From contig NZ_CP124747.1 in the NCBI RefSeq assembly GCF_041860085.1, positions 3,472,001 through 3,536,000 of the forward strand: DNA of 64,000 bases, read 5' to 3'. Every line of letters starts with the position of its first letter. The stretch's first letter is position 1. This DNA comes from Schlesneria sp. DSM 10557 (GTDB lineage: Bacteria; Planctomycetota; Planctomycetia; Planctomycetales; Planctomycetaceae). This document shows positions 1 to 64,000 of this stretch, one piece after another. A program made the translations under genes and the position numbers. The notes beneath the pieces were generated by a model. The model saw only the letters and a list, made by a program, of their open reading frames with translations, was not told the origin of the DNA and did not search any database.

Positions 1-223
1 GAACCACTGGAACGCCGCTGGGAACCTGCTGGCGAACCAGCTCCAGTACGTGCGTCTTGCCCGTGCCACTCGCACCGACCAGAGCGGCAGCCCCTTTGCC
101 ATGCTCGGTCAGATAGTTTAGCTTCACAATCGCTTCTTTATGAAGCCGACCGGCGTAGAAGGACTCGGACCTTCGGTCATGATCGAAGGGAGCGTTTTCG
201 AGGTTCCAGTATCGTTCGTACAT
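1..223 (-). CDS. ExeA/GspA-type AAA ATPase, N-terminal part (cut by window edge)
   Basis: The 74 visible residues start MYERYWNLENAPFDHD and contain a Walker A motif GASGTGKTH at about residues 50-58. This start and P-loop spacing are typical of the ExeA/GspA family of AAA ATPases, which in type II secretion systems form an inner-membrane complex that helps secretin assembly. Family members also occur as general MshM/TniB-like ATPases, so the exact role is uncertain. The gene runs off the left edge, so Walker B and any peptidoglycan-binding domain cannot be seen. It lies 36 bp downstream of a small single-pass membrane protein gene on the same strand, probably in one transcript. Confidence 0.7.
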   Translation of the reverse strand, partial: MYERYWNLENAPFDHDRRSESFYAGRLHKEAIVKLNYLTEHGKGAAALVGASGTGKTHVLELVRQQVPSGVPVV

Positions 224-259
224 TGCGGCGTCCTTGCCTCTCCGTTTGCGGTCGTGTCG

Positions 260-745
260 TCACCGCTGGACCGAAGCATCGGGCTTATCCGCGATCTGCT
301 CGGGCACAGTTGAGTCGCTGTTGGATTCCATGGGCTCGATTTTACCGATCAGCCACACTCCCGAAAAGCTCCGTTTTTGAACATTGGAACCGGAGCTCTC
401 GGCCGTCTCTTGACCGCTCTTCCGCTTTGCACCGCCACGACTCGGCTTTTTGGAGCTGGCGAGCTGCACCTCAAAACGTTTGGGATTGTTGAACCCCGGG
501 CTGCCAAAGTTCATGTCGTCCAGATCGGCAATCGAGTCATTACTCTCGACCAGGGCGGCAGCAGACCAGAGATGCGTCGCCCCCCAGGCACCTGCAACAA
601 ACACCACCAGGCCAACGATACCCATCGCGACCCGCCACGGACGTTTTCCTTTTTTGCGGTGACTGGATGACCGCACTGCCGGAATGTCCGATTTGGACGA
701 CTTGGACACTGGCATGCGGATCGTGGTCTGATCTGATTCGCTCAT
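260..745 (-). CDS. Single-pass membrane protein, unknown function
   Basis: 161 residues, not recognised. The N-terminal 38 residues are basic and Ser-rich and are followed by one clear transmembrane segment at about 39-60 (VAMGIVGLVVFVAGAWGATHLW). The remainder is polar, rich in Ser, Lys and Pro and probably disordered and periplasmic. It sits directly upstream of the ExeA-like ATPase gene on the same strand, so an accessory role to that ATPase, comparable to GspB-type partners, is an inference from position only. No enzymatic motif is visible. Confidence 0.6.
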   Translation of the reverse strand: MSESDQTTIRMPVSKSSKSDIPAVRSSSHRKKGKRPWRVAMGIVGLVVFVAGAWGATHLWSAAALVESNDSIADLDDMNFGSPGFNNPKRFEVQLASSKKPSRGGAKRKSGQETAESSGSNVQKRSFSGVWLIGKIEPMESNSDSTVPEQIADKPDASVQR

Positions 746-923
746 GGCGGCCCCAGTTTTACACCGACGAGAGTCTCGTCACCTGAACCACCCGTTTCCA
801 TTCCGAAGTGGCATGCAAAGGCGCACGGACGAACCGCTCGCGGATCGCTCAAGTCAGGTATCGTCCGCAACCGTCGTCAACTTGAAACAACTTCACCGTC
901 TGGATCCGGTCGTGGTCCCGACT

Positions 924-2054
924 TCACTCCCCGACTTCACTCGCGACGTGCAGAGAAGTGCGGATGGGATCGCACTCGACCTGACTCGGATCGACCTTCA
1001 TTTCTGGAAAATGATCTTTCAGCCGTTTCGCAAGTGCTTCCATCGAAAAGCGTTCTGTCGCATAGTGTCCGGGCAGAATCATCCCGACTCCCAGATCACG
1101 CGCCTCCAGGCACGAATGGAAGCGGGCTTCCCCGGTGAGAAACGCCTGGCATCCGACTCGGTGAGCGTCCCGCAGGAATTCGCCCGCAGCACCACAAGCA
1201 ATTCCCAGACGGGTGATCTGCATTCCGGGATCGCCCACGAACTGAATCTCTGGCTGCTTCAGTTGCTGCGCGATAAGACGCGTCAACTGTCCCAGTGTGA
1301 CGGGTTCTGGGAAGGTTCCATACCGCCCCGCCCCCGTTCCATCAGGAACCGGTTTGAGCGGAAAGACATCCACAGCCGGCTCTTCATACGGATGAGCTTT
1401 TCGCAAGGCGGCCAAGACCCTGTCCAATTCATTCGCGCGACAGACAACCTCGACACGGGTTTCTTCGACCTGTTCCAGCTGACCCGATTTCCCTATGGCA
1501 GGATTGGTTGAATCCAGCCCAAAAAATGTCCCGGTCCCCTGCAGATTAAAACTGCACTGCTGGTAGTTCCCAATCACACCCGCCCCGGCGTTCCACAGCG
1601 CCTGACGGACTGGTTCGACATCCGAAGGGGGCACGAACGTCACGACCTTGACCTGTTCAGGTCCGGTACGGGGACGCAGCGGTGCAATCTGAGTCAGTTC
1701 CAGTAACTCGGCGAGCTGCTGATTGATACCGGTCGTCGCATTATCCCAGGCGGTGTGGGGTGAATAGACGGCGATCCCATTCTGCAGCAGCGTCAGCAGC
1801 AACCGTCCCTCGGGCCTGGCCATCGTGATTTGCTTCACCGGCTTGAACATGATGGGATGATGCGTCACCACCAGTTGAGCCCCCGCACTGACCGCCTCGT
1901 CCGCGACATCATGGGTGAGTGTCAAACAGGTGATCGCACGGCTGACGGGTTGAGACTCATCACCAAGCAGCAGCCCGACATTGTCCCACTCTTCCGCCAA
2001 TGACAGGGGCGCGATCTGCTTCAACACTTTGCAGACATCGTGAACAGTCGTCAT
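924..2054 (-). CDS. Nif3-like dinuclear metal centre protein (YbgI/YqfO family)
   Basis: 376 residues. The N-terminal half carries the family metal-binding motifs VVTHHPIMF (His65-His66) and SPHTAWDN (His100, Asp104). The C-terminal half carries FLTGEARFHS and LPGHYATE, which supply the remaining ligands. The length above 370 and the segment around 125-240 (KVVTFVPPSDVEPVRQAL...) indicate the long form with a PII-like insert, as in Bacillus YqfO. The family forms hexamers with a two-metal site; it is annotated as GTP cyclohydrolase 1 type 2 in some species, but the physiological reaction is not settled. The start at 2054 is supported by GAGG six bases upstream. It is followed at some distance by the 161-residue membrane protein gene. 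Confidence 0.9.
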   Translation of the reverse strand: MTTVHDVCKVLKQIAPLSLAEEWDNVGLLLGDESQPVSRAITCLTLTHDVADEAVSAGAQLVVTHHPIMFKPVKQITMARPEGRLLLTLLQNGIAVYSPHTAWDNATTGINQQLAELLELTQIAPLRPRTGPEQVKVVTFVPPSDVEPVRQALWNAGAGVIGNYQQCSFNLQGTGTFFGLDSTNPAIGKSGQLEQVEETRVEVVCRANELDRVLAALRKAHPYEEPAVDVFPLKPVPDGTGAGRYGTFPEPVTLGQLTRLIAQQLKQPEIQFVGDPGMQITRLGIACGAAGEFLRDAHRVGCQAFLTGEARFHSCLEARDLGVGMILPGHYATERFSMEALAKRLKDHFPEMKVDPSQVECDPIRTSLHVASEVGE

Positions 2055-2128
2055 CGAATTCCTCTATCAATCCCTTCAAACAGTCCCGGGGTGTTCCAGG
2101 CAGAACAACCCCGCCGTCGCAAACCCTG

Positions 2129-2890
2129 TCAACGCGAAAGCCAGCCACCGTCGATGGCGACGGTGCTTCCGTGCATGTAGTTCGAGGCGTCGGATGCGAG
2201 AAACACACAGAGCCCTGCCAGTTCATCGGGCTGCCCCCACCGCCCTGCCGGAATACGGTCAAGAATTTGCGGGCCGCGAATCGGATCGTCCTGCAGGACG
2301 TGAGAGAGCGTCGTCTCAAAGTATCCGGGACAGATGCAATTGACGTTAATCCCCTGCCGCGACCACGAGTTGGCCAGAGACTTGGTCAGCCCGGCCAGAG
2401 CATGCTTTGCCGCGGCATAGGCTGGAATGTTCAGGCCTCCCTGAAAAGTCATGACAGAGCCGATGTTGATGATCTTTCCCCGGCCCCGGGCCAGCATCGG
2501 TTTGGACGCTTGCTGCGCCAGATCAAATGAGGCATGAAGATGCACTTCCAGAAGCTGGTGCCATTCGGAAAGAGGATACTCTTCGGGGGGATGTCGGTGT
2601 GAGTTTCCAGCGTTATTGACGAGAATATCGAGTCGTCCCGTTTTTTCGATGATTCGGTCAATCAGCCCCACTCGATCGGCAGGCTGCCCAAGATCCGCGG
2701 GAAATGACCAGAACTGTCGCCCCGCATCGCGAACCAGCTTTTCTGTCTCGGGCAGTTCACCGGATCGGCTAACTCCGACGATGTCGGCCCCCGCTTCTGC
2801 AAGCCCCAGCGCCATCGCCTGTCCCAGCCCCCTGCTGGCTCCCGTGACCAGTGCGACTCGCCCATCCAGTTTGAATAAATCGAGGATCAT
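2129..2890 (-). CDS. kduD: 2-deoxy-D-gluconate 3-dehydrogenase (KduD-like SDR)
   Basis: With the start at 2890 the product is 253 residues, the usual KduD length. It begins MILDLFKLDGRVALVTGASRG, closely parallel to the start of E. coli KduD. It has the Rossmann TGxxxGxG motif, NNAG, the catalytic Ser in NIGSV and YAAAK, and the KduD-like ILDRIPAGRWG segment and C-terminal IAVDGGWL-type ending. KduD oxidises 2-dehydro-3-deoxy-D-gluconate-type keto sugars in uronate (pectin) breakdown. An in-frame upstream start at 2968 would add 26 residues with no family similarity, so it was not used. No kduI or pectinase gene is next to it, so the substrate is inferred. Confidence 0.8.
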   Translation of the reverse strand: MILDLFKLDGRVALVTGASRGLGQAMALGLAEAGADIVGVSRSGELPETEKLVRDAGRQFWSFPADLGQPADRVGLIDRIIEKTGRLDILVNNAGNSHRHPPEEYPLSEWHQLLEVHLHASFDLAQQASKPMLARGRGKIINIGSVMTFQGGLNIPAYAAAKHALAGLTKSLANSWSRQGINVNCICPGYFETTLSHVLQDDPIRGPQILDRIPAGRWGQPDELAGLCVFLASDASNYMHGSTVAIDGGWLSR

Positions 2891-3015
2891 TGGTGTCTCA
2901 GTTCCTGAAAAGTCTGACTCAGTCGCGTTACGTCGTCTGACCGCGAGACTGCGGCTGACTGGTTCCATGGTGGAACTGCCTGCAACAGGTCCGGACTGTA
3001 ACGATTGCGACGTTG

Positions 3016-3354
3016 TTATACAGCGCCCGCTGAGACATCAGCCGCTTTGCGGCGAATCGAACTTTCCCAGATCGAAGCAATTATCCCATACACCAGCACA
3101 ATCCCCGCCTCCATCGCAAAGACAGGGAGGGTGAGATCCTGATTCACCTGCTCCGGTGCCTGATTCATGTGCGTCAGCCCCCATGCAAAACCAAGGAGAA
3201 ATCCTGACACCAGAGTCAGCGGCAGCGCCGTGAGCAAGAAGCCCCCTAACCATCGATATTGCGGATGAACCACCCCCTTCTTGCCAAGCCCTTTTCCCCG
3301 CACGAGAAAGAGAATTCCAACAACGAATATGGCAACCTGAGCACCCAGAAGCAT
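3016..3354 (-). CDS. Small integral membrane protein, unknown
   Basis: 112 residues with three likely transmembrane segments: about 2-19 (LLGAQVAIFVVGILFLVR), 36-60 (LGGFLLTALPLTLVSGFLLGFAWGL) and 78-95 (VFAMEAGIVLVYGIIASI). Lysine-rich turns separate the first two. The start at 3354 has AAAGG seven bases upstream. It is transcribed toward kduD with 125 bp between them, so a shared transcript is possible. No family was recognised. Confidence 0.65.
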   Translation of the reverse strand: MLLGAQVAIFVVGILFLVRGKGLGKKGVVHPQYRWLGGFLLTALPLTLVSGFLLGFAWGLTHMNQAPEQVNQDLTLPVFAMEAGIVLVYGIIASIWESSIRRKAADVSAGAV

Positions 3355-3699
3355 GTCAGACCTTTCGTTTCGAGCCCGATTTCCTCAGCCGGGATGAGAT
3401 GAGCCAGCACTCCACCAGAACTGTACGAGTGTGCGGCGACAGCAGTGCCTCGTCAATTGAGCCACCTCCAACCAGGCTTGCCGGCGGGAATCACGTTCCC
3501 GCCACAACCTGGTTGGAGCGACTGAAAGAATCGGTGCGATCGACAGGTTCAGCATGCGACGCCTGTCCGCCGGTCACTTGCGTCCCCACGGCCTTGCAAG
3601 TCAGGAACGACGGGTCAGCACTCCGTCGCCGTGCCGATGAATGTGATGCCGTATCTCTCTACCCCGTTCGGCGGTACATTATCATTCGGAAGCAGAAGC
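3355..3699. other. Intergenic region with nested inverted repeat
   Basis: About 345 bp between the divergently oriented membrane-protein gene and the DUF1501 gene. It must hold the promoters of both, though no clear -35/-10 pair was recognised. Its main content is the strong nested inverted repeat at 3466-3518, listed separately. Possible short reading frames here have no family character. Confidence 0.6.
3466..3518. repeat. Nested inverted repeat (REP-like palindrome)
   Basis: An outer perfect 11-bp stem, CTCCAACCAGG (3466-3476) with CCTGGTTGGAG (3508-3518), encloses an inner perfect 8-bp stem, GGCGGGAA (3483-3490) with TTCCCGCC (3496-3503), with a 5-base loop. There is no T-run on either side, so it does not look like an intrinsic terminator. 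It lies between divergent genes. It could be a REP-type dispersed palindrome, a remnant of a small mobile element, or a structured 5' leader. Confidence 0.7.
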
Positions 3700-4887
3700 A
3701 TGATCGCTTTTTGGAACTGGGGCCGGAAAAGGAAAACTCGCATGTCAACGACCGAAAACAGCACCGACGTCGACGGTGTTTCGCGTCGTGATTTCCTGCG
3801 CGCAGGAGGATTGGGTGTGGTCGGGCTCTCAGGCGCTTCACTGGCCGCCTCTTTCACCGCCGCTTCCAACCGCCGGGCCATCCTGATCATGATGACCGGT
3901 GGAGTCAGCCAACTCGAGACATTCGATCCCAAGCCCGAAGCCCCTGCCTCCATCCGTGGGCCGTTTAAATCAATCGAAACAGCAGTACCGGGTCTTCGTT
4001 TTAGTGAATCCCTGCCCGGATTGGCCCAGCGTGCCAACCGCCTGACGGTCATTCGATCACTGACTCACGACGCCGCCCCCATTCACGAAACCGGGATGCA
4101 GATTCTGCAGACGGGTCGCCTGTCGATGAACGGCCTCGTGTTTCCTCACTGGGGAAGTCTGGTCGCAAGTCGAAATCCCGGTCGTAACGGTGTTTCAACG
4201 AACGTCATCCTGCCGGGCCTGATCTCCGAAACGGGTGTGTCGGCTTACCGGGGCCAGCAGTCAGGAATCCTGGGGACGGAATGGGAACCAGACCTCGTCA
4301 CTAGTGACCCGGCCGACGAACCCGAGTCGATCCGCCGGATGTACGGCAATTCCGAGTTCGGCAATCTGCTGCTGAAAGCCCGGCAGCAGATTGAACAGGG
4401 AACCCGCTGCGTCACCGTGAATCTGTTTGATTCGCTCAAAGACCGAATCACATGGGACTGCCATGGTGACAAAAGCTGCAGCCCGGCAACGCTGTTCGAC
4501 TATCAGGCGAAACTTTGTCCCGAGTTCGATCAGGCGATGTCAGGCCTGCTGGACGACCTGGCGCAGCGAGGTCTCCTGGATGACACCCTCGTCATCGCCA
4601 CGGGTGAGTTCGGTCGAACGCCTTACGTGAACGAAAACATGGGTCGCGATCACTGGACCGGTTGCTGGTCGGGAATCGTGGCTGGTGGAAAGATCTCTGG
4701 CGGAAAAGTAATCGGCAGCAGCAATGCATCTGCTGCAGAACCGACCGAACGTCCCGTCGACCCCGGTGAGTTAACGGCCACGCTGCTGCAATGGTGCGGA
4801 GTCGACGGAATGTCCCATCACTTCGAGACGGGTGGCCAGGAACTGCATCTGGTTCCCCACGCCCCCCTGAATGACCTTTGGAACTAA
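3700..4887 (+). CDS. DUF1501 family protein with Tat signal
   Basis: DUF1501 proteins are sulfatase/alkaline-phosphatase-fold proteins expanded in planctomycetes and exported by the Tat pathway. The twin-arginine signal SRRDFLRAGGLGVVG is followed by the family landmarks ILIMMTGGVSQLETFDPKP, IRSLTHD and the C-terminal ATGEFGRTPYVNENMGRDHW. Two starts are possible: 3700 (GGAAG twelve bases upstream) and 3742 (MSTTEN..., GGAAAA upstream). Both keep the signal peptide. In this genome type such genes usually pair with a PSD1 gene, as at 22799-25996, but here the neighbour is a PIG-L deacetylase on the other strand. The substrate is unknown. Confidence 0.88.
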   Translation: MIAFWNWGRKRKTRMSTTENSTDVDGVSRRDFLRAGGLGVVGLSGASLAASFTAASNRRAILIMMTGGVSQLETFDPKPEAPASIRGPFKSIETAVPGLRFSESLPGLAQRANRLTVIRSLTHDAAPIHETGMQILQTGRLSMNGLVFPHWGSLVASRNPGRNGVSTNVILPGLISETGVSAYRGQQSGILGTEWEPDLVTSDPADEPESIRRMYGNSEFGNLLLKARQQIEQGTRCVTVNLFDSLKDRITWDCHGDKSCSPATLFDYQAKLCPEFDQAMSGLLDDLAQRGLLDDTLVIATGEFGRTPYVNENMGRDHWTGCWSGIVAGGKISGGKVIGSSNASAAEPTERPVDPGELTATLLQWCGVDGMSHHFETGGQELHLVPHAPLNDLWN

Positions 4888-4980
4888 ACTCTCGTTACCC
4901 CTCACGGGGGGGCTTCATTTCTCATCCCGAGAGACCAGCCCCGCCCGCACGCACAGTTCCCTATTCAGCCCTGTTCAGCC

Positions 4981-5931
4981 CTATTCATCAAAGAACGGAA
5001 ACAACTGCTTCAATTCCGCCGCAGTCGGTTTTCGCCCGTACTCACACAGTTCAAACGTCTCGGCGTACTTGACCGCCTTGCCCTTCTCTTCTCCGTAAAG
5101 CTGAACCAGCACATCACGGTATCGATCGGCCTCTCGAGTCTGGCGATCGTGCCAGCGTTGTTTGAGCCAACCTTTCCGGCCGGCAACGTCATTGGCAGGA
5201 GGAACTGACCGAACAAACTCGTCACTGCCGCTGGCTCCTCCTTCGTAGACCTGTGACTCCAGTTCGTGCAGCGAATCAATCTTCAGACTGAAGACATCGT
5301 CGATGGCCACCGCCACGTCGGGCCGAAACGGGTATGGCTTTTGAAAGCCGTCACTGGAATAAAGGAAAACGGGGTTCTTCGTCAGATGGGGCGTGTCGGG
5401 GCAGAAAAAGGGAACGGTGACCATGAAAGCGGCGTCCTGAACGAGAATCCCGACATAACGATGGTCAGGGTGGTAGTCCCACGGCCGATGCGAAATGACA
5501 ATATCCGCCTTCCATTCGCGAATGATCCGGGTGATCAGACGGCGGTTCTCAAGAGTCGGCTCAAGTTCTCCATCGTGAATATCCAGAACCTGTGAAGTGA
5601 CGCCAAGCTTCTTCGCAGCAGCCGCCGACTCGGCAGCACGGCGCAGTGCCAGCGGCCCCCCGGCCATCTGCCAGTGCCCGATGTCTCCGTTGGTGACAGA
5701 GCAGAGCTTCACATGGTGACCTGACTTAGCCCACTTCGCCGCCGTCCCCCCTGCCTTGAACTCGGCATCATCCGGGTGAGCACCGAAGACCACGATCCGC
5801 AGTTTGCCATCTTCGGGGGGCAAACCACGCTCGCCGCCGAATGATGCCGATACGAAGCAAAGGACAGTCCCGAGCAGCATTACGAGACGACCTGAGCGCG
5901 ATGGAGGAAACGTGGAATACAGCTTAGCCAT
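4981..5931 (-). CDS. Secreted PIG-L (LmbE) family deacetylase
   Basis: 316 residues. After an N-terminal hydrophobic signal (RLVMLLGTVLCFVSASFGGE) comes the zinc-site motif FGAHPDDAE and the later HPDHR motif that mark PIG-L/LmbE N-deacetylases. These remove N-acetyl groups from GlcNAc-linked substrates. ELEPTLENRR and SHRPWDYHPDH lie between, as in the family. The start at 5931 has GGGAG seven bases upstream; a further upstream TTG at 6000 is not needed. A signal peptide makes this copy different from the cytoplasmic BshB1-like copy at 16345. Substrate unknown; an extracellular or periplasmic glycan is likely. Confidence 0.85.
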   Translation of the reverse strand: MAKLYSTFPPSRSGRLVMLLGTVLCFVSASFGGERGLPPEDGKLRIVVFGAHPDDAEFKAGGTAAKWAKSGHHVKLCSVTNGDIGHWQMAGGPLALRRAAESAAAAKKLGVTSQVLDIHDGELEPTLENRRLITRIIREWKADIVISHRPWDYHPDHRYVGILVQDAAFMVTVPFFCPDTPHLTKNPVFLYSSDGFQKPYPFRPDVAVAIDDVFSLKIDSLHELESQVYEGGASGSDEFVRSVPPANDVAGRKGWLKQRWHDRQTREADRYRDVLVQLYGEEKGKAVKYAETFELCEYGRKPTAAELKQLFPFFDE

Positions 5932-6178
5932 CAGATTTCTCCCAGATGCGAAGTGCAAGTGCAGGGTTTCGTCATTCCCGGTTTTGTTGAGAGACCGCAA
6001 AAATCAGCGTGCCTGTCATGCGGTGAAAACGTGAGATTGCGGCTGTCACGCAGCGTCAGGTGACCACGGCGTTAGAGGGGACTTGTGATTCCCTGACGGG
6101 ATCTCAGATTTCGCTCAGGAGCCGCTTCTCAACTCGTTCATCACCTTGTTTATCATCGGAAACCTTGAAAAGGCATTT

Positions 6179-7999
6179 CTACGTGCCCGACCACGCTTTG
6201 ACATCGTCCACGAGAGGCACGCCGCGCTGCTCATCCGTCTGCCCCTTGTCCCTTTGCGTCAAGGCGATGATCGCTTCGACGAGCATCGCCAGCGCCAGGA
6301 AGAGCAACAGCGTGGAAATACCGAGCAGGATATAAGTCGTCTGTTGAGGAGCCTGGGGACCGCTGAGTTGCCGCACGTATGCGTAGATCATGCGTCCCAG
6401 CGCCCAGATGCTCATCGTATACATGAACACGGTTGGCAGTCCGACGGCAAACAGCACCCAGATCTCCCGCCGCGTCCGCCACAGCCACACGGTCACGCCG
6501 AGCAGTGACAGAGCCGCCAGCAACTGGTTACTGGCTCCAAACAAGGACCAGAAGATGCGCCACAGCGGAGCCGGTTTACCGTCCATTCCGTGGATGGTCT
6601 GCATGACGAAAAAGGCGGGGACCCCTGCCGTCAGAAGCGTTCCCAACCAGCGGCCCTTTGCATCGTGCCAGCCAGTCAGCTCCTGAATGATGTACCGCCC
6701 CAGTCGAGTACAGACATCCAGCGTGTCATAGACGAAGGTCGTAAACGCCATCAGGGCGAACGAGACGGTTAATTGACTGGAAAGATGGAAACTGGACCAA
6801 CCCGTACGCCGCACGAATTCAGAAAATTGTTCCAGCAGGGCCCCGATCCCCTGGGCGTAGATCAGATTTGGCTGCGGATTTTTCAGCAGCGACGCATCGC
6901 GTGAGAGAATCATGACACAACTGAGCGACACGATCGCCACCATCGCTTCCAGCAACATCGCACCATAGCCAATCAGTTTGGCATCGGTTTCGTATCTCAG
7001 TTGTTTCGATGTCGTCCCCGAGGCAATCAGCGAGTGGAAACCAGAACAGGCGCCGCACGCGATCGTGATGAACAGGACGGGAAACAGGGTCTGCCCGTCA
7101 GGCGTGGTCCATGAATTAAACATGGGATATTCGACCTTCGCCCCGCCGAACAGTAGTCCGATCGCTCCCGCGGCCAGCGCGACGTAGAGGAAATAGCCTC
7201 CCAGGTGTCCGCGCGGCTGCAGCAGCAGCCACATGGGGACCACCGAGGCAATACAGCAGTAGACCAGCAGCAGGATATCCCAGGTCTTGTGCGCCATCCG
7301 ATCGTCGGCAGTGGGGACAAAGGTACGCAGGATGTCCGTCATACTGACAGGCAGGTATTGTCCGGCCCAGATCGATACACCGACGAGCGGCAGAAAGATC
7401 AGCGTCGCCCAGCCAACCGAAAGCTTGGCATAGCGCATCAGAATCCCCATCACGATGGGAAGTGCCAGATACATTAATGACGACGAGGCGATCCCGGCTC
7501 CGGTAACCACATCTCCGTTCTCCAGCGTCTGTTCACCTATGAATGACGCCGCAGTGATGTCGGTGAAGGCGATAATGATGTAAACGAGCGCCAGCCAGAC
7601 AAAACTGAGGAACAGCAGGAACGCGCGACGACTCATGTGGTCCCGCACTACTTCGGCAATGGATCTCGCCTTGTGTCGAATCGACGCGACCAGCGACGTG
7701 ATGTCGTGCACACCGCCGATGAAGATCGAACCGACCAGAATCCAGATCAGTGCCGGCAGCCAGCCAAACCAGACTCCTGCCAGAATCGGTCCCACAATCG
7801 GCCCCGCGGCAGCGATGGCCGAAAAGTGTTGACTGAGCAGTTCATTCGGAGCCAGCGGCGCGTAGTCCAGATCGTCCTGCAGCTCGTACGCCGGCGTCGT
7901 GGCTTTGGGATCCAGTCGCAGCCACCGAACCAGGATGGGGCCGTAGGTCCAGTAAGCGACTGAAAGAATCGCTGCACAAGCCAACACGATTACGAGCAT
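6179..7999 (-). CDS. cstA: Carbon starvation protein CstA-family transporter
   Basis: 606 residues, many transmembrane segments. The N-terminal part contains the CstA signatures HFSAIAAAGPIVGPILAG and WILVGSIFIGGVHDI, followed by RHKARSIAEV. The C-terminal CstA domain with CGACSGFHSLIASGTTSKQL is also visible. CstA proteins import peptides and, in enterobacteria, pyruvate during carbon starvation. The family usually has 560-700 residues, so this looks complete. The start at 7999 was chosen because the membrane domain begins at once; an in-frame GTG at 8050 would add 17 polar residues. It is divergent from the PSD1 gene at 8488. Confidence 0.93.
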   Translation of the reverse strand: MLVIVLACAAILSVAYWTYGPILVRWLRLDPKATTPAYELQDDLDYAPLAPNELLSQHFSAIAAAGPIVGPILAGVWFGWLPALIWILVGSIFIGGVHDITSLVASIRHKARSIAEVVRDHMSRRAFLLFLSFVWLALVYIIIAFTDITAASFIGEQTLENGDVVTGAGIASSSLMYLALPIVMGILMRYAKLSVGWATLIFLPLVGVSIWAGQYLPVSMTDILRTFVPTADDRMAHKTWDILLLVYCCIASVVPMWLLLQPRGHLGGYFLYVALAAGAIGLLFGGAKVEYPMFNSWTTPDGQTLFPVLFITIACGACSGFHSLIASGTTSKQLRYETDAKLIGYGAMLLEAMVAIVSLSCVMILSRDASLLKNPQPNLIYAQGIGALLEQFSEFVRRTGWSSFHLSSQLTVSFALMAFTTFVYDTLDVCTRLGRYIIQELTGWHDAKGRWLGTLLTAGVPAFFVMQTIHGMDGKPAPLWRIFWSLFGASNQLLAALSLLGVTVWLWRTRREIWVLFAVGLPTVFMYTMSIWALGRMIYAYVRQLSGPQAPQQTTYILLGISTLLLFLALAMLVEAIIALTQRDKGQTDEQRGVPLVDDVKAWSGT

Positions 8000-8487
8000 A
8001 CTCACGTCGTTGTCTCCACTTGTCAGACGCAACCGCGTCTCAATCCCCACGACAGGATCGGCACCGGATTTCCTGTTATTTCTGTCGTCCAGTTTCTACC
8101 GAACTTAACCGTTACCGTGTTGCGAAATCTCTGGCTGTCACTCAGCCATCGCCCCATCCCGGCGGCGGATGAAAATCATCACTGCAATGCACTTGTGACA
8201 AAAGTCATTTCAAGCCAGTCCGTTCCGCAGTCCCGACGAAAACCGAGCGGTGAATTTCGAACAGTCAAGTAGATTAACATGACACGCGCCCACTCGCATC
8301 CGATTTTCACTGTTCGCCTTACGAGAAAATTACCGCTCCTGTTCCAACCATCTCTACACTTCATTCACCGCCTGTTTCCTCCGGACCTGGTTCATTCGTG
8401 GGCCCAATTCATCAACCCCGGCTTACACGACAGCGGACGTTTGGTAGACTATCAGCCACAGTCCTGGTGGATTTGGAGAGCGATGGC
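8000..8487. other. Intergenic region between divergent cstA and PSD1 genes
   Basis: About 490 bp that must hold both divergent promoters. No confident promoter, hairpin or small gene was seen. A short reading frame at 8279-8491 lacks a good ribosome binding site and any family character. Confidence 0.5.
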
Positions 8488-10878
8488 ATGAGATACGGTT
8501 TACTCGTCGGTTTGTTAGCGGTCGTGCTTCCTGCAGCCGGTGTAGCAGGATCAGAAGAAATCCGTGACGAACGGGCGTTGGGTGAATTCTTCGAAAAGTC
8601 GATTCGCCCACTTTTCGCCAAGCACTGTTACGACTGCCACTCGGTCGACACGGCAGCCGACAATGGCGAGTTGGCGCTGGACGGGCGTGTCGGCCTGACG
8701 GCGGGGGGCTCACGAGGCCCGCTTTTCGTTCCGGGCAAACCAGAAGAGAGTCTGCTGGTAACTGCACTCCGCTATTCCGATCCCCAGCTGCGAATGCCGC
8801 CCGAAGGAAAAATTTCGAATGAAGAGATCGATCAGGTGGTCAAGTGGATCCAGATGGGGGCCTACGTCCCTGACTACGGTTCTGCGGTCGCCATGAAAGA
8901 GAAACAGATTGATTGGGAGTCCGCGCGCAGCTTCTGGGCATTCCAGCCATTGTCGCGGCAGACTGCTCCTGCAATCGATTCGACCATCGACCTGCACCAG
9001 CCGATTGATGCTTTCATCCGTTCCAGCCTGGCCTCGCAAAATCTGAAACCCAGCCCCGAAGCCGACAAACGGACCTTGATCCGCCGTCTCTGGTTCGATC
9101 TGCTCGGACTTCCCCCCACGCCGGAAGACGTTGCCGAGTTCGTTGCTGATGACCGTGTCGACGCGTACGAACGTCTCGTCGACCGCTTGCTGGCGTCACC
9201 TCACTTCGGAGAACGCTGGGCACGTTACTGGCTCGATCTGGCCCGTTATACGGATGTTACCCCCTCGTGGCTGAAGAATGCCGACCAGGCGTGGCTCTAT
9301 CGCGACTGGGTCGTTCAGGCACTCAACGCGGATCTTCCCTACGATCAGTTCGTCAAGCAGCAACTCGCCGCGGACCTGTATGAAGAAACTCCTCCTGAAG
9401 ACTATGCTGCACTCGGTCTGCTCGGACTCAGTCCGACCTACTGGAAAGAACTGCAACTCGCCCCGGGAGTCATCGAAGTCATTGTGGCCGACGAATGGGA
9501 CGAGCGGATTGATGCCGTGACTCGTACATTCCTGGGCCTGACTGTGGCCTGTGCCCGTTGTCACGATCATAAATTCGACCCGATCTCAGCTCGCGACTAC
9601 TACGCCCTTGCCGGTGTCTTCGCCAGCACGCAACTGACAGATCGCCCCTTGCTCCCTTCACCCTTTGCGGAACAGGTGATCGCCGCCCGTGTCAAAGTGG
9701 GTGAACTGGAAGATCGCTTGAAAGCCGTCAAAGATAAGGAATCAGAGGAAGCGAAAAATCTGACCGCCGAAATCGAAGCGATCAGAAAATCAACGCCCCA
9801 ATTCGACGCCCGCATGGCGCATACGGTTGAAGAGGCCAGCCTGTATGTCATGCCCGACGGACCGGACCGAACGAAGCTGGATGTCCGGAAGGGACAACCT
9901 CGCGACCTGCCCGTATTCCGCCGGGGCAATCCCGGAAATCCCGGCGAGATCGTCCCCCGGCGCTTCCTGGAAGTCCTTTCCCCTTCCACCCCCACCCCAT
10001 TCGTTAAAGGGAGCGGGCGACGTGAATTCGCCGAAGCATTGTTTCACGAATCACAGGCACTGACGGCTCGCGTCATCACAAACCGTCTCTGGGCACACCA
10101 CTTCGGACGTGGGATCGTTAAGACCCCCAGCGACTTTGGTACGCAGGGAGAACGCCCTTCACACCCGGAACTTCTGGAATGGTTAGCAACTCATCTCGCC
10201 AGCGATGTCACTCCACCTTCTTCGCGTAACTGGTCGATGAAGCGTCTGCATCGAACGATGATCACCTCCACCACCTATCGCCAGGCCAGCGAAGCTCGGA
10301 GTAACCCCCAGGGGGCAGGGGCGATCGCGATGTCCGTCCAGCTTGACCCCGAGAACCACTTCCTGGCGAGAATGAGCCGTCGAAGGCTGGACATCGAACC
10401 GTGGCGAGACGAAATCCTTGCGGTTGCGGATAATCTCGACAATACCCTGGGAGGGCCTGCCGTCGAACTGGACCTTCCAACAAACCGCCGACGGACGCTC
10501 TATGGGAAAATCGGCCGGGATGAACAGCATGATATGCTGCGACTATACGACTTCCCCCCTCCGACCTCGCACAGTCCCTCGCGCGATGCCACGACGACCC
10601 CACTGCAGCAACTTTTCGTCCTGAACAGTGAATTCATCGAGGCGCAAGCGGTGAAGCTCAACGCGAAGCTGCACGAAGGTCACCCCGCAGGGACAACGCG
10701 AGACAGGATCATCGCCTGCTACGAACAACTGTTTCAGCGCAAACCGAGCGATGAAGAAATCCGCATCGGCGAGAACTTTCTTCGCCCGGCCGAGAATTCC
10801 TCCGTTCCGGAATCGGGACGTTGGCCAGTCTACATCCAGTCGCTGTTCGGTTTGAACGAGCTGATGTTCATCGACTGA
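8488..10878 (+). CDS. PSD1 family protein with haem-binding (PSCyt1) domain, DUF1549 and DUF1553
   Basis: 796 residues. A signal peptide (MRYGLLVGLLAVVLPAAGVAG) is followed by a planctomycete cytochrome-c-like domain with CYDCH at 47-51 and a possible distal ligand in LRMPPEGK. DUF1549 (about 165-375) ends with a second CxxCH, CARCH at 355-359, within CARCHDHKFDPIS. DUF1553 follows with FAEALFH, RVITNRLWAHHFGRGIV and the C-terminal TPLQQLFVLNSEF. These proteins are exported and usually act beside DUF1501 proteins; their reaction is unknown. The start at 8488 gives the signal peptide at once. An intrinsic terminator follows immediately at 10896. Confidence 0.92.
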   Translation: MRYGLLVGLLAVVLPAAGVAGSEEIRDERALGEFFEKSIRPLFAKHCYDCHSVDTAADNGELALDGRVGLTAGGSRGPLFVPGKPEESLLVTALRYSDPQLRMPPEGKISNEEIDQVVKWIQMGAYVPDYGSAVAMKEKQIDWESARSFWAFQPLSRQTAPAIDSTIDLHQPIDAFIRSSLASQNLKPSPEADKRTLIRRLWFDLLGLPPTPEDVAEFVADDRVDAYERLVDRLLASPHFGERWARYWLDLARYTDVTPSWLKNADQAWLYRDWVVQALNADLPYDQFVKQQLAADLYEETPPEDYAALGLLGLSPTYWKELQLAPGVIEVIVADEWDERIDAVTRTFLGLTVACARCHDHKFDPISARDYYALAGVFASTQLTDRPLLPSPFAEQVIAARVKVGELEDRLKAVKDKESEEAKNLTAEIEAIRKSTPQFDARMAHTVEEASLYVMPDGPDRTKLDVRKGQPRDLPVFRRGNPGNPGEIVPRRFLEVLSPSTPTPFVKGSGRREFAEALFHESQALTARVITNRLWAHHFGRGIVKTPSDFGTQGERPSHPELLEWLATHLASDVTPPSSRNWSMKRLHRTMITSTTYRQASEARSNPQGAGAIAMSVQLDPENHFLARMSRRRLDIEPWRDEILAVADNLDNTLGGPAVELDLPTNRRRTLYGKIGRDEQHDMLRLYDFPPPTSHSPSRDATTTPLQQLFVLNSEFIEAQAVKLNAKLHEGHPAGTTRDRIIACYEQLFQRKPSDEEIRIGENFLRPAENSSVPESGRWPVYIQSLFGLNELMFID

Positions 10879-10895
10879 CACTCGCTGGTCATTCA

Positions 10896-10936
10896 AACGG
10901 GCACTGCGATCCTGGGACCTCAGTGCCCGTTTTTTC
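10896..10936 (+). terminator. Intrinsic terminator after PSD1 gene
   Basis: Perfect 10-bp stem ACGGGCACTG (10897-10906) with CAGTGCCCGT (10921-10930), 14-base loop, then a run of T. It sits 18 bp after the PSD1 stop codon. Confidence 0.88.
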
Positions 10937-10982
10937 ATTTATCCCTTTAACCCTGACACGTCACCGGGTCGGGGTAGCCGAA

Positions 10983-12842
10983 CTACGAGTTCGACACGAG
11001 CCATTCCTGCAGAGCGGCCTGCAATTGCGCAAGTGCCTGCTGAGCCGTCGACTTTGCTTCGACCAGCGGCATGTCGGCGGGTGTATTCGCGAACAGATAG
11101 AACTTGATCTTGGGTTCTGTCCCGGAAGGTCGCCCCGCCAGCGAGACCTGACAGTGACCGAGCTTCCCTTCGAGAATCAGTAAGTCTCCCGAAGGCTGCG
11201 GCAACTCGGAAAGGAGGGTGTTCGCGGGAAGTGATTTGATCACGTGTCGCTTGTAGTCGCGCACCGATTGAAACTCGAGCTGCCCCAGAGTCGCGGGTGT
11301 CTGCTCCCGCAGCGCCTGCATCATCCGCGCGATCTGATCACTCCCTTCGGCACCGGGACAGACCTGAACGAACTGAGTTTCATGGAAGTACCCATGCTTC
11401 TGGTACAGTTCGTCGAGTCGCTCAACCAGAGTTTTACCAGCCGCCTCGAGTTCACTTGCCAGTTCCGCGCCGAACAACGCAGCGACACAGGCGTCCTTAT
11501 CACGACAGTACTCGCCGGCCAGATAGCCGACGGATTCCTCGGCCGCAAACACGAACTCAGCCGGCCCGTTCTCATCGATCGTGGCAGCAATGTGCTTGAA
11601 GCCCACGAGCAAATCGCGAAAGACGCGAACTCCGTAGGATTCCCCAATCGTCGCCAGCATCGGCGTCGTCACCAGCGTTTCAACCAGATAATGCTTCGGT
11701 GACAATGTTCCATTGGCTGCTCGCTTACTCAGAACAAAGTCGGCGAGCAAGGCTCCCAGTTGGTTTCCGGTGAGACAGACGAACTGATCTCCCGCAGTCC
11801 GTACGGCGACAGCCAGGCGGTCCGCGTCAGGATCTGACGCCATCACCAGCGCATGCCCATGCTGTTTTGCATAGTCGATCGCGGGCTGAAGCGCCTGGGA
11901 ACGCTCTGGGTTCGGTAAATGGTCGGGGACGTTAGGAAAACTGCCGTCCTGTGCCCGCTGCGGTTCGTACAGTTCGATGTTCGTAAAACCGGCCTGAATC
12001 AACGACCGGTAGATCGATGACTCGCCAACACCGTGCATCGGTGAATACAGAATGCGAATCTGCCGCGCCTGCGACAGACTCAGCGCACACACGGCGTTGA
12101 TGTAGTCCCGATCGACATCGAGACCACTTTGAGGAGAAAGGATGACAATCTTCCCTTCCTTCACAGCCGTATCAAAGTCGATCGAAGGGATCTCTTCTGT
12201 CGCATCGACACAATTGATGATCCCCTTATCGTGGGGAGGAAGCACCTGACCTCCAGTGCTCCAGTACGCTTTAAAGCCATTGTCGGCAGGGGGATTGTGG
12301 GAAGCCGAAATCATGACTCCCGTATCACATTTCAGATGCCGCACAGCAAACGACAGCTCAGGTGTGGCTCGTGGTTCCGGGAAGAAGTAAACCTGAATGC
12401 CATGCGCGGCAAGAATCGAGGCAGTCAGCCGTGCGAACTCGGTCGACCGATGCCGTGTGTCGCGAGCAATCACGGCCCGCAGCGGAACATCGCCGGGGGC
12501 GCCCTGCCCTTCAGGTCGAGCGCTCTTCTTGACATAGACGGCCAGTCCGTTCGCAGACTCGGCAATGGTGCGAGCGTTGATCGTAGCCGATCCAAATTCG
12601 CTCATGGGACCGCGACGTCCCCCCGTGCCAAACGGAATCCGCTCCCAGAACAGGTTATTGAGAACGTCGAATGCTTCACGCTCGACGAGTTCGAGCAGCT
12701 GACTTCGATATTCCGAATAGTAAGATTCCGTCAACCAGCGATCGAGATTTTGCCCGGTTGCAGAGGTGAGTTTTTCACTTTGAACTGCAGCTTTGACCAC
12801 CTGTCGGGCAGCCTCACATCGGCGATTCACGTCAATTGACAT
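10983..12842 (-). CDS. Phosphohexomutase (phosphoglucomutase/phosphomannomutase)
   Basis: 619 residues of the alpha-D-phosphohexomutase superfamily. Visible are the FGTGGRRG substrate-entry segment (71-78), the phosphoserine loop MISASHNPP (Ser181), the metal-binding loop DPDADR (337-342), FAAEESVGYL for sugar binding, and the C-terminal phosphate-binding RPSGTEPKIKFY. Length and the long N-terminal helix fit the PGM2/phosphopentomutase-type group that interconverts hexose-1-P and hexose-6-P. The start at 12842 has AGGAAG seven bases upstream. It is divergent from the GDP-mannose pyrophosphorylase gene at 13089, which would use mannose-1-P; this favours a phosphomannomutase or dual role but does not prove it. 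Confidence 0.9.
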   Translation of the reverse strand: MSIDVNRRCEAARQVVKAAVQSEKLTSATGQNLDRWLTESYYSEYRSQLLELVEREAFDVLNNLFWERIPFGTGGRRGPMSEFGSATINARTIAESANGLAVYVKKSARPEGQGAPGDVPLRAVIARDTRHRSTEFARLTASILAAHGIQVYFFPEPRATPELSFAVRHLKCDTGVMISASHNPPADNGFKAYWSTGGQVLPPHDKGIINCVDATEEIPSIDFDTAVKEGKIVILSPQSGLDVDRDYINAVCALSLSQARQIRILYSPMHGVGESSIYRSLIQAGFTNIELYEPQRAQDGSFPNVPDHLPNPERSQALQPAIDYAKQHGHALVMASDPDADRLAVAVRTAGDQFVCLTGNQLGALLADFVLSKRAANGTLSPKHYLVETLVTTPMLATIGESYGVRVFRDLLVGFKHIAATIDENGPAEFVFAAEESVGYLAGEYCRDKDACVAALFGAELASELEAAGKTLVERLDELYQKHGYFHETQFVQVCPGAEGSDQIARMMQALREQTPATLGQLEFQSVRDYKRHVIKSLPANTLLSELPQPSGDLLILEGKLGHCQVSLAGRPSGTEPKIKFYLFANTPADMPLVEAKSTAQQALAQLQAALQEWLVSNS

Positions 12843-13088
12843 CTGATGCTTCCTGTATTAATGATGTTCGCGCGATGAGGTTCGGTACTGGACCTCAGTT
12901 TGATGGCGAAAATCAACGGCGGAATATAGCAAGTCAGGCACGAGAGGAAACCTGCGGTGCAGTTTTCCCGCAGCTGACATGTCGAGAACGAAATACGATC
13001 CGTTCGAATTTCGAAGCCTCACCGACCCGGCCATGAAATGCTCTGCAGCAGCCCGCTGAATCAAGCACATTTTGCAGGAACGACGAAA

Positions 13089-14165
13089 ATGTTACATGCA
13101 GTGATCATGGCCGGAGGATCCGGTACGCGATTCTGGCCCCAAAGCCGCCGACAGTTACCCAAGCAGTTCCTGCGGATGACGGGAGATCAAACGCTGATCC
13201 AGCAGGCCACTGGTCGCTGCCAACCCGCGATCTCACCCGAGCGAACCTGGATCGTCACCGGGGCGGCCCATGCGGTGGAAACCGCCCGGCAATTGCCTCA
13301 GGTCCCCTCGAATCAGATTCTCGTCGAACCGTGCGGCCGTAACACCGCCCCCTGCATCGGCCTGGCAGCCATCGCAATGCTGGCTGCTGATCCGGATGCC
13401 ATCATGCTGGTGACTCCCGCCGACCACGTCATCAGCCCTAACGAAAAATTCCAGCAAGCCGTCCAGCAGGCCGTGGAACTGATTGAACAAAATCCCTCCA
13501 CACTCGTCCTGTTCGGTATCGAGCCTACCTATCCGTCCACGGGATTCGGATACATCCAGCGCGGGGAACGTCTCACCGCGACTTCCCCGGCGTTCCATGT
13601 GAAGAGCTTCCACGAGAAGCCCAACCTTCTGACGGCCGCTCAGTTCATGGCGACCAGCGAGTACTACTGGAACTGCGGCATCTTTGTCTGGCGTGCTCAG
13701 GCGATTCTGGATGCACTCAAGGAATTTGCCCCGGAAATCGCTGCCTGCCTGGAACGAATCCAGCCCGGAATCGGCAGCGACGAACTGCACCAGCTTCTAG
13801 AAACCGAATTCCCCCAGATGCCGTCGATCTCAATCGACTACGCAGTCCTCGAGAAAGCGGCCGGACAGGTCTGCGTACTCGAAGCGCCGTTCCAATGGGA
13901 TGACGTCGGAAGCTGGCAGGCCTTGCCCCGTCTGCTCGGGGCCGACCAGAACGGAAATACGCTCGACGGAGTCGCCTGTGCCGTCGATACCAAAGGCTGC
14001 ATCGTGCGCACAGACAATGATCACCTGATCGCGACAATTGGTGTGTCAGATCTGATCATCGTTCACACCCCGACCGCAACGCTTGTCGCAGATAAGCGGG
14101 ACGAAAACGCCATCAAGATCCTGCTGGCGGAAGTCGAAAAGCGAGGCCTGGAACGCTTCCTCTGA
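13089..14165 (+). CDS. Mannose-1-phosphate guanylyltransferase
   Basis: 358 residues. The nucleotidyltransferase signature VIMAGGSGTRFWPQSRRQLP lies at the very N-terminus, followed by QFL, LVEPCGRNTAPCIGLAA, TPADHVI, GFGYI, FHEKP, YWNCGIF and FQWDDVGSWQAL. These are the landmarks of the short GDP-mannose pyrophosphorylase form, without the C-terminal isomerase domain of ManC/AlgA. The enzyme makes GDP-mannose from mannose-1-P and GTP for glycan synthesis in the cytoplasm. The start at 13089 has AGGAA upstream; an in-frame ATG at 13038 would add 17 residues before the motif. Gene partner: the divergent phosphohexomutase. Confidence 0.93.
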   Translation: MLHAVIMAGGSGTRFWPQSRRQLPKQFLRMTGDQTLIQQATGRCQPAISPERTWIVTGAAHAVETARQLPQVPSNQILVEPCGRNTAPCIGLAAIAMLAADPDAIMLVTPADHVISPNEKFQQAVQQAVELIEQNPSTLVLFGIEPTYPSTGFGYIQRGERLTATSPAFHVKSFHEKPNLLTAAQFMATSEYYWNCGIFVWRAQAILDALKEFAPEIAACLERIQPGIGSDELHQLLETEFPQMPSISIDYAVLEKAAGQVCVLEAPFQWDDVGSWQALPRLLGADQNGNTLDGVACAVDTKGCIVRTDNDHLIATIGVSDLIIVHTPTATLVADKRDENAIKILLAEVEKRGLERFL

Positions 14166-14196
14166 TCGACACCGGCTCGATCACAAGCGGATCAAT

Positions 14197-14241
14197 TGCC
14201 ACGTCGCGTGAACACTGAAACGGCAGTCACGCGACGTGGCA
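14197..14241. repeat. Long perfect hairpin between convergent genes
   Basis: A perfect 15-bp inverted repeat, TGCCACGTCGCGTGA (14197-14211) and TCACGCGACGTGGCA (14227-14241), with a 15-base loop, lies between the convergent GDP-mannose pyrophosphorylase and murD genes. It has no T-run on either side. A bidirectional terminator is the simplest reading; a protein-binding palindrome is possible. Confidence 0.65.
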
Positions 14242-14270
14242 CGATCCCCGTGCACGGCGCGCAGACCGTG

Positions 14271-14302
14271 TTTGATCGAGACGAACTTTGATCGAGACGA
14301 AC
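14271..14302. repeat. Tandem 16-bp duplication
   Basis: The 16-mer TTTGATCGAGACGAAC occurs twice head to tail at 14271-14286 and 14287-14302, ending four bases before the murD stop codon region. It looks like a recent slippage or duplication in the intergenic spacer. Confidence 0.8.
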
Positions 14303-14306
14303 ATAG

Positions 14307-15740
14307 TCACGACATCATTGCCCCGGCTCGCACGGCGAACTGCCGGACCAGCCCCGTAAACTGATCTCCCCGATCAGCGAAATTACGGAACCAGTCATAG
14401 CTGGCGCAACCCGGGGAAAGTAGCACGATATCCCCCGGCGCGGACTGCCCCACGGCCCACTCAAAGGCCGCTTCGAGGGAGGACTGCGGTTCTGAAACGA
14501 TGCACATCGTTGAGGGGACCGCGTTCAACAGGCTATTTAATGGCGCCGCCGTCTGTCCCATCAGAGAGACGGCTTTCGCCCGGGCGGCAATCGCCGCCGA
14601 CATCCCGCTCAAGTCGACCTGCTTGTCGTATCCTCCCGCCAGCAGCACGATCGGCTCATCAAACGCCCGCAGCGCCACCTCGGTCGACTCGGGCGTTGTG
14701 GCAAGCGAGTCATTATAGAATTTGCGGCCTTCCACTTCGGCAATCAGTTGCAGGCGATGCGGCAGTGGTTTGTACGAGGAAATCCCTTCCCGGACACTCG
14801 TCTCGTTCGCCCCCATCGTGATCGCGGCAGTGATCGCGGCTAACGCATTCGCCACGTTGTGGTCTCCGGGCAGTGTCAACCACTCCCTCAGGGGCCAGCG
14901 CATCACAGAATTGCCCGAACGAACGACTGCCATCGGATGCTCATAATAGATCGCGGGCGAATCCCCCTGTTGCAGGCTGAACTCCCGGCGAATACCCCGC
15001 GTGCCCCACTGTTTGACGTCCAGGTCATCCCCATTCACGACTGCGACATCACTCTCACCTTGCCAGCGGAGCATTGTCTGCTTTGCAGAGCGGTAGTGAT
15101 CGAGTCCGGGATGCCAGTCCAGATGGTTCGGAGCAAAATTTGTAATCACCGCCACATGGGGACTCACCTGCAACCGGTCCAGATCGGTCAGTTGAAAGCT
15201 GCTGAGCTCCAGTACAACCAGATCCGTTGGCCGGATCTGATCGACCTGGGGCAGCAGACTCTTGCCGATATTCCCTCCCAGCCAGACTCGACGGCCGGAC
15301 TGAGAGGACAGGAACTTTTCCAGAATCGCGTAAATCAGTGCTGTCGTTGTCGACTTCCCATTGCTGCCGGTCACGCCAATGACAGGTGCTCGGTTCCATT
15401 TCCAGAACAGATTCATCTCACTCGTCAGCGGGACTCCGGCACCCAGAGCCGCGTTGAGATAGGGACAGTCGCGCTTGACGGCCGGATTCACCACCACCAG
15501 ATCGGCAGAGGTGAAGTCGTCTTCGCGATGCTGCCCCAGAACCAGTCGATCGGGAGGGGTGTCCTTCAGTTCGTTTAATGCCTCGGCGAGAGTCTCGCTG
15601 GAACGACGATCCGTCACTGTGACTGATGCGCCACGTGAGACAAGAAAGCGAACCGCGCCGATGCCCCCGCCAAACGAGCCGAGACCCATGACGAGAACTC
15701 GCCGACCCCGGTAATCGTCAAAGGGGTGATCTGGAATCAT
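14307..15740 (-). CDS. murD: UDP-N-acetylmuramoyl-L-alanine--D-glutamate ligase
   Basis: 477 residues. Mur-ligase order is clear: an N-terminal Rossmann-like UDP domain (VLVMGLGSFGGGIGAVRFL), the ATP P-loop GVTGSNGKSTT (122-132), the central LELSSFQL and NFAPNHLDWHPG, and the C-terminal domain with HRLQLIAEVEGRKFYNDSLATTPEST and LLSPGCASYDWF. MurD adds D-glutamate to UDP-MurNAc-L-Ala in cytoplasmic peptidoglycan synthesis. Its start codon overlaps the stop of the HAD gene by 4 bp, indicating translational coupling in the operon bshB1-like/HAD/murD. Its occurrence outside a division/cell-wall cluster is worth noting. Confidence 0.95.
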   Translation of the reverse strand: MIPDHPFDDYRGRRVLVMGLGSFGGGIGAVRFLVSRGASVTVTDRRSSETLAEALNELKDTPPDRLVLGQHREDDFTSADLVVVNPAVKRDCPYLNAALGAGVPLTSEMNLFWKWNRAPVIGVTGSNGKSTTTALIYAILEKFLSSQSGRRVWLGGNIGKSLLPQVDQIRPTDLVVLELSSFQLTDLDRLQVSPHVAVITNFAPNHLDWHPGLDHYRSAKQTMLRWQGESDVAVVNGDDLDVKQWGTRGIRREFSLQQGDSPAIYYEHPMAVVRSGNSVMRWPLREWLTLPGDHNVANALAAITAAITMGANETSVREGISSYKPLPHRLQLIAEVEGRKFYNDSLATTPESTEVALRAFDEPIVLLAGGYDKQVDLSGMSAAIAARAKAVSLMGQTAAPLNSLLNAVPSTMCIVSEPQSSLEAAFEWAVGQSAPGDIVLLSPGCASYDWFRNFADRGDQFTGLVRQFAVRAGAMMS

Positions 15741-16336
15741 GGGGACCGTGCCGACTGGACGTTCAGCAGCGTTGCTGCATCACGAAAATCCTTCAGGACG
15801 ATGTCAGCCAGATGGGCGTAATCGGGGATTTCCTGCGGAGCGAACAACACACTCCGCATTCCGGCTCGACGCCCCGCTTCGATGTCGAAAAGGTAATCAC
15901 CCACCATCACGATCTGCGTGACGGGGATCCCCCATTTCCGGGCGATCATGATCGGCCCTGCAGGATCAGGCTTGGGTGGAGCATCCTCACGCGTTACGAC
16001 CTGTGAGAAGGTGAGATTCCACCGCCCCAGAGTCCGTTCGGCCGCCTCGCGCGAATTTCGCGTCAGCACGGCTGAGGGGATGCCCAGGTCGCGAATCTGG
16101 GCCAGGAACTGTGTCACGCCCGAAAAGAGGATCGCCTCATCCGCCCCTCGCAGCTCGTGGGCTCTCATGATGGCCACCATGCGGTCGCGCTGCGGACCTG
16201 CCGGAGTCTGTTCCAACCCTTCCAGAATGGGCATCCCCTGCGGCAAACCCATCTCGAGACGCATCGCATCGAAATCGAGTCGCGAATCGACCAGGGTCCC
16301 ATCCAGATCGAAAATCACACCACGTACATCAGTCAT
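15737..16336 (-). CDS. HAD-family phosphatase (phosphoglycolate phosphatase-like)
   Basis: 199 residues from the ATG at 16336 (MTDVRGVIFDLDGTLVDS). HAD motif I is DLDGT with both aspartates; motif II is the TRNS of AVLTRNSREAAE; motif III is the lysine in PPKPDP; motif IV is VGDYLFDIEAGRRAGM. A helical cap lies between about 20 and 85, so it belongs to the C1-capped phosphatase group. The substrate cannot be read. A TTG at 16348 would overlap the upstream gene by four bases and is an alternative start. It overlaps murD by 4 bp and is in one operon with it. Confidence 0.88.
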   Translation of the reverse strand: MTDVRGVIFDLDGTLVDSRLDFDAMRLEMGLPQGMPILEGLEQTPAGPQRDRMVAIMRAHELRGADEAILFSGVTQFLAQIRDLGIPSAVLTRNSREAAERTLGRWNLTFSQVVTREDAPPKPDPAGPIMIARKWGIPVTQIVMVGDYLFDIEAGRRAGMRSVLFAPQEIPDYAHLADIVLKDFRDAATLLNVQSARSP

Positions 16337-16344
16337 CGGAACGA

Positions 16345-17070
16345 TCAAGCCCCTTTCGAAAACTCCGTCATCGCCGTAAAGGACCCGATCCGGATCGACT
16401 CACGACTGGCAAAGGGCTCACCAAACTTGCGACTGATGGACCAACCCCAGTAACGGGCACGATCTCGGATATCATCCAGCGGCGAAGGAAACTCCTGACT
16501 GCGACCAGCAAAGAACTGACTTTCGTAACAACGAACCGAGGCCATTTTCTCGTCGATCGCATCACTGATATCAAAGACAAACGCAGGCTGAGGATGAATT
16601 CGCAAGTGAATACTGAAGTAGTAAAGGATCTGCGGTGGGTGAAATGGTTCACCGGGCATGTCCGTGCGCGATAGCTTCGACCAGAACCGGGCTGCTTCGA
16701 TCAGACTGGTCGCCGCGACGTGATCGGGATGACTGTCTTCCCAGTAAGGGGCGAGCAGGATCCGGGGTCGCACCTGTCGAAAGACACTTGCCAGTTTTCG
16801 ACGGGCCGCCAACGTCGGTTCCAGCGAGCGGTTCGCCAGCCCCAGATTGTGCCTCCAATCCAGTTGCAGAATTTTTGTCGCCGCAGCAGTCTCTCGAGCA
16901 CGAATCTCGGGCGAGCCGAAGGGGGTTGGTTCCCCATTGGTCAGATCCAGAACCCCGACACGCAGCCCCTGGCGACGACACTGGATCAAGGTCCCCCCCA
17001 CGCTGATCTCAGCGTCATCGGGGTGCGGTGCAATCGCCAGAATGTCCAGCGGCGAGTCCAGTTGTTCCAT
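16345..17070 (-). CDS. BshB1-like PIG-L family N-acetylglucosamine deacetylase
   Basis: 241 residues, no signal peptide. The zinc motif APHPDDAE (15-21) and the second motif EDSHPDH are present. ISVGGTL, DLTNGEPTPFGSPEIRARE, LGLANRSLEPT, VRCYESQF and the C-terminal ISRKFGEPFASRE match the BshB1 branch, which deacetylates GlcNAc-malate in bacillithiol synthesis. BshA and BshC are not in the window, so bacillithiol production is not shown. The start at 17070 is preferred because an ATG at 17190 would overlap the divergent lipoprotein gene. The downstream HAD gene starts around its stop codon, showing an operon with murD. Confidence 0.8.
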   Translation of the reverse strand: MEQLDSPLDILAIAPHPDDAEISVGGTLIQCRRQGLRVGVLDLTNGEPTPFGSPEIRARETAAATKILQLDWRHNLGLANRSLEPTLAARRKLASVFRQVRPRILLAPYWEDSHPDHVAATSLIEAARFWSKLSRTDMPGEPFHPPQILYYFSIHLRIHPQPAFVFDISDAIDEKMASVRCYESQFFAGRSQEFPSPLDDIRDRARYWGWSISRKFGEPFASRESIRIGSFTAMTEFSKGA

Positions 17071-17188
17071 AAGAAGTCGTCTCGACACAAGGAGAGGATT
17101 CTGGGATAAGCCGCGCGAGGTTTCTCCCAAACTCACGCTCGCCCAATTTACGTCCAAGCTTAACTCCGCAACCCCGTGGAGCCTAGTC

Positions 17189-17458
17189 ATGCTGCGCCCC
17201 CGTCATTCGCTTGTCCTGCTGGTCGCCGGAATCAGCAGCCTGTCCGCCGGCTGTGCCTCAGTCGGAATCAAAAACGGCATCCCTTACTTCGCCAAGCACG
17301 AGCAGTGGGAACCGGAGACGGAAGAAGAAGACAAATGGGCATCAGTGGGAAAGATCGGACGGGGCAACCGACCCCTGGAAGACGAGCGAGATCCCGTTAA
17401 AGGGATGATCATGTCCAAACAGGCTCAAGACATCGAACGAAACCTGGGGTATAAGTGA
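17189..17458 (+). CDS. Small putative lipoprotein, unknown
   Basis: 89 residues starting MLRPRHSLVLLVAGISSLSAGC. The basic n-region, hydrophobic core and lipobox LSAGC with Cys at 22 predict signal peptidase II processing. The mature part is short and charged (EPETEEEDKW and ERDPVKGM) with no recognised domain. The start at 17189 has GGAG eight bases upstream, which supports translation. It is divergent from the bshB1-like gene and shares its short upstream region. Function unknown. Confidence 0.65.
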   Translation: MLRPRHSLVLLVAGISSLSAGCASVGIKNGIPYFAKHEQWEPETEEEDKWASVGKIGRGNRPLEDERDPVKGMIMSKQAQDIERNLGYK

Positions 17459-18231
17459 CCCTCGCCATCCGGGGCAATTCTTGCAATGTTTGAGAGGTCG
17501 GCCCACATTCGATTGAGTCGCTCCACGCAGACCAAATCGGCGGGGCGTCACCTCACAGGCGGGCTCACGCCGCACCTCCGCGCGTGCGACAGCCGCCCAA
17601 GACTCAAATCCCGAAAAAGCCTGCGACAAAATTCTTACAAAAGAGAAATATTAAACACTCTTGAAGTGTACGTTTGAACGCAACCCGCAACTTGGCGAGA
17701 GATTGTTGGGAACGTGTTCGAAAATCAAATCCCCAAATGACCAGTACCCCTGAAGCATTTATCTTAGCTCACCGCCACAGCGGGTTTCTCTAAGCAACGC
17801 ATTTTCCGCATTCTTCAAGAAATCCAACAGCCCAGCTTACATTTCTGAGGAAATTGAGAAATCGCGTGGTATGAACAATCCTGAATTCGTGAACCCCCGC
17901 GCGAAAGCCATTCACTTTGAGGCTGGTAATGTAAAAATGGTAGCTACAATACAAGCGGTTGGCATTTTTCAACGCCCCGGCCAAGCGACTTGGCCAGTTG
18001 ACGTTCAGTTTTGGAAGTAAAATTCTCCACGGTGTGGAGATTGGAGTGCCATCTTGCATGCCAGACCGGGGACTGGCATGATGTTCAAGTACCGGTTGCG
18101 ACAGTGAATTACGAGGAGATTCGATCAGACCTGAGATCGACTTCCCTCTTAACCTCATCCAAACTCCCTGGGGACCAGGGAACGAGTCGGTCCGATTTTA
18201 TCAGGCAGGCGGTTAGAAAAAGAGCAAAGCT
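17459..18231. other. Long AT-richer intergenic region upstream of DUF1559 gene
   Basis: About 770 bp without a convincing gene. By eye it is richer in A and T than its neighbours. It contains small hairpins: GGCCAAG/CTTGGCC at 17979-17995 with a 3-base loop, and TCCCTGG/CCAGGGA at 18165-18181, about 50 bp before the DUF1559 start. A leader transcript or regulatory region for the DUF1559 gene is likely. Minus-strand reading at 17790-18158 gives a 122-residue frame with no family character. Confidence 0.5.
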
Positions 18232-19290
18232 TTGTTGCGGCTACGAGAGAACCCTGGTTGTTTTAAACCAACTCAGGCGCGCGTCGGATTCACCCTTATT
18301 GAGCTGTTGGTCGTGATTGCGATCATTTCCTTGCTGGTCAGTTTGTTGCTGCCGGCTGTTCAGCAGGCACGCGAAGCCGCAAATCGGATCCGCTGTCAGA
18401 ATAACCTGAAGCAGCTTGGCCTCGCAATCCACAATTATCACGACACTCACAGCACCTTTCCTATCGGTGGGTTCGTGCAGCCACGGATCATGTCCAGCGG
18501 AGCACAATTTCCGCAGGCCGGCCCGTCGTTTTTTGTGGGCCTGCTTCCTCACCTCGATCAACAGGTCTTGTATAGCAAGCTCAACCTCTCCGCACCTGGA
18601 AGTGGCGATGTCTCGCTGGGACCAAACGGTCCGGCCGTCCGGGGTGCTTACATCCCAGCGTATCGCTGCCCCAGCTCCACTCTTGCCGAATTCTATCCTG
18701 TCGTTGCGATTCCCGTCCTCATGCCCTCGTATGTCGGCATTTCCGGGGCGACTGCGACTTCCCCAGGCAATCCTGATTTCCCGGAAACACGTGTGAAAAA
18801 TTTCGCCGTGTGCTCTGGTGTGGTCGGCCAGATGTCCTGGGGGGGAGTCCTGCTCGCGAATGAAGTCAGGTCGATGCGCGATGTCCAGGACGGTAGCAGC
18901 AGCACCATTGTGATTGCTGAGTCCTCGGCACCCGTGACTGACGCCACCGGCCGAAAGCTCCGCATGGACGGCGGTTATCCAGTCAGTTGGTTGCGCAGCA
19001 CCGACAGTTTTGGGACAGGCGCAAGCTACCAGAACCCCAACTCAAGGTTAGCTACCCGATGCTACAACCTGACCACGGTTCGTCACCCGGTCGGTATGCG
19101 TGAAGCCCCTGTTGAGGGAAGTGCATGCCAGGCGGGCACTCCGAATCGTCCGATCAACTCAGAACATGCTGGTGGCGCCGGAGCGCTTCAGTGTGATGGG
19201 TCAGTCAGGTTTCTGAGCAGCAGTATGGATATGTACCTGCTCAAGGCCCTGGCGACGCGGGACGACGGAGCCGCGATCAGTCTCGACTGA
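18232..19290 (+). CDS. DUF1559 family protein with prepilin-type N-terminus
   Basis: 352 residues from a TTG start. The type IV prepilin-like segment [19 protein letters not shown] is followed by [32 protein letters not shown], the hallmark of the planctomycete DUF1559 (SBP_bac_10) family, and by the C-terminal [19 protein letters not shown] box. Such proteins occur in large numbers in planctomycetes; the N-terminus implies prepilin peptidase processing and a pilus-like or pseudopilin function, which is unproven. No ATG or GTG lies before the prepilin helix in frame; TTG at 18232 or 18235 is the only choice, and the ribosome site is weak. The Cys-rich secreted protein gene begins 78 bp downstream. 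Confidence 0.88.
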
Positions 19291-19368
19291 CCACGGACAA
19301 GTCGCTCTCGCGAGTTTTGCTGCGTGTCGAATGGTTTCGAGTCACAAAGTATTGAAGGAGTAAGTACT

Positions 19369-20076
19369 GTGCGGCATTTTCTACTCAGCTTGGCGATTTG
19401 CCTCAGTTCAAGTGTCAGCCTGATGGCGGAGGAATTACGTTACTGTCTTTACTGGCCAGTCTACATCGATGGCGGGACGGCCCTTTATGTATCAGACATG
19501 ATTGACATTTCGAACGCCTACCCCTGCAGCGACGCCTACTTCTGCTACTACTGGGCTGACTCTGACGATCCAAACGTGCCGGAAAACTGCCCTAACTGCG
19601 TCCACACACTGTTCGCCCGAGCAGCAAATGTCAGCTCCAAGGACCAGCCTGCGAAGAAAGATCCTTTTGCCGGGCTCCGGAAGCCTTTTTCAAGCAAATC
19701 GGAATTTGCCCAACTGGTCCCCACGAAATGGCAGCGAATCGATGCCGATGCCGAAGGAACCTATACATGGAATCCCCGTGATGGTGTGACCTGCCAGAAC
19801 AGTCGCGTAGTGACTGTGAAAACCGAATTGGGTGAGAAGGTTCAGGTCAAAATCTTTGACCTCAAGTTCAGCCCAGGCCGCGCAGGTGTCATCCAAAGTT
19901 CCGCTCCGTCCAAGACAGCCAAACTTGGTTATGAGATCACTGATGCATCGCAATCCAATGTTTCGACTTACGTACCTAAGAAGATGCCGAACGTCGATTC
20001 GGCCTACCAGGGCGTGATCAATGTCGATGGCGCTAATTACACTATCATTTCAAAAGCACCACTGTTCCGCGAATAA
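19369..20076 (+). CDS. Cys-rich secreted protein, unknown
   Basis: 235 residues from GTG at 19369, chosen because AAGGAG stands eight bases upstream. A signal peptide (MRHFLLSLAICLSSSVSLMAEE) is followed by a short region with five Cys within about 45 residues (RYCLYW, YPCSD, YFCYYW, ENCPNCV) and an additional TCQNS later. A Lys/Pro-rich linker leads to a C-terminal region of beta-strand character. The family is not recognised. It lies 78 bp after the DUF1559 gene on the same strand and before a clear terminator, so the pair may be one transcript and the protein may be a partner of the DUF1559 filament. Confidence 0.65.
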   Translation: MRHFLLSLAICLSSSVSLMAEELRYCLYWPVYIDGGTALYVSDMIDISNAYPCSDAYFCYYWADSDDPNVPENCPNCVHTLFARAANVSSKDQPAKKDPFAGLRKPFSSKSEFAQLVPTKWQRIDADAEGTYTWNPRDGVTCQNSRVVTVKTELGEKVQVKIFDLKFSPGRAGVIQSSAPSKTAKLGYEITDASQSNVSTYVPKKMPNVDSAYQGVINVDGANYTIISKAPLFRE

Positions 20077-20131
20077 AACGCTCAGCATTGCTGTTCCGAA
20101 CAGCGGAAGTCTCAACTGCCGCTGACATCAG

Positions 20132-20170
20132 AAACTCCCTCACTTCGCCCGTGAGGGAGTTTTCTTTTGG
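20132..20170 (+). terminator. Intrinsic terminator shared by convergent genes
   Basis: Perfect 11-bp stem AACTCCCTCAC (20133-20143) with GTGAGGGAGTT (20151-20161), loop TTCGCCC, then TTCTTTT on the plus strand. The kinase gene on the minus strand ends inside it: its stop codon occupies 20140-20142. It terminates the 19369-20076 gene. Confidence 0.8.
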
Positions 20171-22401
20171 TAAGACATAAAATCAGCAGCGGATCGATGC
20201 GGTCGTGCACTCCGAACAGTTCTGACCCCGGTCCACCCTTCGGTGAAGTACTCGATCTGAACCTTGGAATGCGAAGTTGCTTCTGACGCTTCAGACAAGG
20301 GACCGTTTCGAATAATGCGTGTCCTCGACTCAAGATCGCCGAGCGAGGCCCGTTTCCCTTGAAGCGTACCAGCTGCTGCGGGACGAGTCGCGGTCCACTC
20401 CCACAGCCCCGAGTGAACACCGGAAATTCTCGCATTCTCCAGCCGCCCGTCGCGGTCCGCAGCCGCCTCCAGGGCCGCAAGTTCCGCAGCAAACGGCACT
20501 CGCTTCCCCGTCCGTTCTGCATGTGAAAGAGCCTCGTCATACCTGACTGAAGCCAAGGGCGGCATATCCGATACCTTGGCCCTGTTTGGCGAGAACTGCT
20601 CAATCAAATCCACCTGGACTTCGTTCAGGTCAGCGTAAAACGCGGGAACGACCACCATGTCAGGGGCCGTATTCGTATCCGGAGACATCAGCACGGGCGA
20701 CTCAACCAGCGAGTCTTCCACGTAGAACATCGGGGTAGTCGTGTCCGCCGGAGGAATCACGATCCTCGGCAGCACCACCCGGCCAGAACTGTCTTTCTTC
20801 CAGAAGTTATGGTTACGAGCAAACGAGGCCCCTTCTTCGGCTTCAGGAACGCGCCGGAACACTTCGTGGAATCGAGCCGTGCCGTCGCGACCTCCGCTTC
20901 CATTCAACACAGCGACGATGAAGTAGTCACCTGGTGGCAATTTGGCGCGAAGCGGAGTGACACCGCGTAAATTGTGGATCTTTTCAGGGTCTGGCTCACC
21001 CGTAATGGGGTCAAGTTCGACCGCAGTGATGGAGCAGCCGGGTGGATCTGTCTGAAAGACAACTTGTTGTCGGAACGGGGCAGGCAACGATGCCCACCAG
21101 AAGGTGGCAATCACCCCGACTCCCGCAATCATGCCTAGCCACCAGTGGCGTGCGCGGTGATAGTGCTTCGTCAGCCGTTTGGTCATATGGTAATGCCATG
21201 GCCGCGTCACCCCCTGAATCACCTCACCATCCAGATATCGTTCGAGATCGTTTTGCAGATCCCGCGCATGAGCATATCGGTCTTCGGGAGACTTCTTCAG
21301 ACACTTCAGGCAGATATCTGCCAGGTCGGGGGGAATCCTGGGATTGATCGCCCTGGGATGCACAGGCTCTTCATGAAGAACCTGCGAAATCACCATCAAC
21401 TCTTCGCCACGGAACGGCAACTGTCCCGTCAGCAGTTCGTAAAGAATGACCCCGAGGGAGTAAATGTCACTGCGACGATCCACCGCGTCATGGTCCGCAC
21501 GCGCCTGCTCGGGCGACATATATTCAATCGTGCCCATGACTTTGCCAGGCGTTGCCAGTGCATCGTCACCGAATTCATGCTTCGCGAGACCAAAATCGGC
21601 AATCAGCGGTTCCCCCGCCAGATTCATCAGCACATTCGACGGCTTCAAATCGCGGTGGATCACGCCATTGGTATGAGCGAACTGGACGGCATTCGCGAGC
21701 TTCTTCACCAATTGGGCAGCCGAGATGGGGTCAACGACGCGATCGCGACGCCATTCTTTCAGATTACAGCCCTCAATGTAGTGCGTTACAATGGCAAACG
21801 CGTCTTCATCAATATCGTAAACTTCGACGATATTGGGATGATGCAGTTTCGCATTGGTCTGGGCCTCATGCATGATGGCAGAGAAGTTTCGCGTTGCCGC
21901 AGCGCCTTTGTTGGCCAGCTTGACGGCGACTTCTCGTGTCAACTTGAGATCATAAGCTTTCCAGACCGTTCCAAAGCCCCCCTCTCCGGCTTTCTTGATC
22001 AACTGGAAACGCTTCAGTTGTGGCAAGACTTTCGAGTCAGTTTCTGCATCGGGATTCATCTTAGTTTTGGTGAGCCCCGCCCCTCCCTTTCCCTCGACTA
22101 GTTCTTCATAGAGAGGCTGCAACACGTCGATCGATTCAGGGAAACGCTCGAAGTAGGCCGAGAAATCGGCCGTTCCGCAATGGCGCGCGTACTGGTACTC
22201 GATTTCAACAAGCTTGCGCAGCAGGGGACGTCGCTCTGCCGTCTTGATACGATCGAGGTAGTCTTCGATCTTCGGATTGGCGTTGCTCCAGACTCGCGCA
22301 TCAAACTCATCGCAGATTTTCGCAACCAGATCGTGGGGTGAATAGATCTGCGTCTCTTTATCGGTTAAGACGGTTTTACTCACGTGGAGTTTGCGCGACA
22401 T
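20140..22401 (-). CDS. Transmembrane Ser/Thr protein kinase with degenerate FGE-sulfatase-like C-terminus
   Basis: 753 residues. A cytoplasmic N-terminal region (1-130) precedes a complete Hanks kinase domain: glycine loop GEGGFG (139-144), catalytic Lys in VAVKLA (161), HRDLKPSN (249-256), DFGLA (269-273) and SPEQA. A transmembrane segment at about 420-437 (WWLGMIAGVGVIATFWWA) follows. The outside part has a PEGA-like stretch (FQTDPPGCSITA, LPPGDYFIVAV) and a C-terminal segment from about 581 (DMVVVPAFYADLNEVQV, GLWEWTATRP) that resembles a worn SUMF1/FGE-sulfatase domain. The kinase should sense an external signal. Start at 22401 has GGAAG five bases upstream; an ATG at 22431 is the alternative. 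Confidence 0.9.
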   Translation of the reverse strand: MSRKLHVSKTVLTDKETQIYSPHDLVAKICDEFDARVWSNANPKIEDYLDRIKTAERRPLLRKLVEIEYQYARHCGTADFSAYFERFPESIDVLQPLYEELVEGKGGAGLTKTKMNPDAETDSKVLPQLKRFQLIKKAGEGGFGTVWKAYDLKLTREVAVKLANKGAAATRNFSAIMHEAQTNAKLHHPNIVEVYDIDEDAFAIVTHYIEGCNLKEWRRDRVVDPISAAQLVKKLANAVQFAHTNGVIHRDLKPSNVLMNLAGEPLIADFGLAKHEFGDDALATPGKVMGTIEYMSPEQARADHDAVDRRSDIYSLGVILYELLTGQLPFRGEELMVISQVLHEEPVHPRAINPRIPPDLADICLKCLKKSPEDRYAHARDLQNDLERYLDGEVIQGVTRPWHYHMTKRLTKHYHRARHWWLGMIAGVGVIATFWWASLPAPFRQQVVFQTDPPGCSITAVELDPITGEPDPEKIHNLRGVTPLRAKLPPGDYFIVAVLNGSGGRDGTARFHEVFRRVPEAEEGASFARNHNFWKKDSSGRVVLPRIVIPPADTTTPMFYVEDSLVESPVLMSPDTNTAPDMVVVPAFYADLNEVQVDLIEQFSPNRAKVSDMPPLASVRYDEALSHAERTGKRVPFAAELAALEAAADRDGRLENARISGVHSGLWEWTATRPAAAGTLQGKRASLGDLESRTRIIRNGPLSEASEATSHSKVQIEYFTEGWTGVRTVRSARPHRSAADFMSYQKKTPSRAK

Positions 22402-22798
22402 GACTCTTCCAATCGGGGACAGCCCCACCACCAGACTCGGGGCACTTTTCGATCCGGACAGTTTCGGCGTTTAACTGGTTCATTGTGGGGTTCTCGCGGC
22501 CTGTTCCGCAAGTCGCCACCACATCAAATCGGTCAAATCAGATACTAGAGAGTGCGTCAAACCGAAAAACAGGCTTGACAAATCAGACGTTTCGTCTGTT
22601 AATAGTTATTGCCTTCTCCGCTCCCGCAACAAATGTGCAAAATCACGTCGAATCCCTGGGGCGGCCGAGTCATCTGATCACTCGCATGTACAGAATTCAC
22701 AACACGATTTACAGCCTCGAGATCCGTTCGATCGACCCGTCAACCGTTCTATTTGAGACGTCCTCTCCATAGCCCACAGCCAATGAGAGTGCCTGACC
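22402..22798. other. Intergenic region with putative promoter for PSD1 operon
   Basis: About 400 bp between the divergent kinase and PSD1 genes. It contains the promoter-like element at 22574-22602. No small gene is convincing. Confidence 0.5.
22574..22602 (+). promoter_or_regulatory. Putative sigma-70-type promoter with internal palindrome
   Basis: TTGACA (22574-22579) is separated by exactly 17 bases from GTTAAT (22597-22602), four of six matches to the -10 consensus. The inverted repeat CAGACG-TTT-CGTCTG (22583-22597) fills the spacer, the usual place for a repressor operator. It would drive the PSD1/DUF1501/EF-hand genes with a leader near 190 bases. Confidence 0.4.
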
Positions 22799-24493
22799 AT
22801 GATCCTCAAGAACTGCATCCGCCCCGGGTCGCACTCTCACCCCTTGAGGATGTCCGAAGCAGCATCCGTGCCCCCCTTGAAGCAGCTCCGCGGTGCCACG
22901 GCTTGCCCCCTCTCTGGCGCCCTGTGGGGGATCCTTTTCCTCGGCGCTCTGATTCTATCACGTCCGGTCAAGGCCGACGACGCGCAGCACCTGGCAGACC
23001 TGATTGATCGCCACATCGAAGCTCGCTGGGAATCAGATGGGGTGACCCCTGCACCGATTGCGGACGACGCAGAATACCTGCGCCGGGTATATCTGCACAT
23101 CGGCGGGACGATCCCCACCGTGGCACAGACTCGCCGTTTTCTCGCCAGTGAGTCTCCCCAAAACCGCCGACTCGAGGTCGAAGATCTGCTGGAAGGTCCG
23201 CAATATATCACGAACTTCAGCAACTTCTGGACACGGGTCCTGATGCCCGAATCCGGAACGGACATTCAGAACAGGGCTCAGCGGCCCGGTTTTCAGGCCT
23301 GGCTCCGTCAGCATCTGGCGCGAAACACCCACTACAACGCAATCGTCTACGAACTCCTGACGACTCCACTCGCGGGAGATCGTTCCATGAATGTCGCGAT
23401 GCAATCGACCGGGCCACTTACCCCCATTGCCTTTTTTACCACCAAGCAGATCAAACCAGAGAATCTGGCTGCCGCCACTTCGCGGATGTTCATGGGGATT
23501 CGGATCGAATGTGCTCAATGTCACAATCATCCCCACGACGACTGGAAACAAGAGCAATTCTGGGGCTATGCCGCGTTCTTTGCCGGGATCGAACGCACCA
23601 GCCGGGACGAGAACGCCCTCGGTCAGGTCAAAGAAGTCTTCGATCGGCGCGAATTGACGATTCCCGAACAGGAAACCGTTGTCCAGGCGATGTATCTCGA
23701 CGGAAGCCAGCCCCAATGGCGATCAAAGGTCAGCTCCCGTCGGACACTCGCCGACTGGCTCACAACCAAACAAAATCCTTACTTCTCAAAAGCCGTGGTG
23801 AACCGGCTGTGGGGACACTTCTTCGGCGTCGGAATTGTTGATCCCATCGATGATTTCGGCGGACCGAATCAGCCCAGCCATCCCGAACTGCTCGAAGCGC
23901 TCGCCCTGGATTTTGCCGAACATGATTTTGATTTGAAGTACTTTATCCGGGGCCTGACGGCGTCGAAGACCTACCAGCGATCAAGCCGGATGACACATGC
24001 ATCACAAGGCGAACCACAGCAGTTCGCAAGGATGACGGTTCAGGGACTGACGGGTGAGCAGCTATTTGATTCCATGGCTGTCGCGGTCGGATATCTCGAA
24101 CCCTTCCAGCCGATACAGCCATTTCAGCTCGATCGCCCCGGACCTCGAACGGAATTTCTGGAACTGTTCGATTCGAACAGTGATTCCCCGACCGAGCGTC
24201 AGACATCAATCCTGCAGGCACTGGCAATGATGAACGGTCAGTTTTCGACCTCTGTCACCAGCCTGGAACAAAGTTCGACACTATCCGCCGTTGCGGAATT
24301 TCCCTGGATGAAGACAGCGGACCGGATTGATGCCCTGTATCTGGCCACCCTGACTCGCAAACCGCGACCTGAAGAACGAGAGCGATTAACTCAATACGTC
24401 GACTCTGGCGGCCCTGCGGAAAATCCCAAGCAGGCTCTGGCCGACGTCTTCTGGGCCCTGCTGAACAGCTCGGAATTTCTCTTCAACCACTAA
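22799..24493 (+). CDS. PSD1 family protein, DUF1549/DUF1553, without N-terminal cytochrome domain
   Basis: 564 residues. A transmembrane or signal segment at about 39-58 (GALWGILFLGALILSRPVKA) leads straight into DUF1549 (YLRRVYLHIGGTIPT), which carries a CxxCH motif, CAQCH at 238-242, followed by NHPHDDWKQ. DUF1553 follows with SKAVVNRLWGHFFGVGIVDPIDDF, SHPELLEALA and the ending LADVFWALLNSSEFLFNH. It lacks the PSCyt1 domain present in the protein at 8488. The N-terminus is uncertain: ATG at 22799 has a weak ribosome site and ATG at 22850 would also keep the hydrophobic segment. The DUF1501 gene follows 150 bp later, the usual pairing. Confidence 0.9.
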   Translation: MILKNCIRPGSHSHPLRMSEAASVPPLKQLRGATACPLSGALWGILFLGALILSRPVKADDAQHLADLIDRHIEARWESDGVTPAPIADDAEYLRRVYLHIGGTIPTVAQTRRFLASESPQNRRLEVEDLLEGPQYITNFSNFWTRVLMPESGTDIQNRAQRPGFQAWLRQHLARNTHYNAIVYELLTTPLAGDRSMNVAMQSTGPLTPIAFFTTKQIKPENLAAATSRMFMGIRIECAQCHNHPHDDWKQEQFWGYAAFFAGIERTSRDENALGQVKEVFDRRELTIPEQETVVQAMYLDGSQPQWRSKVSSRRTLADWLTTKQNPYFSKAVVNRLWGHFFGVGIVDPIDDFGGPNQPSHPELLEALALDFAEHDFDLKYFIRGLTASKTYQRSSRMTHASQGEPQQFARMTVQGLTGEQLFDSMAVAVGYLEPFQPIQPFQLDRPGPRTEFLELFDSNSDSPTERQTSILQALAMMNGQFSTSVTSLEQSSTLSAVAEFPWMKTADRIDALYLATLTRKPRPEERERLTQYVDSGGPAENPKQALADVFWALLNSSEFLFNH

Positions 24494-24643
24494 TGACGTC
24501 AGTCTTATCGAGCCAACCCGGAATCAGAAGGCGGAAAGGAACGATGGCCTGAAACTGTGCTCTGGTGTCACGCAGTCTCATGTCCTTCGGTCTCTTGCAA
24601 GCCGCCACCGCGAAACATCCCAACCTCAGACCGGAGCATGACC

Positions 24644-25996
24644 ATGGCTGCTGAGTCTTCCCTTTCCCGTCGCGACATGATGAAACGGCTGTCCGCCTAT
24701 GGAGCCTTCGGCGCTTCCATGTCGGGCTGGCTTCCCGCATTCGCGAACAACACCGCCGGTCAAACAACGGAACGTCAGCGATCAGTGATCCTCCTGTGGA
24801 TGACAGGTGGCCCTCCCCAGACAGACACGTTCGACATGAAACCGGGCCACGCGAACGGAGGACAATTCAAACCGATCGAGACTTCCGTTCCAGGGATTCA
24901 GATCTGCGAGCATCTTCCGCAAGTCGCGCGGCTGATGCAGTACTGTGCCCCCATCCGTTCGATGAGCACCAAGGAAGGAGACCATACGCGGGCCACCTAC
25001 CTGCTCCGTACCGGCAATCTGCCGCAAGGTCCCATTGATTACCCCACGCTTGGATCGCTCTTCAGCAAGGAACTGGGGCAAGAAGACTCGGATCTCCCGA
25101 ATTTTGTCGCGGTCGCACCCTACACACAGTTCAGCCCGGCAGCCTACGGGCCAGGGTTTCTCGGTCCCAAGTTCGCCCCCCTCATCGTGGGCGATGCCAA
25201 CCCGCTCGGGAACGCGAACCAGATGAACTACGACCGGTCACTGGCCGTCAAGAACCTGTCGCTACCCCAGGGAATCGACATCGCACGGGCGGATGCACGG
25301 TTATCTCTCCTGGCGGACATGGAAACGGACTTTGCAAGTACCCGGCCGGGACTCACGGCCGAAAGCCACCAGTCAGCCTACTCCGCAGCGGTCCGTATGA
25401 TGCGTTCAGAAGCGGTTAAAGCCTTTAATCTCGATGACGAAAACGCGAAGCTTCGTGACGCGTACGGACGTAATCAGTTCGGCCAGGCCTGCCTGCTTGC
25501 GCGAAGACTCGTGGAACGAGGCGTCCCGTTCGTGGAGGTTTCGCTAAATGGCCTGGGTAATGGCCAGTCATTCGCGTGGGACACTCACTTGCAAAACTTC
25601 ACATCCGTCAAAGGTCTGCTGGAGGCCCTGGACCCCGCCTGGGCGACGCTGATGACCGACCTGAAGGATCGCGGGCTGCTTGATTCAACCATGATTGTGT
25701 GGATGGGAGAATTCGGACGCACCCCGCGAATCAATGAACAGGCGGGTCGCGATCACTTCCCAAATGCCTGGTCGACCGTGCTCTGCGGTGGAGGGATCCG
25801 GGGTGGACAAGTCGTCGGGAAAACGAGCGAAGATGGAATGAAGGTCGAAGAGCGTCCCGTTTCCGTCCAGGATCTCTTCGCGACTCTGTGCAAAGGGCTG
25901 GGGCTGGATTCGATGAAGCAGAACATCTCGAACGTGGGTCGCCCTATTCGACTCGCAGATCCGACTGCCAAACCGATCGAAGAAATCGTCGGCTGA
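24644..25996 (+). CDS. DUF1501 family protein with Tat signal
   Basis: 450 residues. It begins MAAESSLSRRDMMKRLSAYG, a Tat signal with the twin arginines at 9-10, then ILLWMTGGPPQTDTFDMKP, IRSMSTKEGDHTRATYLLRTG, and MIVWMGEFGRTPRINEQAGRDHF, the DUF1501 landmarks. The start at 24644 has CGGAG eight bases upstream and is preferred to the ATG six bases earlier. DUF1501 proteins pair with PSD1 proteins in planctomycetes; the shared function is unknown, and a link to degradation of complex polymers is only a hypothesis in the field. The EF-hand gene follows 119 bp downstream. Confidence 0.92.
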   Translation: MAAESSLSRRDMMKRLSAYGAFGASMSGWLPAFANNTAGQTTERQRSVILLWMTGGPPQTDTFDMKPGHANGGQFKPIETSVPGIQICEHLPQVARLMQYCAPIRSMSTKEGDHTRATYLLRTGNLPQGPIDYPTLGSLFSKELGQEDSDLPNFVAVAPYTQFSPAAYGPGFLGPKFAPLIVGDANPLGNANQMNYDRSLAVKNLSLPQGIDIARADARLSLLADMETDFASTRPGLTAESHQSAYSAAVRMMRSEAVKAFNLDDENAKLRDAYGRNQFGQACLLARRLVERGVPFVEVSLNGLGNGQSFAWDTHLQNFTSVKGLLEALDPAWATLMTDLKDRGLLDSTMIVWMGEFGRTPRINEQAGRDHFPNAWSTVLCGGGIRGGQVVGKTSEDGMKVEERPVSVQDLFATLCKGLGLDSMKQNISNVGRPIRLADPTAKPIEEIVG

Positions 25997-26115
25997 ACCA
26001 CCCTGCAAGACGGCTGAAATGGAATTCGCCTTTCGGGTGAAGTTGCAGCGAGACCGCACTTCGAAAACTCATCTGGCCGCACCAACCCCAACATCAGAAG
26101 TGCCTCGGTGTCATT

Positions 26116-27804
26116 ATGAAACGGCTATTCTGCCTGCTGAATCTCCTGGCGATGCCGCTCTGGGCCAGTGACGCCCCCGATGAAGCCGCCTACGCGGTCT
26201 ACCTGGGTGAGAACGGTGTGCTCGTCCTCAAACTGATCATCGAGGTCGAAGGATCGACACCCCGCGGAGCGTTCGAGCATTACATTGATCATCTGATGAA
26301 ATCGCTGGACAGCAACGGTGACGGCACGATCACCACGGAGGAAGCGAACGGTAAATACCTGACGGACAACGACGCTCGACAAGCTCAATTGACGCCCTCG
26401 AGTGAAACCGTCGCCCGGAATCTCGTTCCTGATACCAGCCCTGCCGACGGCAAGATTTCCCGTCAGGAGTTTCTCGCGTACTATCGACGCATCGGCCTGA
26501 ATCCCTTCGTCGCCTTTTTCCAGCCGAATGCAGAACCGCAGAACGGGAATCGGCAACCACGTCGAGGGACAAGTCCGTCGGAGACCTCACTTTTTCTGCA
26601 ACTGGACACGAATCGCGATGGCAAGCTCTCGGCCGATGAGTTGACCGGCGCGCTGCAGACACTACGAAAACTCGACCTGGATCATGACGAAACCATCAGC
26701 GCTGCGGAACTCAATCCCCTCACCGATACGGTCGTCAACCAGCAGCGACTCCCGCAGACTCAGGATCGAATGGGGTCGACGAGCCCTTTCCTGGGTGCGG
26801 GCTTCGATGAATCCCTGCAGAAGCAAGTCCGTCGCCTGATCGAGAAATATGACACGACCGACCCACTCAAGTCGGGATTACCTGGTTCCAAGGTCCGCAA
26901 TCAGAAACTCAGCCCCCAGGAAATCGGGCTGTCACAAACCGCGTTCACCCGCTACGACGGCGATGGGGACGGCCAGCTTGACTTTGATGAACTCCGTCAG
27001 TTTCTGACACACCCGGAACCAACGATCATTATCACATTCAATCTAAGCCAAGATAGCCCCTTAAGCACTCATACAGTGACGGACGAACTTCTGGATAAAG
27101 TCAAAATCAGCCCTGACGGCTCTGCCAATATTAACTTGGGAAGCACCCAACTATGCCTGGTCAAGAACAACGTTTCGCGGGTGCCATCAGCGGACCAATT
27201 TCTGAAGCCCCAGTTCATGGCAGCGGATGCAGACGCAAACGGGTACCTGGAGAAAAGCGAGGCCGATCGTGCCTTCTTCTTCGGCGCAACATTCCAGGAC
27301 CTCGATGCGGACAAGAATGAAAGGCTATTCCTTGAGGAAGTCGTCGCCTACTTTCAGCTCCGATTCGGTGTTGCCCGCAGTCGCGTCGTCCTGAATATCA
27401 ATGAGCAGGGCCGCACCTTGTTCGAGATCCTGGATACAGACCGCGACCGTCGTCTCTCGTTCCGTGAACTGAAGTCGGCGGCAGAGAAACTCGCCCTCTG
27501 GGACAAAGACGGGGATGGACTCTTGTCCGACTCAGAAGTCCCGCTGCAGTATCGTCTGGTGGTGGCACAGGGGACGCTTCCCGCCCTGGAAGGCAACGTC
27601 GATCGCGGTAACCCGACAGGAACGCTGGCGGAACGGGCCACGGGACCGCTCTGGTTTCGTAAAATGGACAAAAACCGCGACGGTGAAGTATCGCAACGTG
27701 AGTTCCTGGGCGACATCTCGCTCTTTGAGCAGTTCGACCAGAACATGGATCAGTACATCGACCTGACAGAAGCCCTTTCCGCTCCCGTTGAATCGTTAAA
27801 GTGA
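26116..27804 (+). CDS. Secreted protein with about eleven EF-hand calcium-binding loops
   Basis: 562 residues with a signal peptide (MKRLFCLLNLLAMPLWASD). Along its length lie about eleven EF-hand-type loops of the DxDxDG form, for example LDSNGDGTITTEE, LDTNRDGKLSADE, YDGDGDGQLDFDE, ADADANGYLEKSE, WDKDGDGLLSDSE and MDKNRDGEVSQRE. Some are worn (LDADKNERL, FDQNMDQYI). Dense EF-hands in an exported planctomycete protein point to calcium-dependent structure at the cell surface. It is third in line after PSD1 and DUF1501 genes, so it probably shares their transcript and may act with them. The reaction, if any, is unknown. Confidence 0.85.
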   Translation: MKRLFCLLNLLAMPLWASDAPDEAAYAVYLGENGVLVLKLIIEVEGSTPRGAFEHYIDHLMKSLDSNGDGTITTEEANGKYLTDNDARQAQLTPSSETVARNLVPDTSPADGKISRQEFLAYYRRIGLNPFVAFFQPNAEPQNGNRQPRRGTSPSETSLFLQLDTNRDGKLSADELTGALQTLRKLDLDHDETISAAELNPLTDTVVNQQRLPQTQDRMGSTSPFLGAGFDESLQKQVRRLIEKYDTTDPLKSGLPGSKVRNQKLSPQEIGLSQTAFTRYDGDGDGQLDFDELRQFLTHPEPTIIITFNLSQDSPLSTHTVTDELLDKVKISPDGSANINLGSTQLCLVKNNVSRVPSADQFLKPQFMAADADANGYLEKSEADRAFFFGATFQDLDADKNERLFLEEVVAYFQLRFGVARSRVVLNINEQGRTLFEILDTDRDRRLSFRELKSAAEKLALWDKDGDGLLSDSEVPLQYRLVVAQGTLPALEGNVDRGNPTGTLAERATGPLWFRKMDKNRDGEVSQREFLGDISLFEQFDQNMDQYIDLTEALSAPVESLK

Positions 27805-28297
27805 CCGCAATCCAGGTCCCCGCTCATCGTGTCGACGGCCAGAGCAATGTCCTGAGAGGCTTCAGCCGTATTGCGACATCCCTTCTCACATGTCGACCTG
27901 CTTCACAGGTGAGTACGGTCCGCCGATCGATCTCGCGCACAGCTCTCTAAATCACGTTGCCGCTTAGGTACCGATGTGACGAGCCCCTCATCGCGGGGCT
28001 CGTCCTCCGCAATGTAGAGCTTTTCTCAAATGACAATTCACCCGCGTGGCCGACAGAGCCAATGCGTGTATGGTGCACTAACATCTCTGGGGAAATCGAA
28101 GTATAAGATCGAATGTAGCATTACTATGGAAACAGAGAGACGGAAATCAATTGACGACTCTCTCCGCTCCGTGCATGAGGTCGACCGAGGTTTACGATTG
28201 ACGTTTGAGTACTAATCCGCATTCGCGGATACGACCACCCGCTTACACGACGAATCGCGAAGACTGCGAGTTCGTTATTCTCGCCGGGGAAAAACAC
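27805..28297. other. Intergenic region with hairpin
   Basis: About 490 bp. Apart from the hairpin at 27978-28004 nothing was recognised. A 61-codon frame at 28030-28215 has no good ribosome site and is not called. Confidence 0.5.
27978..28004. terminator. Hairpin after EF-hand gene, possible terminator
   Basis: Perfect 10-bp stem GACGAGCCCC (27978-27987) with GGGGCTCGTC (27995-28004) and loop TCATCGC. There is no T-run, so factor-independent termination is unproven. It lies 174 bp after the EF-hand gene. Confidence 0.45.
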
Positions 28298-28921
28298 ATG
28301 AATTCGCTCAATGACGAGGCGACCCGTTTGGAAGAGGATGATTTTATCCCACGAACGGCAGGTCCACCCCTCTATCGGCGTCAAGATTACGTCGGAGCCA
28401 CTCGACACGCCCTCATCTTTGCCATCGACGGATTTGTTCTTCAACTGATATGCCTGATCTTACTTGACATTGACGCGGCGATTTTCAACTCGTCTAAGAC
28501 GGCTCCCGCAAACGCATATAACGTGGTGGGACTGAGTGCCTGTCTCGTCGTCTGCTGGTTTTATCTCGCGGTTCTTAAACCCTCGCGATTCCGTTCGCCT
28601 GGTTACTGGATCACAGACGCCCGGATCGTGACGATTCATGGCCAGCCCCCCTCTCCCTGGCGGATGACCAAACGGCTAATCTGGTCCGTGCTCAGCATTT
28701 GCTGCTACTACCCGGTCAGCATCGTCACCGACCTCCTGTGGACGGCTGTTGAGGACGAACGGCAGATGCTCCGGGATCTGGTATTCGAGACTCGACTCAT
28801 TCGCAACAAGGCCGTCCCCACGGGAACCGGCAGAATCTCGCGCCGATTCGTGACCGCGATGGGAATCGTGATCTCTTACCCATGCGTCTGCGAAAGAGTA
28901 AAAGCTCCGCCCAAAACCTGA
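28298..28921 (+). CDS. RDD-family membrane protein
   Basis: 207 residues. The start at 28298 is supported by GGGGA about eight bases upstream. Two predicted transmembrane helices lie at about 41-60 (ALIFAIDGFVLQLICLILLD) and 79-97 (VVGLSACLVVCWFYLAVL), and a third hydrophobic stretch follows WRMTKRLIWSV. The pattern RHALIFAIDGF, SPGYWITDARIVT and DERQMLRDLVFETRLI matches the RDD family (Arg, Asp, Asp in the helices and the final LhD..T box). RDD proteins are small membrane proteins of unclear, possibly transport, function. It stands alone, before the phasin-like gene. Confidence 0.7.
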   Translation: MNSLNDEATRLEEDDFIPRTAGPPLYRRQDYVGATRHALIFAIDGFVLQLICLILLDIDAAIFNSSKTAPANAYNVVGLSACLVVCWFYLAVLKPSRFRSPGYWITDARIVTIHGQPPSPWRMTKRLIWSVLSICCYYPVSIVTDLLWTAVEDERQMLRDLVFETRLIRNKAVPTGTGRISRRFVTAMGIVISYPCVCERVKAPPKT

Positions 28922-29221
28922 CCCAGCAAGCGAAATCCTCATTCCTGAAATCTGTAGGCCTGATCAACCGGCAAGTCGTAGCGAAAGGGATTGATCCGGG
29001 CAGAGACCTTGCCATCTGCATTGAATGGTCGAGCCTGACATCTTGCGGTGCGGTCCTCGTGACGGCGCTTGCCTGATCAGTTTGCCACATAAATTGATTG
29101 GGAAGTCGGGACAATCACGTTAAAGTCATTTCAGATTCCCGCGTCACGAACGGTCACTGGAAAAGTTTTCCAGGGGATTCCAAAACAGGCGGGATCGTTT
29201 CACATCTCACGAAGGGGCAGC
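28922..29221. other. Intergenic region, nothing recognised
   Basis: 300 bp between the RDD and phasin-like genes. The sequence CTCACGAAGGGGCAGC before 29222 supplies the ribosome site for the latter. No promoter or structure was confidently seen. Confidence 0.4.
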
Positions 29222-29626
29222 ATGTTCGATACCTTGAAGCAGGCTGTGTTCGCCAGTATCGGTTTGGCAGATTTGACACGAGAGAAAGTGGAAGGAGTCG
29301 TTGCGGAGGTTGCGCGACGGGCAAAACTATCCGAGGCAGACGCTGCGGAATTTCAAGCGGAACTGAACGAACGCGTCGAGAAGGCACGAGCGGAACTCGG
29401 TGCGGAGATCGATCGCAGGATCGATCAGGCATTCATTCAGTTAGGACTCCTGAAAGCGAACGTCAAGCATGAAGCGGAAAGCGTCGGCAGTACCGTCCAG
29501 AAGCTAACAGATCAAAGCCTTGACGCTCTCCTGTCACGAGCGGGAGTGGCGCGTCAGGAGGACATCGATTCTCTCACACAGCGGATTGAACTGCTGGAAA
29601 AGAAACTAGCCGAAAAGTGTTCCTGA
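29222..29626 (+). CDS. Phasin-like coiled-coil protein
   Basis: 134 residues, almost entirely helical and charged, with heptad-like spacing (KVEGVVAEVARRAKLSEADA, ELNERVEKARAELGAEIDRR) and the ending QEDIDSLTQRIELLEKKLAEK. This N-terminal FDTLKQAVFASIGLADLTREKVEGVV plus the terminal coiled coil is the pattern of the PhaF/poly(hydroxyalkanoate) granule-associated phasin group, which coats PHA granules or regulates them. No phaC or other PHA gene is in the window, so the granule link is an inference; the same fold also serves as a general helical chaperone. A hairpin follows at 29678. Confidence 0.6.
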   Translation: MFDTLKQAVFASIGLADLTREKVEGVVAEVARRAKLSEADAAEFQAELNERVEKARAELGAEIDRRIDQAFIQLGLLKANVKHEAESVGSTVQKLTDQSLDALLSRAGVARQEDIDSLTQRIELLEKKLAEKCS

Positions 29627-29677
29627 GAGTCCGTTCTGCGAACACCTTGTCGAAGCTCTTTCGAGAAACAAATTGCA

Positions 29678-29710
29678 CGCGTAGTCTGGCTAACAGACTA
29701 CGCGGGTTTG
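29678..29710. terminator. Hairpin between convergent genes, probable terminator
   Basis: Perfect 11-bp stem CGCGTAGTCTG (29678-29688) with CAGACTACGCG (29694-29704), loop GCTAA, followed on the plus strand by GGTTTGC. It separates the phasin-like gene from the convergent beta-propeller gene and could serve both. Confidence 0.55.
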
Positions 29711-29770
29711 CATCACCAACATTTGACCTATTTTGCGTGAGAACGAAGGCCATCCTCATTCAGCCGAAAC

Positions 29771-30712
29771 TCAATCTTCGAGTTTGACAAAGGCGACTGC
29801 GTTGTTGTTGTTCATGGGAATAATGAGCTGCTTCTGCTTTGAGTCGTAGCCCATCGAAGCCGCGCTGGGGATCCCTGCGGCAATCACCTTGACAGGTTGG
29901 CCTGGACGAATTTCCGAGATGCTTCCGAAGCGGACGCTGCTGACATACTTCGTCCCATCCGGAAGGATGACCAGCCCATCATTGCCTCCTTCCGCCGAGT
30001 GTTCGGTGCGGATCAACCTGGCTGATGCCGGATCAAACGTCAGCAGGGCATTGTTTCCCACGTTCACGACAACAACGTGCCCCTCCTGATCAATCGCCAC
30101 GCCGTTGGGACTGACGAGGGGTTCGCCTTCCACAAACGTCGTCACCACACCATCGCGGGTGATTTTATAGACACGGCTTTCTGGCCGGGTGTTCGAAACG
30201 AAGATGGTCCCCTCTTTGGTCACAGCAATCCCGTTAAGAAACGTAGCCCCTTCGACGGGATAGGCACGGCCCGGCTTCCCCGTCGCCAGATAAAACGTGC
30301 GCACGACATCAATGTCTGCGGCGTAAAGGACTCCGTTCTGGATGGCACTGCCGAGCGGATGATTGAGCGTCAGTCCGTCGCGAGTGGCACCGATCCACTT
30401 GGCCGTGTGGACGGACCCATCCGGGTTCAGCAGCGAGACGTACCCGTCGTTGGGTTCCTGAGCCTGAGGGACACCTGCGTTCATGACCACAATCAGATTT
30501 CGACCGGGATCATACGTGCAACTTTCCGCAAAGCGAAAACTTCCGTAGACTTTGACGTTGCTGGTCATCTTTACAAATTGACCAGCTTCATTGACGGAAC
30601 CCAGGGGCTGGCCCGCCTGAAACTCGTTGGAAGCCCCAGCGGGTGCTTGTGCAAAAGCACCACACGTGGCCAGCATCCATACACACGCAGACAATGCGAA
30701 AGTAACCTTCAT
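29771..30712 (-). CDS. Secreted SMP-30/NHL-type beta-propeller protein
   Basis: 313 residues with a signal peptide (MKVTFALSACVWMLATCGAFA). Repeated strands with GSAIQNGVLYAADID, LNGIAVTKEGTIFVSNT, SPNGVAIDQEGHVVVVNVGNN and NDGLVILPDGTKYVSSV show the six-bladed propeller of the SMP-30/gluconolactonase/LRE-like and NHL group. The NG and DG turns fit the metal-site region of SMP-30, but the catalytic Glu and Asp set cannot be confirmed by eye. The start has GAGGAG nine bases upstream. Likely a periplasmic sugar-lactone or binding protein; the substrate is unknown. Confidence 0.75.
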   Translation of the reverse strand: MKVTFALSACVWMLATCGAFAQAPAGASNEFQAGQPLGSVNEAGQFVKMTSNVKVYGSFRFAESCTYDPGRNLIVVMNAGVPQAQEPNDGYVSLLNPDGSVHTAKWIGATRDGLTLNHPLGSAIQNGVLYAADIDVVRTFYLATGKPGRAYPVEGATFLNGIAVTKEGTIFVSNTRPESRVYKITRDGVVTTFVEGEPLVSPNGVAIDQEGHVVVVNVGNNALLTFDPASARLIRTEHSAEGGNDGLVILPDGTKYVSSVRFGSISEIRPGQPVKVIAAGIPSAASMGYDSKQKQLIIPMNNNNAVAFVKLED

Positions 30713-30972
30713 GCATACGACTCCTCAGTTGATGTCACTCATCAGCAGAAATTCGACCAGCCCATTAGGCCCCGAGGCCCTGGACGAGTAAACTCGACAC
30801 CGTGCCGGACAGCTTACCGCATCACCCCCGCACGTGAAGGAACATTCCGACAAACGTCGGAACGTTCGGCGATGATGAAAATGCCTCCCCTTTTCGCAGC
30901 GGAACTCTCGTTGAACCGTTGGGGTTCTTCGGATTCCCGTTGCAGCGATCGATTGAACAGGAAATTGATGAA

Positions 30973-31836
30973 ATGCCAAGTCTACGCTGGTTGAGCATCG
31001 CGCTCCTCTCCCTGCTGGTCCTCCAGCCCTCTCTCACATCGGCCGCCGATGCCCGGGCGGAAGGGGTGGTAGTCCCCAAGGAGACGATTCAACTCTTCCC
31101 CTGCAAAGAGCTGACGAAGGACTGGTACACGTGGCTGACAGACGACCTTCATGAAGACCCGCGAGGCGTATTCACGCTTCAGCCCGACGGAACCCTTCGG
31201 ATTTCCGGAGACGGCTACGGCGGCGTGATCACACGAAAAGAATATGCCGACTACCACCTGGTGCTCGAATACCGCTGGGGAACGAAGACTTGGCAGAATC
31301 GCGTCAAAGCGGCTCGTGACGGCGGCCTGCTGCTCCACTGCAAAGGACCTGACGGCAACTTTGGCGGCAGTGGGGACAAGCCCGGCCCGTGGATGACGTC
31401 CGTCGAATGCCAGATCATCGAAGGGGGCGTCGGCGATATCCTGGTCCTCCAGGGAAAAGACGAAAATGGAAAGCTCATCGAAGCCAGCGCATCGGCCACG
31501 GTCTCGTACGATCGCGATGGCGAACCGGTCTGGGATCCAAAGGGAGAGAAGAAGAAATTCACTTCCGGCCGCATCAACTGGTTTGGCCGTGATCCAGACT
31601 GGAAAGACGTTGTCGGATTCCGCGGAGCCAAAGACCCGGACAGCCCCGGACAGGAATGGACCACCCTCGAATGCTTTGTCAAAGGGGACAAACTGGTCTA
31701 CCGCGTCAATGGTGTCATCGTGAACCGGGCCGAAGATGTCTACCCCACCAACGGCAAGCTGCTGCTCCAGACCGAAGGAGCCGAGATGTATGTTCGTCGC
31801 CTGGAACTGCGCCCGCTGCCGAAGCAGATTCCCTGA
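30973..31836 (+). CDS. DUF1080 (3-keto-disaccharide hydrolase) family secreted protein
   Basis: 287 residues starting with a signal peptide (MPSLRWLSIALLSLLVLQPS). The concanavalin-like DUF1080 landmarks are present: DWYTWL, TLRISGDGYGGVITRKEYADY, LVLEYRWG, GGLLLHCKGPDG, WMTSVECQIIEGGVGDI, and near the end GKLLLQTEGAEMYVRRLELRPL. The family is exported in planctomycetes and annotated as 3-keto-glucoside hydrolase; the substrate here is unknown. The start at 30973 follows AGGAA. A terminator follows at 31883. Confidence 0.88.
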   Translation: MPSLRWLSIALLSLLVLQPSLTSAADARAEGVVVPKETIQLFPCKELTKDWYTWLTDDLHEDPRGVFTLQPDGTLRISGDGYGGVITRKEYADYHLVLEYRWGTKTWQNRVKAARDGGLLLHCKGPDGNFGGSGDKPGPWMTSVECQIIEGGVGDILVLQGKDENGKLIEASASATVSYDRDGEPVWDPKGEKKKFTSGRINWFGRDPDWKDVVGFRGAKDPDSPGQEWTTLECFVKGDKLVYRVNGVIVNRAEDVYPTNGKLLLQTEGAEMYVRRLELRPLPKQIP

Positions 31837-32258
31837 GCTGAACAACATCAACTGAATCAACTGAATCAACTTCTCAAGAGCGATCCCGTTTGCTGCCCAA
31901 CCTGGCGGTAGACGGGATTTTTTTGTGCAGTGCGTCACACCGGTTCTCGCAAGGTAACGCGGCCTGATTGAGGCCCCGCGCAGAGAAACCAGGATTTCAC
32001 CCGGGGGCGAGCATCCGTTCGAGTCAATCAGAGCGTCGTCGTCTCGCACAAGTAAAAGAGGACTACCCCGTCCCACGTCTCCGATGCGGTCACGTTGCGA
32101 TCCCTCCAGCAGTTCGGTCCGATCTCCTGGCCGATACGATTTGCCCCAAGAGAATTCTCACAGCCAGGATGCGCCTTTTCTCTATCGCCCCTCCCCCTTC
32201 CTGATTACTCTATCTTGACCCTTGCATTCTAGAAGCTGAAGACAGAAGGATGGAATTC
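31837..32258. other. Intergenic region with terminator and short tandem repeat
   Basis: About 420 bp. It holds a 9-bp tandem repeat TCAACTGAA in 2.7 copies at 31848-31871, the terminator at 31883-31925, and the promoter region of the FG-GAP gene, in which no confident -35/-10 was seen. Confidence 0.6.
31883..31925 (+). terminator. Intrinsic terminator after DUF1080 gene
   Basis: Stem ATCCCGT (31883-31889) with ACGGGAT (31912-31918), imperfectly extended inside by TTGCTGCC/GGCGGTAG, followed by a run of seven or more T. Confidence 0.82.
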
Positions 32259-34613
32259 ATGCTGACATATCCCTCTCGCTGGGTTGCGCTGATCGCTCTG
32301 ATCGGAGCACTGGCCGGAACGGCTTCTGCCCAGGAATCCGAACTCGCGAAGTACTACGGATTTCGGCCGCTGGAAGTTTTCAAACTGGCTGAGAGATCGG
32401 GAAATCTGCTGACCGGCGATCTCAATCATGACGGTCTGACAGATATGATTCTCGTTGACAATAGCCATAGTCGTCTCGACCTGTTGCTGCAGCGCGGCAA
32501 GCAACCTGCAACCAAAGAGACCCGGGCCGGTCGGGATGATGTCAATCTGATCGACAACGACTGGCGGTATGAACACAAGAAGCTTCCCGTGGATCACGAT
32601 GTCGCGGCGTTGACTTTGGGTGATTTCAACGGGGATGGGCGAGTCGACATCGTCTATTTCGGATTGCCCGATCAACTCGTGATCCGCTATCAGCCTGTCA
32701 CCGGTGATTGGACCGAGAAAAAGCAGCAGCGAATTCCCGACGTGGCTCCCACGCAGTGGTTCTTGACGGCGGGTGACCTGGATGCGAATGGCCTGGATGA
32801 TCTGGTGATCCTGGGGAAGCATGAAACGATCCTTCTCTACCAGAATGAAAAAGGAACGCTTAGCGCACCCAAGAGGCTGATGAATACGTCCGACAAGCTG
32901 GGTCTGGCTCAAATCGCAGACCTGGACGGTGACGGACGCCTCGACTTGTGCTACCTCGCCGGAGATGGCTTAAACCGCGTCCTCGGCGCGCGACTGCAAC
33001 AGTCGAACGGTCAGCTCGGACCGGAATATGTATTCGATCTCGAACGCCCCCGCGCCGTGTCACTTCGCGATGTCGACGGAAAGCCGGGACACGAGATCCT
33101 GACGATCGATTCCCGAACCGGGCGGCTGAAGCTGCTGAATGTCGAACAGAAAAAGCTGTCGGAAAATGAACTGCCCGAACGGTTGATTCAATTCGGTTTC
33201 GGCAAGCTTGGTTCCGGCAACAACCGTGACCTGGCGATCGGCGACTTCAACGGGGATGGGCTGAGCGACCTGGTGGTAACCGATCCTGATGCCTCGCGCG
33301 TGCTCCTGTTTACGCAGCATAAAGGACAGGGACTGGACATGGGTACTCCCTACTCCAGCTTGACCGGCACTGATCAGATCCGTGCGGCAGATCTGGATGG
33401 AGACGGCACCGCCGATCTGGTCGTTCATAGTAACACAGAAAAAACACTGGGCGTCAGCCAGTTTGCCGAAGATCGACTGACGTTTCCTCAGTCCATTCCC
33501 ACCGAGGCGGATCCCTCCGTTATCGAACTCGTCGACCTGGATGGGGACGGCAAAGTGGAAGTCATCTTCATCGCCAAAACCAAGAAGGACCGAACCACCG
33601 AGTACTCACTTCAGGCGATGAAGCGTCTGGGGAAAGACGAATGGCAGGCCGTGAAATTTGGCGACAAGACCTCGTTCCCGCTCGACCTGAAGGGGACGCC
33701 CGAGCGACTGTTGCTGGCGGATGTCTTTGGAGACGAACGCCCCGAATTCCTCATCCTGCAAGGTTCCAAGCCGCCTCAGTTGTTCGGCTTCACCACTGAG
33801 GGAATTCCGATTGAACTCGTCACGACCGGCAATCTGGGTGCGGGAACCGTCGCAGCAGGGGCTGTCAGCCTTTGCTCGCTGGGCGGGAAAAAGGGCCTGC
33901 TGGTCACGCAGGAAAACTTCGCCCGGCATATGGTTCTCAGCCCGCAGAAGCGTTGGGAAGTGGCAGATCAGTTCAACGTGACGGAATCCAATGCCCGGAT
34001 GGTGGCCGGAGCCATCGTTGACTTGAACGGGGAAGGTGAACCCGAAATCGCACTGGTCGATGGCGGACTGCGCAAGCTGAGAATCCTCAAGAAGGCCGAA
34101 TCCGGATACGAGCCCTGGAAGGAAATTGATATCGGCGAGTTTCCTTTGAAGTCGTTGAAGGTCGCCGATTTGAATGGCGACAAGCATGACGATCTGGTCC
34201 TGTTCGGGACTGACAAATTCGCCGTGCTGTTCGCTGGGGGAACCTCCCCCGCGCTGAAAGAACTGGCCGCATTCGAAAGTCAGCTCGACAAGGTCTTCCC
34301 TACCGACGTGGTCGCGGGAGACCTGAATGGTGACGGACACATCGACCTGGCCATGACCGACACCCGCAGTCATTTCATCGAGATCATCCAGTATCGGCCC
34401 GAAACAGGTCTCCAGCACGCCCTCTATTTCCGGGTGTACGAACAGAAGTCATTTCGGGGCGATGACGACGCCAAGGACGCAGAACCCCGCGAAGCGATGA
34501 TTGCCGATGTCACCGGGGATGGCCTTCCCGATCTGATCCTGCTGGCGCACGACAGGTTGCTCGTCTACCCTCAGGATGACGGCAGATCCCAGGTTACCAC
34601 GCCCGCCAAATAA
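32259..34613 (+). CDS. Secreted FG-GAP/VCBS repeat beta-propeller protein
   Basis: 784 residues; start at 32259 has AAGGA eight bases upstream. A signal peptide (MLTYPSRWVALIALIGALAGTASA) precedes about thirteen repeats of a GDLNxDGxxDL type loop: GDLNHDGLTDMIL, GDFNGDGRVDIVY, GDLDANGLDDLVI, ADLDGDGRLDLCY, GDFNGDGLSDLVV, ADLDGDGTADLVV, VDLDGDGKVEVIF, GDLNGDGHIDLAM and others. These are calcium-binding FG-GAP blades as in integrin-type propellers, and thirteen would make about two propellers. Such proteins act in surface adhesion or as scaffolds; no catalytic domain is visible. The last repeat is ADVTGDGLPDLIL near the C-terminus. Confidence 0.88.
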   Translation: MLTYPSRWVALIALIGALAGTASAQESELAKYYGFRPLEVFKLAERSGNLLTGDLNHDGLTDMILVDNSHSRLDLLLQRGKQPATKETRAGRDDVNLIDNDWRYEHKKLPVDHDVAALTLGDFNGDGRVDIVYFGLPDQLVIRYQPVTGDWTEKKQQRIPDVAPTQWFLTAGDLDANGLDDLVILGKHETILLYQNEKGTLSAPKRLMNTSDKLGLAQIADLDGDGRLDLCYLAGDGLNRVLGARLQQSNGQLGPEYVFDLERPRAVSLRDVDGKPGHEILTIDSRTGRLKLLNVEQKKLSENELPERLIQFGFGKLGSGNNRDLAIGDFNGDGLSDLVVTDPDASRVLLFTQHKGQGLDMGTPYSSLTGTDQIRAADLDGDGTADLVVHSNTEKTLGVSQFAEDRLTFPQSIPTEADPSVIELVDLDGDGKVEVIFIAKTKKDRTTEYSLQAMKRLGKDEWQAVKFGDKTSFPLDLKGTPERLLLADVFGDERPEFLILQGSKPPQLFGFTTEGIPIELVTTGNLGAGTVAAGAVSLCSLGGKKGLLVTQENFARHMVLSPQKRWEVADQFNVTESNARMVAGAIVDLNGEGEPEIALVDGGLRKLRILKKAESGYEPWKEIDIGEFPLKSLKVADLNGDKHDDLVLFGTDKFAVLFAGGTSPALKELAAFESQLDKVFPTDVVAGDLNGDGHIDLAMTDTRSHFIEIIQYRPETGLQHALYFRVYEQKSFRGDDDAKDAEPREAMIADVTGDGLPDLILLAHDRLLVYPQDDGRSQVTTPAK

Positions 34614-34839
34614 CGCCTTGCGGCAGATCACAGCGTCGACTGCGGCGTCCCGTTTTGGATTGTACGGCCCAGCAAAGCTACGATCGCTACAACAAGAATA
34701 ATATTCACCATCTAAACCGCATTTTCACACGTCCGGATTGACGTATCGTCGCTTGTGGCGTGGAAAATACAGGAGCGTTATATTCGATCTTTCGCCCGGT
34801 CAGTTCATGACGACTTCCTTCACAACGAGGAGCTTTCCA

Positions 34840-35229
34840 ATGAGCGACAGTATTCATGATGAAGATGAAGCCACGGCTGGCGACTCTGTAGTGAAAACAC
34901 GTGAACTAAAAGACCCAAATATCCTCAAGGTCTACCAGACCGGTGAGTTGACGGTCGTGGGCTTCGGGGGACAAGACGTTCCCGACGAAGTCTGTATCGC
35001 CGCCTATCGCGAACAGCTCTTTAAGCTGGTGGAAGAGTCCCAGTGTAAGGTGCTGGCATTTGATCTGACTGGAGTCACGCTCGTCCCCAGCGGAATGCTG
35101 GGGGTGTTGATGTCGCTGCGGAACAGAGTCGGTCGGGTCGAACTGTACAACCCATCGGACGACGTCCGCGAGGTCCTGCGTATGACGCGGCTGGAAACGT
35201 TGTTTGATATCAAACAGGTTGATCTGTAG
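34840..35229 (+). CDS. STAS-domain protein (anti-sigma-factor antagonist-like)
   Basis: 129 residues. Start at 34840 has AGGAG eight bases upstream. After an acidic N-terminus (MSDSIHDEDEATAG) the STAS fold shows as ILKVYQTGELTVVGF, KVLAFDLTGVTLVPSGMLGVLMSLR and VELYNPSDDVREVLRMTRLETLFDI. STAS proteins bind anti-sigma kinases or act in stressosomes. The phosphorylatable Ser of SpoIIAA sits in the D-x-S turn; here FDLTGVTLVPSGML has VPSG at that loop, so a phospho-switch is plausible. It is followed 351 bp later by a kinase with a receiver-like domain, suggesting a linked regulatory pair. No anti-sigma factor is in the window. Confidence 0.8.
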   Translation: MSDSIHDEDEATAGDSVVKTRELKDPNILKVYQTGELTVVGFGGQDVPDEVCIAAYREQLFKLVEESQCKVLAFDLTGVTLVPSGMLGVLMSLRNRVGRVELYNPSDDVREVLRMTRLETLFDIKQVDL

Positions 35230-35580
35230 TGCGTCCAGATCGGCACCGTTCCACCAATCCGACTTCGCGTTCTTGAGAGCTCATCAAGACTCAAAAACCG
35301 TCAACATCATCGAAGCTGAGTACGGGAGCACGGATCGACCAGCTCGGTCAGGATATCACGGGGGGCATCGACCGGCTTGATTACCTCTGCTGAAAACTCA
35401 GATTGGCAATCTGATTCCCTTCTTCTGTAACAACTGATTGATCTGCACAATCCGGCAGGGAAGAAGTTAATCAAAAAAATCCGATGCTTCTTTCCAAGCC
35501 TTGTCCAACGAAGTCAATCAGAGGAGCCATAAGAACAGCACCGTGTCGGACATCCGGGAAGATTGTGGATAGAATCAGTA
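35230..35580. other. Intergenic region, nothing recognised
   Basis: About 350 bp between the STAS and kinase genes. No hairpin with a T-run, promoter or small gene was convincing. Confidence 0.4.
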
Positions 35581-37029
35581 ATGCACTTTTCGAGCCTTCA
35601 GAACTTTCAGAACTACCTGCTGAAAACCAAACTGGTTGACCCGACGCAACTGCAACAGTGTATGGTTCGCTTGCAGTCGCGCGGACAAAGCATTGACGGC
35701 CTGATCCGGGAACTGGAAGCCGCCCATGCGCTGACACCTTACCAGGTCGCAAAGCTGCTGAAGCGCGACCTCGAAGGACTCTTACTGGGCAAGTTCAAAC
35801 TGCTCTATCGCAACGCATCAGGCAGCTTCGCGAGGGTATTTCGCGGATGCAATGTCGAAGACGGACAAATGGTGGGAATCAAGGTCCTCCGGTCCCGCTG
35901 GGCCGAAGACCCCAAGAAGGTGACGTTGTTCAAACGGGAAGGGGAACTGGGCAAGCGACTGAAGCATAAGAACATTGTTCCCATCTTCGACGTCGGATCC
36001 GATGGAAATCAGCACTTTCTGACGATGGAGTTCGTGGAAGGTGGCAACTTCCGTGAATTGCTCAAAGCTCGCTCGAAATTCTCTCCGGAAGAAGCAACTC
36101 GCTACGCACTCGATATCGCTGAAGGACTCGACTACGCGGCGGGATTCGGAATTACACACCGAGATCTGAAGCTGACGAACGTCCTGCTGAGCGCTCAAGG
36201 GGTTGCCAAGCTCGTCGACTTCGGACTGGCCGGACAAGATGCCTCCCTCCAGTCTTTCGAGGACGAAGTCGATCGCGCGATCGAGTATGCCACGCTCGAA
36301 CGTGGAAGCGGAGCACCGGATAACGATCCCCGCAGCGATCTCTATTTCCTGGGTGCGATGTATTACGAATTACTGACGGGGACGGCCCCCTACCCTCCCA
36401 CCAAGAATAAGGATGAACGTCGCCAGTTCAGCCGCTATCGGGATGTTCAGTCAATTCAGGAAGTGGATCCATCACTCCCTTCCAGCATTGTTCGCATTGT
36501 GGACAAACTGATGCAGATCAGTCCTTCACAGCGGTATCAGACCCCCGCCGCCGTTGCTGTCGATCTGCGACTGGCGCTCTCCGAACTCAACCCTGCCGCC
36601 TACGAAGCCCCTGCCCCTCCTGCTCCACCCAAACCGGTTGCTCCCGCCGTCCTTTGCGTTGAGGACCGACCGCGGCAGCAGGACTCGCTACGGCAGTACT
36701 TTTCCAAACACGGCTACCGCGTGCTGCTTCTGCGTGACTTCGACCGGGCCTTGAACCGCCTCCGCGCCGATCCTCCCAAGGGCCTGGTGTTGATGGGCGA
36801 GTCCCTGGGCCCCGATATTGCTGCCTGTTATGACAAGGCAATCGCCACCTGCAAAACGTCTGGGACTGCGATTGCGCTGGTCCTGTCTAAAGGCCAGGTC
36901 AGCATGAAAGACAGCCTCGCCGAGACGGAATGCTCACGCGTGCTGTCTGAACAACCCGTCACGCTGCGAAGCATTCGTAAGGCACTGGAAGACGTCTGGA
37001 ACGTCTCGGCTGATCAGAAAAAAGAATAA
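35581..37029 (+). CDS. Ser/Thr protein kinase fused to a degenerate receiver domain
   Basis: 482 residues. An N-terminal helical part (1-60) resembles other planctomycete kinases. The kinase domain has Lys in GIKVLRS (101), HRDLKLTN (193-200, with Leu for the usual Pro) and DFGLAG (213-218); its glycine loop is worn (NASGSFARVF) and APE is not clear. A Pro-rich linker (APAPPAPPKPVAPA, about 343-355) leads to a receiver-like domain at 356-476 (VLCVEDRPRQQD, GLVLMGESLG, LVLSKGQ). There the phospho-accepting Asp is replaced by Gly (about 406), while the later Lys (about 437) remains. It cannot be a normal phosphorelay receiver. A cytoplasmic sensor-like role is inferred. Confidence 0.85.
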   Translation: MHFSSLQNFQNYLLKTKLVDPTQLQQCMVRLQSRGQSIDGLIRELEAAHALTPYQVAKLLKRDLEGLLLGKFKLLYRNASGSFARVFRGCNVEDGQMVGIKVLRSRWAEDPKKVTLFKREGELGKRLKHKNIVPIFDVGSDGNQHFLTMEFVEGGNFRELLKARSKFSPEEATRYALDIAEGLDYAAGFGITHRDLKLTNVLLSAQGVAKLVDFGLAGQDASLQSFEDEVDRAIEYATLERGSGAPDNDPRSDLYFLGAMYYELLTGTAPYPPTKNKDERRQFSRYRDVQSIQEVDPSLPSSIVRIVDKLMQISPSQRYQTPAAVAVDLRLALSELNPAAYEAPAPPAPPKPVAPAVLCVEDRPRQQDSLRQYFSKHGYRVLLLRDFDRALNRLRADPPKGLVLMGESLGPDIAACYDKAIATCKTSGTAIALVLSKGQVSMKDSLAETECSRVLSEQPVTLRSIRKALEDVWNVSADQKKE

Positions 37030-37109
37030 GTCTGAGCGACATCGCACAGCCATGCCGTATTGCGACGGGCGTCGCCCGGACATGAACTTGCCTGGACGAT
37101 CAAACCTCA

Positions 37110-37151
37110 ATAAAAAGCATCGACGGTCCCGGCAAGGACACCGTCGATGCT
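37110..37151 (-). terminator. Intrinsic terminator of ileS
   Basis: Perfect 12-bp inverted repeat AGCATCGACGGT (37116-37127) and ACCGTCGATGCT (37140-37151). Read on the minus strand it ends in TTTTTA, just after the ileS stop codon. Confidence 0.87.
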
Positions 37152-37215
37152 CTAGCGAAAGCACTCACCGAGATCCCCGTGTCGTGTGCCGAACACCGGG
37201 ATCTCTTCCATTCCA

Positions 37216-40200
37216 CTACACTGTTTCGATGCCGATCGAGACTTTGACATCTCCCACCGTCACGGGCGAAACCTCGGCGGGAAGGGTTTCCGTCCGATCG
37301 AGGCTGTCCGCTAGCGTCTCTCCGCGAATCAGATCACCCCACTCAACCAGAGCCTCGGCGACCTGTTGGTCGTCGCTGGCGTACTGCACGCGGATACGAC
37401 TTTCGATTTCGAGATTCGCATCTTTGCGCAGTTGCTGTACCTGACGAATGAAGTCGCGAGCCATCCCCTCTCGGATCAGGGCCGGTGTCAATTCGGTCGA
37501 CAGGGCGAGCTGGATTCCACGGTCATCGGCACACACCCATCCGGTGGCCTGCTCGGTCCCGACCTGAACGTCTTCCGGGTTGAGCGTGATTTCATGCCCA
37601 TCGAGTGTCAACGTAATTGTCTGCCCCGAGCGAAGCGGAGCCAGAGTCTCGGAATCGACCGTTGGCAGTTTCTCCTTCAGGAAGTTCAGCAACTTGCCGT
37701 AGCGTGGCCCCAGCGTCTTCAGGTTGACCTTGTAAACGTACTTAACGATGTCAGCCAGCGATTCACAGATCGAGACCACCTTCACGTTCAGCTCATCACG
37801 AATCAGATCCGTCAGTCGCTTGATCGCTTCCTGTTGATCAGGACTACTGGTCGAGACGCGCAGTTCCTGAAGCGGTTGCCGAACTCGCTGATCGGCCTCG
37901 TCACGCAGTTTGTGTCCGAGTCGCACCACAGTCTGCGCGGCCGCCATCCGCTTATTCAGCTCCAGATCCAGCTTGGAAGCGTCCTGTTGAGGATACTCGC
38001 ACAAGTGTACCGAATCAGGGACCGACGAACTCGTTGCACCGTCCCCATTCGAGACACCTGCCAGGTTCTGGTACATCCGTTCGGACAAGAACGGAATCAG
38101 CGGGGCCAGCAGCTTGGTCAGTGTCGTCAGCACTTCATACAGCGTCTGGTAGGCGGCGAGTTTGTCGTTGTCTCCTGCGTCTTTCGACCGCCAGAAACGA
38201 CGTCGGTTCAAGCGGATATACCACGACGAAAGATCGTCGATGAATGCCGCCGCCTGTCGTGCCGCTTCGGGGGTGTTGTAGTCTTCCAGTGCGGCTCGCA
38301 TCCCGCCAATCAGGGCCTGCAGGTTCGACAAGAGCCAGCGATCGATTTCCGGCCGCTCGCTAACAGGGACAAGAGGGGCCTGTGGATTGAACTCGTCCAG
38401 CCGGGCATAGTTCACGAAAAATGCGTAGCTGTTCCACAGTGGGATCAGCACCATTCGCCGCGTCTCATCCGCGGGAGCACTCGTGACGAGATGCGTTTTG
38501 ACACCGTCAATGGTCACATCCGTAGTCCCCACGGGCGTTTCCAGCGTCACAGGCTGATCGGGATGCCTTGTTCCGAACCGCAGATCGGAAGCGGGATTCT
38601 GCGCCAGATACATCCAGCGCATGGTATCAACGCCAATCTGCTCGGCCGCTTCCTCGAACCAGATCGCGGTTCCGTCCGACTTGTGCATCGGTTTGCCCGC
38701 TTCGTTCATGACCAGCCGGTGCCCCAGCAGGGTCTTGAACGGCCGCTTCTCTTCCGGATCCTGCGTTCGATCCCAGTTCATCATCGTTCCCATGGAAAGG
38801 AGCGAATAGAACCAGTTACGGAACTGGCCGGGGAAGCATTCTGTCACAAAGTCAGCGGGGTACCACTTCCGCCAGTACTCGGGATGAGTGTTGAAACCCA
38901 ACGTACTGAACGACACGATTCCCGCGTCCAGCCAGGGATTCCCCACGTCCGGAATTCGTGACAACGTCGCGCCGGTTTTCTGGCTACGGATTTTGACCAG
39001 GTCGATCCACGGCTTGTGCGGGGTGTGCCCCTCGAATTCGTCCCAGCCTTCGACGGCGCGCTCTTTCAGCTCTGCCAGGGATCCAATGACTTCGAAATCA
39101 GTTGGATCTTCGGGATTGATCCAGATCGGCAGCGCCAGACCCCAGAACCGCTTCTTGGAAATCATCCAGTCGCGCATGTTCGTGAGCCATTCACGTTCAC
39201 GCTCGCCCCCCTGGATACTGTCGGGAAGCCAGCGGATCTTGTCCGTGACCTGCATGATCTCGTCACGCCAGTCCATATCAATGAACCACTCATCGACCAG
39301 ACGAAATACCAGCTCATCACCGGTTCGCCAGCAGAACGGATAAATGTGCGGATATTTTTCGTCCGCAACCAGCAAGTGCCGTTCTTTCAGTCGCGTCAGT
39401 ACCAGATCAATCGTGGCGGGATCGGTCGCTTCGCGTCCGGTGTACTCGCCAAAGCCTTCGATAAAGCGGCCGTCTTCGCCGAGGGGCGCAATCCCGACAA
39501 GGCCCGTCGCCACGCCGAGCTGATGGTCGACATCACCGCAACCGGGAGCGATATGAACAATGCCTGTTCCCTCACCCGCGACAACGTTTGCATTCCCTTT
39601 GAAGTCGCGTCCGCCATCGATGACTCGGTGACAGATGACGCCCGACTTATCGGCCAACTTGGGATCGAACGGGACACCCCCCGAGGCGGACTGCGCGGGG
39701 AGATCGTCGAACGGACCGGCATATTGCCAGCCGATCATCTCGGCCCCCTTGATCGTCCCTTCGATCTCGTACCCGCCGATCTCTTTGAAGAACTGACCGA
39801 TCGTCTTGAGCTTGGGAACTCCCTGCGGCCACGTCCACTCGGGTCGTCCGAAACCTTCCTTGAACTCTTTCGCCAGACGCTGGAAATCGAGGTTATCCTT
39901 GGCGAAGTAGTAAATTCCGCCGTCCCGTTTGGATCGCAGCTTCACGTAGTCCAGATCGGGATTCACGGCCGCCGCGACATTGCTGGTCAGCGTCCAGGGG
40001 GTCGTCGTCCAGATCAGCAGGTATTCCTGGTCCTTTTCTCCCACAGCGGGAGCCGCCCCGTTGCGCAGCACCGGGAACCGGACGAAGCAACTGCGATGGA
40101 CCGTCAGCTTGCGGCCGTCGGCGACTTCCATCTGGCTGTAGGCACTACCGCCCCGACCAGACCAGGGCATCACATCGTGTCCGCGATAGACCTTGCCACG

Positions 40201-40842
40201 TTCGAAACATTTCTTGAGGAACGTCCAGATCGTCTCATTATTCTCGGTTGAGAACGTGAAGTAGCTCCCCCCCCAGTCGGGATTTCCCAGTTTGGCAACA
40301 ATCGCCTCGGCGTGATCCTTGATGACGGCAGCCGGCTGTTTTGGCGGAGTGAACTCCACCACCTGGTCCGTACCGATCGCTTCGGCCAGTTTTCGTAACT
40401 GGTCAGGATCGTCCCATTCCATCCAGTAACCAAGGCGGATTGATTGCTCGGTCTGGATCGCGGCGTACTTCAGGACCCGCTGCTTACAGGCCTGCACAAA
40501 CTTATCAATGCCGAACGATTCGATCTGGCTTTTCGCGCCGAGACCAAGCTGCTTCTCGACTTCGACTTCGACCCAGAGTCCCTGACAGTCGAAACCGTTC
40601 TGGTAGCGCAGATCACGGCCGTTCATCGCCCAGTAACGCTGAAACGTGTCTTTATATGTTCGTCCCCAGGCGTGGTGCACACCCATGGGGTTATTGGCAG
40701 TGATCGGCCCATCCAGAAAGCTCCAGGGAGTTTTGCCGGCGATCTGGCGTCTCAATCTGGCGAAAATCGATCGTTCGTTCCAAAGCTTGAGAACTTCATG
40801 CTCACCTCGAACAAACTCCGCGTCGCCTACTTTTTGAAACAT
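37216..40842 (-). CDS. ileS: Isoleucyl-tRNA synthetase with altered HIGH and KMSKS motifs
   Basis: 1208 residues from the ATG at 40842. Class I IleRS order is clear: synthetic core, CP1 editing insert around 200-400 ([13 protein letters not shown]), DGTAIWFEE after the second signature, anticodon-binding helices, and a C-terminal extension typical of IleRS type 2. The HIGH region reads [15 protein letters not shown], so the usual HxGH becomes GVHH at 54-57. The KMSKS region reads MHKSDGT at 719-725. Surrounding residues DGPITANNP and [21 protein letters not shown] align with IleRS, so the identity is not in doubt. An upstream TTG at 40851 is possible but ATG is preferred. Confidence 0.93.
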
Positions 40843-41103
40843 GATCTTCAAAATCCTTTGCCGTCACAAAAAACCGATAACCAGGATGATCGGTCTGGAA
40901 CAAGAGTTGTATCCGCACCGCGACCGCTTCACAAAGTCAGCCGAATCCGGACCGATCGCGGAAAATCGGAAAAATGCGGCTCCCTAGCCCATTTCCGCCT
41001 CCAACCGTCGCACTGGCCGACAGTTCCCAGCGTGAGAATTTTCTGCGAAGGGCATCTCTTGCCGGGCCAGACTGGGATCGACCTTCTACCTGCATCCCGC
41101 CTG

Positions 41104-42258
41104 TCACATCTTCATGCGACGGAAATCCGACGGGGAAACTCCCTCTTTCCGTTTGAATGCGGCACTGAAGTAATCAACGGTCGAATATCCACAACGTCGG
41201 GCGACATCCGCGATCGGAAGTTCGCTCTCGGCGAGCATTCGACGGGCTCGTTCCATCCGGATTCGGGTGATCTCGTGATGGGGACTGCGGCCAATAAATT
41301 CACGAAATGCCGTCTCCAGAGCGGTTCGTGACATGGGTACCAGTTTCAGCACATCCTCGACGTTAATACCATCACAGGCATGCTGCTGGATAAAGCGGAA
41401 GGCGAGACCCACGAAGGGATCCGCTCCCGCTGCGCTGTTGGTCGAGCGACGGGATTCGATCCCCAGTGGTTCCACCCGAACGGGCTTTGACGATCCGTTT
41501 TTCCCGGACATCAACTGGCTCAGAATCTCGGCAGACTCGTAACCGATTTTCTCGGTGTTGGTCGAGACGCTCGTCAACGTGGGATAGCTCAACTCACACA
41601 GCAATTCGTCATTGTTCACCCCGATCACGGCAACCTGATTGGGAACGGAAAGCCCTGCTGCATGGCAGCATCGGAGCAGCAGATTTCCGCAGACGTCGTT
41701 GGCCGACATGATGGCCACAGGATGGGGAAGACTGGTGATCCAGTCCTGAATCCGCTGTAACTCCGCTTCATCCCCGGCTTTCTCGGGATGAGTCAAAAAC
41801 GTGCCGCAATAGGCGAGGTCTTTCTCGGCAATCAGTTTTTGAAAGCAGGTCTCACGCTGGCAGCTCCAGGCGCGTCGAACTGGTCCGAAAAAGGCGAAGT
41901 GGGTATGGCCATTGTTACGAAACTCCTGGACCACCAGTCGAACCACCGACTCATGATTGATCGTGACCCAGGGGACCTGAGGGTCAAAATTGGTGCCGCT
42001 GACATTTACGAAGGGGAGTGACGACGCCTTGATTCGCTGATGGATGTCCCCACACTCGATTCGCGCAATCACACCATCGTAGGAGGACAGATCGTCCAGC
42101 AGCGGCAGCAGGTCGGACGAACGGCCTTCCCGAAGCGTCATCATCCAGTGTCCGTGCGACTGACTGTATGAGGTCACCCCCCGAATCAGCTTCAATGTGA
42201 AAGCGGTCGGAGCTTCGATCAGCAGGAGCACTCGACGGGGAAGTTTTTGATTGGCCAT
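41104..42258 (-). CDS. XylR-family transcription regulator (LacI-like sensor plus AraC HTH)
   Basis: 384 residues. The N-terminal part is a periplasmic-binding-protein-like sensor of the LacI/XylR type (RRVLLLIEAPTAFTLKLIRGV, NDVCGNLLLRCCHAAGLSVPNQVAVIGVNNDELLCELSYPTLTSV). The C-terminal 100 residues are two AraC helix-turn-helices (VEDVLKLVPMSRTALETAFREF, SELPIADVARRCGYSTVDYFSAAFKRKEGVSPSDFRR). This is the XylR organisation, which activates sugar-use genes when a pentose or related sugar binds. It is divergent from the DUF1559 gene at 42807, with phased repeats between them. The ligand cannot be read from sequence. Confidence 0.88.
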   Translation of the reverse strand: MANQKLPRRVLLLIEAPTAFTLKLIRGVTSYSQSHGHWMMTLREGRSSDLLPLLDDLSSYDGVIARIECGDIHQRIKASSLPFVNVSGTNFDPQVPWVTINHESVVRLVVQEFRNNGHTHFAFFGPVRRAWSCQRETCFQKLIAEKDLAYCGTFLTHPEKAGDEAELQRIQDWITSLPHPVAIMSANDVCGNLLLRCCHAAGLSVPNQVAVIGVNNDELLCELSYPTLTSVSTNTEKIGYESAEILSQLMSGKNGSSKPVRVEPLGIESRRSTNSAAGADPFVGLAFRFIQQHACDGINVEDVLKLVPMSRTALETAFREFIGRSPHHEITRIRMERARRMLAESELPIADVARRCGYSTVDYFSAAFKRKEGVSPSDFRRMKM

Positions 42259-42806
42259 AACACCGGATCACAGGAACAGGGTGCTGAATTACAACTCCAT
42301 CGTCTCACAGCCACGCGCGTGCGGCTGATCAAGAGGTGTGGCTGGCAGGATGAGTCACTATGGGTGGCAGCGAATCCGAAACAAAATTTCTCAAACAGTA
42401 CTCCATGACGAATTCAACTTGCCGAATCTGTCATCCCCTGTCATGCGTAACCTGACGAGTCATATTCGACCGTTTTTTCCCGAAATTTTCACTCATGAAA
42501 GGGCTCGATCAGCCTAATCTGACCAGGCTCAGCGCGACTTTCAACGCAATACAAAAAATCACAACTGATTCCGCAAAAAATCACATTCAAACCGTTCGAT
42601 CACTGCGGTAGCGTGGTCCCCCGCTCGAACTGGTGTCGGATTCACCCGCAGCAAGCCAAACACAAAAAGATGCCTCTGGCTTTAAGTCTTACTTCCGGCA
42701 GACCGCCTGGCAGAAGGACTGGGGCGGATTGCCCGTTTTGTAGTTGGATCCCATCCCTGAATCAGTCACCGACAGACGTCATTGTGCGTGAATAAAGGAA
42801 CGGAAC
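42259..42806. other. Divergent intergenic region between XylR-type gene and DUF1559 gene
   Basis: About 550 bp carrying promoters for both directions. The clearest element is the pair of direct repeats at 42552-42585. No small gene was convincing. Confidence 0.5.
42552..42585. promoter_or_regulatory. Phased direct repeats, putative regulator binding site
   Basis: The 12-mer CAAAAAATCACA occurs at 42552-42563 and again at 42574-42585. The repeats are 22 bp apart centre to centre, about two DNA turns, the spacing AraC/XylR-type dimers prefer. They lie between the regulator gene and the DUF1559 gene. Binding is inferred only. Confidence 0.4.
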
Positions 42807-43817
42807 TTGGCAACGACTCAACCACCCGGCAAACGTGTTCAGTCAGGATTTACGCTGATTGAACTGCTGGTTGTCATTGCCATTATCGCCGTGCTGATCG
42901 CCCTGCTGCTTCCCGCAGTGCAGCAGGCTCGTGAAGCGGCTCGTCGGGCTCAGTGCAAGAACAACCTGAAGCAGATCGGCCTGGCCCTGCATAACTATGA
43001 ATCGACATGGAAGGTCTTCCCAACCCATTCGCTGCAGCCGTATGCCGGTCCCCACTGGAAGGATCGCCGTTATAGCTGGTATACCGCGATTCTCCCGCAC
43101 ATCGATCAGGCGAACGTTTACAACATGTACAACGTCAGCCTCGATTGGCATGACGATGACAATATTCTTGCAGTGGAGTCGAACATTCCCGCGTTTCGCT
43201 GCCCCTCTGCGATGACTCGGACCGGGTTTGAGTGGACATCGCTGATCTACTACCCGGATGCCAGTCCAACTGCGACCTTCGCCACATCCCCTCGCAATTT
43301 TTATTACGGAGGGGTCACCGACTACGCCAACATTGCAGGTATCAGCTCGGCTCTGAACAACACACTGAATCCCAAGTTTTCCGACAATACCAACCTTGGA
43401 GTTCTCCGCAGGGATGTCTCACCCCTCTCGTCGGTCACTGATGGGCTCTCCAATACCGTCATGGTCTCGGAATGCGGTAGTCGTCCTCAGCTTTACCAGA
43501 AAGGTGTCCTGGTACCAGAGGGGTCGCCAAAAACGTGGGGGACCACCGCCACCAAACCTTTCCCCACGGGGGGAGTTTGGGCCAGCCATAACAAAGGCTT
43601 CCTGATCGATGGCGCCCAACCTAACGGTTACACCAATTCGCTCGGTCCTTGCGCAATCAACTGTTCCAATGACAGTGAGATTTACTCATTCCATACCGGG
43701 ATGGCTAATGCGCTCATGGGAGATGGCTCTGTCCGCAGTCTGGGTGCATCGACCTCGTTACCGATGCTCATTAGTCTGATCACCAGCAACGGTGGAGAAG
43801 TCATCTCAGAATTCTAA
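42807..43817 (+). CDS. DUF1559 family protein with prepilin-type N-terminus
   Basis: 336 residues. Start is TTG at 42807, supported by AAGGAACGGAAC just before it. The prepilin-type segment [22 protein letters not shown] and QQAREAARRAQCKNNLKQIGLALHNY are canonical DUF1559; the C-terminal box is FHTGMANALMGDGSVRSLG. Compared with the copy at 18232 it is shorter and more typical. The ExbB-like gene starts 43 bp downstream on the same strand, so it might be transcribed with the chelatase module, though DUF1559 genes are so common that this may be chance. Confidence 0.9.
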   Translation: MATTQPPGKRVQSGFTLIELLVVIAIIAVLIALLLPAVQQAREAARRAQCKNNLKQIGLALHNYESTWKVFPTHSLQPYAGPHWKDRRYSWYTAILPHIDQANVYNMYNVSLDWHDDDNILAVESNIPAFRCPSAMTRTGFEWTSLIYYPDASPTATFATSPRNFYYGGVTDYANIAGISSALNNTLNPKFSDNTNLGVLRRDVSPLSSVTDGLSNTVMVSECGSRPQLYQKGVLVPEGSPKTWGTTATKPFPTGGVWASHNKGFLIDGAQPNGYTNSLGPCAINCSNDSEIYSFHTGMANALMGDGSVRSLGASTSLPMLISLITSNGGEVISEF

Positions 43818-43859
43818 GGATGACGCTGGGGGGTTCGTTTTCAGGAATTCTGGAAAAAT

Positions 43860-44411
43860 ATGTTCGACACGATTCAGGCCGTTATCTACCAGTTCTCGAA
43901 CTTCTTACTCTGGCCATGCTGCGTTCTGTTAATCCTCGGGGTGATTCACACGCTGTTTCTGTTCGGCGGGTTTGTCGTCGAAGGTCTGCAGCGGCGAGGT
44001 GCAGCGAAAGCCCTGTCAGACCCGCTCGAGCCTCCTCCCGTGATGAAACGACGCACCGGGATTGCCCAATACATTCGGCAGCGAAACAGCGACCCTGATT
44101 GCTCGGCCTGGCTGGCCCTGGACCGAACCGAATCCGCCTTGGCGGCAACCGTCGACAAGGCTCGCTTCTGGATCCGCGTCGGCCCAGCCCTCGGTCTTGC
44201 CGGTACGCTGATCCCGCTCGGTCCGGCACTGATGGCCCTGGCAGAGAATAATCTCAAGGCGCTCTCGGCCGGGTTGATTCTGGCGTTCGGAACAACAGTA
44301 CTGGGGCTCTTTTCGGGTTCACTCGGTTGGATTATTTCCAGCGCGCAGGAACGCTGGTATCGCCTCGATCTGGCCGAGATCCGCCATGCTTTGGAGCAAC
44401 ACGATGCGTAG
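43860..44411 (+). CDS. MotA/TolQ/ExbB-family proton channel protein
   Basis: 183 residues with three membrane segments: about 13-41 (SNFLLWPCCVLLILGVIHTLFLFGGFV), 106-126 (RVGPALGLAGTLIPLGPALMAL) and 136-160 (SAGLILAFGTTVLGLFSGSLGWIIS). The cytoplasmic loop between helices 1 and 2 is basic. The GPALGLAGTLIPLGPAL segment is the typical ExbB/TolQ/MotA pore region. It is shorter than TolQ and ExbB. The following DUF2149 gene overlaps it by 8 bp, and that overlaps the CobN-like gene by 4 bp: one coupled operon. Such ExbB/DUF2149/CobN sets are known in hmu-type haem operons of Bacteroidetes and in methanogens; the function here is inferred. Confidence 0.88.
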   Translation: MFDTIQAVIYQFSNFLLWPCCVLLILGVIHTLFLFGGFVVEGLQRRGAAKALSDPLEPPPVMKRRTGIAQYIRQRNSDPDCSAWLALDRTESALAATVDKARFWIRVGPALGLAGTLIPLGPALMALAENNLKALSAGLILAFGTTVLGLFSGSLGWIISSAQERWYRLDLAEIRHALEQHDA

Positions 44412-44751
44412 AAATTCCCGCTCGGGACTGGGACTGCTGCGAGGTGGCGGCGAAGATGACCCGCTGGCGGGGGTCGCCAATCTGTTCGACACCGGAATCG
44501 TATTCGCCCTGGGTTTTCTGGTCGCACTGATCAGCGCTCTCAACCTGCTCGCCATGTTCGATCCCGACAGTAAGGTCACCATCACCACTGAACAGGCGGA
44601 TGGAAGCCTTGAGGTGGTCGTGAAGGATGGCCAGAAAACGACTGTCAGACGAGTGACGAAACAAGTCGGCTCCGGTGACGGAACCCGCCTCGGTGTTGCC
44701 TATCGCCTGGCGGATGGCACAGTGATTTACGTACCCGAGAGTAAAGAGTGA
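44404..44751 (+). CDS. DUF2149 protein, probable ExbD/TolR-like partner
   Basis: 115 residues from the ATG at 44404. A Gly/Arg-rich N-terminus (1-20) leads to one membrane segment at about 28-49 (FDTGIVFALGFLVALISALNLL), then a soluble domain of beta character (KVTITTEQADGSLEVVVKDG). The Asp at 29, right where the helix begins, resembles the functional Asp in ExbD (the FID segment). The alignment LFDTGIVFALGFL against that of ExbD is by eye. It overlaps both neighbours, so it is co-translated with the ExbB-like and CobN-like proteins. The proton-carrying role is an inference. Confidence 0.8.
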   Translation: MRRNSRSGLGLLRGGGEDDPLAGVANLFDTGIVFALGFLVALISALNLLAMFDPDSKVTITTEQADGSLEVVVKDGQKTTVRRVTKQVGSGDGTRLGVAYRLADGTVIYVPESKE

Positions 44752-47700
44752 GCGACGCCCCCTCAGACGGAAAGCCTTTTGACCGCTCGTGGACTCAGTT
44801 CGCTGCCGGTGGCTTTCTGGTAACGCTGTTCCTGAGTGCCGGAATCTGGTTCGGGCTGGAAGTCCGTTCGCGGCCTGCACCCCGCTCGGTTTCCATCCTC
44901 ATCATCTGTTCTGACCCGGCAGTGGAAAGCCTCAACCGGGGAATCGACCGTCTGCTCTCCAGCGATCCTGGTCTGGCCCGCGAAGTCAGTTTTCAAGTTC
45001 GCTCGCCGGGGAACACTGTCGCCGACGCGGAAGTTCCTCAAACCGATCTGCTGCTGGTGGAATTACTCGAAGCGAAGTGGGTCACGGCCAACGAGCCGAT
45101 CATTCAGGAATCGCACGCGCGGACGCGGCTGGCTTTTGGTCCCAGCGGTCCAGCCATCAACGAAAGTACGCTGACGCAGTTCGGTCTGAAGCAGGACGAT
45201 CTCGTCGAACCCTACTGGTCAGAAGGGGGACCATCCGACGTTGAGCAAATGCTGCGGCTGATACTCAAGCGGTATGCGGGCTATCTCGATCTGGAAGTGG
45301 CTCCTCCGGTCAAACGGCCGGAACAAGGCTATGTCGCCTGGATCGAAGGGGAACCTCGACTGGTCGAAACATGGTCCGAGTGGCAGGTGCTCACGAAGTT
45401 CGACCCCACCCGGCCATCTGTCGCCATTCTCGACTTTGCCACGCGAGCCCGTCGTGAAGTCCTGGCCGTTCCGAAAGCGATCGCCGATGCGTGCCAGCAG
45501 CAGGGAATTCAGCCGGTCGTCTGTTTTGGTCAACCTGCCAGCAAGGCCATTCGACAGCTCTTGCTCGACGAAGCGGGCAAACCTCGAATTGATGCCATCA
45601 TCTCGTTGCATCTGAAGTTCACCGATAAAGAGGCCGAGGCGACCCTGTCGCAACTGGATGTCCCGATCATCAACGCGATCCGCATCTATGGCCGAACGGT
45701 CGACGAGTGGCGTGACAGCTCGCAAGGCCTGACCACAGGGGAAGTCGCGTGGCAACTGGCCGTCCCGGAACTGGTCGGTCTGGCGCCGCACAATGTCGTC
45801 GCCGGACTTGAGCCGACTCGCAGTGGGGTCGAGGCCCAGCCGATTGCCGAACGTGTCACTCGTGTGGCAGCTCGCGCCCGGGCGCTCAGCGAATTGCGTC
45901 GGACTCCACCCGCACAGCGTCGCGTTGCTTTGATGTACTGGAACTATCCGCCGGGCAAGCAGAACGTCGGAGCGAGTTACCTGAACGTCGTCAGAAGCAT
46001 TCCGGTCATGCTGCAAGCGATGCGGGATGCCGGCTATCAGGTCGAGAACTTTTCCGACGCCGTTGAGATCGAAAAACGGGTCGTTGATCGAGGACGTAAT
46101 ATCGCGCGCTGGGCACCGGGTGAACTTGAACGGCTCATCGACGCAGGTGGTGTGGTGACGATCCCTGTCTCAACCTATCAGACCTGGTTCGACGCGTTGC
46201 CACGCCGCTTTCGTGACGACGTGACCAAGCATTGGGGACGCCCCGAAACAGCCGACATCATGACCACCCGGCTCGGTGGTGAACTTCATCTGGTGCTGCC
46301 GACGATTGAACTGGGAAACATTGTTCTGCTGGTTCAGCCTGACCGGGGTCGAACACAGGACCTCGCCGCACTCTACCAGACGCAGGACCTGCCACCCCAC
46401 CACCAGTACATCGCGGCGTACTTGTGGTTGCAGAAGGAATTCAAAGCGCATGCCGTCATTCATACCGGCACTCATGGAACGCACGAGTGGCTGAGCGGTA
46501 AGGAATCAGGTCTGGCCGGATTCGACGCGGGAGAAGTCCTCGCGGGGGATTTGCCAATCCTCTATCCCTACATCATGGACGACATCGGGGAAGGAATCGT
46601 GGCCAAGCGACGAGGTGCCGCGACCATTATTGATCATCTGACCCCTGCCTTGGGGACAAGTTCCCTTCCCCCGGAACTGCAGTCACTTAAGGAACTCATT
46701 CAACGCTGGCGAGATGCGCGCGCAACCGGTGGCGAAACGGTCGCTCAGGCGCAAGCCAGCATCGACGCTGAAGTCGTCCTCCGCGGGCTCGATAAGGATC
46801 TTGCCGATCGCGGGTGGAGCGAAGCGGATCGCAGTCATCCCGACGCAGAACGGCGCATCAGCACGCTGGAGGATTATCTGGAACAGATTCAGGCCCAGAG
46901 CATTCCTTTCGGCATGCACACGTTCGGGGTTTCTCCCATCGACGAGCGGTTGAATGGATTTGTCGATCTGATCCGTGAAGCACACGACGAGAAAACGGCC
47001 TCCACGGGCCGACAAAACCTGACCGACAGCGGCCCTGCCGAGCTGGCCGCCCTGCTCCATGGACTGGGCGGGGGATACATCCGCCCCGGTCCCGGTAACG
47101 ACCCCGTCCGCAATCCCGCAGCCCTGCCCACCGGACGGGATTTCTACGCATTTGACCCTCGGACCATTCCCGCAGTCACGGCAGAAACGCTGGGAAATCA
47201 GCTCGCCGCCAGACTCGTCGATGAATTTCATTCCAGCGAAGGTCAGTGGCCGAAGAAGTTTGCGCTGCAGGTCTGGGGGGTCGAAACCATCCGCCATGCC
47301 GGCGTTCAGGAAGCCCAGGCTCTGGCTTTAGTCGGTGTGCGGGCCAAACGGGACAAACAGGGACGAGTCGCCGGTCTGGAACTGATTCCCCGCGAAGAAC
47401 TCGGGCGTCCGCGTGTCGATGTCGTCATGCACGGAACCAGCCTCTATCGCGACACGTTTCCCGTGCTGGTCGAACTGTTTGATCAAGCCGTGCAACTGGC
47501 GGCAGATTCACCTGAGCCCGACAATCCGATCCGCGCACACATCGAACAACTGACCGCCGAACTCGTAGCGGGTGGCATGAATATTGACGAAGCCCGGACC
47601 AGAGCCCGCATTCGCTTCTTCGCAGAACCGAGCGGCATGCATGACAGCAAACTGGCCGCAATGGCATCTGCCAGCGGCTCGTGGGACACGGAAGACCAAG

Positions 47701-48728
47701 TTGCCGACAACTACATCCGGCGGATGGGGCATGGCTACGGACAAGGGACTTGGGGGCAGAGCATGGAGACCGAGTTTCGTGCCGCACTGGCCGGCACGCA
47801 GCGGATCGTCCATACACGTTCAAGCAAACTCTATGCGACACTGGATAACGATGACTATTTCGGCTACGGCGGCAGTATCGCGCTGGGGGTCCGCCGAGTC
47901 GATGGCGGGAAGAGTCCCCCGATGCTGGTGACGGATCTGAGGACACCCGGTCGGGAACGACATGAACCGATTGAACGCTTTCTCGGACAGGAATTTCGCT
48001 CGCGCTTGCTGAACCCCGAGTACATCAAAGGGATGCAGCAGGAAGGGTACGCCGGGGCACGCGAAGTCTGGAAAAGTACGGAATACCTCTGGGGCTGGCA
48101 GGTAGTCTACCCCGAGACAGTCGGGCCGCAGAAGTGGCAGGAATTGCACGAAGTCTGGCTGAAAGATCGTTACGATCTCAAACTCGAAGACTTCTTCCAT
48201 GCTCACAATCCCCACGCCCGCGAGGGGATGGCGGGACGATTGCTGGAAGTTATTCGCAAGGGGTACTGGGATCCCGACCAGCAAACACGTGAGGAACTGG
48301 CCGAAATCTATGTCACCAGTATCGTCGAAAATGGAGTCGCCTGTGACACGCTCACCTGCGACAACCCCGAACTTCAGACGTTCACAAAGGGGATCGCGGA
48401 GACTGCCGCAGGACTTGATCCGAAACTGATCGCTCAATGGCTGCGTCAGGTCGAAACGGCGACCGGGAAACAACTCGAACAGCGACTGACAGAACGGCAA
48501 ACCGACAAAGCCGCCTGGCACGACCCGGCCAACCGCGACAAGTCCAATGACGGCAGCTCACCCGAGAACTCACAGGTGAGCGGCTATCTGATGGAAGAGA
48601 CGCAGTCTGAAATCCAGATCCAGAGTGATCCTTCCCCTGTGCCAGCTACCCCCTGGGCGCTGATTCTCTCGCTCACCCTGTCCCCCGTCATGACAGGGGC
48701 CGTCGCGCGGCTGAAGCGGGCCGGCTGA
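44748..48728 (+). CDS. CobN/HmuS-type large chelatase subunit, membrane-anchored
   Basis: 1326 residues from GTG at 44748, which overlaps the DUF2149 stop. Predicted membrane segments stand at both ends: about 18-37 (FAAGGFLVTLFLSAGIWFGL) and 1302-1320 (PWALILSLTLSPVMTGAVA). Between them is a CobN/BchH-family body with VALMYWNYPPGKQNVGASYLN, the family box HTGTHGTHEW (572-581) followed by LSGKESGL, and YLWGWQVVYPETVG. CobN inserts cobalt in cobalamin synthesis with CobS/CobT; no such genes or corrin genes are present. The two anchors and ExbB-like neighbours are as in HmuS-type haem dechelatases. Positive C-terminal charges (RLKRAG) suggest the main body is periplasmic. The tetrapyrrole is unknown. 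Confidence 0.88.
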   Translation: MSDAPSDGKPFDRSWTQFAAGGFLVTLFLSAGIWFGLEVRSRPAPRSVSILIICSDPAVESLNRGIDRLLSSDPGLAREVSFQVRSPGNTVADAEVPQTDLLLVELLEAKWVTANEPIIQESHARTRLAFGPSGPAINESTLTQFGLKQDDLVEPYWSEGGPSDVEQMLRLILKRYAGYLDLEVAPPVKRPEQGYVAWIEGEPRLVETWSEWQVLTKFDPTRPSVAILDFATRARREVLAVPKAIADACQQQGIQPVVCFGQPASKAIRQLLLDEAGKPRIDAIISLHLKFTDKEAEATLSQLDVPIINAIRIYGRTVDEWRDSSQGLTTGEVAWQLAVPELVGLAPHNVVAGLEPTRSGVEAQPIAERVTRVAARARALSELRRTPPAQRRVALMYWNYPPGKQNVGASYLNVVRSIPVMLQAMRDAGYQVENFSDAVEIEKRVVDRGRNIARWAPGELERLIDAGGVVTIPVSTYQTWFDALPRRFRDDVTKHWGRPETADIMTTRLGGELHLVLPTIELGNIVLLVQPDRGRTQDLAALYQTQDLPPHHQYIAAYLWLQKEFKAHAVIHTGTHGTHEWLSGKESGLAGFDAGEVLAGDLPILYPYIMDDIGEGIVAKRRGAATIIDHLTPALGTSSLPPELQSLKELIQRWRDARATGGETVAQAQASIDAEVVLRGLDKDLADRGWSEADRSHPDAERRISTLEDYLEQIQAQSIPFGMHTFGVSPIDERLNGFVDLIREAHDEKTASTGRQNLTDSGPAELAALLHGLGGGYIRPGPGNDPVRNPAALPTGRDFYAFDPRTIPAVTAETLGNQLAARLVDEFHSSEGQWPKKFALQVWGVETIRHAGVQEAQALALVGVRAKRDKQGRVAGLELIPREELGRPRVDVVMHGTSLYRDTFPVLVELFDQAVQLAADSPEPDNPIRAHIEQLTAELVAGGMNIDEARTRARIRFFAEPSGMHDSKLAAMASASGSWDTEDQVADNYIRRMGHGYGQGTWGQSMETEFRAALAGTQRIVHTRSSKLYATLDNDDYFGYGGSIALGVRRVDGGKSPPMLVTDLRTPGRERHEPIERFLGQEFRSRLLNPEYIKGMQQEGYAGAREVWKSTEYLWGWQVVYPETVGPQKWQELHEVWLKDRYDLKLEDFFHAHNPHAREGMAGRLLEVIRKGYWDPDQQTREELAEIYVTSIVENGVACDTLTCDNPELQTFTKGIAETAAGLDPKLIAQWLRQVETATGKQLEQRLTERQTDKAAWHDPANRDKSNDGSSPENSQVSGYLMEETQSEIQIQSDPSPVPATPWALILSLTLSPVMTGAVARLKRAG

Positions 48729-49020
48729 AACTCCCGCATCCCGAAAGTGGATCCGTGAAATGACGGGACTCAGTGCATTGAATGCGTGCAATAAACGGCT
48801 GCAGGGGCTCGCGTCCCTGTTGAACGGCACTCGCGGCTTCCTCAATCCTGCCTCGATGCGATAAGTGCCGAAATCGGCGGACGAGACGGCTGCTCACAAA
48901 TCCTGATCGTCCGTCATTTTCCAAACCACCTGGAAAGCGTCACAATCGGACGCTGGCTCGCCAGCAGACCGTGAATCGAGCCGTCAGGCTTTTTCGCTTC
49001 TTCCGCACAAAGGCCCTGTC

Positions 49021-49599
49021 ATGTCTGCAACGCTGAAAGAACGGATTGCTCAAGTCGTCCTGCAAGCAGGCGATGACGACGGTTGTTCGACCATCCCCTC
49101 CGAACTGATCGCGGCAGCAGCGAAGCTCACGATGCAATTGACGCCAGAAGACCTCAGTCGATTTCCCGAGTGGTGGTATCCCCCTCTCTCTGCCAAATCC
49201 GCTGGCGCACTCAAATGGAAGGAGGGCTGGGAGCGGTTGTGGTTCGAGGCACTCGTCGAGATCCTCTATCAATCCGGTGAATCTGGACTACCAGTGCTAT
49301 TCGAATTCCTCGATCGCGATCTGAAGACCTACCACGCGATGGTCGTTGTACGCCTGCTGCGGTTTGCCGCGAATGGCACGAGAAAGAAAGAAATTCTCGA
49401 TCGACTCAAAGCCCGGCTTCCCGCACTCAACCACCCGGCCGGCACGGAATCTGTCGATGAAGTCATGCTCTGGGCGTCGTACGGCGATTCACGGCTGACT
49501 AAACTTCTCCGTTCGATGTCGAAACTCAGCCTCAAGGGAATTGGCCAGGTCACCGTCGGGTCAGCGATGAAAGAATGGGTCGAATCCCGTTCACCCTGA
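49021..49599 (+). CDS. Conserved-looking cytoplasmic protein, unknown
   Basis: 192 residues, no signal peptide or membrane segment, and no recognised domain. It is mostly helical with alternating hydrophobic helices (ALVEILYQSGESGLPVLFEFL, YHAMVVVRLLRFAANG), somewhat like alpha-solenoid repeats, but this is a guess. A start at 49021 has AAGG eight bases upstream. It lies 292 bp after the chelatase gene and its orientation agrees, but the spacing argues for an independent transcript. The 292 bp before it hold only a weak hairpin. Confidence 0.55.
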   Translation: MSATLKERIAQVVLQAGDDDGCSTIPSELIAAAAKLTMQLTPEDLSRFPEWWYPPLSAKSAGALKWKEGWERLWFEALVEILYQSGESGLPVLFEFLDRDLKTYHAMVVVRLLRFAANGTRKKEILDRLKARLPALNHPAGTESVDEVMLWASYGDSRLTKLLRSMSKLSLKGIGQVTVGSAMKEWVESRSP

Positions 49600-49766
49600 C
49601 TTGGAGAGAGCAGCAGACCTTTGACGGATGTACTGTGCTTCACGGCAGAACCAACGCGACAGCGGTACCAAAACGATCCTTTCCTCACCCGCAATCAGAA
49701 CGTCTGGTCTCCAGGTTTTGTCCACGATCGCAATTTTCCACTTCTGAACGATGGTAACTTTCAGCA

Positions 49767-50648
49767 ATGACCGACATGGCAGAAAAGGGCATTCGTGCTG
49801 CCCAGTTGGGGATCCTCATTAATACGCTGCTCGCCATGGCGAAACTGCTGGCGGGCGTGATCGGTAACTCCTACGCCCTGATTGCAGACGCGGTCGAATC
49901 GGGCAGTGATGTCTTTTCATCGATCATTGTGATGAGCGGATTAAAGATCGCCCGGCGTGATCCCACGGACGAATTTCCGTTCGGTTTCGGACGTGCGGAA
50001 ACGCTGGCGACGGCTGTGGTGGCTCTCATGTTGATCGGTACCGCGATTGGGATTGCGATTGAAGCAGTGCGGGAAATCCGTACGCCGCACCACATGCCAG
50101 CCCCCTGGACTCTATTCGTCCTGGCCGTCGTGGTGACAGTCAAATGGCTGGTCTCCCGGCGGGTCCACGCGGTGGGTGTCGAAACAGGAAGCGGAGCCAT
50201 CGAGGCGGATGCCTGGCACCACCTGAGTGACGCCATCACATCCACGGCGGCGTTCTTTGGTATTTCAATCGCCTTATTGGGTGGACCCGGTTGGGAACAC
50301 GCCGATGACTGGGCGGCCCTGCTCGCCACATCCGTCATTGCGTTCAATGGCGTCCGAATTCTTCGTTCGGCTCTGCGTGACCTGATGGACGCGTCCCCTG
50401 GCGACGAGATCGTCCAGTCGGTTCGAACGGTGTCAGAGCGGGTGCCGGAGGTGCTGGCGATCGAGAAACTGCTGGTTCGCCGTTCGGGAATGTTCTATCT
50501 GGTCGATATCCACGTGCAGGCAGCCCCCTCCATGCCCCTGAGCAATGCCCATAGCCTGGGAGGACGAGTGAAGGCCGAAATCCTGCAGGCCCTCCCCCAG
50601 GTTCGCCATGTGCTGGTGCATATGGAACCCTTCACCAGTCCCGGTTAG
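49767..50648 (+). CDS. Cation diffusion facilitator (CDF) family metal transporter
   Basis: 293 residues. Five to six membrane helices precede a cytoplasmic C-terminal domain from about 210 (VRTVSERVPEVLAIEKLLVRR, LVDIHVQAAPSMPLSNAHSLG). The metal site motifs are ADAVESGSDVFSS in helix 2 (Glu-x3-Asp rather than the more common His/Asp-x3-Asp) and AWHHLSDAITS in helix 5 (His-x3-Asp). The C-terminal DIHVQ and the final RHVLVHMEPF match the zinc-binding domain of CDF exporters. It exports divalent metal such as Zn, Fe, Mn or Co. The metal is not readable. Confidence 0.9.
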   Translation: MTDMAEKGIRAAQLGILINTLLAMAKLLAGVIGNSYALIADAVESGSDVFSSIIVMSGLKIARRDPTDEFPFGFGRAETLATAVVALMLIGTAIGIAIEAVREIRTPHHMPAPWTLFVLAVVVTVKWLVSRRVHAVGVETGSGAIEADAWHHLSDAITSTAAFFGISIALLGGPGWEHADDWAALLATSVIAFNGVRILRSALRDLMDASPGDEIVQSVRTVSERVPEVLAIEKLLVRRSGMFYLVDIHVQAAPSMPLSNAHSLGGRVKAEILQALPQVRHVLVHMEPFTSPG

Positions 50649-50886
50649 CCAAAAACGGGGAACCGGCGCGCGGCGTTTGTCACTGCCGAACGGAACTCGC
50701 TCGTACATACTGACCAGGATCGCTTCCTGCTTATTCACATCACGCCCCGGCCACCTTTCTTCCCGGCGGCTGTTCGGGATGGTCGATAAAGCCAGTTTAC
50801 TTTTGCTTACAGATTCGTTTGACTTGGTACATCTTTTGTCTTGTTCGTCATCCCATCTATGCTCATCTCCTGAAGGAATGCTGACG

Positions 50887-52071
50887 ATGCGCGGTTCATT
50901 TTTACTTATCATTCTCTCTGCCTGCTTAACGGTAGGACTGGCTGGTTGCGGAAAGATTCCCACCTGGGGAGAACTCACCGGCCAGCAGCAACCCCAAGCC
51001 GCCCCTACCACCTCGGTTCAGCCCGCTCCACCCGTGATCCCGGTTCAGCCAGCTCCGCAGGAACCAAGTCCTGACGAAATCATCGCAAAGTTCTACGCTC
51101 TGCAGCCCACTGAGGTGACGGATGCCGCGATTACTCAGCTCACGTCGCTGAAAGAGGGAACCGACCGCATCACCGAGATCAATGCGGACAACAGCGCGGT
51201 CACCAAGAATGCCTTCGGGGCGATTGAGCGCCTGACGAATCTGCGACAATTACGACTCAACCGGACTCAGATCGATGACGAAGTTTGCCAGAAACTGGGG
51301 AACCTGTCGTCACTGGAAGTGCTGGCACTGGCGGATACCCGTGTCACCGACGTCGGCGTGGCCGCTCTTTCTGGACTACAGAACCTCAAGCATCTGGAAC
51401 TGACCCGCTGTGCCCTTTCGATGAACGGGTTTCGGGCGATCGGGAATCTCCCTTCGCTGAAGGCCATCCATATCGACTCAACGAATCTGAACGACGCGGC
51501 GCTGGATCTGGTCTGCAACGCGAAAACGCTGACGGAACTGACACTGTCACGCAACGCCATTACCGACTACGGCCTGATGTCGCTCAGTAAGGTTGAACCG
51601 CTGGAATATCTGGAGATTGGGCATACGCGGATTACCTGTGAAGCGCTATCAAAAGTCACCAAAGGGGGCGGTCTGAAGAATCTGCTGTATCTGGGCGTCT
51701 ATGCCTGCCCGATTACCGAGAAAGGGGCTGTCGCGATCGGCTCCATCAAATCGCTTGAGCGGCTGAATATCGGGGAAATGCCTCACATGAACGACATCGG
51801 GTTCGCGACAATCACGCGAGGGATGAAGAACCTGAAATACATCAACCTTTCACGCTGTTCCGGCATCGATGGTTCCGGTTTCAAGGTTCTGCAGGGCTCG
51901 AAATCGATGGAGGTCCTGTTGATCGACCAGTGCCCGAAGATTGGCGATCCCGCCATCAAGATTCTGAAGACGATGAAGAATCTCAAGCAAATCAGCGTGG
52001 GGGCGACGGCGATCACCCCTCGCGGAATCGAAGAACTGAAATCCGCCCTGCCCGACCTCAGGGTCAATTGA
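50887..52071 (+). CDS. LRR lipoprotein (ribonuclease-inhibitor-like repeats)
   Basis: 394 residues from ATG at 50887, preferred over the ATG at 50878 that would sit on the ribosome site. The start MRGSFLLIILSACLTVGLAGCGK has a lipobox LAGC with Cys near 21. A Pro/Gln linker (QQQPQAAPTTSVQPAPPV) leads to about ten leucine-rich repeats of the L..L.L....D.....L form, such as LRQLRLNRTQI, LEVLALADTRV, LKHLELTRCAL and LEYLEIGHTRI. Such lipoproteins are usually surface or periplasmic binding proteins. The terminator at 52137 follows. Confidence 0.88.
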   Translation: MRGSFLLIILSACLTVGLAGCGKIPTWGELTGQQQPQAAPTTSVQPAPPVIPVQPAPQEPSPDEIIAKFYALQPTEVTDAAITQLTSLKEGTDRITEINADNSAVTKNAFGAIERLTNLRQLRLNRTQIDDEVCQKLGNLSSLEVLALADTRVTDVGVAALSGLQNLKHLELTRCALSMNGFRAIGNLPSLKAIHIDSTNLNDAALDLVCNAKTLTELTLSRNAITDYGLMSLSKVEPLEYLEIGHTRITCEALSKVTKGGGLKNLLYLGVYACPITEKGAVAIGSIKSLERLNIGEMPHMNDIGFATITRGMKNLKYINLSRCSGIDGSGFKVLQGSKSMEVLLIDQCPKIGDPAIKILKTMKNLKQISVGATAITPRGIEELKSALPDLRVN

Positions 52072-52377
52072 TCTCTTTGCAAGCGCCTCTCCTGTCAGAA
52101 GCCGCTGCGGCCGCAGATGAGGACCTGGAGACCTGACTTCCCTGTTGCCCCCGCAGCAGGGAAGCTTTCTTTGCAGTTAAGAATCAGCGCAAGCCGTCGC
52201 CGTGCGGGTTCGGTGAACTTTCCCTATCGGATTCTGAAAGAAGTACGATAATGGAAAACAACCCTGTGTATTTTTCCTATTCCCGAGGTTGCATCGTCGG
52301 TTTCTGGAGCGCTGTCGGTAGAGGAACGCTCCCAGCCCTCCGCAACCCGTTCTCCTTTTAACTGGCTCAGGCACTGC
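52072..52377. other. Intergenic region with terminator
   Basis: About 300 bp holding the terminator at 52137-52172 and the promoter region of the LarA-like gene. No other feature was seen. Confidence 0.6.
52137..52172 (+). terminator. Intrinsic terminator after LRR gene
   Basis: 12-bp stem CTTCCCTGTTGC (52137-52148) with GCAGCAGGGAAG (52153-52164), one G-T pair, loop CCCC, then CTTTCTTT. Confidence 0.75.
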
Positions 52378-53649
52378 ATGTCCCAATTGCCCCGAATGAT
52401 TCGCGTTCGACAGACGTTTGATGCCCGCCGTGTAGAAGATGTTACGACGGAAGTCACCCGTCAGCTCCTGACGCTCAAACTACATGAGCGAATCCGTCCG
52501 GATCAGACGGTGGCCGTCACCGCGGGGAGTCGCGGTATCGCTCACATCGGCACGATGACCCGGGCCGTGATCGACCATTTGAAGAGCATCGGGGCCCGAC
52601 CCTTCATCGTTCCCGCGATGGGAAGTCACGGCGGGGGGACTGCTGCCGGGCAGGCCCAGTTGCTTGAGCACTACGGCATCACGCCCGAACTGATGGGCTG
52701 CGAGATTCGCGCGTCGATGGAAACCATCATCGTCGACAAGACCCCGCAGGGAATTCCTGTCCACTTTGACAAACACGCTTCCCAGGCCGATCACGTCTTG
52801 ATTGTCGGCCGGGTGAAACCGCATACCGGGTTTGTCGGTGAGGTCGAGTCGGGCCTGCACAAGATGATGCTGATCGGTCTGGGGAAGCACGAAGGGGCCA
52901 AGATCTACCATCGAGCGATCGCCGATTACAGCTTCATGGAAATTATCACTGCCGTCGCCGCGTCAGTGATTTCCAAGTGTCGCGTCGTCGGTGGGCTGGC
53001 CATCGTCGAAAATGCCTACGACGAAACGGCACTGATCGAAGCCGTTCCACCGTCGAAGTTCCTCGAGCGTGAGAAGGAACTGCTCAAGCTCGCGACTCAG
53101 TGGCTTCCGCGACTCCCGTTCCCGACGACGGATCTGCTCATCATTGATCGCATTGGCAAGAATATCAGCGGCACCGGACTGGATACGAACGTCGTCGGAC
53201 GCAAGTTCAACGACCATGCCGGAACCGACCGTGACACCGTCCGCTGCAAACGGATCTTCGTCCGGGGACTGACCGAAGAGACCCATGGGAACGCAACAGG
53301 CATCGGCCTGTCAGAATTCACCAACCAGCGCACGGCGGATGCGATTGACCGAAAGATTACCGCGATCAACTGTGTCACCGGCCTGCATCCGACAGCCGCC
53401 ATGATTCCGATCGCGTACGAGACCGACCGTGAGGTGGTTGAACAGGCGCTGCACACGTGCGGTCTGGTAGAACCCCCGGATGCAAAGATCGTTCAGATTC
53501 AGGATACGCTGCACCTGGCCGAAGTCCTTGTCAGTGAGGCCTACCTCCCCGAGATTTCCCGTCGCCCGGACCTTGAACAGATGAGCGAACCGCAGGAAAT
53601 GGCATTCGATGCCGCTGGCAACCTACTTCCGGTAAATGAACGTGTCTGA
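52378..53649 (+). CDS. LarA-like (DUF2088) protein
   Basis: 423 residues, the LarA length. The N-terminal region TVAVTAGSRGIAHIGTMTRAV, FIVPAMGSHGGGTAAGQAQLL and VLIVGRVKPHTGFVGEVESG parallels LarA-type nickel-dependent lactate racemase N-domains; HKMMLIGLGKHEGAK carries lysines where LarA binds its cofactor. The C-terminal half is weaker. LarA uses a nickel-pincer nucleotide made by LarB, LarE and LarC; none of them is in the window. The cysteine desulfurase start overlaps its end by 14 bp. The substrate is unknown, as LarA homologues isomerise many 2-hydroxyacids. Confidence 0.7.
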   Translation: MSQLPRMIRVRQTFDARRVEDVTTEVTRQLLTLKLHERIRPDQTVAVTAGSRGIAHIGTMTRAVIDHLKSIGARPFIVPAMGSHGGGTAAGQAQLLEHYGITPELMGCEIRASMETIIVDKTPQGIPVHFDKHASQADHVLIVGRVKPHTGFVGEVESGLHKMMLIGLGKHEGAKIYHRAIADYSFMEIITAVAASVISKCRVVGGLAIVENAYDETALIEAVPPSKFLEREKELLKLATQWLPRLPFPTTDLLIIDRIGKNISGTGLDTNVVGRKFNDHAGTDRDTVRCKRIFVRGLTEETHGNATGIGLSEFTNQRTADAIDRKITAINCVTGLHPTAAMIPIAYETDREVVEQALHTCGLVEPPDAKIVQIQDTLHLAEVLVSEAYLPEISRRPDLEQMSEPQEMAFDAAGNLLPVNERV

Positions 53650-54778
53650 AATTTATCTCGACAACAATGCGACGACACAGCCCTTGCCCGAGGTGGTCGA
53701 GACGGTCGCGCGGCACTTGCGCGAAACGTACGGCAACCCCAGCAGTCGACACAGCCTCGGCCGCAAGGCACGTCGTGTCCTGGAAGACAGCCGCGAACAG
53801 ATTGCTTCGATCCTGGGTGCACGCCCGGATGAACTGCTCTTCACCAGCGGAGGAACCGAAGCCAACAATCTGGCCGTGTTCGGACTGACGTCCCATGGAT
53901 CAGGAACGATTTTGATCTCGCCGGGCGAACATCCCTCCAATCTCGAAGCCTGTCGGCTGCGGGAACGTCAGGGCTGGCAGATCAGACCGCTTGCGGTCGA
54001 ACGCTCGGGGCTCTTCTCAACCGCGAGCCTGCAATCGACGATCGCGGATTCAACCCATGTCCGACTGGCTGCCGTCATCCTCGCTCATAACGAGACCGGA
54101 GTCATTCAGCAGGTGGAACCACTTCTCCAGGGGGCCGCGCAACAAGGCTTTGCGGTTCACCTGGATGGAGTTCAGGCGGTAGGCAAGCTGCCCGTCAACT
54201 TCCGCCAACTCGGCGCAACAACCCTCAGTTTCGGAGCGCACAAGTTTCACGGACCACGAGGAGTCGGGGGACTGCTGATTCGTGAGGGAGTCCGTCTGAC
54301 CCCCGGATTCGCGATGGGGGGCCTTCAGGAATCCGGACGTCGGGCGGGGACGGAACCTGTCGCGTTGATCGCGGGAATGGCGAAGGCACTGGAACTGTGG
54401 AATCAGGAATCCCAGGAACGAACAGCGTATGTCCGCAATCTGCGGGACACTCTGCAATCCCGCCTGCTGGAACTGGCCGCTCCCGCCGTCGTCAACGGGT
54501 TGGAGGCAGAACGGTTGCCCAACACGCTGAATATCTCGTTCCCCGGCGTTGACGGCGAAGCATTGCTCGTGGCACTCGACCTGGAGGGAATCGCGTGCTC
54601 GCTGGGGAGTGCCTGCGCCAGCGGTTCCATCGAACCGACGCCGGTCCTCGTGGCCATGGGATTGGAACCCGATCTCTACCGATCCGCGGTGCGACTGACA
54701 CTTAGCCGCCTCAACACGTTCGACGAAATCGAAGCGGCCGCGAATAAGATCGCGGAAGTGGTGAAGTACCTGCGCTGA
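53636..54778 (+). CDS. Cysteine desulfurase (NifS/IscS family)
   Basis: 380 residues. The N-terminal IYLDNNATTQP, GTEANN, HNETGV and LDGVQAVGK mark the PLP aminotransferase fold V. Lys203 in SFGAHKFHGPRG binds PLP, and the catalytic Cys is in CSLGSACASGS (about Cys326). The enzyme turns L-Cys into Ala and a persulfide for Fe-S clusters and thio-cofactors. No iscU, suf or tusA gene is adjacent. The start overlaps the LarA-like stop by 14 bp in another frame, so coupled translation is likely. A hairpin overlaps its stop at 54777. Confidence 0.94.
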   Translation: MNVSEIYLDNNATTQPLPEVVETVARHLRETYGNPSSRHSLGRKARRVLEDSREQIASILGARPDELLFTSGGTEANNLAVFGLTSHGSGTILISPGEHPSNLEACRLRERQGWQIRPLAVERSGLFSTASLQSTIADSTHVRLAAVILAHNETGVIQQVEPLLQGAAQQGFAVHLDGVQAVGKLPVNFRQLGATTLSFGAHKFHGPRGVGGLLIREGVRLTPGFAMGGLQESGRRAGTEPVALIAGMAKALELWNQESQERTAYVRNLRDTLQSRLLELAAPAVVNGLEAERLPNTLNISFPGVDGEALLVALDLEGIACSLGSACASGSIEPTPVLVAMGLEPDLYRSAVRLTLSRLNTFDEIEAAANKIAEVVKYLR

Positions 54779-54802
54779 CCGGCCAAAGCGAATCGGCCGG
54801 TC
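54777..54802. terminator. Hairpin at cysteine desulfurase stop codon
   Basis: Stem GACCGGCC (54777-54784) with GGCCGGTC (54795-54802), loop AAAGCGAATC, starting inside the stop codon. No T-run. It lies between convergent genes. Confidence 0.5.
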
Positions 54803-54921
54803 CTGATTCAGCGATCTGAAACAGAACCGGCCGCAAGATTGTCTGTGCCTGCCTCGGCGCACCCGGGAGGCCTGACGGAAGCCACGCGATGCACCTGACT
54901 GGTTGCAGGATCGCGATACCC

Positions 54922-55638
54922 TTATGTCGCGTGCGTCGGGATCTTCGCTTTGGCGGCCCAGCGATCAAACATCTGAACGTCACGTTGCAGGTACTCAAGT
55001 GTCTGGAACTCGGATGCCAGTTCGCTGACGACCAGCTTGCTGAAGCCATGGGCGTTCAGTCGCGAGATCACTTCAAACGCAAGTTCTTCATTGAAATGAA
55101 TCGGCTGGTGCTCGTCCTGCCCCGGCGTGTATCCGGGCATGTGAACATGCTGAAGCTTGCTGGCGAAGCGGTTCAGAAAACGATCCACGTGCTCCAGCAA
55201 GGTCGAAAAGGGGGCGTCGTGCAAGGTGAACTTCCACAAGTGCTCGACATCCAGCGTCAGCCCGGGACTGCGCTCGGCCCATTGATCGAACTGATTGAGA
55301 TCCAGCACGTGATTCTCAATCGCCAGGTCCAGATCGGGTGACAGATCGAGCAGCGCCTTGGCGTACCGGTCGAACATCGGCTGGTGGATGATGATCGCCG
55401 TCGCATTCAATCGCTGGTAGAGATTCACCGTCGCCTGCAGCGTCTCGGCTGAGAGGGGACCGCTGTTGGGGAAATGCAGTGCGTAGCGAAAGGGGTACTC
55501 GCGGGCCACCTGGGAGATCTCATCCGCTTGGGCGAGGACTGCGGAGTCGAGCCAGAATTCAGCCGCTTTGAACCCCGATGCGAGGGTCGTTTCAAAGGCC
55601 GATCGGATCGGGATAAACTTCGTCGCCAATGTCGGCAT
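54922..55638 (-). CDS. Sugar-phosphate isomerase/epimerase-type TIM-barrel protein
   Basis: 238 residues. The xylose-isomerase-like TIM barrel shows as YALHFPNSGPLS, AIIIHQPMF, LAIENHVLDLNQF, LTLDVEHLWKF, LQHVHMPGY and a late VVSELASEFQT. The Glu of AIENH, Asp/His of LDVEH, His of HVHMPGY and Glu of SELAS would be the metal ligands, as in sugar-phosphate epimerases and myo-inosose-type dehydratases. It is short and lacks signal peptides, so it is cytoplasmic. The substrate is not readable; no sugar-use gene is adjacent. Confidence 0.75.
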   Translation of the reverse strand: MPTLATKFIPIRSAFETTLASGFKAAEFWLDSAVLAQADEISQVAREYPFRYALHFPNSGPLSAETLQATVNLYQRLNATAIIIHQPMFDRYAKALLDLSPDLDLAIENHVLDLNQFDQWAERSPGLTLDVEHLWKFTLHDAPFSTLLEHVDRFLNRFASKLQHVHMPGYTPGQDEHQPIHFNEELAFEVISRLNAHGFSKLVVSELASEFQTLEYLQRDVQMFDRWAAKAKIPTHAT

Positions 55639-55992
55639 TGGGATTCCAGATAATGGAGGAATAATAGGGGGAATATCGTGCGGCAGGGTGACAAAGCAAG
55701 GTAAACAGACTGGCCCATGATGACCGTCATGAAGAGTCTACTTTAACATAATGAGGCCATCAGGCAGAAGGAGCAGGACCGAAGTCTGCCCCCCTGTCTT
55801 GTGCCGGGAACCCGAACCTCCACCTTCGTACAGCAGCGGGTGAGATTCGGAAAACCGAGCCCCCATCCGGCCAAATTTTCTTCCGCAATTCGACTAGCGT
55901 CCAACTTTGACATCGGCTATTTTGCGACCCCGCGCATGCATTCTGTAGGGGAAGTGTGCGGCCCCAGCAATCAGTAGGACAAGGAGGTCCGC
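55639..55992. other. Intergenic region before rimI-like gene
   Basis: About 350 bp between divergent genes. TTGACA at 55907-55912 is not followed by a clear -10. A strong Shine-Dalgarno AAGGAGG stands just before 55993. No small gene was convincing. Confidence 0.5.
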
Positions 55993-56556
55993 ATGAGCTC
56001 AGGGAATACGTCGAAAACAGATTCGCGTCGGCCGCAATGCGACGTTCAGATTCGTTGGATGATCCGTCGGGACATGCCCGAAGTTCTGGATATTGAACGA
56101 CTGAGCTTTGAATTTGCCTGGAGCGAAGAAGATTTCCTGTGTTGTCTTCGCCAACGCAACTGCATCGGGATGGTTGCCGAACGGCAGGAACGCATCGTTG
56201 GCTTTATGATCTATGAACTGCTGAAGTCGCAGCTTCACGTCCTCAATTTTGCCGTCGCCCCCTGGGCTCGCCGACAAGGAGTCGGGACGCAGATGGTCGC
56301 GAAGCTGGTGACGAAGCTGTCGCAGCAACGTCGGCAGGAAATCACGCTGGAAGTGCGTGAAACAAACCTCCCTGCTCAGTTGTTTTTCAAGAGACAGGGA
56401 CTGTCGGCAAACTCAGTGCTTCGTGGTCACTACGAAGACACCGATGAGGATGCCTACGTGATGAACTATCAATTGTACCCCTGCGAAGACCAGATCATTC
56501 CCTTCACGCTGCGGAAACAGGCCTTCGGGTTTGACTCCGACGCGGAAGCAGCCTGA
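55993..56556 (+). CDS. rimI: Ribosomal-protein N-acetyltransferase (RimI-like GNAT)
   Basis: 187 residues with an almost perfect AAGGAGG ribosome site. The GNAT fold is clear: IRWMIRRDMPEVLDIERLSFEFAWSEEDF, GFMIYELL, LNFAVAPWARRQGVGTQMVAKL with the acetyl-CoA loop RRQGVG, and LEVRETNLPAQLFFKRQGL. RimI acetylates the N-terminal Ala of ribosomal protein S18. The tail (from about 150) is longer than in E. coli and has no recognised motif, so a different GNAT role remains possible. A hairpin follows at 56567. Confidence 0.8.
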   Translation: MSSGNTSKTDSRRPQCDVQIRWMIRRDMPEVLDIERLSFEFAWSEEDFLCCLRQRNCIGMVAERQERIVGFMIYELLKSQLHVLNFAVAPWARRQGVGTQMVAKLVTKLSQQRRQEITLEVRETNLPAQLFFKRQGLSANSVLRGHYEDTDEDAYVMNYQLYPCEDQIIPFTLRKQAFGFDSDAEAA

Positions 56557-56566
56557 TCACGCGAGA

Positions 56567-56590
56567 AGGGGATGACCACTGTCATCCCCT
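56567..56590. terminator. Hairpin after rimI-like gene
   Basis: Stem AGGGGATGAC (56567-56576) with GTCATCCCCT (56581-56590), loop CACT. No T-run. It starts 11 bp after the stop codon and separates it from the convergent argC. Confidence 0.55.
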
Positions 56591-56721
56591 CTCTCCGCAA
56601 TCGCCTCAACGCCCCTTCGATCCGCCACGGAAGTGCGGACGAAATTCGGGGCGTTGTGTCGTTTCTACGCCCTCAACTCTACGCCTGCACCTTCGCCGGC
56701 CAGACCCCACGCCGACCAGTG

Positions 56722-57744
56722 CTACCGTCCGCAGGGGAGCAGGCCCATCGTCTCAGGGAACCCGGCCATCAGGTTGAAGTTCTGAATCGCAACCCCCGAG
56801 GCCCCCTTGATGAGGTTGTCGAGACAGGCAACGATGATGACTCGCCCCTTTGTGACGCGGACGGTGATGTCACAGAAATTCGTGTACGCGCTATCTTTCG
56901 TGGCAGGAAGATGGTCGACGACACGGATGAAGGGCTTGCCCGCATAGAACTTGCGGTACTCGTTCAACAATTCTTCCTGCGTGACGGGTCGCGTCGGTGT
57001 CGCGTAGATCGTCGCCAGGATCCCTCGATCCATCGGTACCAGGTGGGGAGTAAACAGTACCTCGACACTCTTGCCCGAAGCGTCCGACAGAACCTGCTCG
57101 ATTTCTGGCATGTGCCGATGAGTCCCCACGGCGTAAGCCGAGAAGCTCTCATTGCACTCGGCAAACAGGGTATTCAGCTTGGGCGTCCGCCCAGCCCCAC
57201 TGACGCCGCTTTTGGCATCGATAATGATGCCGGTCGGCTCGACGAATCCGCCGCAGATGGCCGGAGCCAGCCCGAGAATCGACGTACTCGTGTAACAGCC
57301 CGGATTGGCGACCAGAACGGCCGACTTGATCCGGTCTGCAAACAGTTCGGGCAGTCCATAGGGAGTCGTCCCCAGTCGCGTCGGGTCGGTATGTACGTGG
57401 CCATACCACTTTGCATAGACCGCCGGGTCGGTCAGCCGATAATCGGCACTCAGGTCGATCACCCGACACCCCGCCGCGACGTACTCGGGCACCACCGCCA
57501 TGCTGGCAACGTGAGGCAGTGCACAGAACACGTACTTGGCCCGCTCGGCCACTTCCGCAGGCTTCAGGTCTTCGCAGCAGATATCCACTCGCCCGGTAAG
57601 ACTGGGGTGCACCGTGGAGACATGGGGCGAGCCTTCTTGACGGGAGGTCAACGCCGTCAACTTCACTTCGGGGTGATTGACCAAAATCTTAATCAGTTCG
57701 AGGGCGGTGTAGCCGGTCGCCCCGAGGATGCCGACATTGATCAT
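56722..57744 (-). CDS. argC: N-acetyl-gamma-glutamyl-phosphate reductase
   Basis: 340 residues. The NADP-binding start [30 protein letters not shown], the catalytic ANPGCYT (Cys150), GVSGAGRTP and [11 protein letters not shown] are classic ArgC. The enzyme reduces N-acetylglutamyl phosphate in arginine synthesis in the cytoplasm. The start at 57744 has AAGGA upstream. No other arg gene is adjacent, and it is convergent with the GNAT gene. Confidence 0.95.
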
Positions 57745-57872
57745 CTGAGAACAGTCCTTTTTGGAAATGAATACTGCGAGCGGTCGAGAGGGCTGATTCT
57801 GGCGGACACTCTGCCGTGAGGCAAGGTTCGATCCCGGCCACTACGATTCGACCCACCCCCTCACAGCGGTTC

Positions 57873-60080
57873 TCATTCCTTTTCGACCGTAATAAACAGC
57901 GGAGGACTCGAATACGTCGCTTTCATCACGAAGTTCAGCGAGAAGTTGGCCATGATGGCCGTCACCTGCCGCTCCACCGGCGGGGCCGTTTTCTCTGCCT
58001 TGAGCGTGATGAACCCGTCACAGTCGGCTCCCGTCAGCAACAGCTTGCTCTGGCTGTCGTCCATCACCACCCCTTCCGGCAAACTGTTGGCGTAAACCTG
58101 TTCGAGATGCCGGTTCATGAAATCGAGAGTCACATTGGCATTAACGTCCTTGGCTCTGACCAGGGTGACCGCAATTTTCCTGGATGCACCCGGCTTCAGA
58201 CGAATTTCCGTCTCGCTCAGATTTACCGCCAGCAGATCGGAACTGGCTCCGACCGCAACCGTATGATTTGTAACGGGATAGTGACCACGGCCACCCCCCG
58301 GAGAGTAGTACTCCTGATACGGGACCGCCACCGCAGTCAGTTCCAGTGCAGCAGGAGATGCCTCGGGTGCGCCCGCGGGGGCCGCAGACGGCGCGGGGAG
58401 AGGATGCGTCGCGGTCCCCCAGATGCGAACATCGCTCGCTGCGAGTTTCAGCTCTGCAGGAGCGTAAAGAACGATGCATCCATCGAGTCCCTTCCCCGCC
58501 AGGATCCGTCCGCAGGTAGCGACGACTCCTTCGGGAAGCCCCTCGATATGCAGTTGAATTTCTCCCGTGAATCCGTGCTTACGAACGGCCCTGACGAAGA
58601 TCGCTCCGTACGTCCCGGGGGTCAACTGCGTCTTGTCCGTATCGATTTCCAGTTCAAAGCTGGGGAGTGTCCGGGTGATCTGCAGGGCGTATTCGTACCC
58701 CGCCCCCCCTCGCAGCAGACCGTCGCGAATCTCCACGAAGTACTTCCCTGTGGCGGGTGCTTCCCACCCTTCCAGCCGCGTGTCGGCGAAGACGAGTCTG
58801 CCGAATCGACCATCATCGTCTTCCCGCAGCGGTTGCCCCTGCTCGTTCAGGATTCTGATGAATGAATCGAGATTCGACATCTGGCGACGGGAGATCACTT
58901 CGAACGAAAACCGTTCTCCCTGCGTGGCCGTGAAGGCGTAACAGTCCAGGTCGGAAGTCGCTTCGATCCGTCCCGCGATGACTTGGGGAACTTCCACAGG
59001 AACCGCGGTCGCCGGTGAATCATTGTCCCCTGCCGGTTCCACCAGAATGGGCAAATCGGTCACGACAAATCCCACCGGGTTGGAAACCTGATTCGGCAAC
59101 TGAACAGGGAGTGAAGCAATCCCCACTGCCGTCGTTGACGGAACTTCGACCCGGCCACGGAAATCATCCGGAAGATTCACGCCGCTTAACTCCACATCGG
59201 TCGCGACCCCGGCCTTCACCGCGTTCGGAAATGCGCCTCCTACATGGGCTCGTGAACTGGCTTCGATACAGTACGACCAATCTTCATTCCCCTGATAACG
59301 AACATCGCGGATTTCCAGCAGATATTCGCCCGACTGCGAGAACCGGTGCGTCAGAAACGGATCGGCAAAAAAGCCGTTATCCGACATGGCCAGGACCGCT
59401 CCCGTGGAATCCCGCAGGAACAGGATGGGGTCGGCGTGGACCTGTAAATCGTGGATCTTGTCCTGGAGCCGTTGGCAACGGACCTGAAAGTGGATGGTCT
59501 GCCCCGCCTCGGCCGAGAACTTCCAGAAGTCGGCATCCTCGGCTTTTTCAATCAGTCCGCATAGCGTCGCAGGCAATTTCACTGACTGGGCTTTATCAGC
59601 GGTGTTGTTGTCGGGGACTTCCGCGACAACCGGATCTGCGACGACGACCAGTTGCCCCACAGTACTGGCCCCGTTGGGCGTAGCGAGACGGAACTCGCGC
59701 ACTCCCGGTAGTGCGTCGGCTGCGACAGTGAAGCGGACCTTCAGGCGATTGACCTCTTTCTGCTTCTCACCGGGATTCAGTGGCGGCAGTTCGGGAGCCA
59801 CGATCTCTGCGGTGACGCCCGTCCCTCCGACGGTGCACTGGAACGCCCCCAGCATGGTATAGCGGGCGTGAACCTCGCATTCCGTCGTTGTCCCCACCTG
59901 CACACCCACGGGATGAAGACTCATCACCATCGGATAGCCGGTCTGAGCCACGACGACCGCCCCGGTGCTGAGGCAGAAACCCAGAGCCAGCGTAAAATGG
60001 GTCACCCCCTGCCACAGGAATCCGCGTAACCGGGAACTGACCCGAACAGGATTGAAACTGGCGCTGAACCGAAGTCGCAT
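57873..60080 (-). CDS. Large secreted PPC-domain protein
   Basis: 735 residues from ATG at 60080, where AAGGG stands six bases upstream; ATG at 60101 is an alternative. A long basic n-region and the hydrophobic FTLALGFCLSTGAVVVAQ form the signal peptide. The body has beta-sandwich modules, including pre-peptidase C-terminal (PPC) type segments: EDADFWKFSAEAGQTIHFQV and LDCYAFTATQGERFSFEVIS with YFVEIRDG. No peptidase motif is visible. A large planctomycete exported family of unknown role. It is 150 bp before the divergent recQ start, with argC behind it. Confidence 0.8.
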   Translation of the reverse strand: MRLRFSASFNPVRVSSRLRGFLWQGVTHFTLALGFCLSTGAVVVAQTGYPMVMSLHPVGVQVGTTTECEVHARYTMLGAFQCTVGGTGVTAEIVAPELPPLNPGEKQKEVNRLKVRFTVAADALPGVREFRLATPNGASTVGQLVVVADPVVAEVPDNNTADKAQSVKLPATLCGLIEKAEDADFWKFSAEAGQTIHFQVRCQRLQDKIHDLQVHADPILFLRDSTGAVLAMSDNGFFADPFLTHRFSQSGEYLLEIRDVRYQGNEDWSYCIEASSRAHVGGAFPNAVKAGVATDVELSGVNLPDDFRGRVEVPSTTAVGIASLPVQLPNQVSNPVGFVVTDLPILVEPAGDNDSPATAVPVEVPQVIAGRIEATSDLDCYAFTATQGERFSFEVISRRQMSNLDSFIRILNEQGQPLREDDDGRFGRLVFADTRLEGWEAPATGKYFVEIRDGLLRGGAGYEYALQITRTLPSFELEIDTDKTQLTPGTYGAIFVRAVRKHGFTGEIQLHIEGLPEGVVATCGRILAGKGLDGCIVLYAPAELKLAASDVRIWGTATHPLPAPSAAPAGAPEASPAALELTAVAVPYQEYYSPGGGRGHYPVTNHTVAVGASSDLLAVNLSETEIRLKPGASRKIAVTLVRAKDVNANVTLDFMNRHLEQVYANSLPEGVVMDDSQSKLLLTGADCDGFITLKAEKTAPPVERQVTAIMANFSLNFVMKATYSSPPLFITVEKE

Positions 60081-60230
60081 GTTGACCCTTTGCGCTGACA
60101 TCGACAAACTTTGACGCGTGTGCAGGATATCAATTTTGGGTTACGAAAAACCAGACGACAACAGTGCCGGGGCAATCACCGCCCCTTTCACAGGCTTGAG
60201 TTTTCGCAGCGAATCCGTCAAATCTCGGTC

Positions 60231-61676
60231 ATGAAGCCTCTCGACGTCTTGCAGCAGTATTTCGGTTATGACTCGTTCCGCCCCTTGCAGGAAATGGTGA
60301 TTCACCACGTCCTGAGCCACCAGCATGCCCTGGTGATGATGCCGACCGGGGGTGGCAAATCATTGTGCTATCAGATTCCCGCGCTGATTCCGCCTTCCCC
60401 CGAAACGAGTGGTCCGACACGGACACCCCTGACACTCGTCCTGTCACCGCTGATTGCGTTGATGAAGGACCAGGTCGATTCACTGCGGAACCGTGGAATC
60501 TCCGCCACCTATATCAACTCGTCGCTCAATCGGCAGGAACGCGAACGGCGCTACAAGGGGGTCGCAAAAGGAGATTACCAACTGCTGTACGTCACGCCCG
60601 AGCGATTTCGAAAAGAGGAGTTCCTGCAGGCGCTCCAGCAACGCCGGGTCCATTTGCTGGCCGTGGATGAAGCCCATTGCATCAGTGAATGGGGACACGA
60701 TTTCCGTCCCGACTACACCCGGTTGGCCGAGTTCCGCGAGCGACTCGGGAATCCGACGACGATCGCCCTGACGGCAACCGCAACTCCGGAAGTGCAGCAG
60801 GATATCGTCCGGCAACTCGGCCTTTCGCCCGACGAAATCAAAACCTTCGACGCCGGAATTGAGCGTCCTAACCTGACCCTCGCGGTGAACGAGGTTTGGG
60901 GCGAAGACGAAAAAATCGACCGGATCCTGCACATTCGGCAGCAACATTCTCATACCCCCGGCAGCGGGATCATCTATTTCACCCTGATCCGGTCACTGGA
61001 ACGCTTCAGTGAACGCCTGCAATCGCTCAAGGTCCCGCACGTCTGCTACCACGGCGATCTGGAACGGAACTACCGTCGCAAGATTCAGAACGAGTTCATG
61101 GAGGGGCGTTGTCCCCTGGTTCTCGCCACACCCGCCTTCGGCATGGGGATCGACAAAAACGATATTCGGTTTGTCATTCACGCCGAGGTTCCCGGCTCGA
61201 TGGAGGCCTGGTATCAGGAAATTGGACGGGCTGGACGTGACGGTCTGCCGGCAGACTGCGTCCTGCTTTACGAAGAATCCGATCTGCTGACACAGATGGA
61301 GTTTCTTCGATGGAGCAATCCGGACGCCGAGTTCTATCAGCGAGTGTACGATCTGCTGGTCCACAACGAAGAACAAATCTCGGCGTTTGGTCTGGAATGG
61401 ATGCGGGAAAAGCTGCATGCCCGCCAGAAACATGACCACCGGTTGGAAACAGTCCTCGGCATGCTCGAACGGTATGGCGTCATCGAAGGGACCTGGGATC
61501 CGATGCAGATCACCGTTCTCGGTCCGCTGGCTCCCGAGTTACGCGATGAACAGCGGCTGGCAGACAAACTCCGTCGTGACCAGCAGAAGCTGCTCGCGCT
61601 GGTCCAGTTCATCCGTAGCGAGGGGGATCGGAAGTCGTACCTCAACGACTACTTCGGGATCACCCCTCACGACTGA
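60231..61676 (+). CDS. RecQ-type ATP-dependent DNA helicase, lacking the zinc-binding cysteines
   Basis: 481 residues from ATG at 60231. RecQ helicase motifs are intact: FGYDSFRPLQEMVIHHVL, Walker A TGGGKS (39-44), SPLIALMKDQV, DEAHCISEWGHDFRP (146-160), TATATPEVQQDIV, CYHGDLE, ATPAFGMGIDKNDIRFVIH and QEIGRAGRDGLPADC. RecQ normally continues into a zinc domain (C-R-R...CGNCDxC), RQC and HRDC. Here a helical region of about 95 residues leads to the ending DRKSYLNDYFGITPHD, which aligns with the start of the zinc domain but has no Cys, and then stops. Role in recombination and repair is inferred from the family. Confidence 0.88.
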   Translation: MKPLDVLQQYFGYDSFRPLQEMVIHHVLSHQHALVMMPTGGGKSLCYQIPALIPPSPETSGPTRTPLTLVLSPLIALMKDQVDSLRNRGISATYINSSLNRQERERRYKGVAKGDYQLLYVTPERFRKEEFLQALQQRRVHLLAVDEAHCISEWGHDFRPDYTRLAEFRERLGNPTTIALTATATPEVQQDIVRQLGLSPDEIKTFDAGIERPNLTLAVNEVWGEDEKIDRILHIRQQHSHTPGSGIIYFTLIRSLERFSERLQSLKVPHVCYHGDLERNYRRKIQNEFMEGRCPLVLATPAFGMGIDKNDIRFVIHAEVPGSMEAWYQEIGRAGRDGLPADCVLLYEESDLLTQMEFLRWSNPDAEFYQRVYDLLVHNEEQISAFGLEWMREKLHARQKHDHRLETVLGMLERYGVIEGTWDPMQITVLGPLAPELRDEQRLADKLRRDQQKLLALVQFIRSEGDRKSYLNDYFGITPHD

Positions 61677-61764
61677 CAGCAGCCGGGTGCAGGCAGCGCA
61701 GATCAAGCGTTCGTGCTTCACGCCGAGTTCCTGCTTCACGACTGGACCGCTGCACCAGGACCAT

Positions 61765-63015
61765 TCAGCGGGCAGGAATCGACACCGCGTCGACGAATCG
61801 ACCTGGATTGAGAAGCCCGTGCGGATCAAGCTGCTGCTTCAATCGCTGCATCAACCCCCAGCTCGGCTCGGGATCCCCGCACATCGGCATCCGATTTTTC
61901 CATTCCGGATCGCAGTGCAGGACAACCAGGTTCCCTCGGCCCGAACGGGCGAGCTGTCGCAGTTCGTTCAGAATGGTCATCGTCTTTTCAATCGATACGG
62001 CTTCATCGGGAAGCTGACCGACCACGATTCCATTGCCGGCATGAACCTGAATAGCGACCCCCAGCTGGGTGGCCCGGCTGGCAAATTCCATCGCTTTCGA
62101 CGGGAGCAGATTCGCCTGGAAGGTGAGTGGATCATCAGCGCACGTCGGGAATTCCGTCAGTGCTTCCCACAGTCGCGCCGCGTCCGGTTCGTGAATCCGC
62201 TCTTCCGACTGGACATCCCCTTCGGCCAGTTCGCGATGAAGGGTCTCAAGCTGCCATTCGACTTCTTTCTTTGACCCTTCAACGCCCAGACACAGAGTGA
62301 CGGGAGCATGCTGGGCAGAAGTACGAGCAGCTGTACTGATCAGCCGTGTGGCGGGAGGATTCAGCACATCGACGGCGACCGGACGGGCGTCCGATTTCAG
62401 CAGTCGCTGAAGAGCCAGCTCTACCCGCTCAAATGACTTGAAGCCGAAACAGGCCAAGGCGGTCGTCTCGGGCATGGGACGCAGTTTCAGCGTCACCTGG
62501 GTCACAATCCCTAACGTGCCGCGCGAACCGACCAGCAACTTGCAGATGTCGTAGCCCGCCACGTTTTTGACAACCCGTCCGCCCGCTTTGAAAAGCTGGC
62601 CCGCAGCGTCCACGGCCGAAATACCGATGACATAGTCGCGAAACGTCCCATGTCCAAACCGGCGCGAGCCACTGGTATTCGTCGCGATCGCACCACCGAG
62701 CGTGGCCCGGGTCGGCTGAGCGATATCGATCGGAAGCCGCTGTCGTTCGGCCGCCAGCCGCGACTGGAGCTCATCAATCCGCATTCCGGCTTCAACCGTG
62801 ATCGTCATATCACGGGCCGGGTAGTCGATCACGCGGGTCAGTTCGGCGAGCGAGACATTCAGATCCGCTGTCGCCGCCGCTCCGTAGTGCAGTGCCGTCC
62901 GCCCCCCCACGGGACAGATTGTTTTTCGAGGTCCCGCCACGTTTTCGGCCATGAATCGAGCGAGTTCCGCCTGTGTCGCAGGCACGAATTCTGCCGGAGT
63001 GGATGTCGTTGTCAT
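61765..63015 (-). CDS. FAD-binding oxidase of the GlcE (glycolate oxidase subunit) type
   Basis: 416 residues. The FAD_binding_4 domain shows as KTICPVGGRTALHYGA, ITVEAGMRIDELQSRLA, QPTRATLGGAIATNTSG, FGHGTFRDYVIGISAVDAAG, and KAGGRVVKNVAGYDICKLLVGSRGTLGIVTQVTLKLRP. The C-terminal part with DPEPSWGLMQRLKQQLDPHGLLNPGRF matches GlcE. GlcE works with GlcD and GlcF to oxidise glycolate; those genes are not adjacent. It is convergent with recQ and divergent from the GGQ gene. Function outside the complex is uncertain. Confidence 0.85.
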   Translation of the reverse strand: MTTTSTPAEFVPATQAELARFMAENVAGPRKTICPVGGRTALHYGAAATADLNVSLAELTRVIDYPARDMTITVEAGMRIDELQSRLAAERQRLPIDIAQPTRATLGGAIATNTSGSRRFGHGTFRDYVIGISAVDAAGQLFKAGGRVVKNVAGYDICKLLVGSRGTLGIVTQVTLKLRPMPETTALACFGFKSFERVELALQRLLKSDARPVAVDVLNPPATRLISTAARTSAQHAPVTLCLGVEGSKKEVEWQLETLHRELAEGDVQSEERIHEPDAARLWEALTEFPTCADDPLTFQANLLPSKAMEFASRATQLGVAIQVHAGNGIVVGQLPDEAVSIEKTMTILNELRQLARSGRGNLVVLHCDPEWKNRMPMCGDPEPSWGLMQRLKQQLDPHGLLNPGRFVDAVSIPAR

Positions 63016-63345
63016 ATCCAGAAAAGCTCGAATAATAAAAGGAATAACAGCCGGAATGGGAACTGCTCAACTCGCAGGACCAGTCAGCCACCCCCCTGCA
63101 TCAACGATGAAAGTCGCCATCACACGGGTCATTGTCACATTCAAGGGTGTCGGAGTTGAAGGGGAGCATAAAGTCGTACGTCCCGAAAGAAAAGGCGGCT
63201 GTGCGCCGGTTCGCCGGGCCGCTCGACTCCCCTGTGAGATTTGCACGGAATTTCGTTGCCGTACCTCCCCCACTGACCAGATTGAAACCAGAGAGATTTT
63301 CGATTTGATTGAAACGAGATCGAACACTCCTGAAGAAGGCTGAGA

Positions 63346-63873
63346 ATGCTCGAAACCAATCCCCCCGACCTGGAACATCCAGCCCGGATTCCTGTGGAAA
63401 CACTGCTACGGGACTGCGATGTCCGCCACGAACGGCGACGAGGCCCGGGAGGACAGCATCGGAACAAGACCGAATCCGCCGTGGTCATTCGACATCGGCC
63501 GACGGGAATTGAGGGCCAGGCGGCCGAACGACGAAGCCAGTTCGATAATCACCGCAATGCGGTCAAACGGCTGCGGCTGAATCTCGCTTTAGCCGTCCGA
63601 ACCCATGCACTGGCGGAAGCTGCACCGACGGAATTGTGGCGGTCACGGTGCGCCGGCGGACGAATTGGAATCAACGAAGAACACGAAGATTTTCCGAAGG
63701 TTCTGGCGGAAGCCATGGACGTCCTCAACGCTCGAAACAGCCATCTCCACGGTTCGGCCGAACAACTGGGGTGTACTCCGTCCCAATTGATTAAGCTGCT
63801 GAAGAAGGAGCCCCGCGCGTTCCTGTGGCTGAATGAGTCCCGCCGCAGGCATGGCCTGTCTCAGCTCGACTAG
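63346..63873 (+). CDS. Peptide chain release factor-like protein (GGQ domain)
   Basis: 175 residues. The RF-1 type GGQ loop, GPGGQHRNKTESAV, has the GGQ at 35-37, which triggers peptidyl-tRNA hydrolysis. The codon-recognition domain of RF1/RF2 is absent, as in ArfB, PrfH and C12orf65. The tail after the loop is longer than ArfB, with an Ala-rich helix (LNLALAVRTHALAEAAPT) and a basic end. It is probably a ribosome rescue factor or an unusual RF-like protein. The start at 63346 has AAGG ten bases upstream. The last 130 bases of the window show no gene. Confidence 0.8.
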   Translation: MLETNPPDLEHPARIPVETLLRDCDVRHERRRGPGGQHRNKTESAVVIRHRPTGIEGQAAERRSQFDNHRNAVKRLRLNLALAVRTHALAEAAPTELWRSRCAGGRIGINEEHEDFPKVLAEAMDVLNARNSHLHGSAEQLGCTPSQLIKLLKKEPRAFLWLNESRRRHGLSQLD

Positions 63874-64000
63874 ACGACACGGGCCAATCGCCCCCGCAAC
63901 CCCCGGTCGTCCAGCAACCTGGTGGCCTGCCGAGTCCCCCAAGTTCTCGAGCCCCCCAGCCCGAGCCACCCGAGCCCCATCGTAAGAGGAACTCCGATTG

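Follow-up and report, generated by a model that had tools for sequence, protein, structure and literature searches.

A membrane-anchored CobN-like chelatase with ExbB-like and DUF2149 partners and a DUF1559 neighbour in a planctomycete

Genes at the locus

The window, by which we mean the whole 64,000-nucleotide stretch of the Schlesneria sp. DSM 10557 genome that was analysed, contains three overlapping genes encoding an ExbB-like protein, a DUF2149 protein and the large subunit of a CobN-like class I chelatase (Table 1). A sequence-only reading of this DNA had reported overlaps of 8 and 4 bp, and the coordinates were confirmed: the first overlap is obtained with the DUF2149 ATG at 44404, and the chelatase starts with a GTG at 44748 inside the second (GTGA). 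An alternative in-frame ATG for DUF2149 at 44386 would give an overlap of 26 bp with the ExbB-like gene. The length of the large protein, its HTGTHGTHEW box and the nature of both neighbours had also been given correctly. The membrane segments proposed for its two ends, judged here by Kyte-Doolittle hydropathy alone, are clear at the N-terminus and just borderline at the C-terminus; both ends score higher in many, not all, relatives. With ExbB and DUF2149 linked to it and anchors at its ends, the C-terminal one being borderline, the protein falls in the class of membrane-anchored chelatases.

Table 1. Features of the locus, with positions in the window
Feature	Position	Strand	Basis
XylR-like regulator (periplasmic-binding-like domain and AraC HTH), divergent	41104..42258	-	Pfam
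DUF1559 (PF07596), pilin-like N-terminal methylation motif	42807..43817	+	Pfam
ExbB-like (ExbB/TolQ-like proton-channel protein, HmuU type)	43860..44411	+	PF01618 MotA_ExbB, E 4.4e-8
DUF2149 (HmuV type), one membrane helix	44404..44751	+	PF09919, E 1.8e-27
DUF2149 conserved Asp29 codon	44488-44490	+	Alignment of homologues
CobN-like class I chelatase large subunit (CobN/HmuS/ChlH superfamily), 1326 aa, D clade	44748..48728	+	PF02514 CobN-Mg_chel, E 2.4e-293
N-terminal membrane segment, chelatase residues 19-37	44802..44858	+	Kyte-Doolittle 1.77, clear
HTGTHGTHEW box, chelatase residues 572-581, with the equivalent of HmuS catalytic His-538	46461..46490	+	Alignment to 9d26
LDNDD motif, chelatase residues 1032-1036: Asp in place of HmuS His-1209, as in CobN	47841..47855	+	Alignment
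C-terminal Cys pair C1199/C1204 of the chelatase	48342..48359	+	Alignment
C-terminal membrane segment, chelatase residues 1304-1322	48657..48713	+	Kyte-Doolittle 1.56, borderline

The trio is preceded by a DUF1559 gene on the same strand, placed 42 bp upstream of the ExbB-like gene, which the sequence-only reading had overlooked. This DUF1559 partner is the new element here. No outer-membrane receptor lies beside the trio, as had been stated. In another genome of the same genus (G416, locus L200) the block is retained, with identities of 72% for DUF1559, 73% for ExbB, 79% for DUF2149 and 74% for CobN, and the XylR-like regulator, 70% identical, occupies the same place; no common gene was found downstream within the stretch compared. 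This regulator may be described as a syntenic neighbour whose membership of the operon is uncertain, and the synteny may be due to chance.

The chelatase compared with HmuS and CobN

The best solved relative of the window chelatase is HmuS (9d26, E 8.7e-124). In the hmu system of Bacteroidota HmuS is likewise an anchored class I subunit, accompanied by ExbB-like (HmuU) and DUF2149 (HmuV) proteins and with no CobST. The HTGTHG of the window keeps His-538 of the HmuS motif HFG(T/A)HG and differs at the second residue; PMC12583661 gives the HmuS mutant H538A as inactive. The C-terminal Cys pair is common to the window protein, HmuS and two HmuS-type proteins (L047 and L049), and is absent from the aligned cytoplasmic CobN and BchH. 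At His-254 of the HmuS head/neck haem site (HGR) the alignment also places a His of the window protein (HLK), but L090 and L193 of its sub-clade lack this His; Met-79 of that site falls outside the aligned stretches.

The differences are also considerable. The HmuS motif LSLDHxxEFMGG reads LDNDDYFGYGG in the window, where His-1209, one of the two cation-holding His, is an Asp. There is no room for the Met-rich insertion, as HmuS has residues 694-923 (about 230) between the aligned stretches and the window protein residues 739-754 (16); the whole window chelatase contains 18 Met. Unlike the hmu operon, the window has no HmuY, HmuR or HmuT beside the trio and has DUF1559 instead, the order of the genes being U-V-S. 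Accounts exist of P. gingivalis HmuS (PMC13227078), of hmu expression (PMC10434189) and of B. theta hmu (PMC10100974); the word planctomyc does not occur in the two HmuS papers (PMC12583661, PMC13227078).

FastTree trees rooted on BchH, from which B. theta HmuS was left out, separate the anchored chelatases from cytoplasmic CobN (support 1.0 in one of them). The window chelatase falls in a clade, here called D (1.0), and within it in a sub-clade (1.0) with G416, L036/L064, L068, Niastella (L090) and Runella (L193). The HmuS-motif proteins L047 and L049 are placed elsewhere in the tree, and the second chelatase copy of the host genome (L004, 6763-11049), at its other trio locus, is on their side (0.992). 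Membership of HmuS was set aside on the basis of the Asp at His-1209, the missing Met-rich stretch and this tree position.

With the CobN cobaltochelatase (TIGR02257) the window protein has in common the superfamily and the Asp-Asp motif. However, it is anchored, it scores 560 bits where the equivalog cut-off is 822 (a control, the CobN of locus L202, passes with 1215), and it has ExbB/DUF2149 in the place of the AAA+ motor of CobN. No match to CobS (TIGR01650) was found in the host genome, and neither of the two outcomes that the sequence-only reading had named as contradicting it was encountered. A role of this CobN in cobalamin synthesis was rejected, since CobS gave no match in the genome and GATase_3 gave just two, both weak and partial. 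By the CobS search, the motifs and the tree, the enzyme is neither a CobST-dependent CobN nor HmuS proper.

The conserved trio, DUF1559 and cobalamin riboswitches

A scan of 84,980 species, one genome each, with a CobN alignment gave at least 575 confirmed relatives, of which the best 80 were analysed. After exclusion of 18 loci at contig ends, a locus with a short flank being counted only if both partners were visible, the chelatase has both ExbB and DUF2149 beside it in all 62 informative loci of this best 80, methanogens included. The trio is therefore a real conserved system and not a chance set, in agreement with the co-occurrence that the sequence-only reading had proposed to look for. 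By record title the best 80 include Bacteroidota, Proteobacteria, Nitrospira, anammox bacteria and methanogenic archaea, and among them a single ExbB/DUF2149 pair may be accompanied by several chelatase genes, as many as four in L110. Within Planctomycetota, DUF2149 is present in 30 of 294 genomes sampled and a chelatase lies near it in 30 of the 33 loci fetched, the exceptions being two contig ends (L038, L039) and a partial DUF2149 with no trio (L044). A relative at E 1e-30 was found in 15 of the 150 genomes of the window's family that were searched, with a close orthologue in G416 only.

In this family every one of the 17 anchored-chelatase loci retrieved has a DUF1559 gene at most 0.8 kb from the trio or chelatase, or 18/18 if the cytoplasmic CobN of L202 is included. 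The count covers every place found except the fragment G388:C390; two of the loci (L206, L213) end before the ExbB/DUF2149 region, and the spacing from DUF1559 to the adjacent gene, at most 0.8 kb (L207), is a plain distance without gene calls in between. We give no weight to p-values for this linkage: they treat the loci as independent and take DUF1559 genes to be about 1.4% of all genes, a figure derived from an assumed gene number. In the wider set of 33 Planctomycetota loci five show a DUF1559 gene, four of them in the family, and in the sub-clade members L036/L064, which are outside the family, DUF1559 and receptor-like genes are both absent from the neighbourhood. For DUF1559, 74 genes are reported in R. 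baltica (PMC2754498) and 68 paralogues in P. limnophila, where they form the largest group (PMC10632474); the passages on DUF1559 in both papers contain no tie to B12.

In these bacteria DUF1559 genes often follow cobalamin riboswitches. Of 40 riboswitches sampled across the class, 19 have DUF1559 as the next long gene; the sample consists of the 15 of the family other than those of the host and G238, plus 25 hand-picked ones (5 from family f2). For the window's family the count is 14/19 (11/15, host 2/3, G238 1/1), and in f2 a TonB-dependent receptor follows the riboswitch in three of five fetched cases (L169, L170, L172). A tree of 65 DUF1559 sequences shows largely a separate group of them for each chelatase type, with L207 as exception; in its labels L169, on the opposite strand, is wrongly marked as riboswitch-linked, and four of those marked as trio-linked represent a second DUF1559 gene at the locus concerned. 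The window copy clusters with copies that are riboswitch-linked (0.994), nearest to those of G416 and L202 (1.0). The L202 operon has the order riboswitch-DUF1559-CobN-ChlI/D-CobQ-CobO-CobT-CobU. From the tree and this operon it follows that one family pairs the same DUF1559 group with both kinds of chelatase: the cytoplasmic one with an AAA+ motor gene, and the anchored one with an ExbB-type motor gene.

An Rfam run on 38 hand-picked loci identified a cobalamin riboswitch upstream of the trio and on its strand in 11 of the 22 D-clade loci scanned that do not belong to the sub-clade of the window protein; distances reach about 8 kb, common transcription with the trio is not demonstrated, and the upstream pair of L055 comes from the Planctomycetota comparison. 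None of the seven scanned sub-clade members has one. At the window locus no such riboswitch was found in the 20 kb scanned, the nearest in the host genome being about 265 kb away. The other anchored branches gave 0/7 bacterial loci with a riboswitch on the trio strand (L135 has two on the other strand), and the single archaeal locus scanned had none. In Planctomycetota the corresponding counts are 9/11 for the D clade outside the sub-clade (8 of the 9 from one family), 0/3 for the sub-clade and 0/14 for loci not in the D clade, several of these 14 being from fragmented assemblies and one (L050, a split gene) absent from the tree. Genes recurring near the best 80 of the at least 575 relatives, counted with one example of each named by Pfam and no background control, include DUF2162 (22), Peripla_BP_2 (13), CobQ-like (9), CbiM (6), CbiQ (6), CbiK (5), CbiD (3) and corrinoid adenosyltransferase (3).

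Driving force, substrate and alternative explanations

Thr116 of the ExbB-like protein is found in 94/94 aligned homologues and Thr146 in 81/94, and Asp29 of DUF2149 in 93/93, with a Glu in G416, which is outside that set. In ExbB/ExbD, residues of this kind take part in carrying protons. The pair resembles the ExbBD, TolQR and MotAB motors, where an ExbB-like protein with a conserved membrane Thr is joined to a one-helix partner with a conserved Asp. However, homology between DUF2149 and ExbD is not established by profile comparison: hhalign aligned Asp to Asp in a local match (E 0.005) with a probability of just 7%, and this value and the Glu of G416 count against a motor. We infer that ExbB/DUF2149 is probably the proton motor of the chelatase.

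A different view of such pairs has been published, in which HmuU/HmuV power the receptor HmuR (PMC10100974, PMC12583661) and the chelatase would be a passive neighbour. In the first of these HmuV is called ExbD-like and, with two other proteins, diagnostic of haem transport, and in two papers that mention CobN and chelatases together with proton motive force and the periplasm the force is tied to receptor transport. Among the best 80 of at least 575 relatives a receptor-like gene is indeed seen at 44 of 66 bacterial loci, and a TonB-dependent receptor match is present in 23 of 26 trio genomes searched. Nevertheless none of the 14 archaeal loci in that same best 80 has a receptor-like gene, archaea being without an outer membrane, and PF00593 has no match in the host genome or in G238, both of the window's family and each holding two trios. 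For the window we regard an outer-membrane receptor as the powered partner as very improbable.

The explanation that we favour has the chelatase attached to the inner membrane, with most of the protein probably in the periplasm. A dedicated ExbB-DUF2149 motor would drive it at the expense of the proton motive force, in parallel to cytoplasmic CobN/ChlH, which are driven by the AAA+ ATPases CobST/ChlID. It would remove, insert or exchange a metal. Its substrate is most likely a corrinoid, a cobalt tetrapyrrole; this is the best bet, at about even chances. A B12-like compound rather than haem is suggested because a gene of the often riboswitch-associated DUF1559 family stands where the receptor would be expected. 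The window DUF1559 is proposed as a tetrapyrrole-binding partner that may capture the corrinoid or carry it across the outer membrane, taking the place of the TonB-dependent receptor in receptor-less planctomycetes. Riboswitch-controlled corrinoid capture is also the role of BtuB-type receptors, although these are beta-barrels and DUF1559 is pilin-like. The corrinoid is supported by the Asp-Asp motif, as in CobN, by the riboswitches of relatives and by the cobalt and corrinoid genes nearby; against it stand the lack of a riboswitch at the window and in the scanned sub-clade, the Runella trio in a hydrogenase operon, and the chemical difficulty of taking cobalt out of an intact corrin. Taken as a whole, this explanation seems to us evenly poised between right and wrong.

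The sequence-only reading had leaned towards haem, as in hmu, while its more general proposal of a proton-linked tetrapyrrole chelatase acting outside the cytoplasm remains well founded as an inference. Periplasmic removal of iron from haem would fit the nearest solved structure, the same anchors and partners, the retained His-538, the His at His-254 and the shared Cys pair. It is not favoured because of the motif states (His-254 is moreover lost in L090 and L193), the missing insertion, the tree position, with the host's other copy on the HmuS side, and the riboswitch, cobalt and B12 context of D-clade relatives; we consider it unlikely. Somewhat less probable again is a non-enzymatic role, where the chelatase fold binds a corrinoid that the motor hands to an inner-membrane transporter using the proton gradient. 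The riboswitch control of relatives suits uptake, and transporter genes (Peripla_BP_2, FecCD, DUF2162) recur near the best 80 of the at least 575 relatives, but the catalytic His of HTGTHG and the Asp-Asp motif are kept.

Doubtful to a slightly greater degree is nickel scavenging, in which proteins of the sub-clade would supply nickel enzymes by releasing the metal from a nickel tetrapyrrole or an organic nickel chelate. On a plasmid of Runella slithyformis the trio lies within a hyp (hydrogenase maturation) operon, hypA-hypB-hypF-receptor-weakly NicO-like-ExbB-DUF2149-CobN-hypC-hypD-hypE, with a hydrogenase further on. This is, however, a single case: the host genome has no match to the [NiFe]-hydrogenase (PF00374), no nickel gene was seen among the ORFs of L068 and L090 inspected by eye, and the DUF1559 partner belongs to a corrinoid-linked group.

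A comparable cluster is cobN-exbB-exbD-tonB of Geobacter lovleyi pSZ77, with CobN beside ExbB and without CobS/CobT, which unlike the window includes receptor genes and TonB; its authors tie it to cobalamin metabolism and leave its role open (PMC3403914). Related background is given in sources on B. fragilis BtuS (PMC6460266), cobalt (review, PMC7689651), the planctomycete outer membrane (PMC3422733) and Chlorobium (PMC8620254).

More generally, and tentatively, class I chelatases may have two interchangeable motors, AAA+ in the cytoplasm and ExbB-DUF2149 outside it, and in receptor-less planctomycetes the pilin-like DUF1559 family may include corrinoid and tetrapyrrole uptake proteins that replace TonB-dependent receptors, each subfamily paired with one type of chelatase; we rate this as somewhat less than an even prospect. 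If the favoured explanation is true, the partner powered by HmuU/HmuV-type proteins would be a periplasmic enzyme and not a receptor, and their retention in archaea would be explained, and a corrinoid-linked branch would be separated from HmuS among proteins that are all annotated as CobN. It would also give a first testable role to DUF1559, a family of no known function, and would bear on the uptake of B12-like compounds by planctomycetes without TonB-dependent receptors.

A second anchored chelatase locus and the neighbours of the trio

The genome of Schlesneria sp. DSM 10557 contains a second locus for a membrane-anchored chelatase (L004), in which a small gene encoding a Cys/His-rich lipoprotein-like product and a DUF1559 gene were found together with the genes for the CobN-like protein, ExbB and DUF2149, in the order chelatase, ExbB, DUF2149. 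The CobN-like protein has 1428 residues, carries a LASKY motif and is placed on the HmuS side of the tree.

A cation diffusion facilitator gene lies downstream of the window trio; no counterpart was found adjoining the trio in the same-genus genome G416. In the DUF1559 tree, the second copy of the window clusters with background copies.

Coordinates of features in the window and the genome
Feature	Position	Strand	Remark
Second anchored chelatase locus	L004:5821-12450 = genome 4943820-4950449	-	
Cation diffusion facilitator, FieF/MamB-like	window 49767-50648		downstream of trio
Second DUF1559 gene	window 18232-19290		distant from trio
Cobalamin riboswitch place	genome 325247-326544		
Cobalamin riboswitch place	genome 1228566-1229846		
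Cobalamin riboswitch place	genome 3782680-3785988		

Variant arrangements in other genomes

On a Runella plasmid (L193:1349-21798) the trio is enclosed by a [NiFe]-hydrogenase maturation operon, and in a deltaproteobacterial MAG (L110:1991-22795) a single ExbB/DUF2149 pair is followed by four tandem chelatase genes. At L045:10890-15887, ExbB and DUF2149 are retained alongside an anchored chelatase homologue in which the HxGTHG box is absent. Another chelatase type, in which M/I-D-x-TENFEYQG replaces the second catalytic motif, was observed at L048:5718-11009 and L204 (genomes G238 and G378). At L044, from an f44-family genome, DUF2149 was matched partially and neither ExbB nor a chelatase was found adjoining.

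Genes behind cobalamin riboswitches

A DUF1559 gene is located downstream of two of the three cobalamin riboswitches of the genome; behind the remaining one is a gene identified by eye as ribonucleotide reductase-like. Behind the riboswitch DUF1559 gene of the Schlesneria genome lies a gene for a DUF4465/PEP-CTERM secreted protein (L149:4716-5699), which proteins behind three other riboswitches (L158, L159, L161) resemble by eye. A DUF6580 membrane protein (L148:5583-6209), encoded 3' of a riboswitch-DUF1559 pair, shows weak likeness to a cobalt ABC component and is possibly a B12 transporter.
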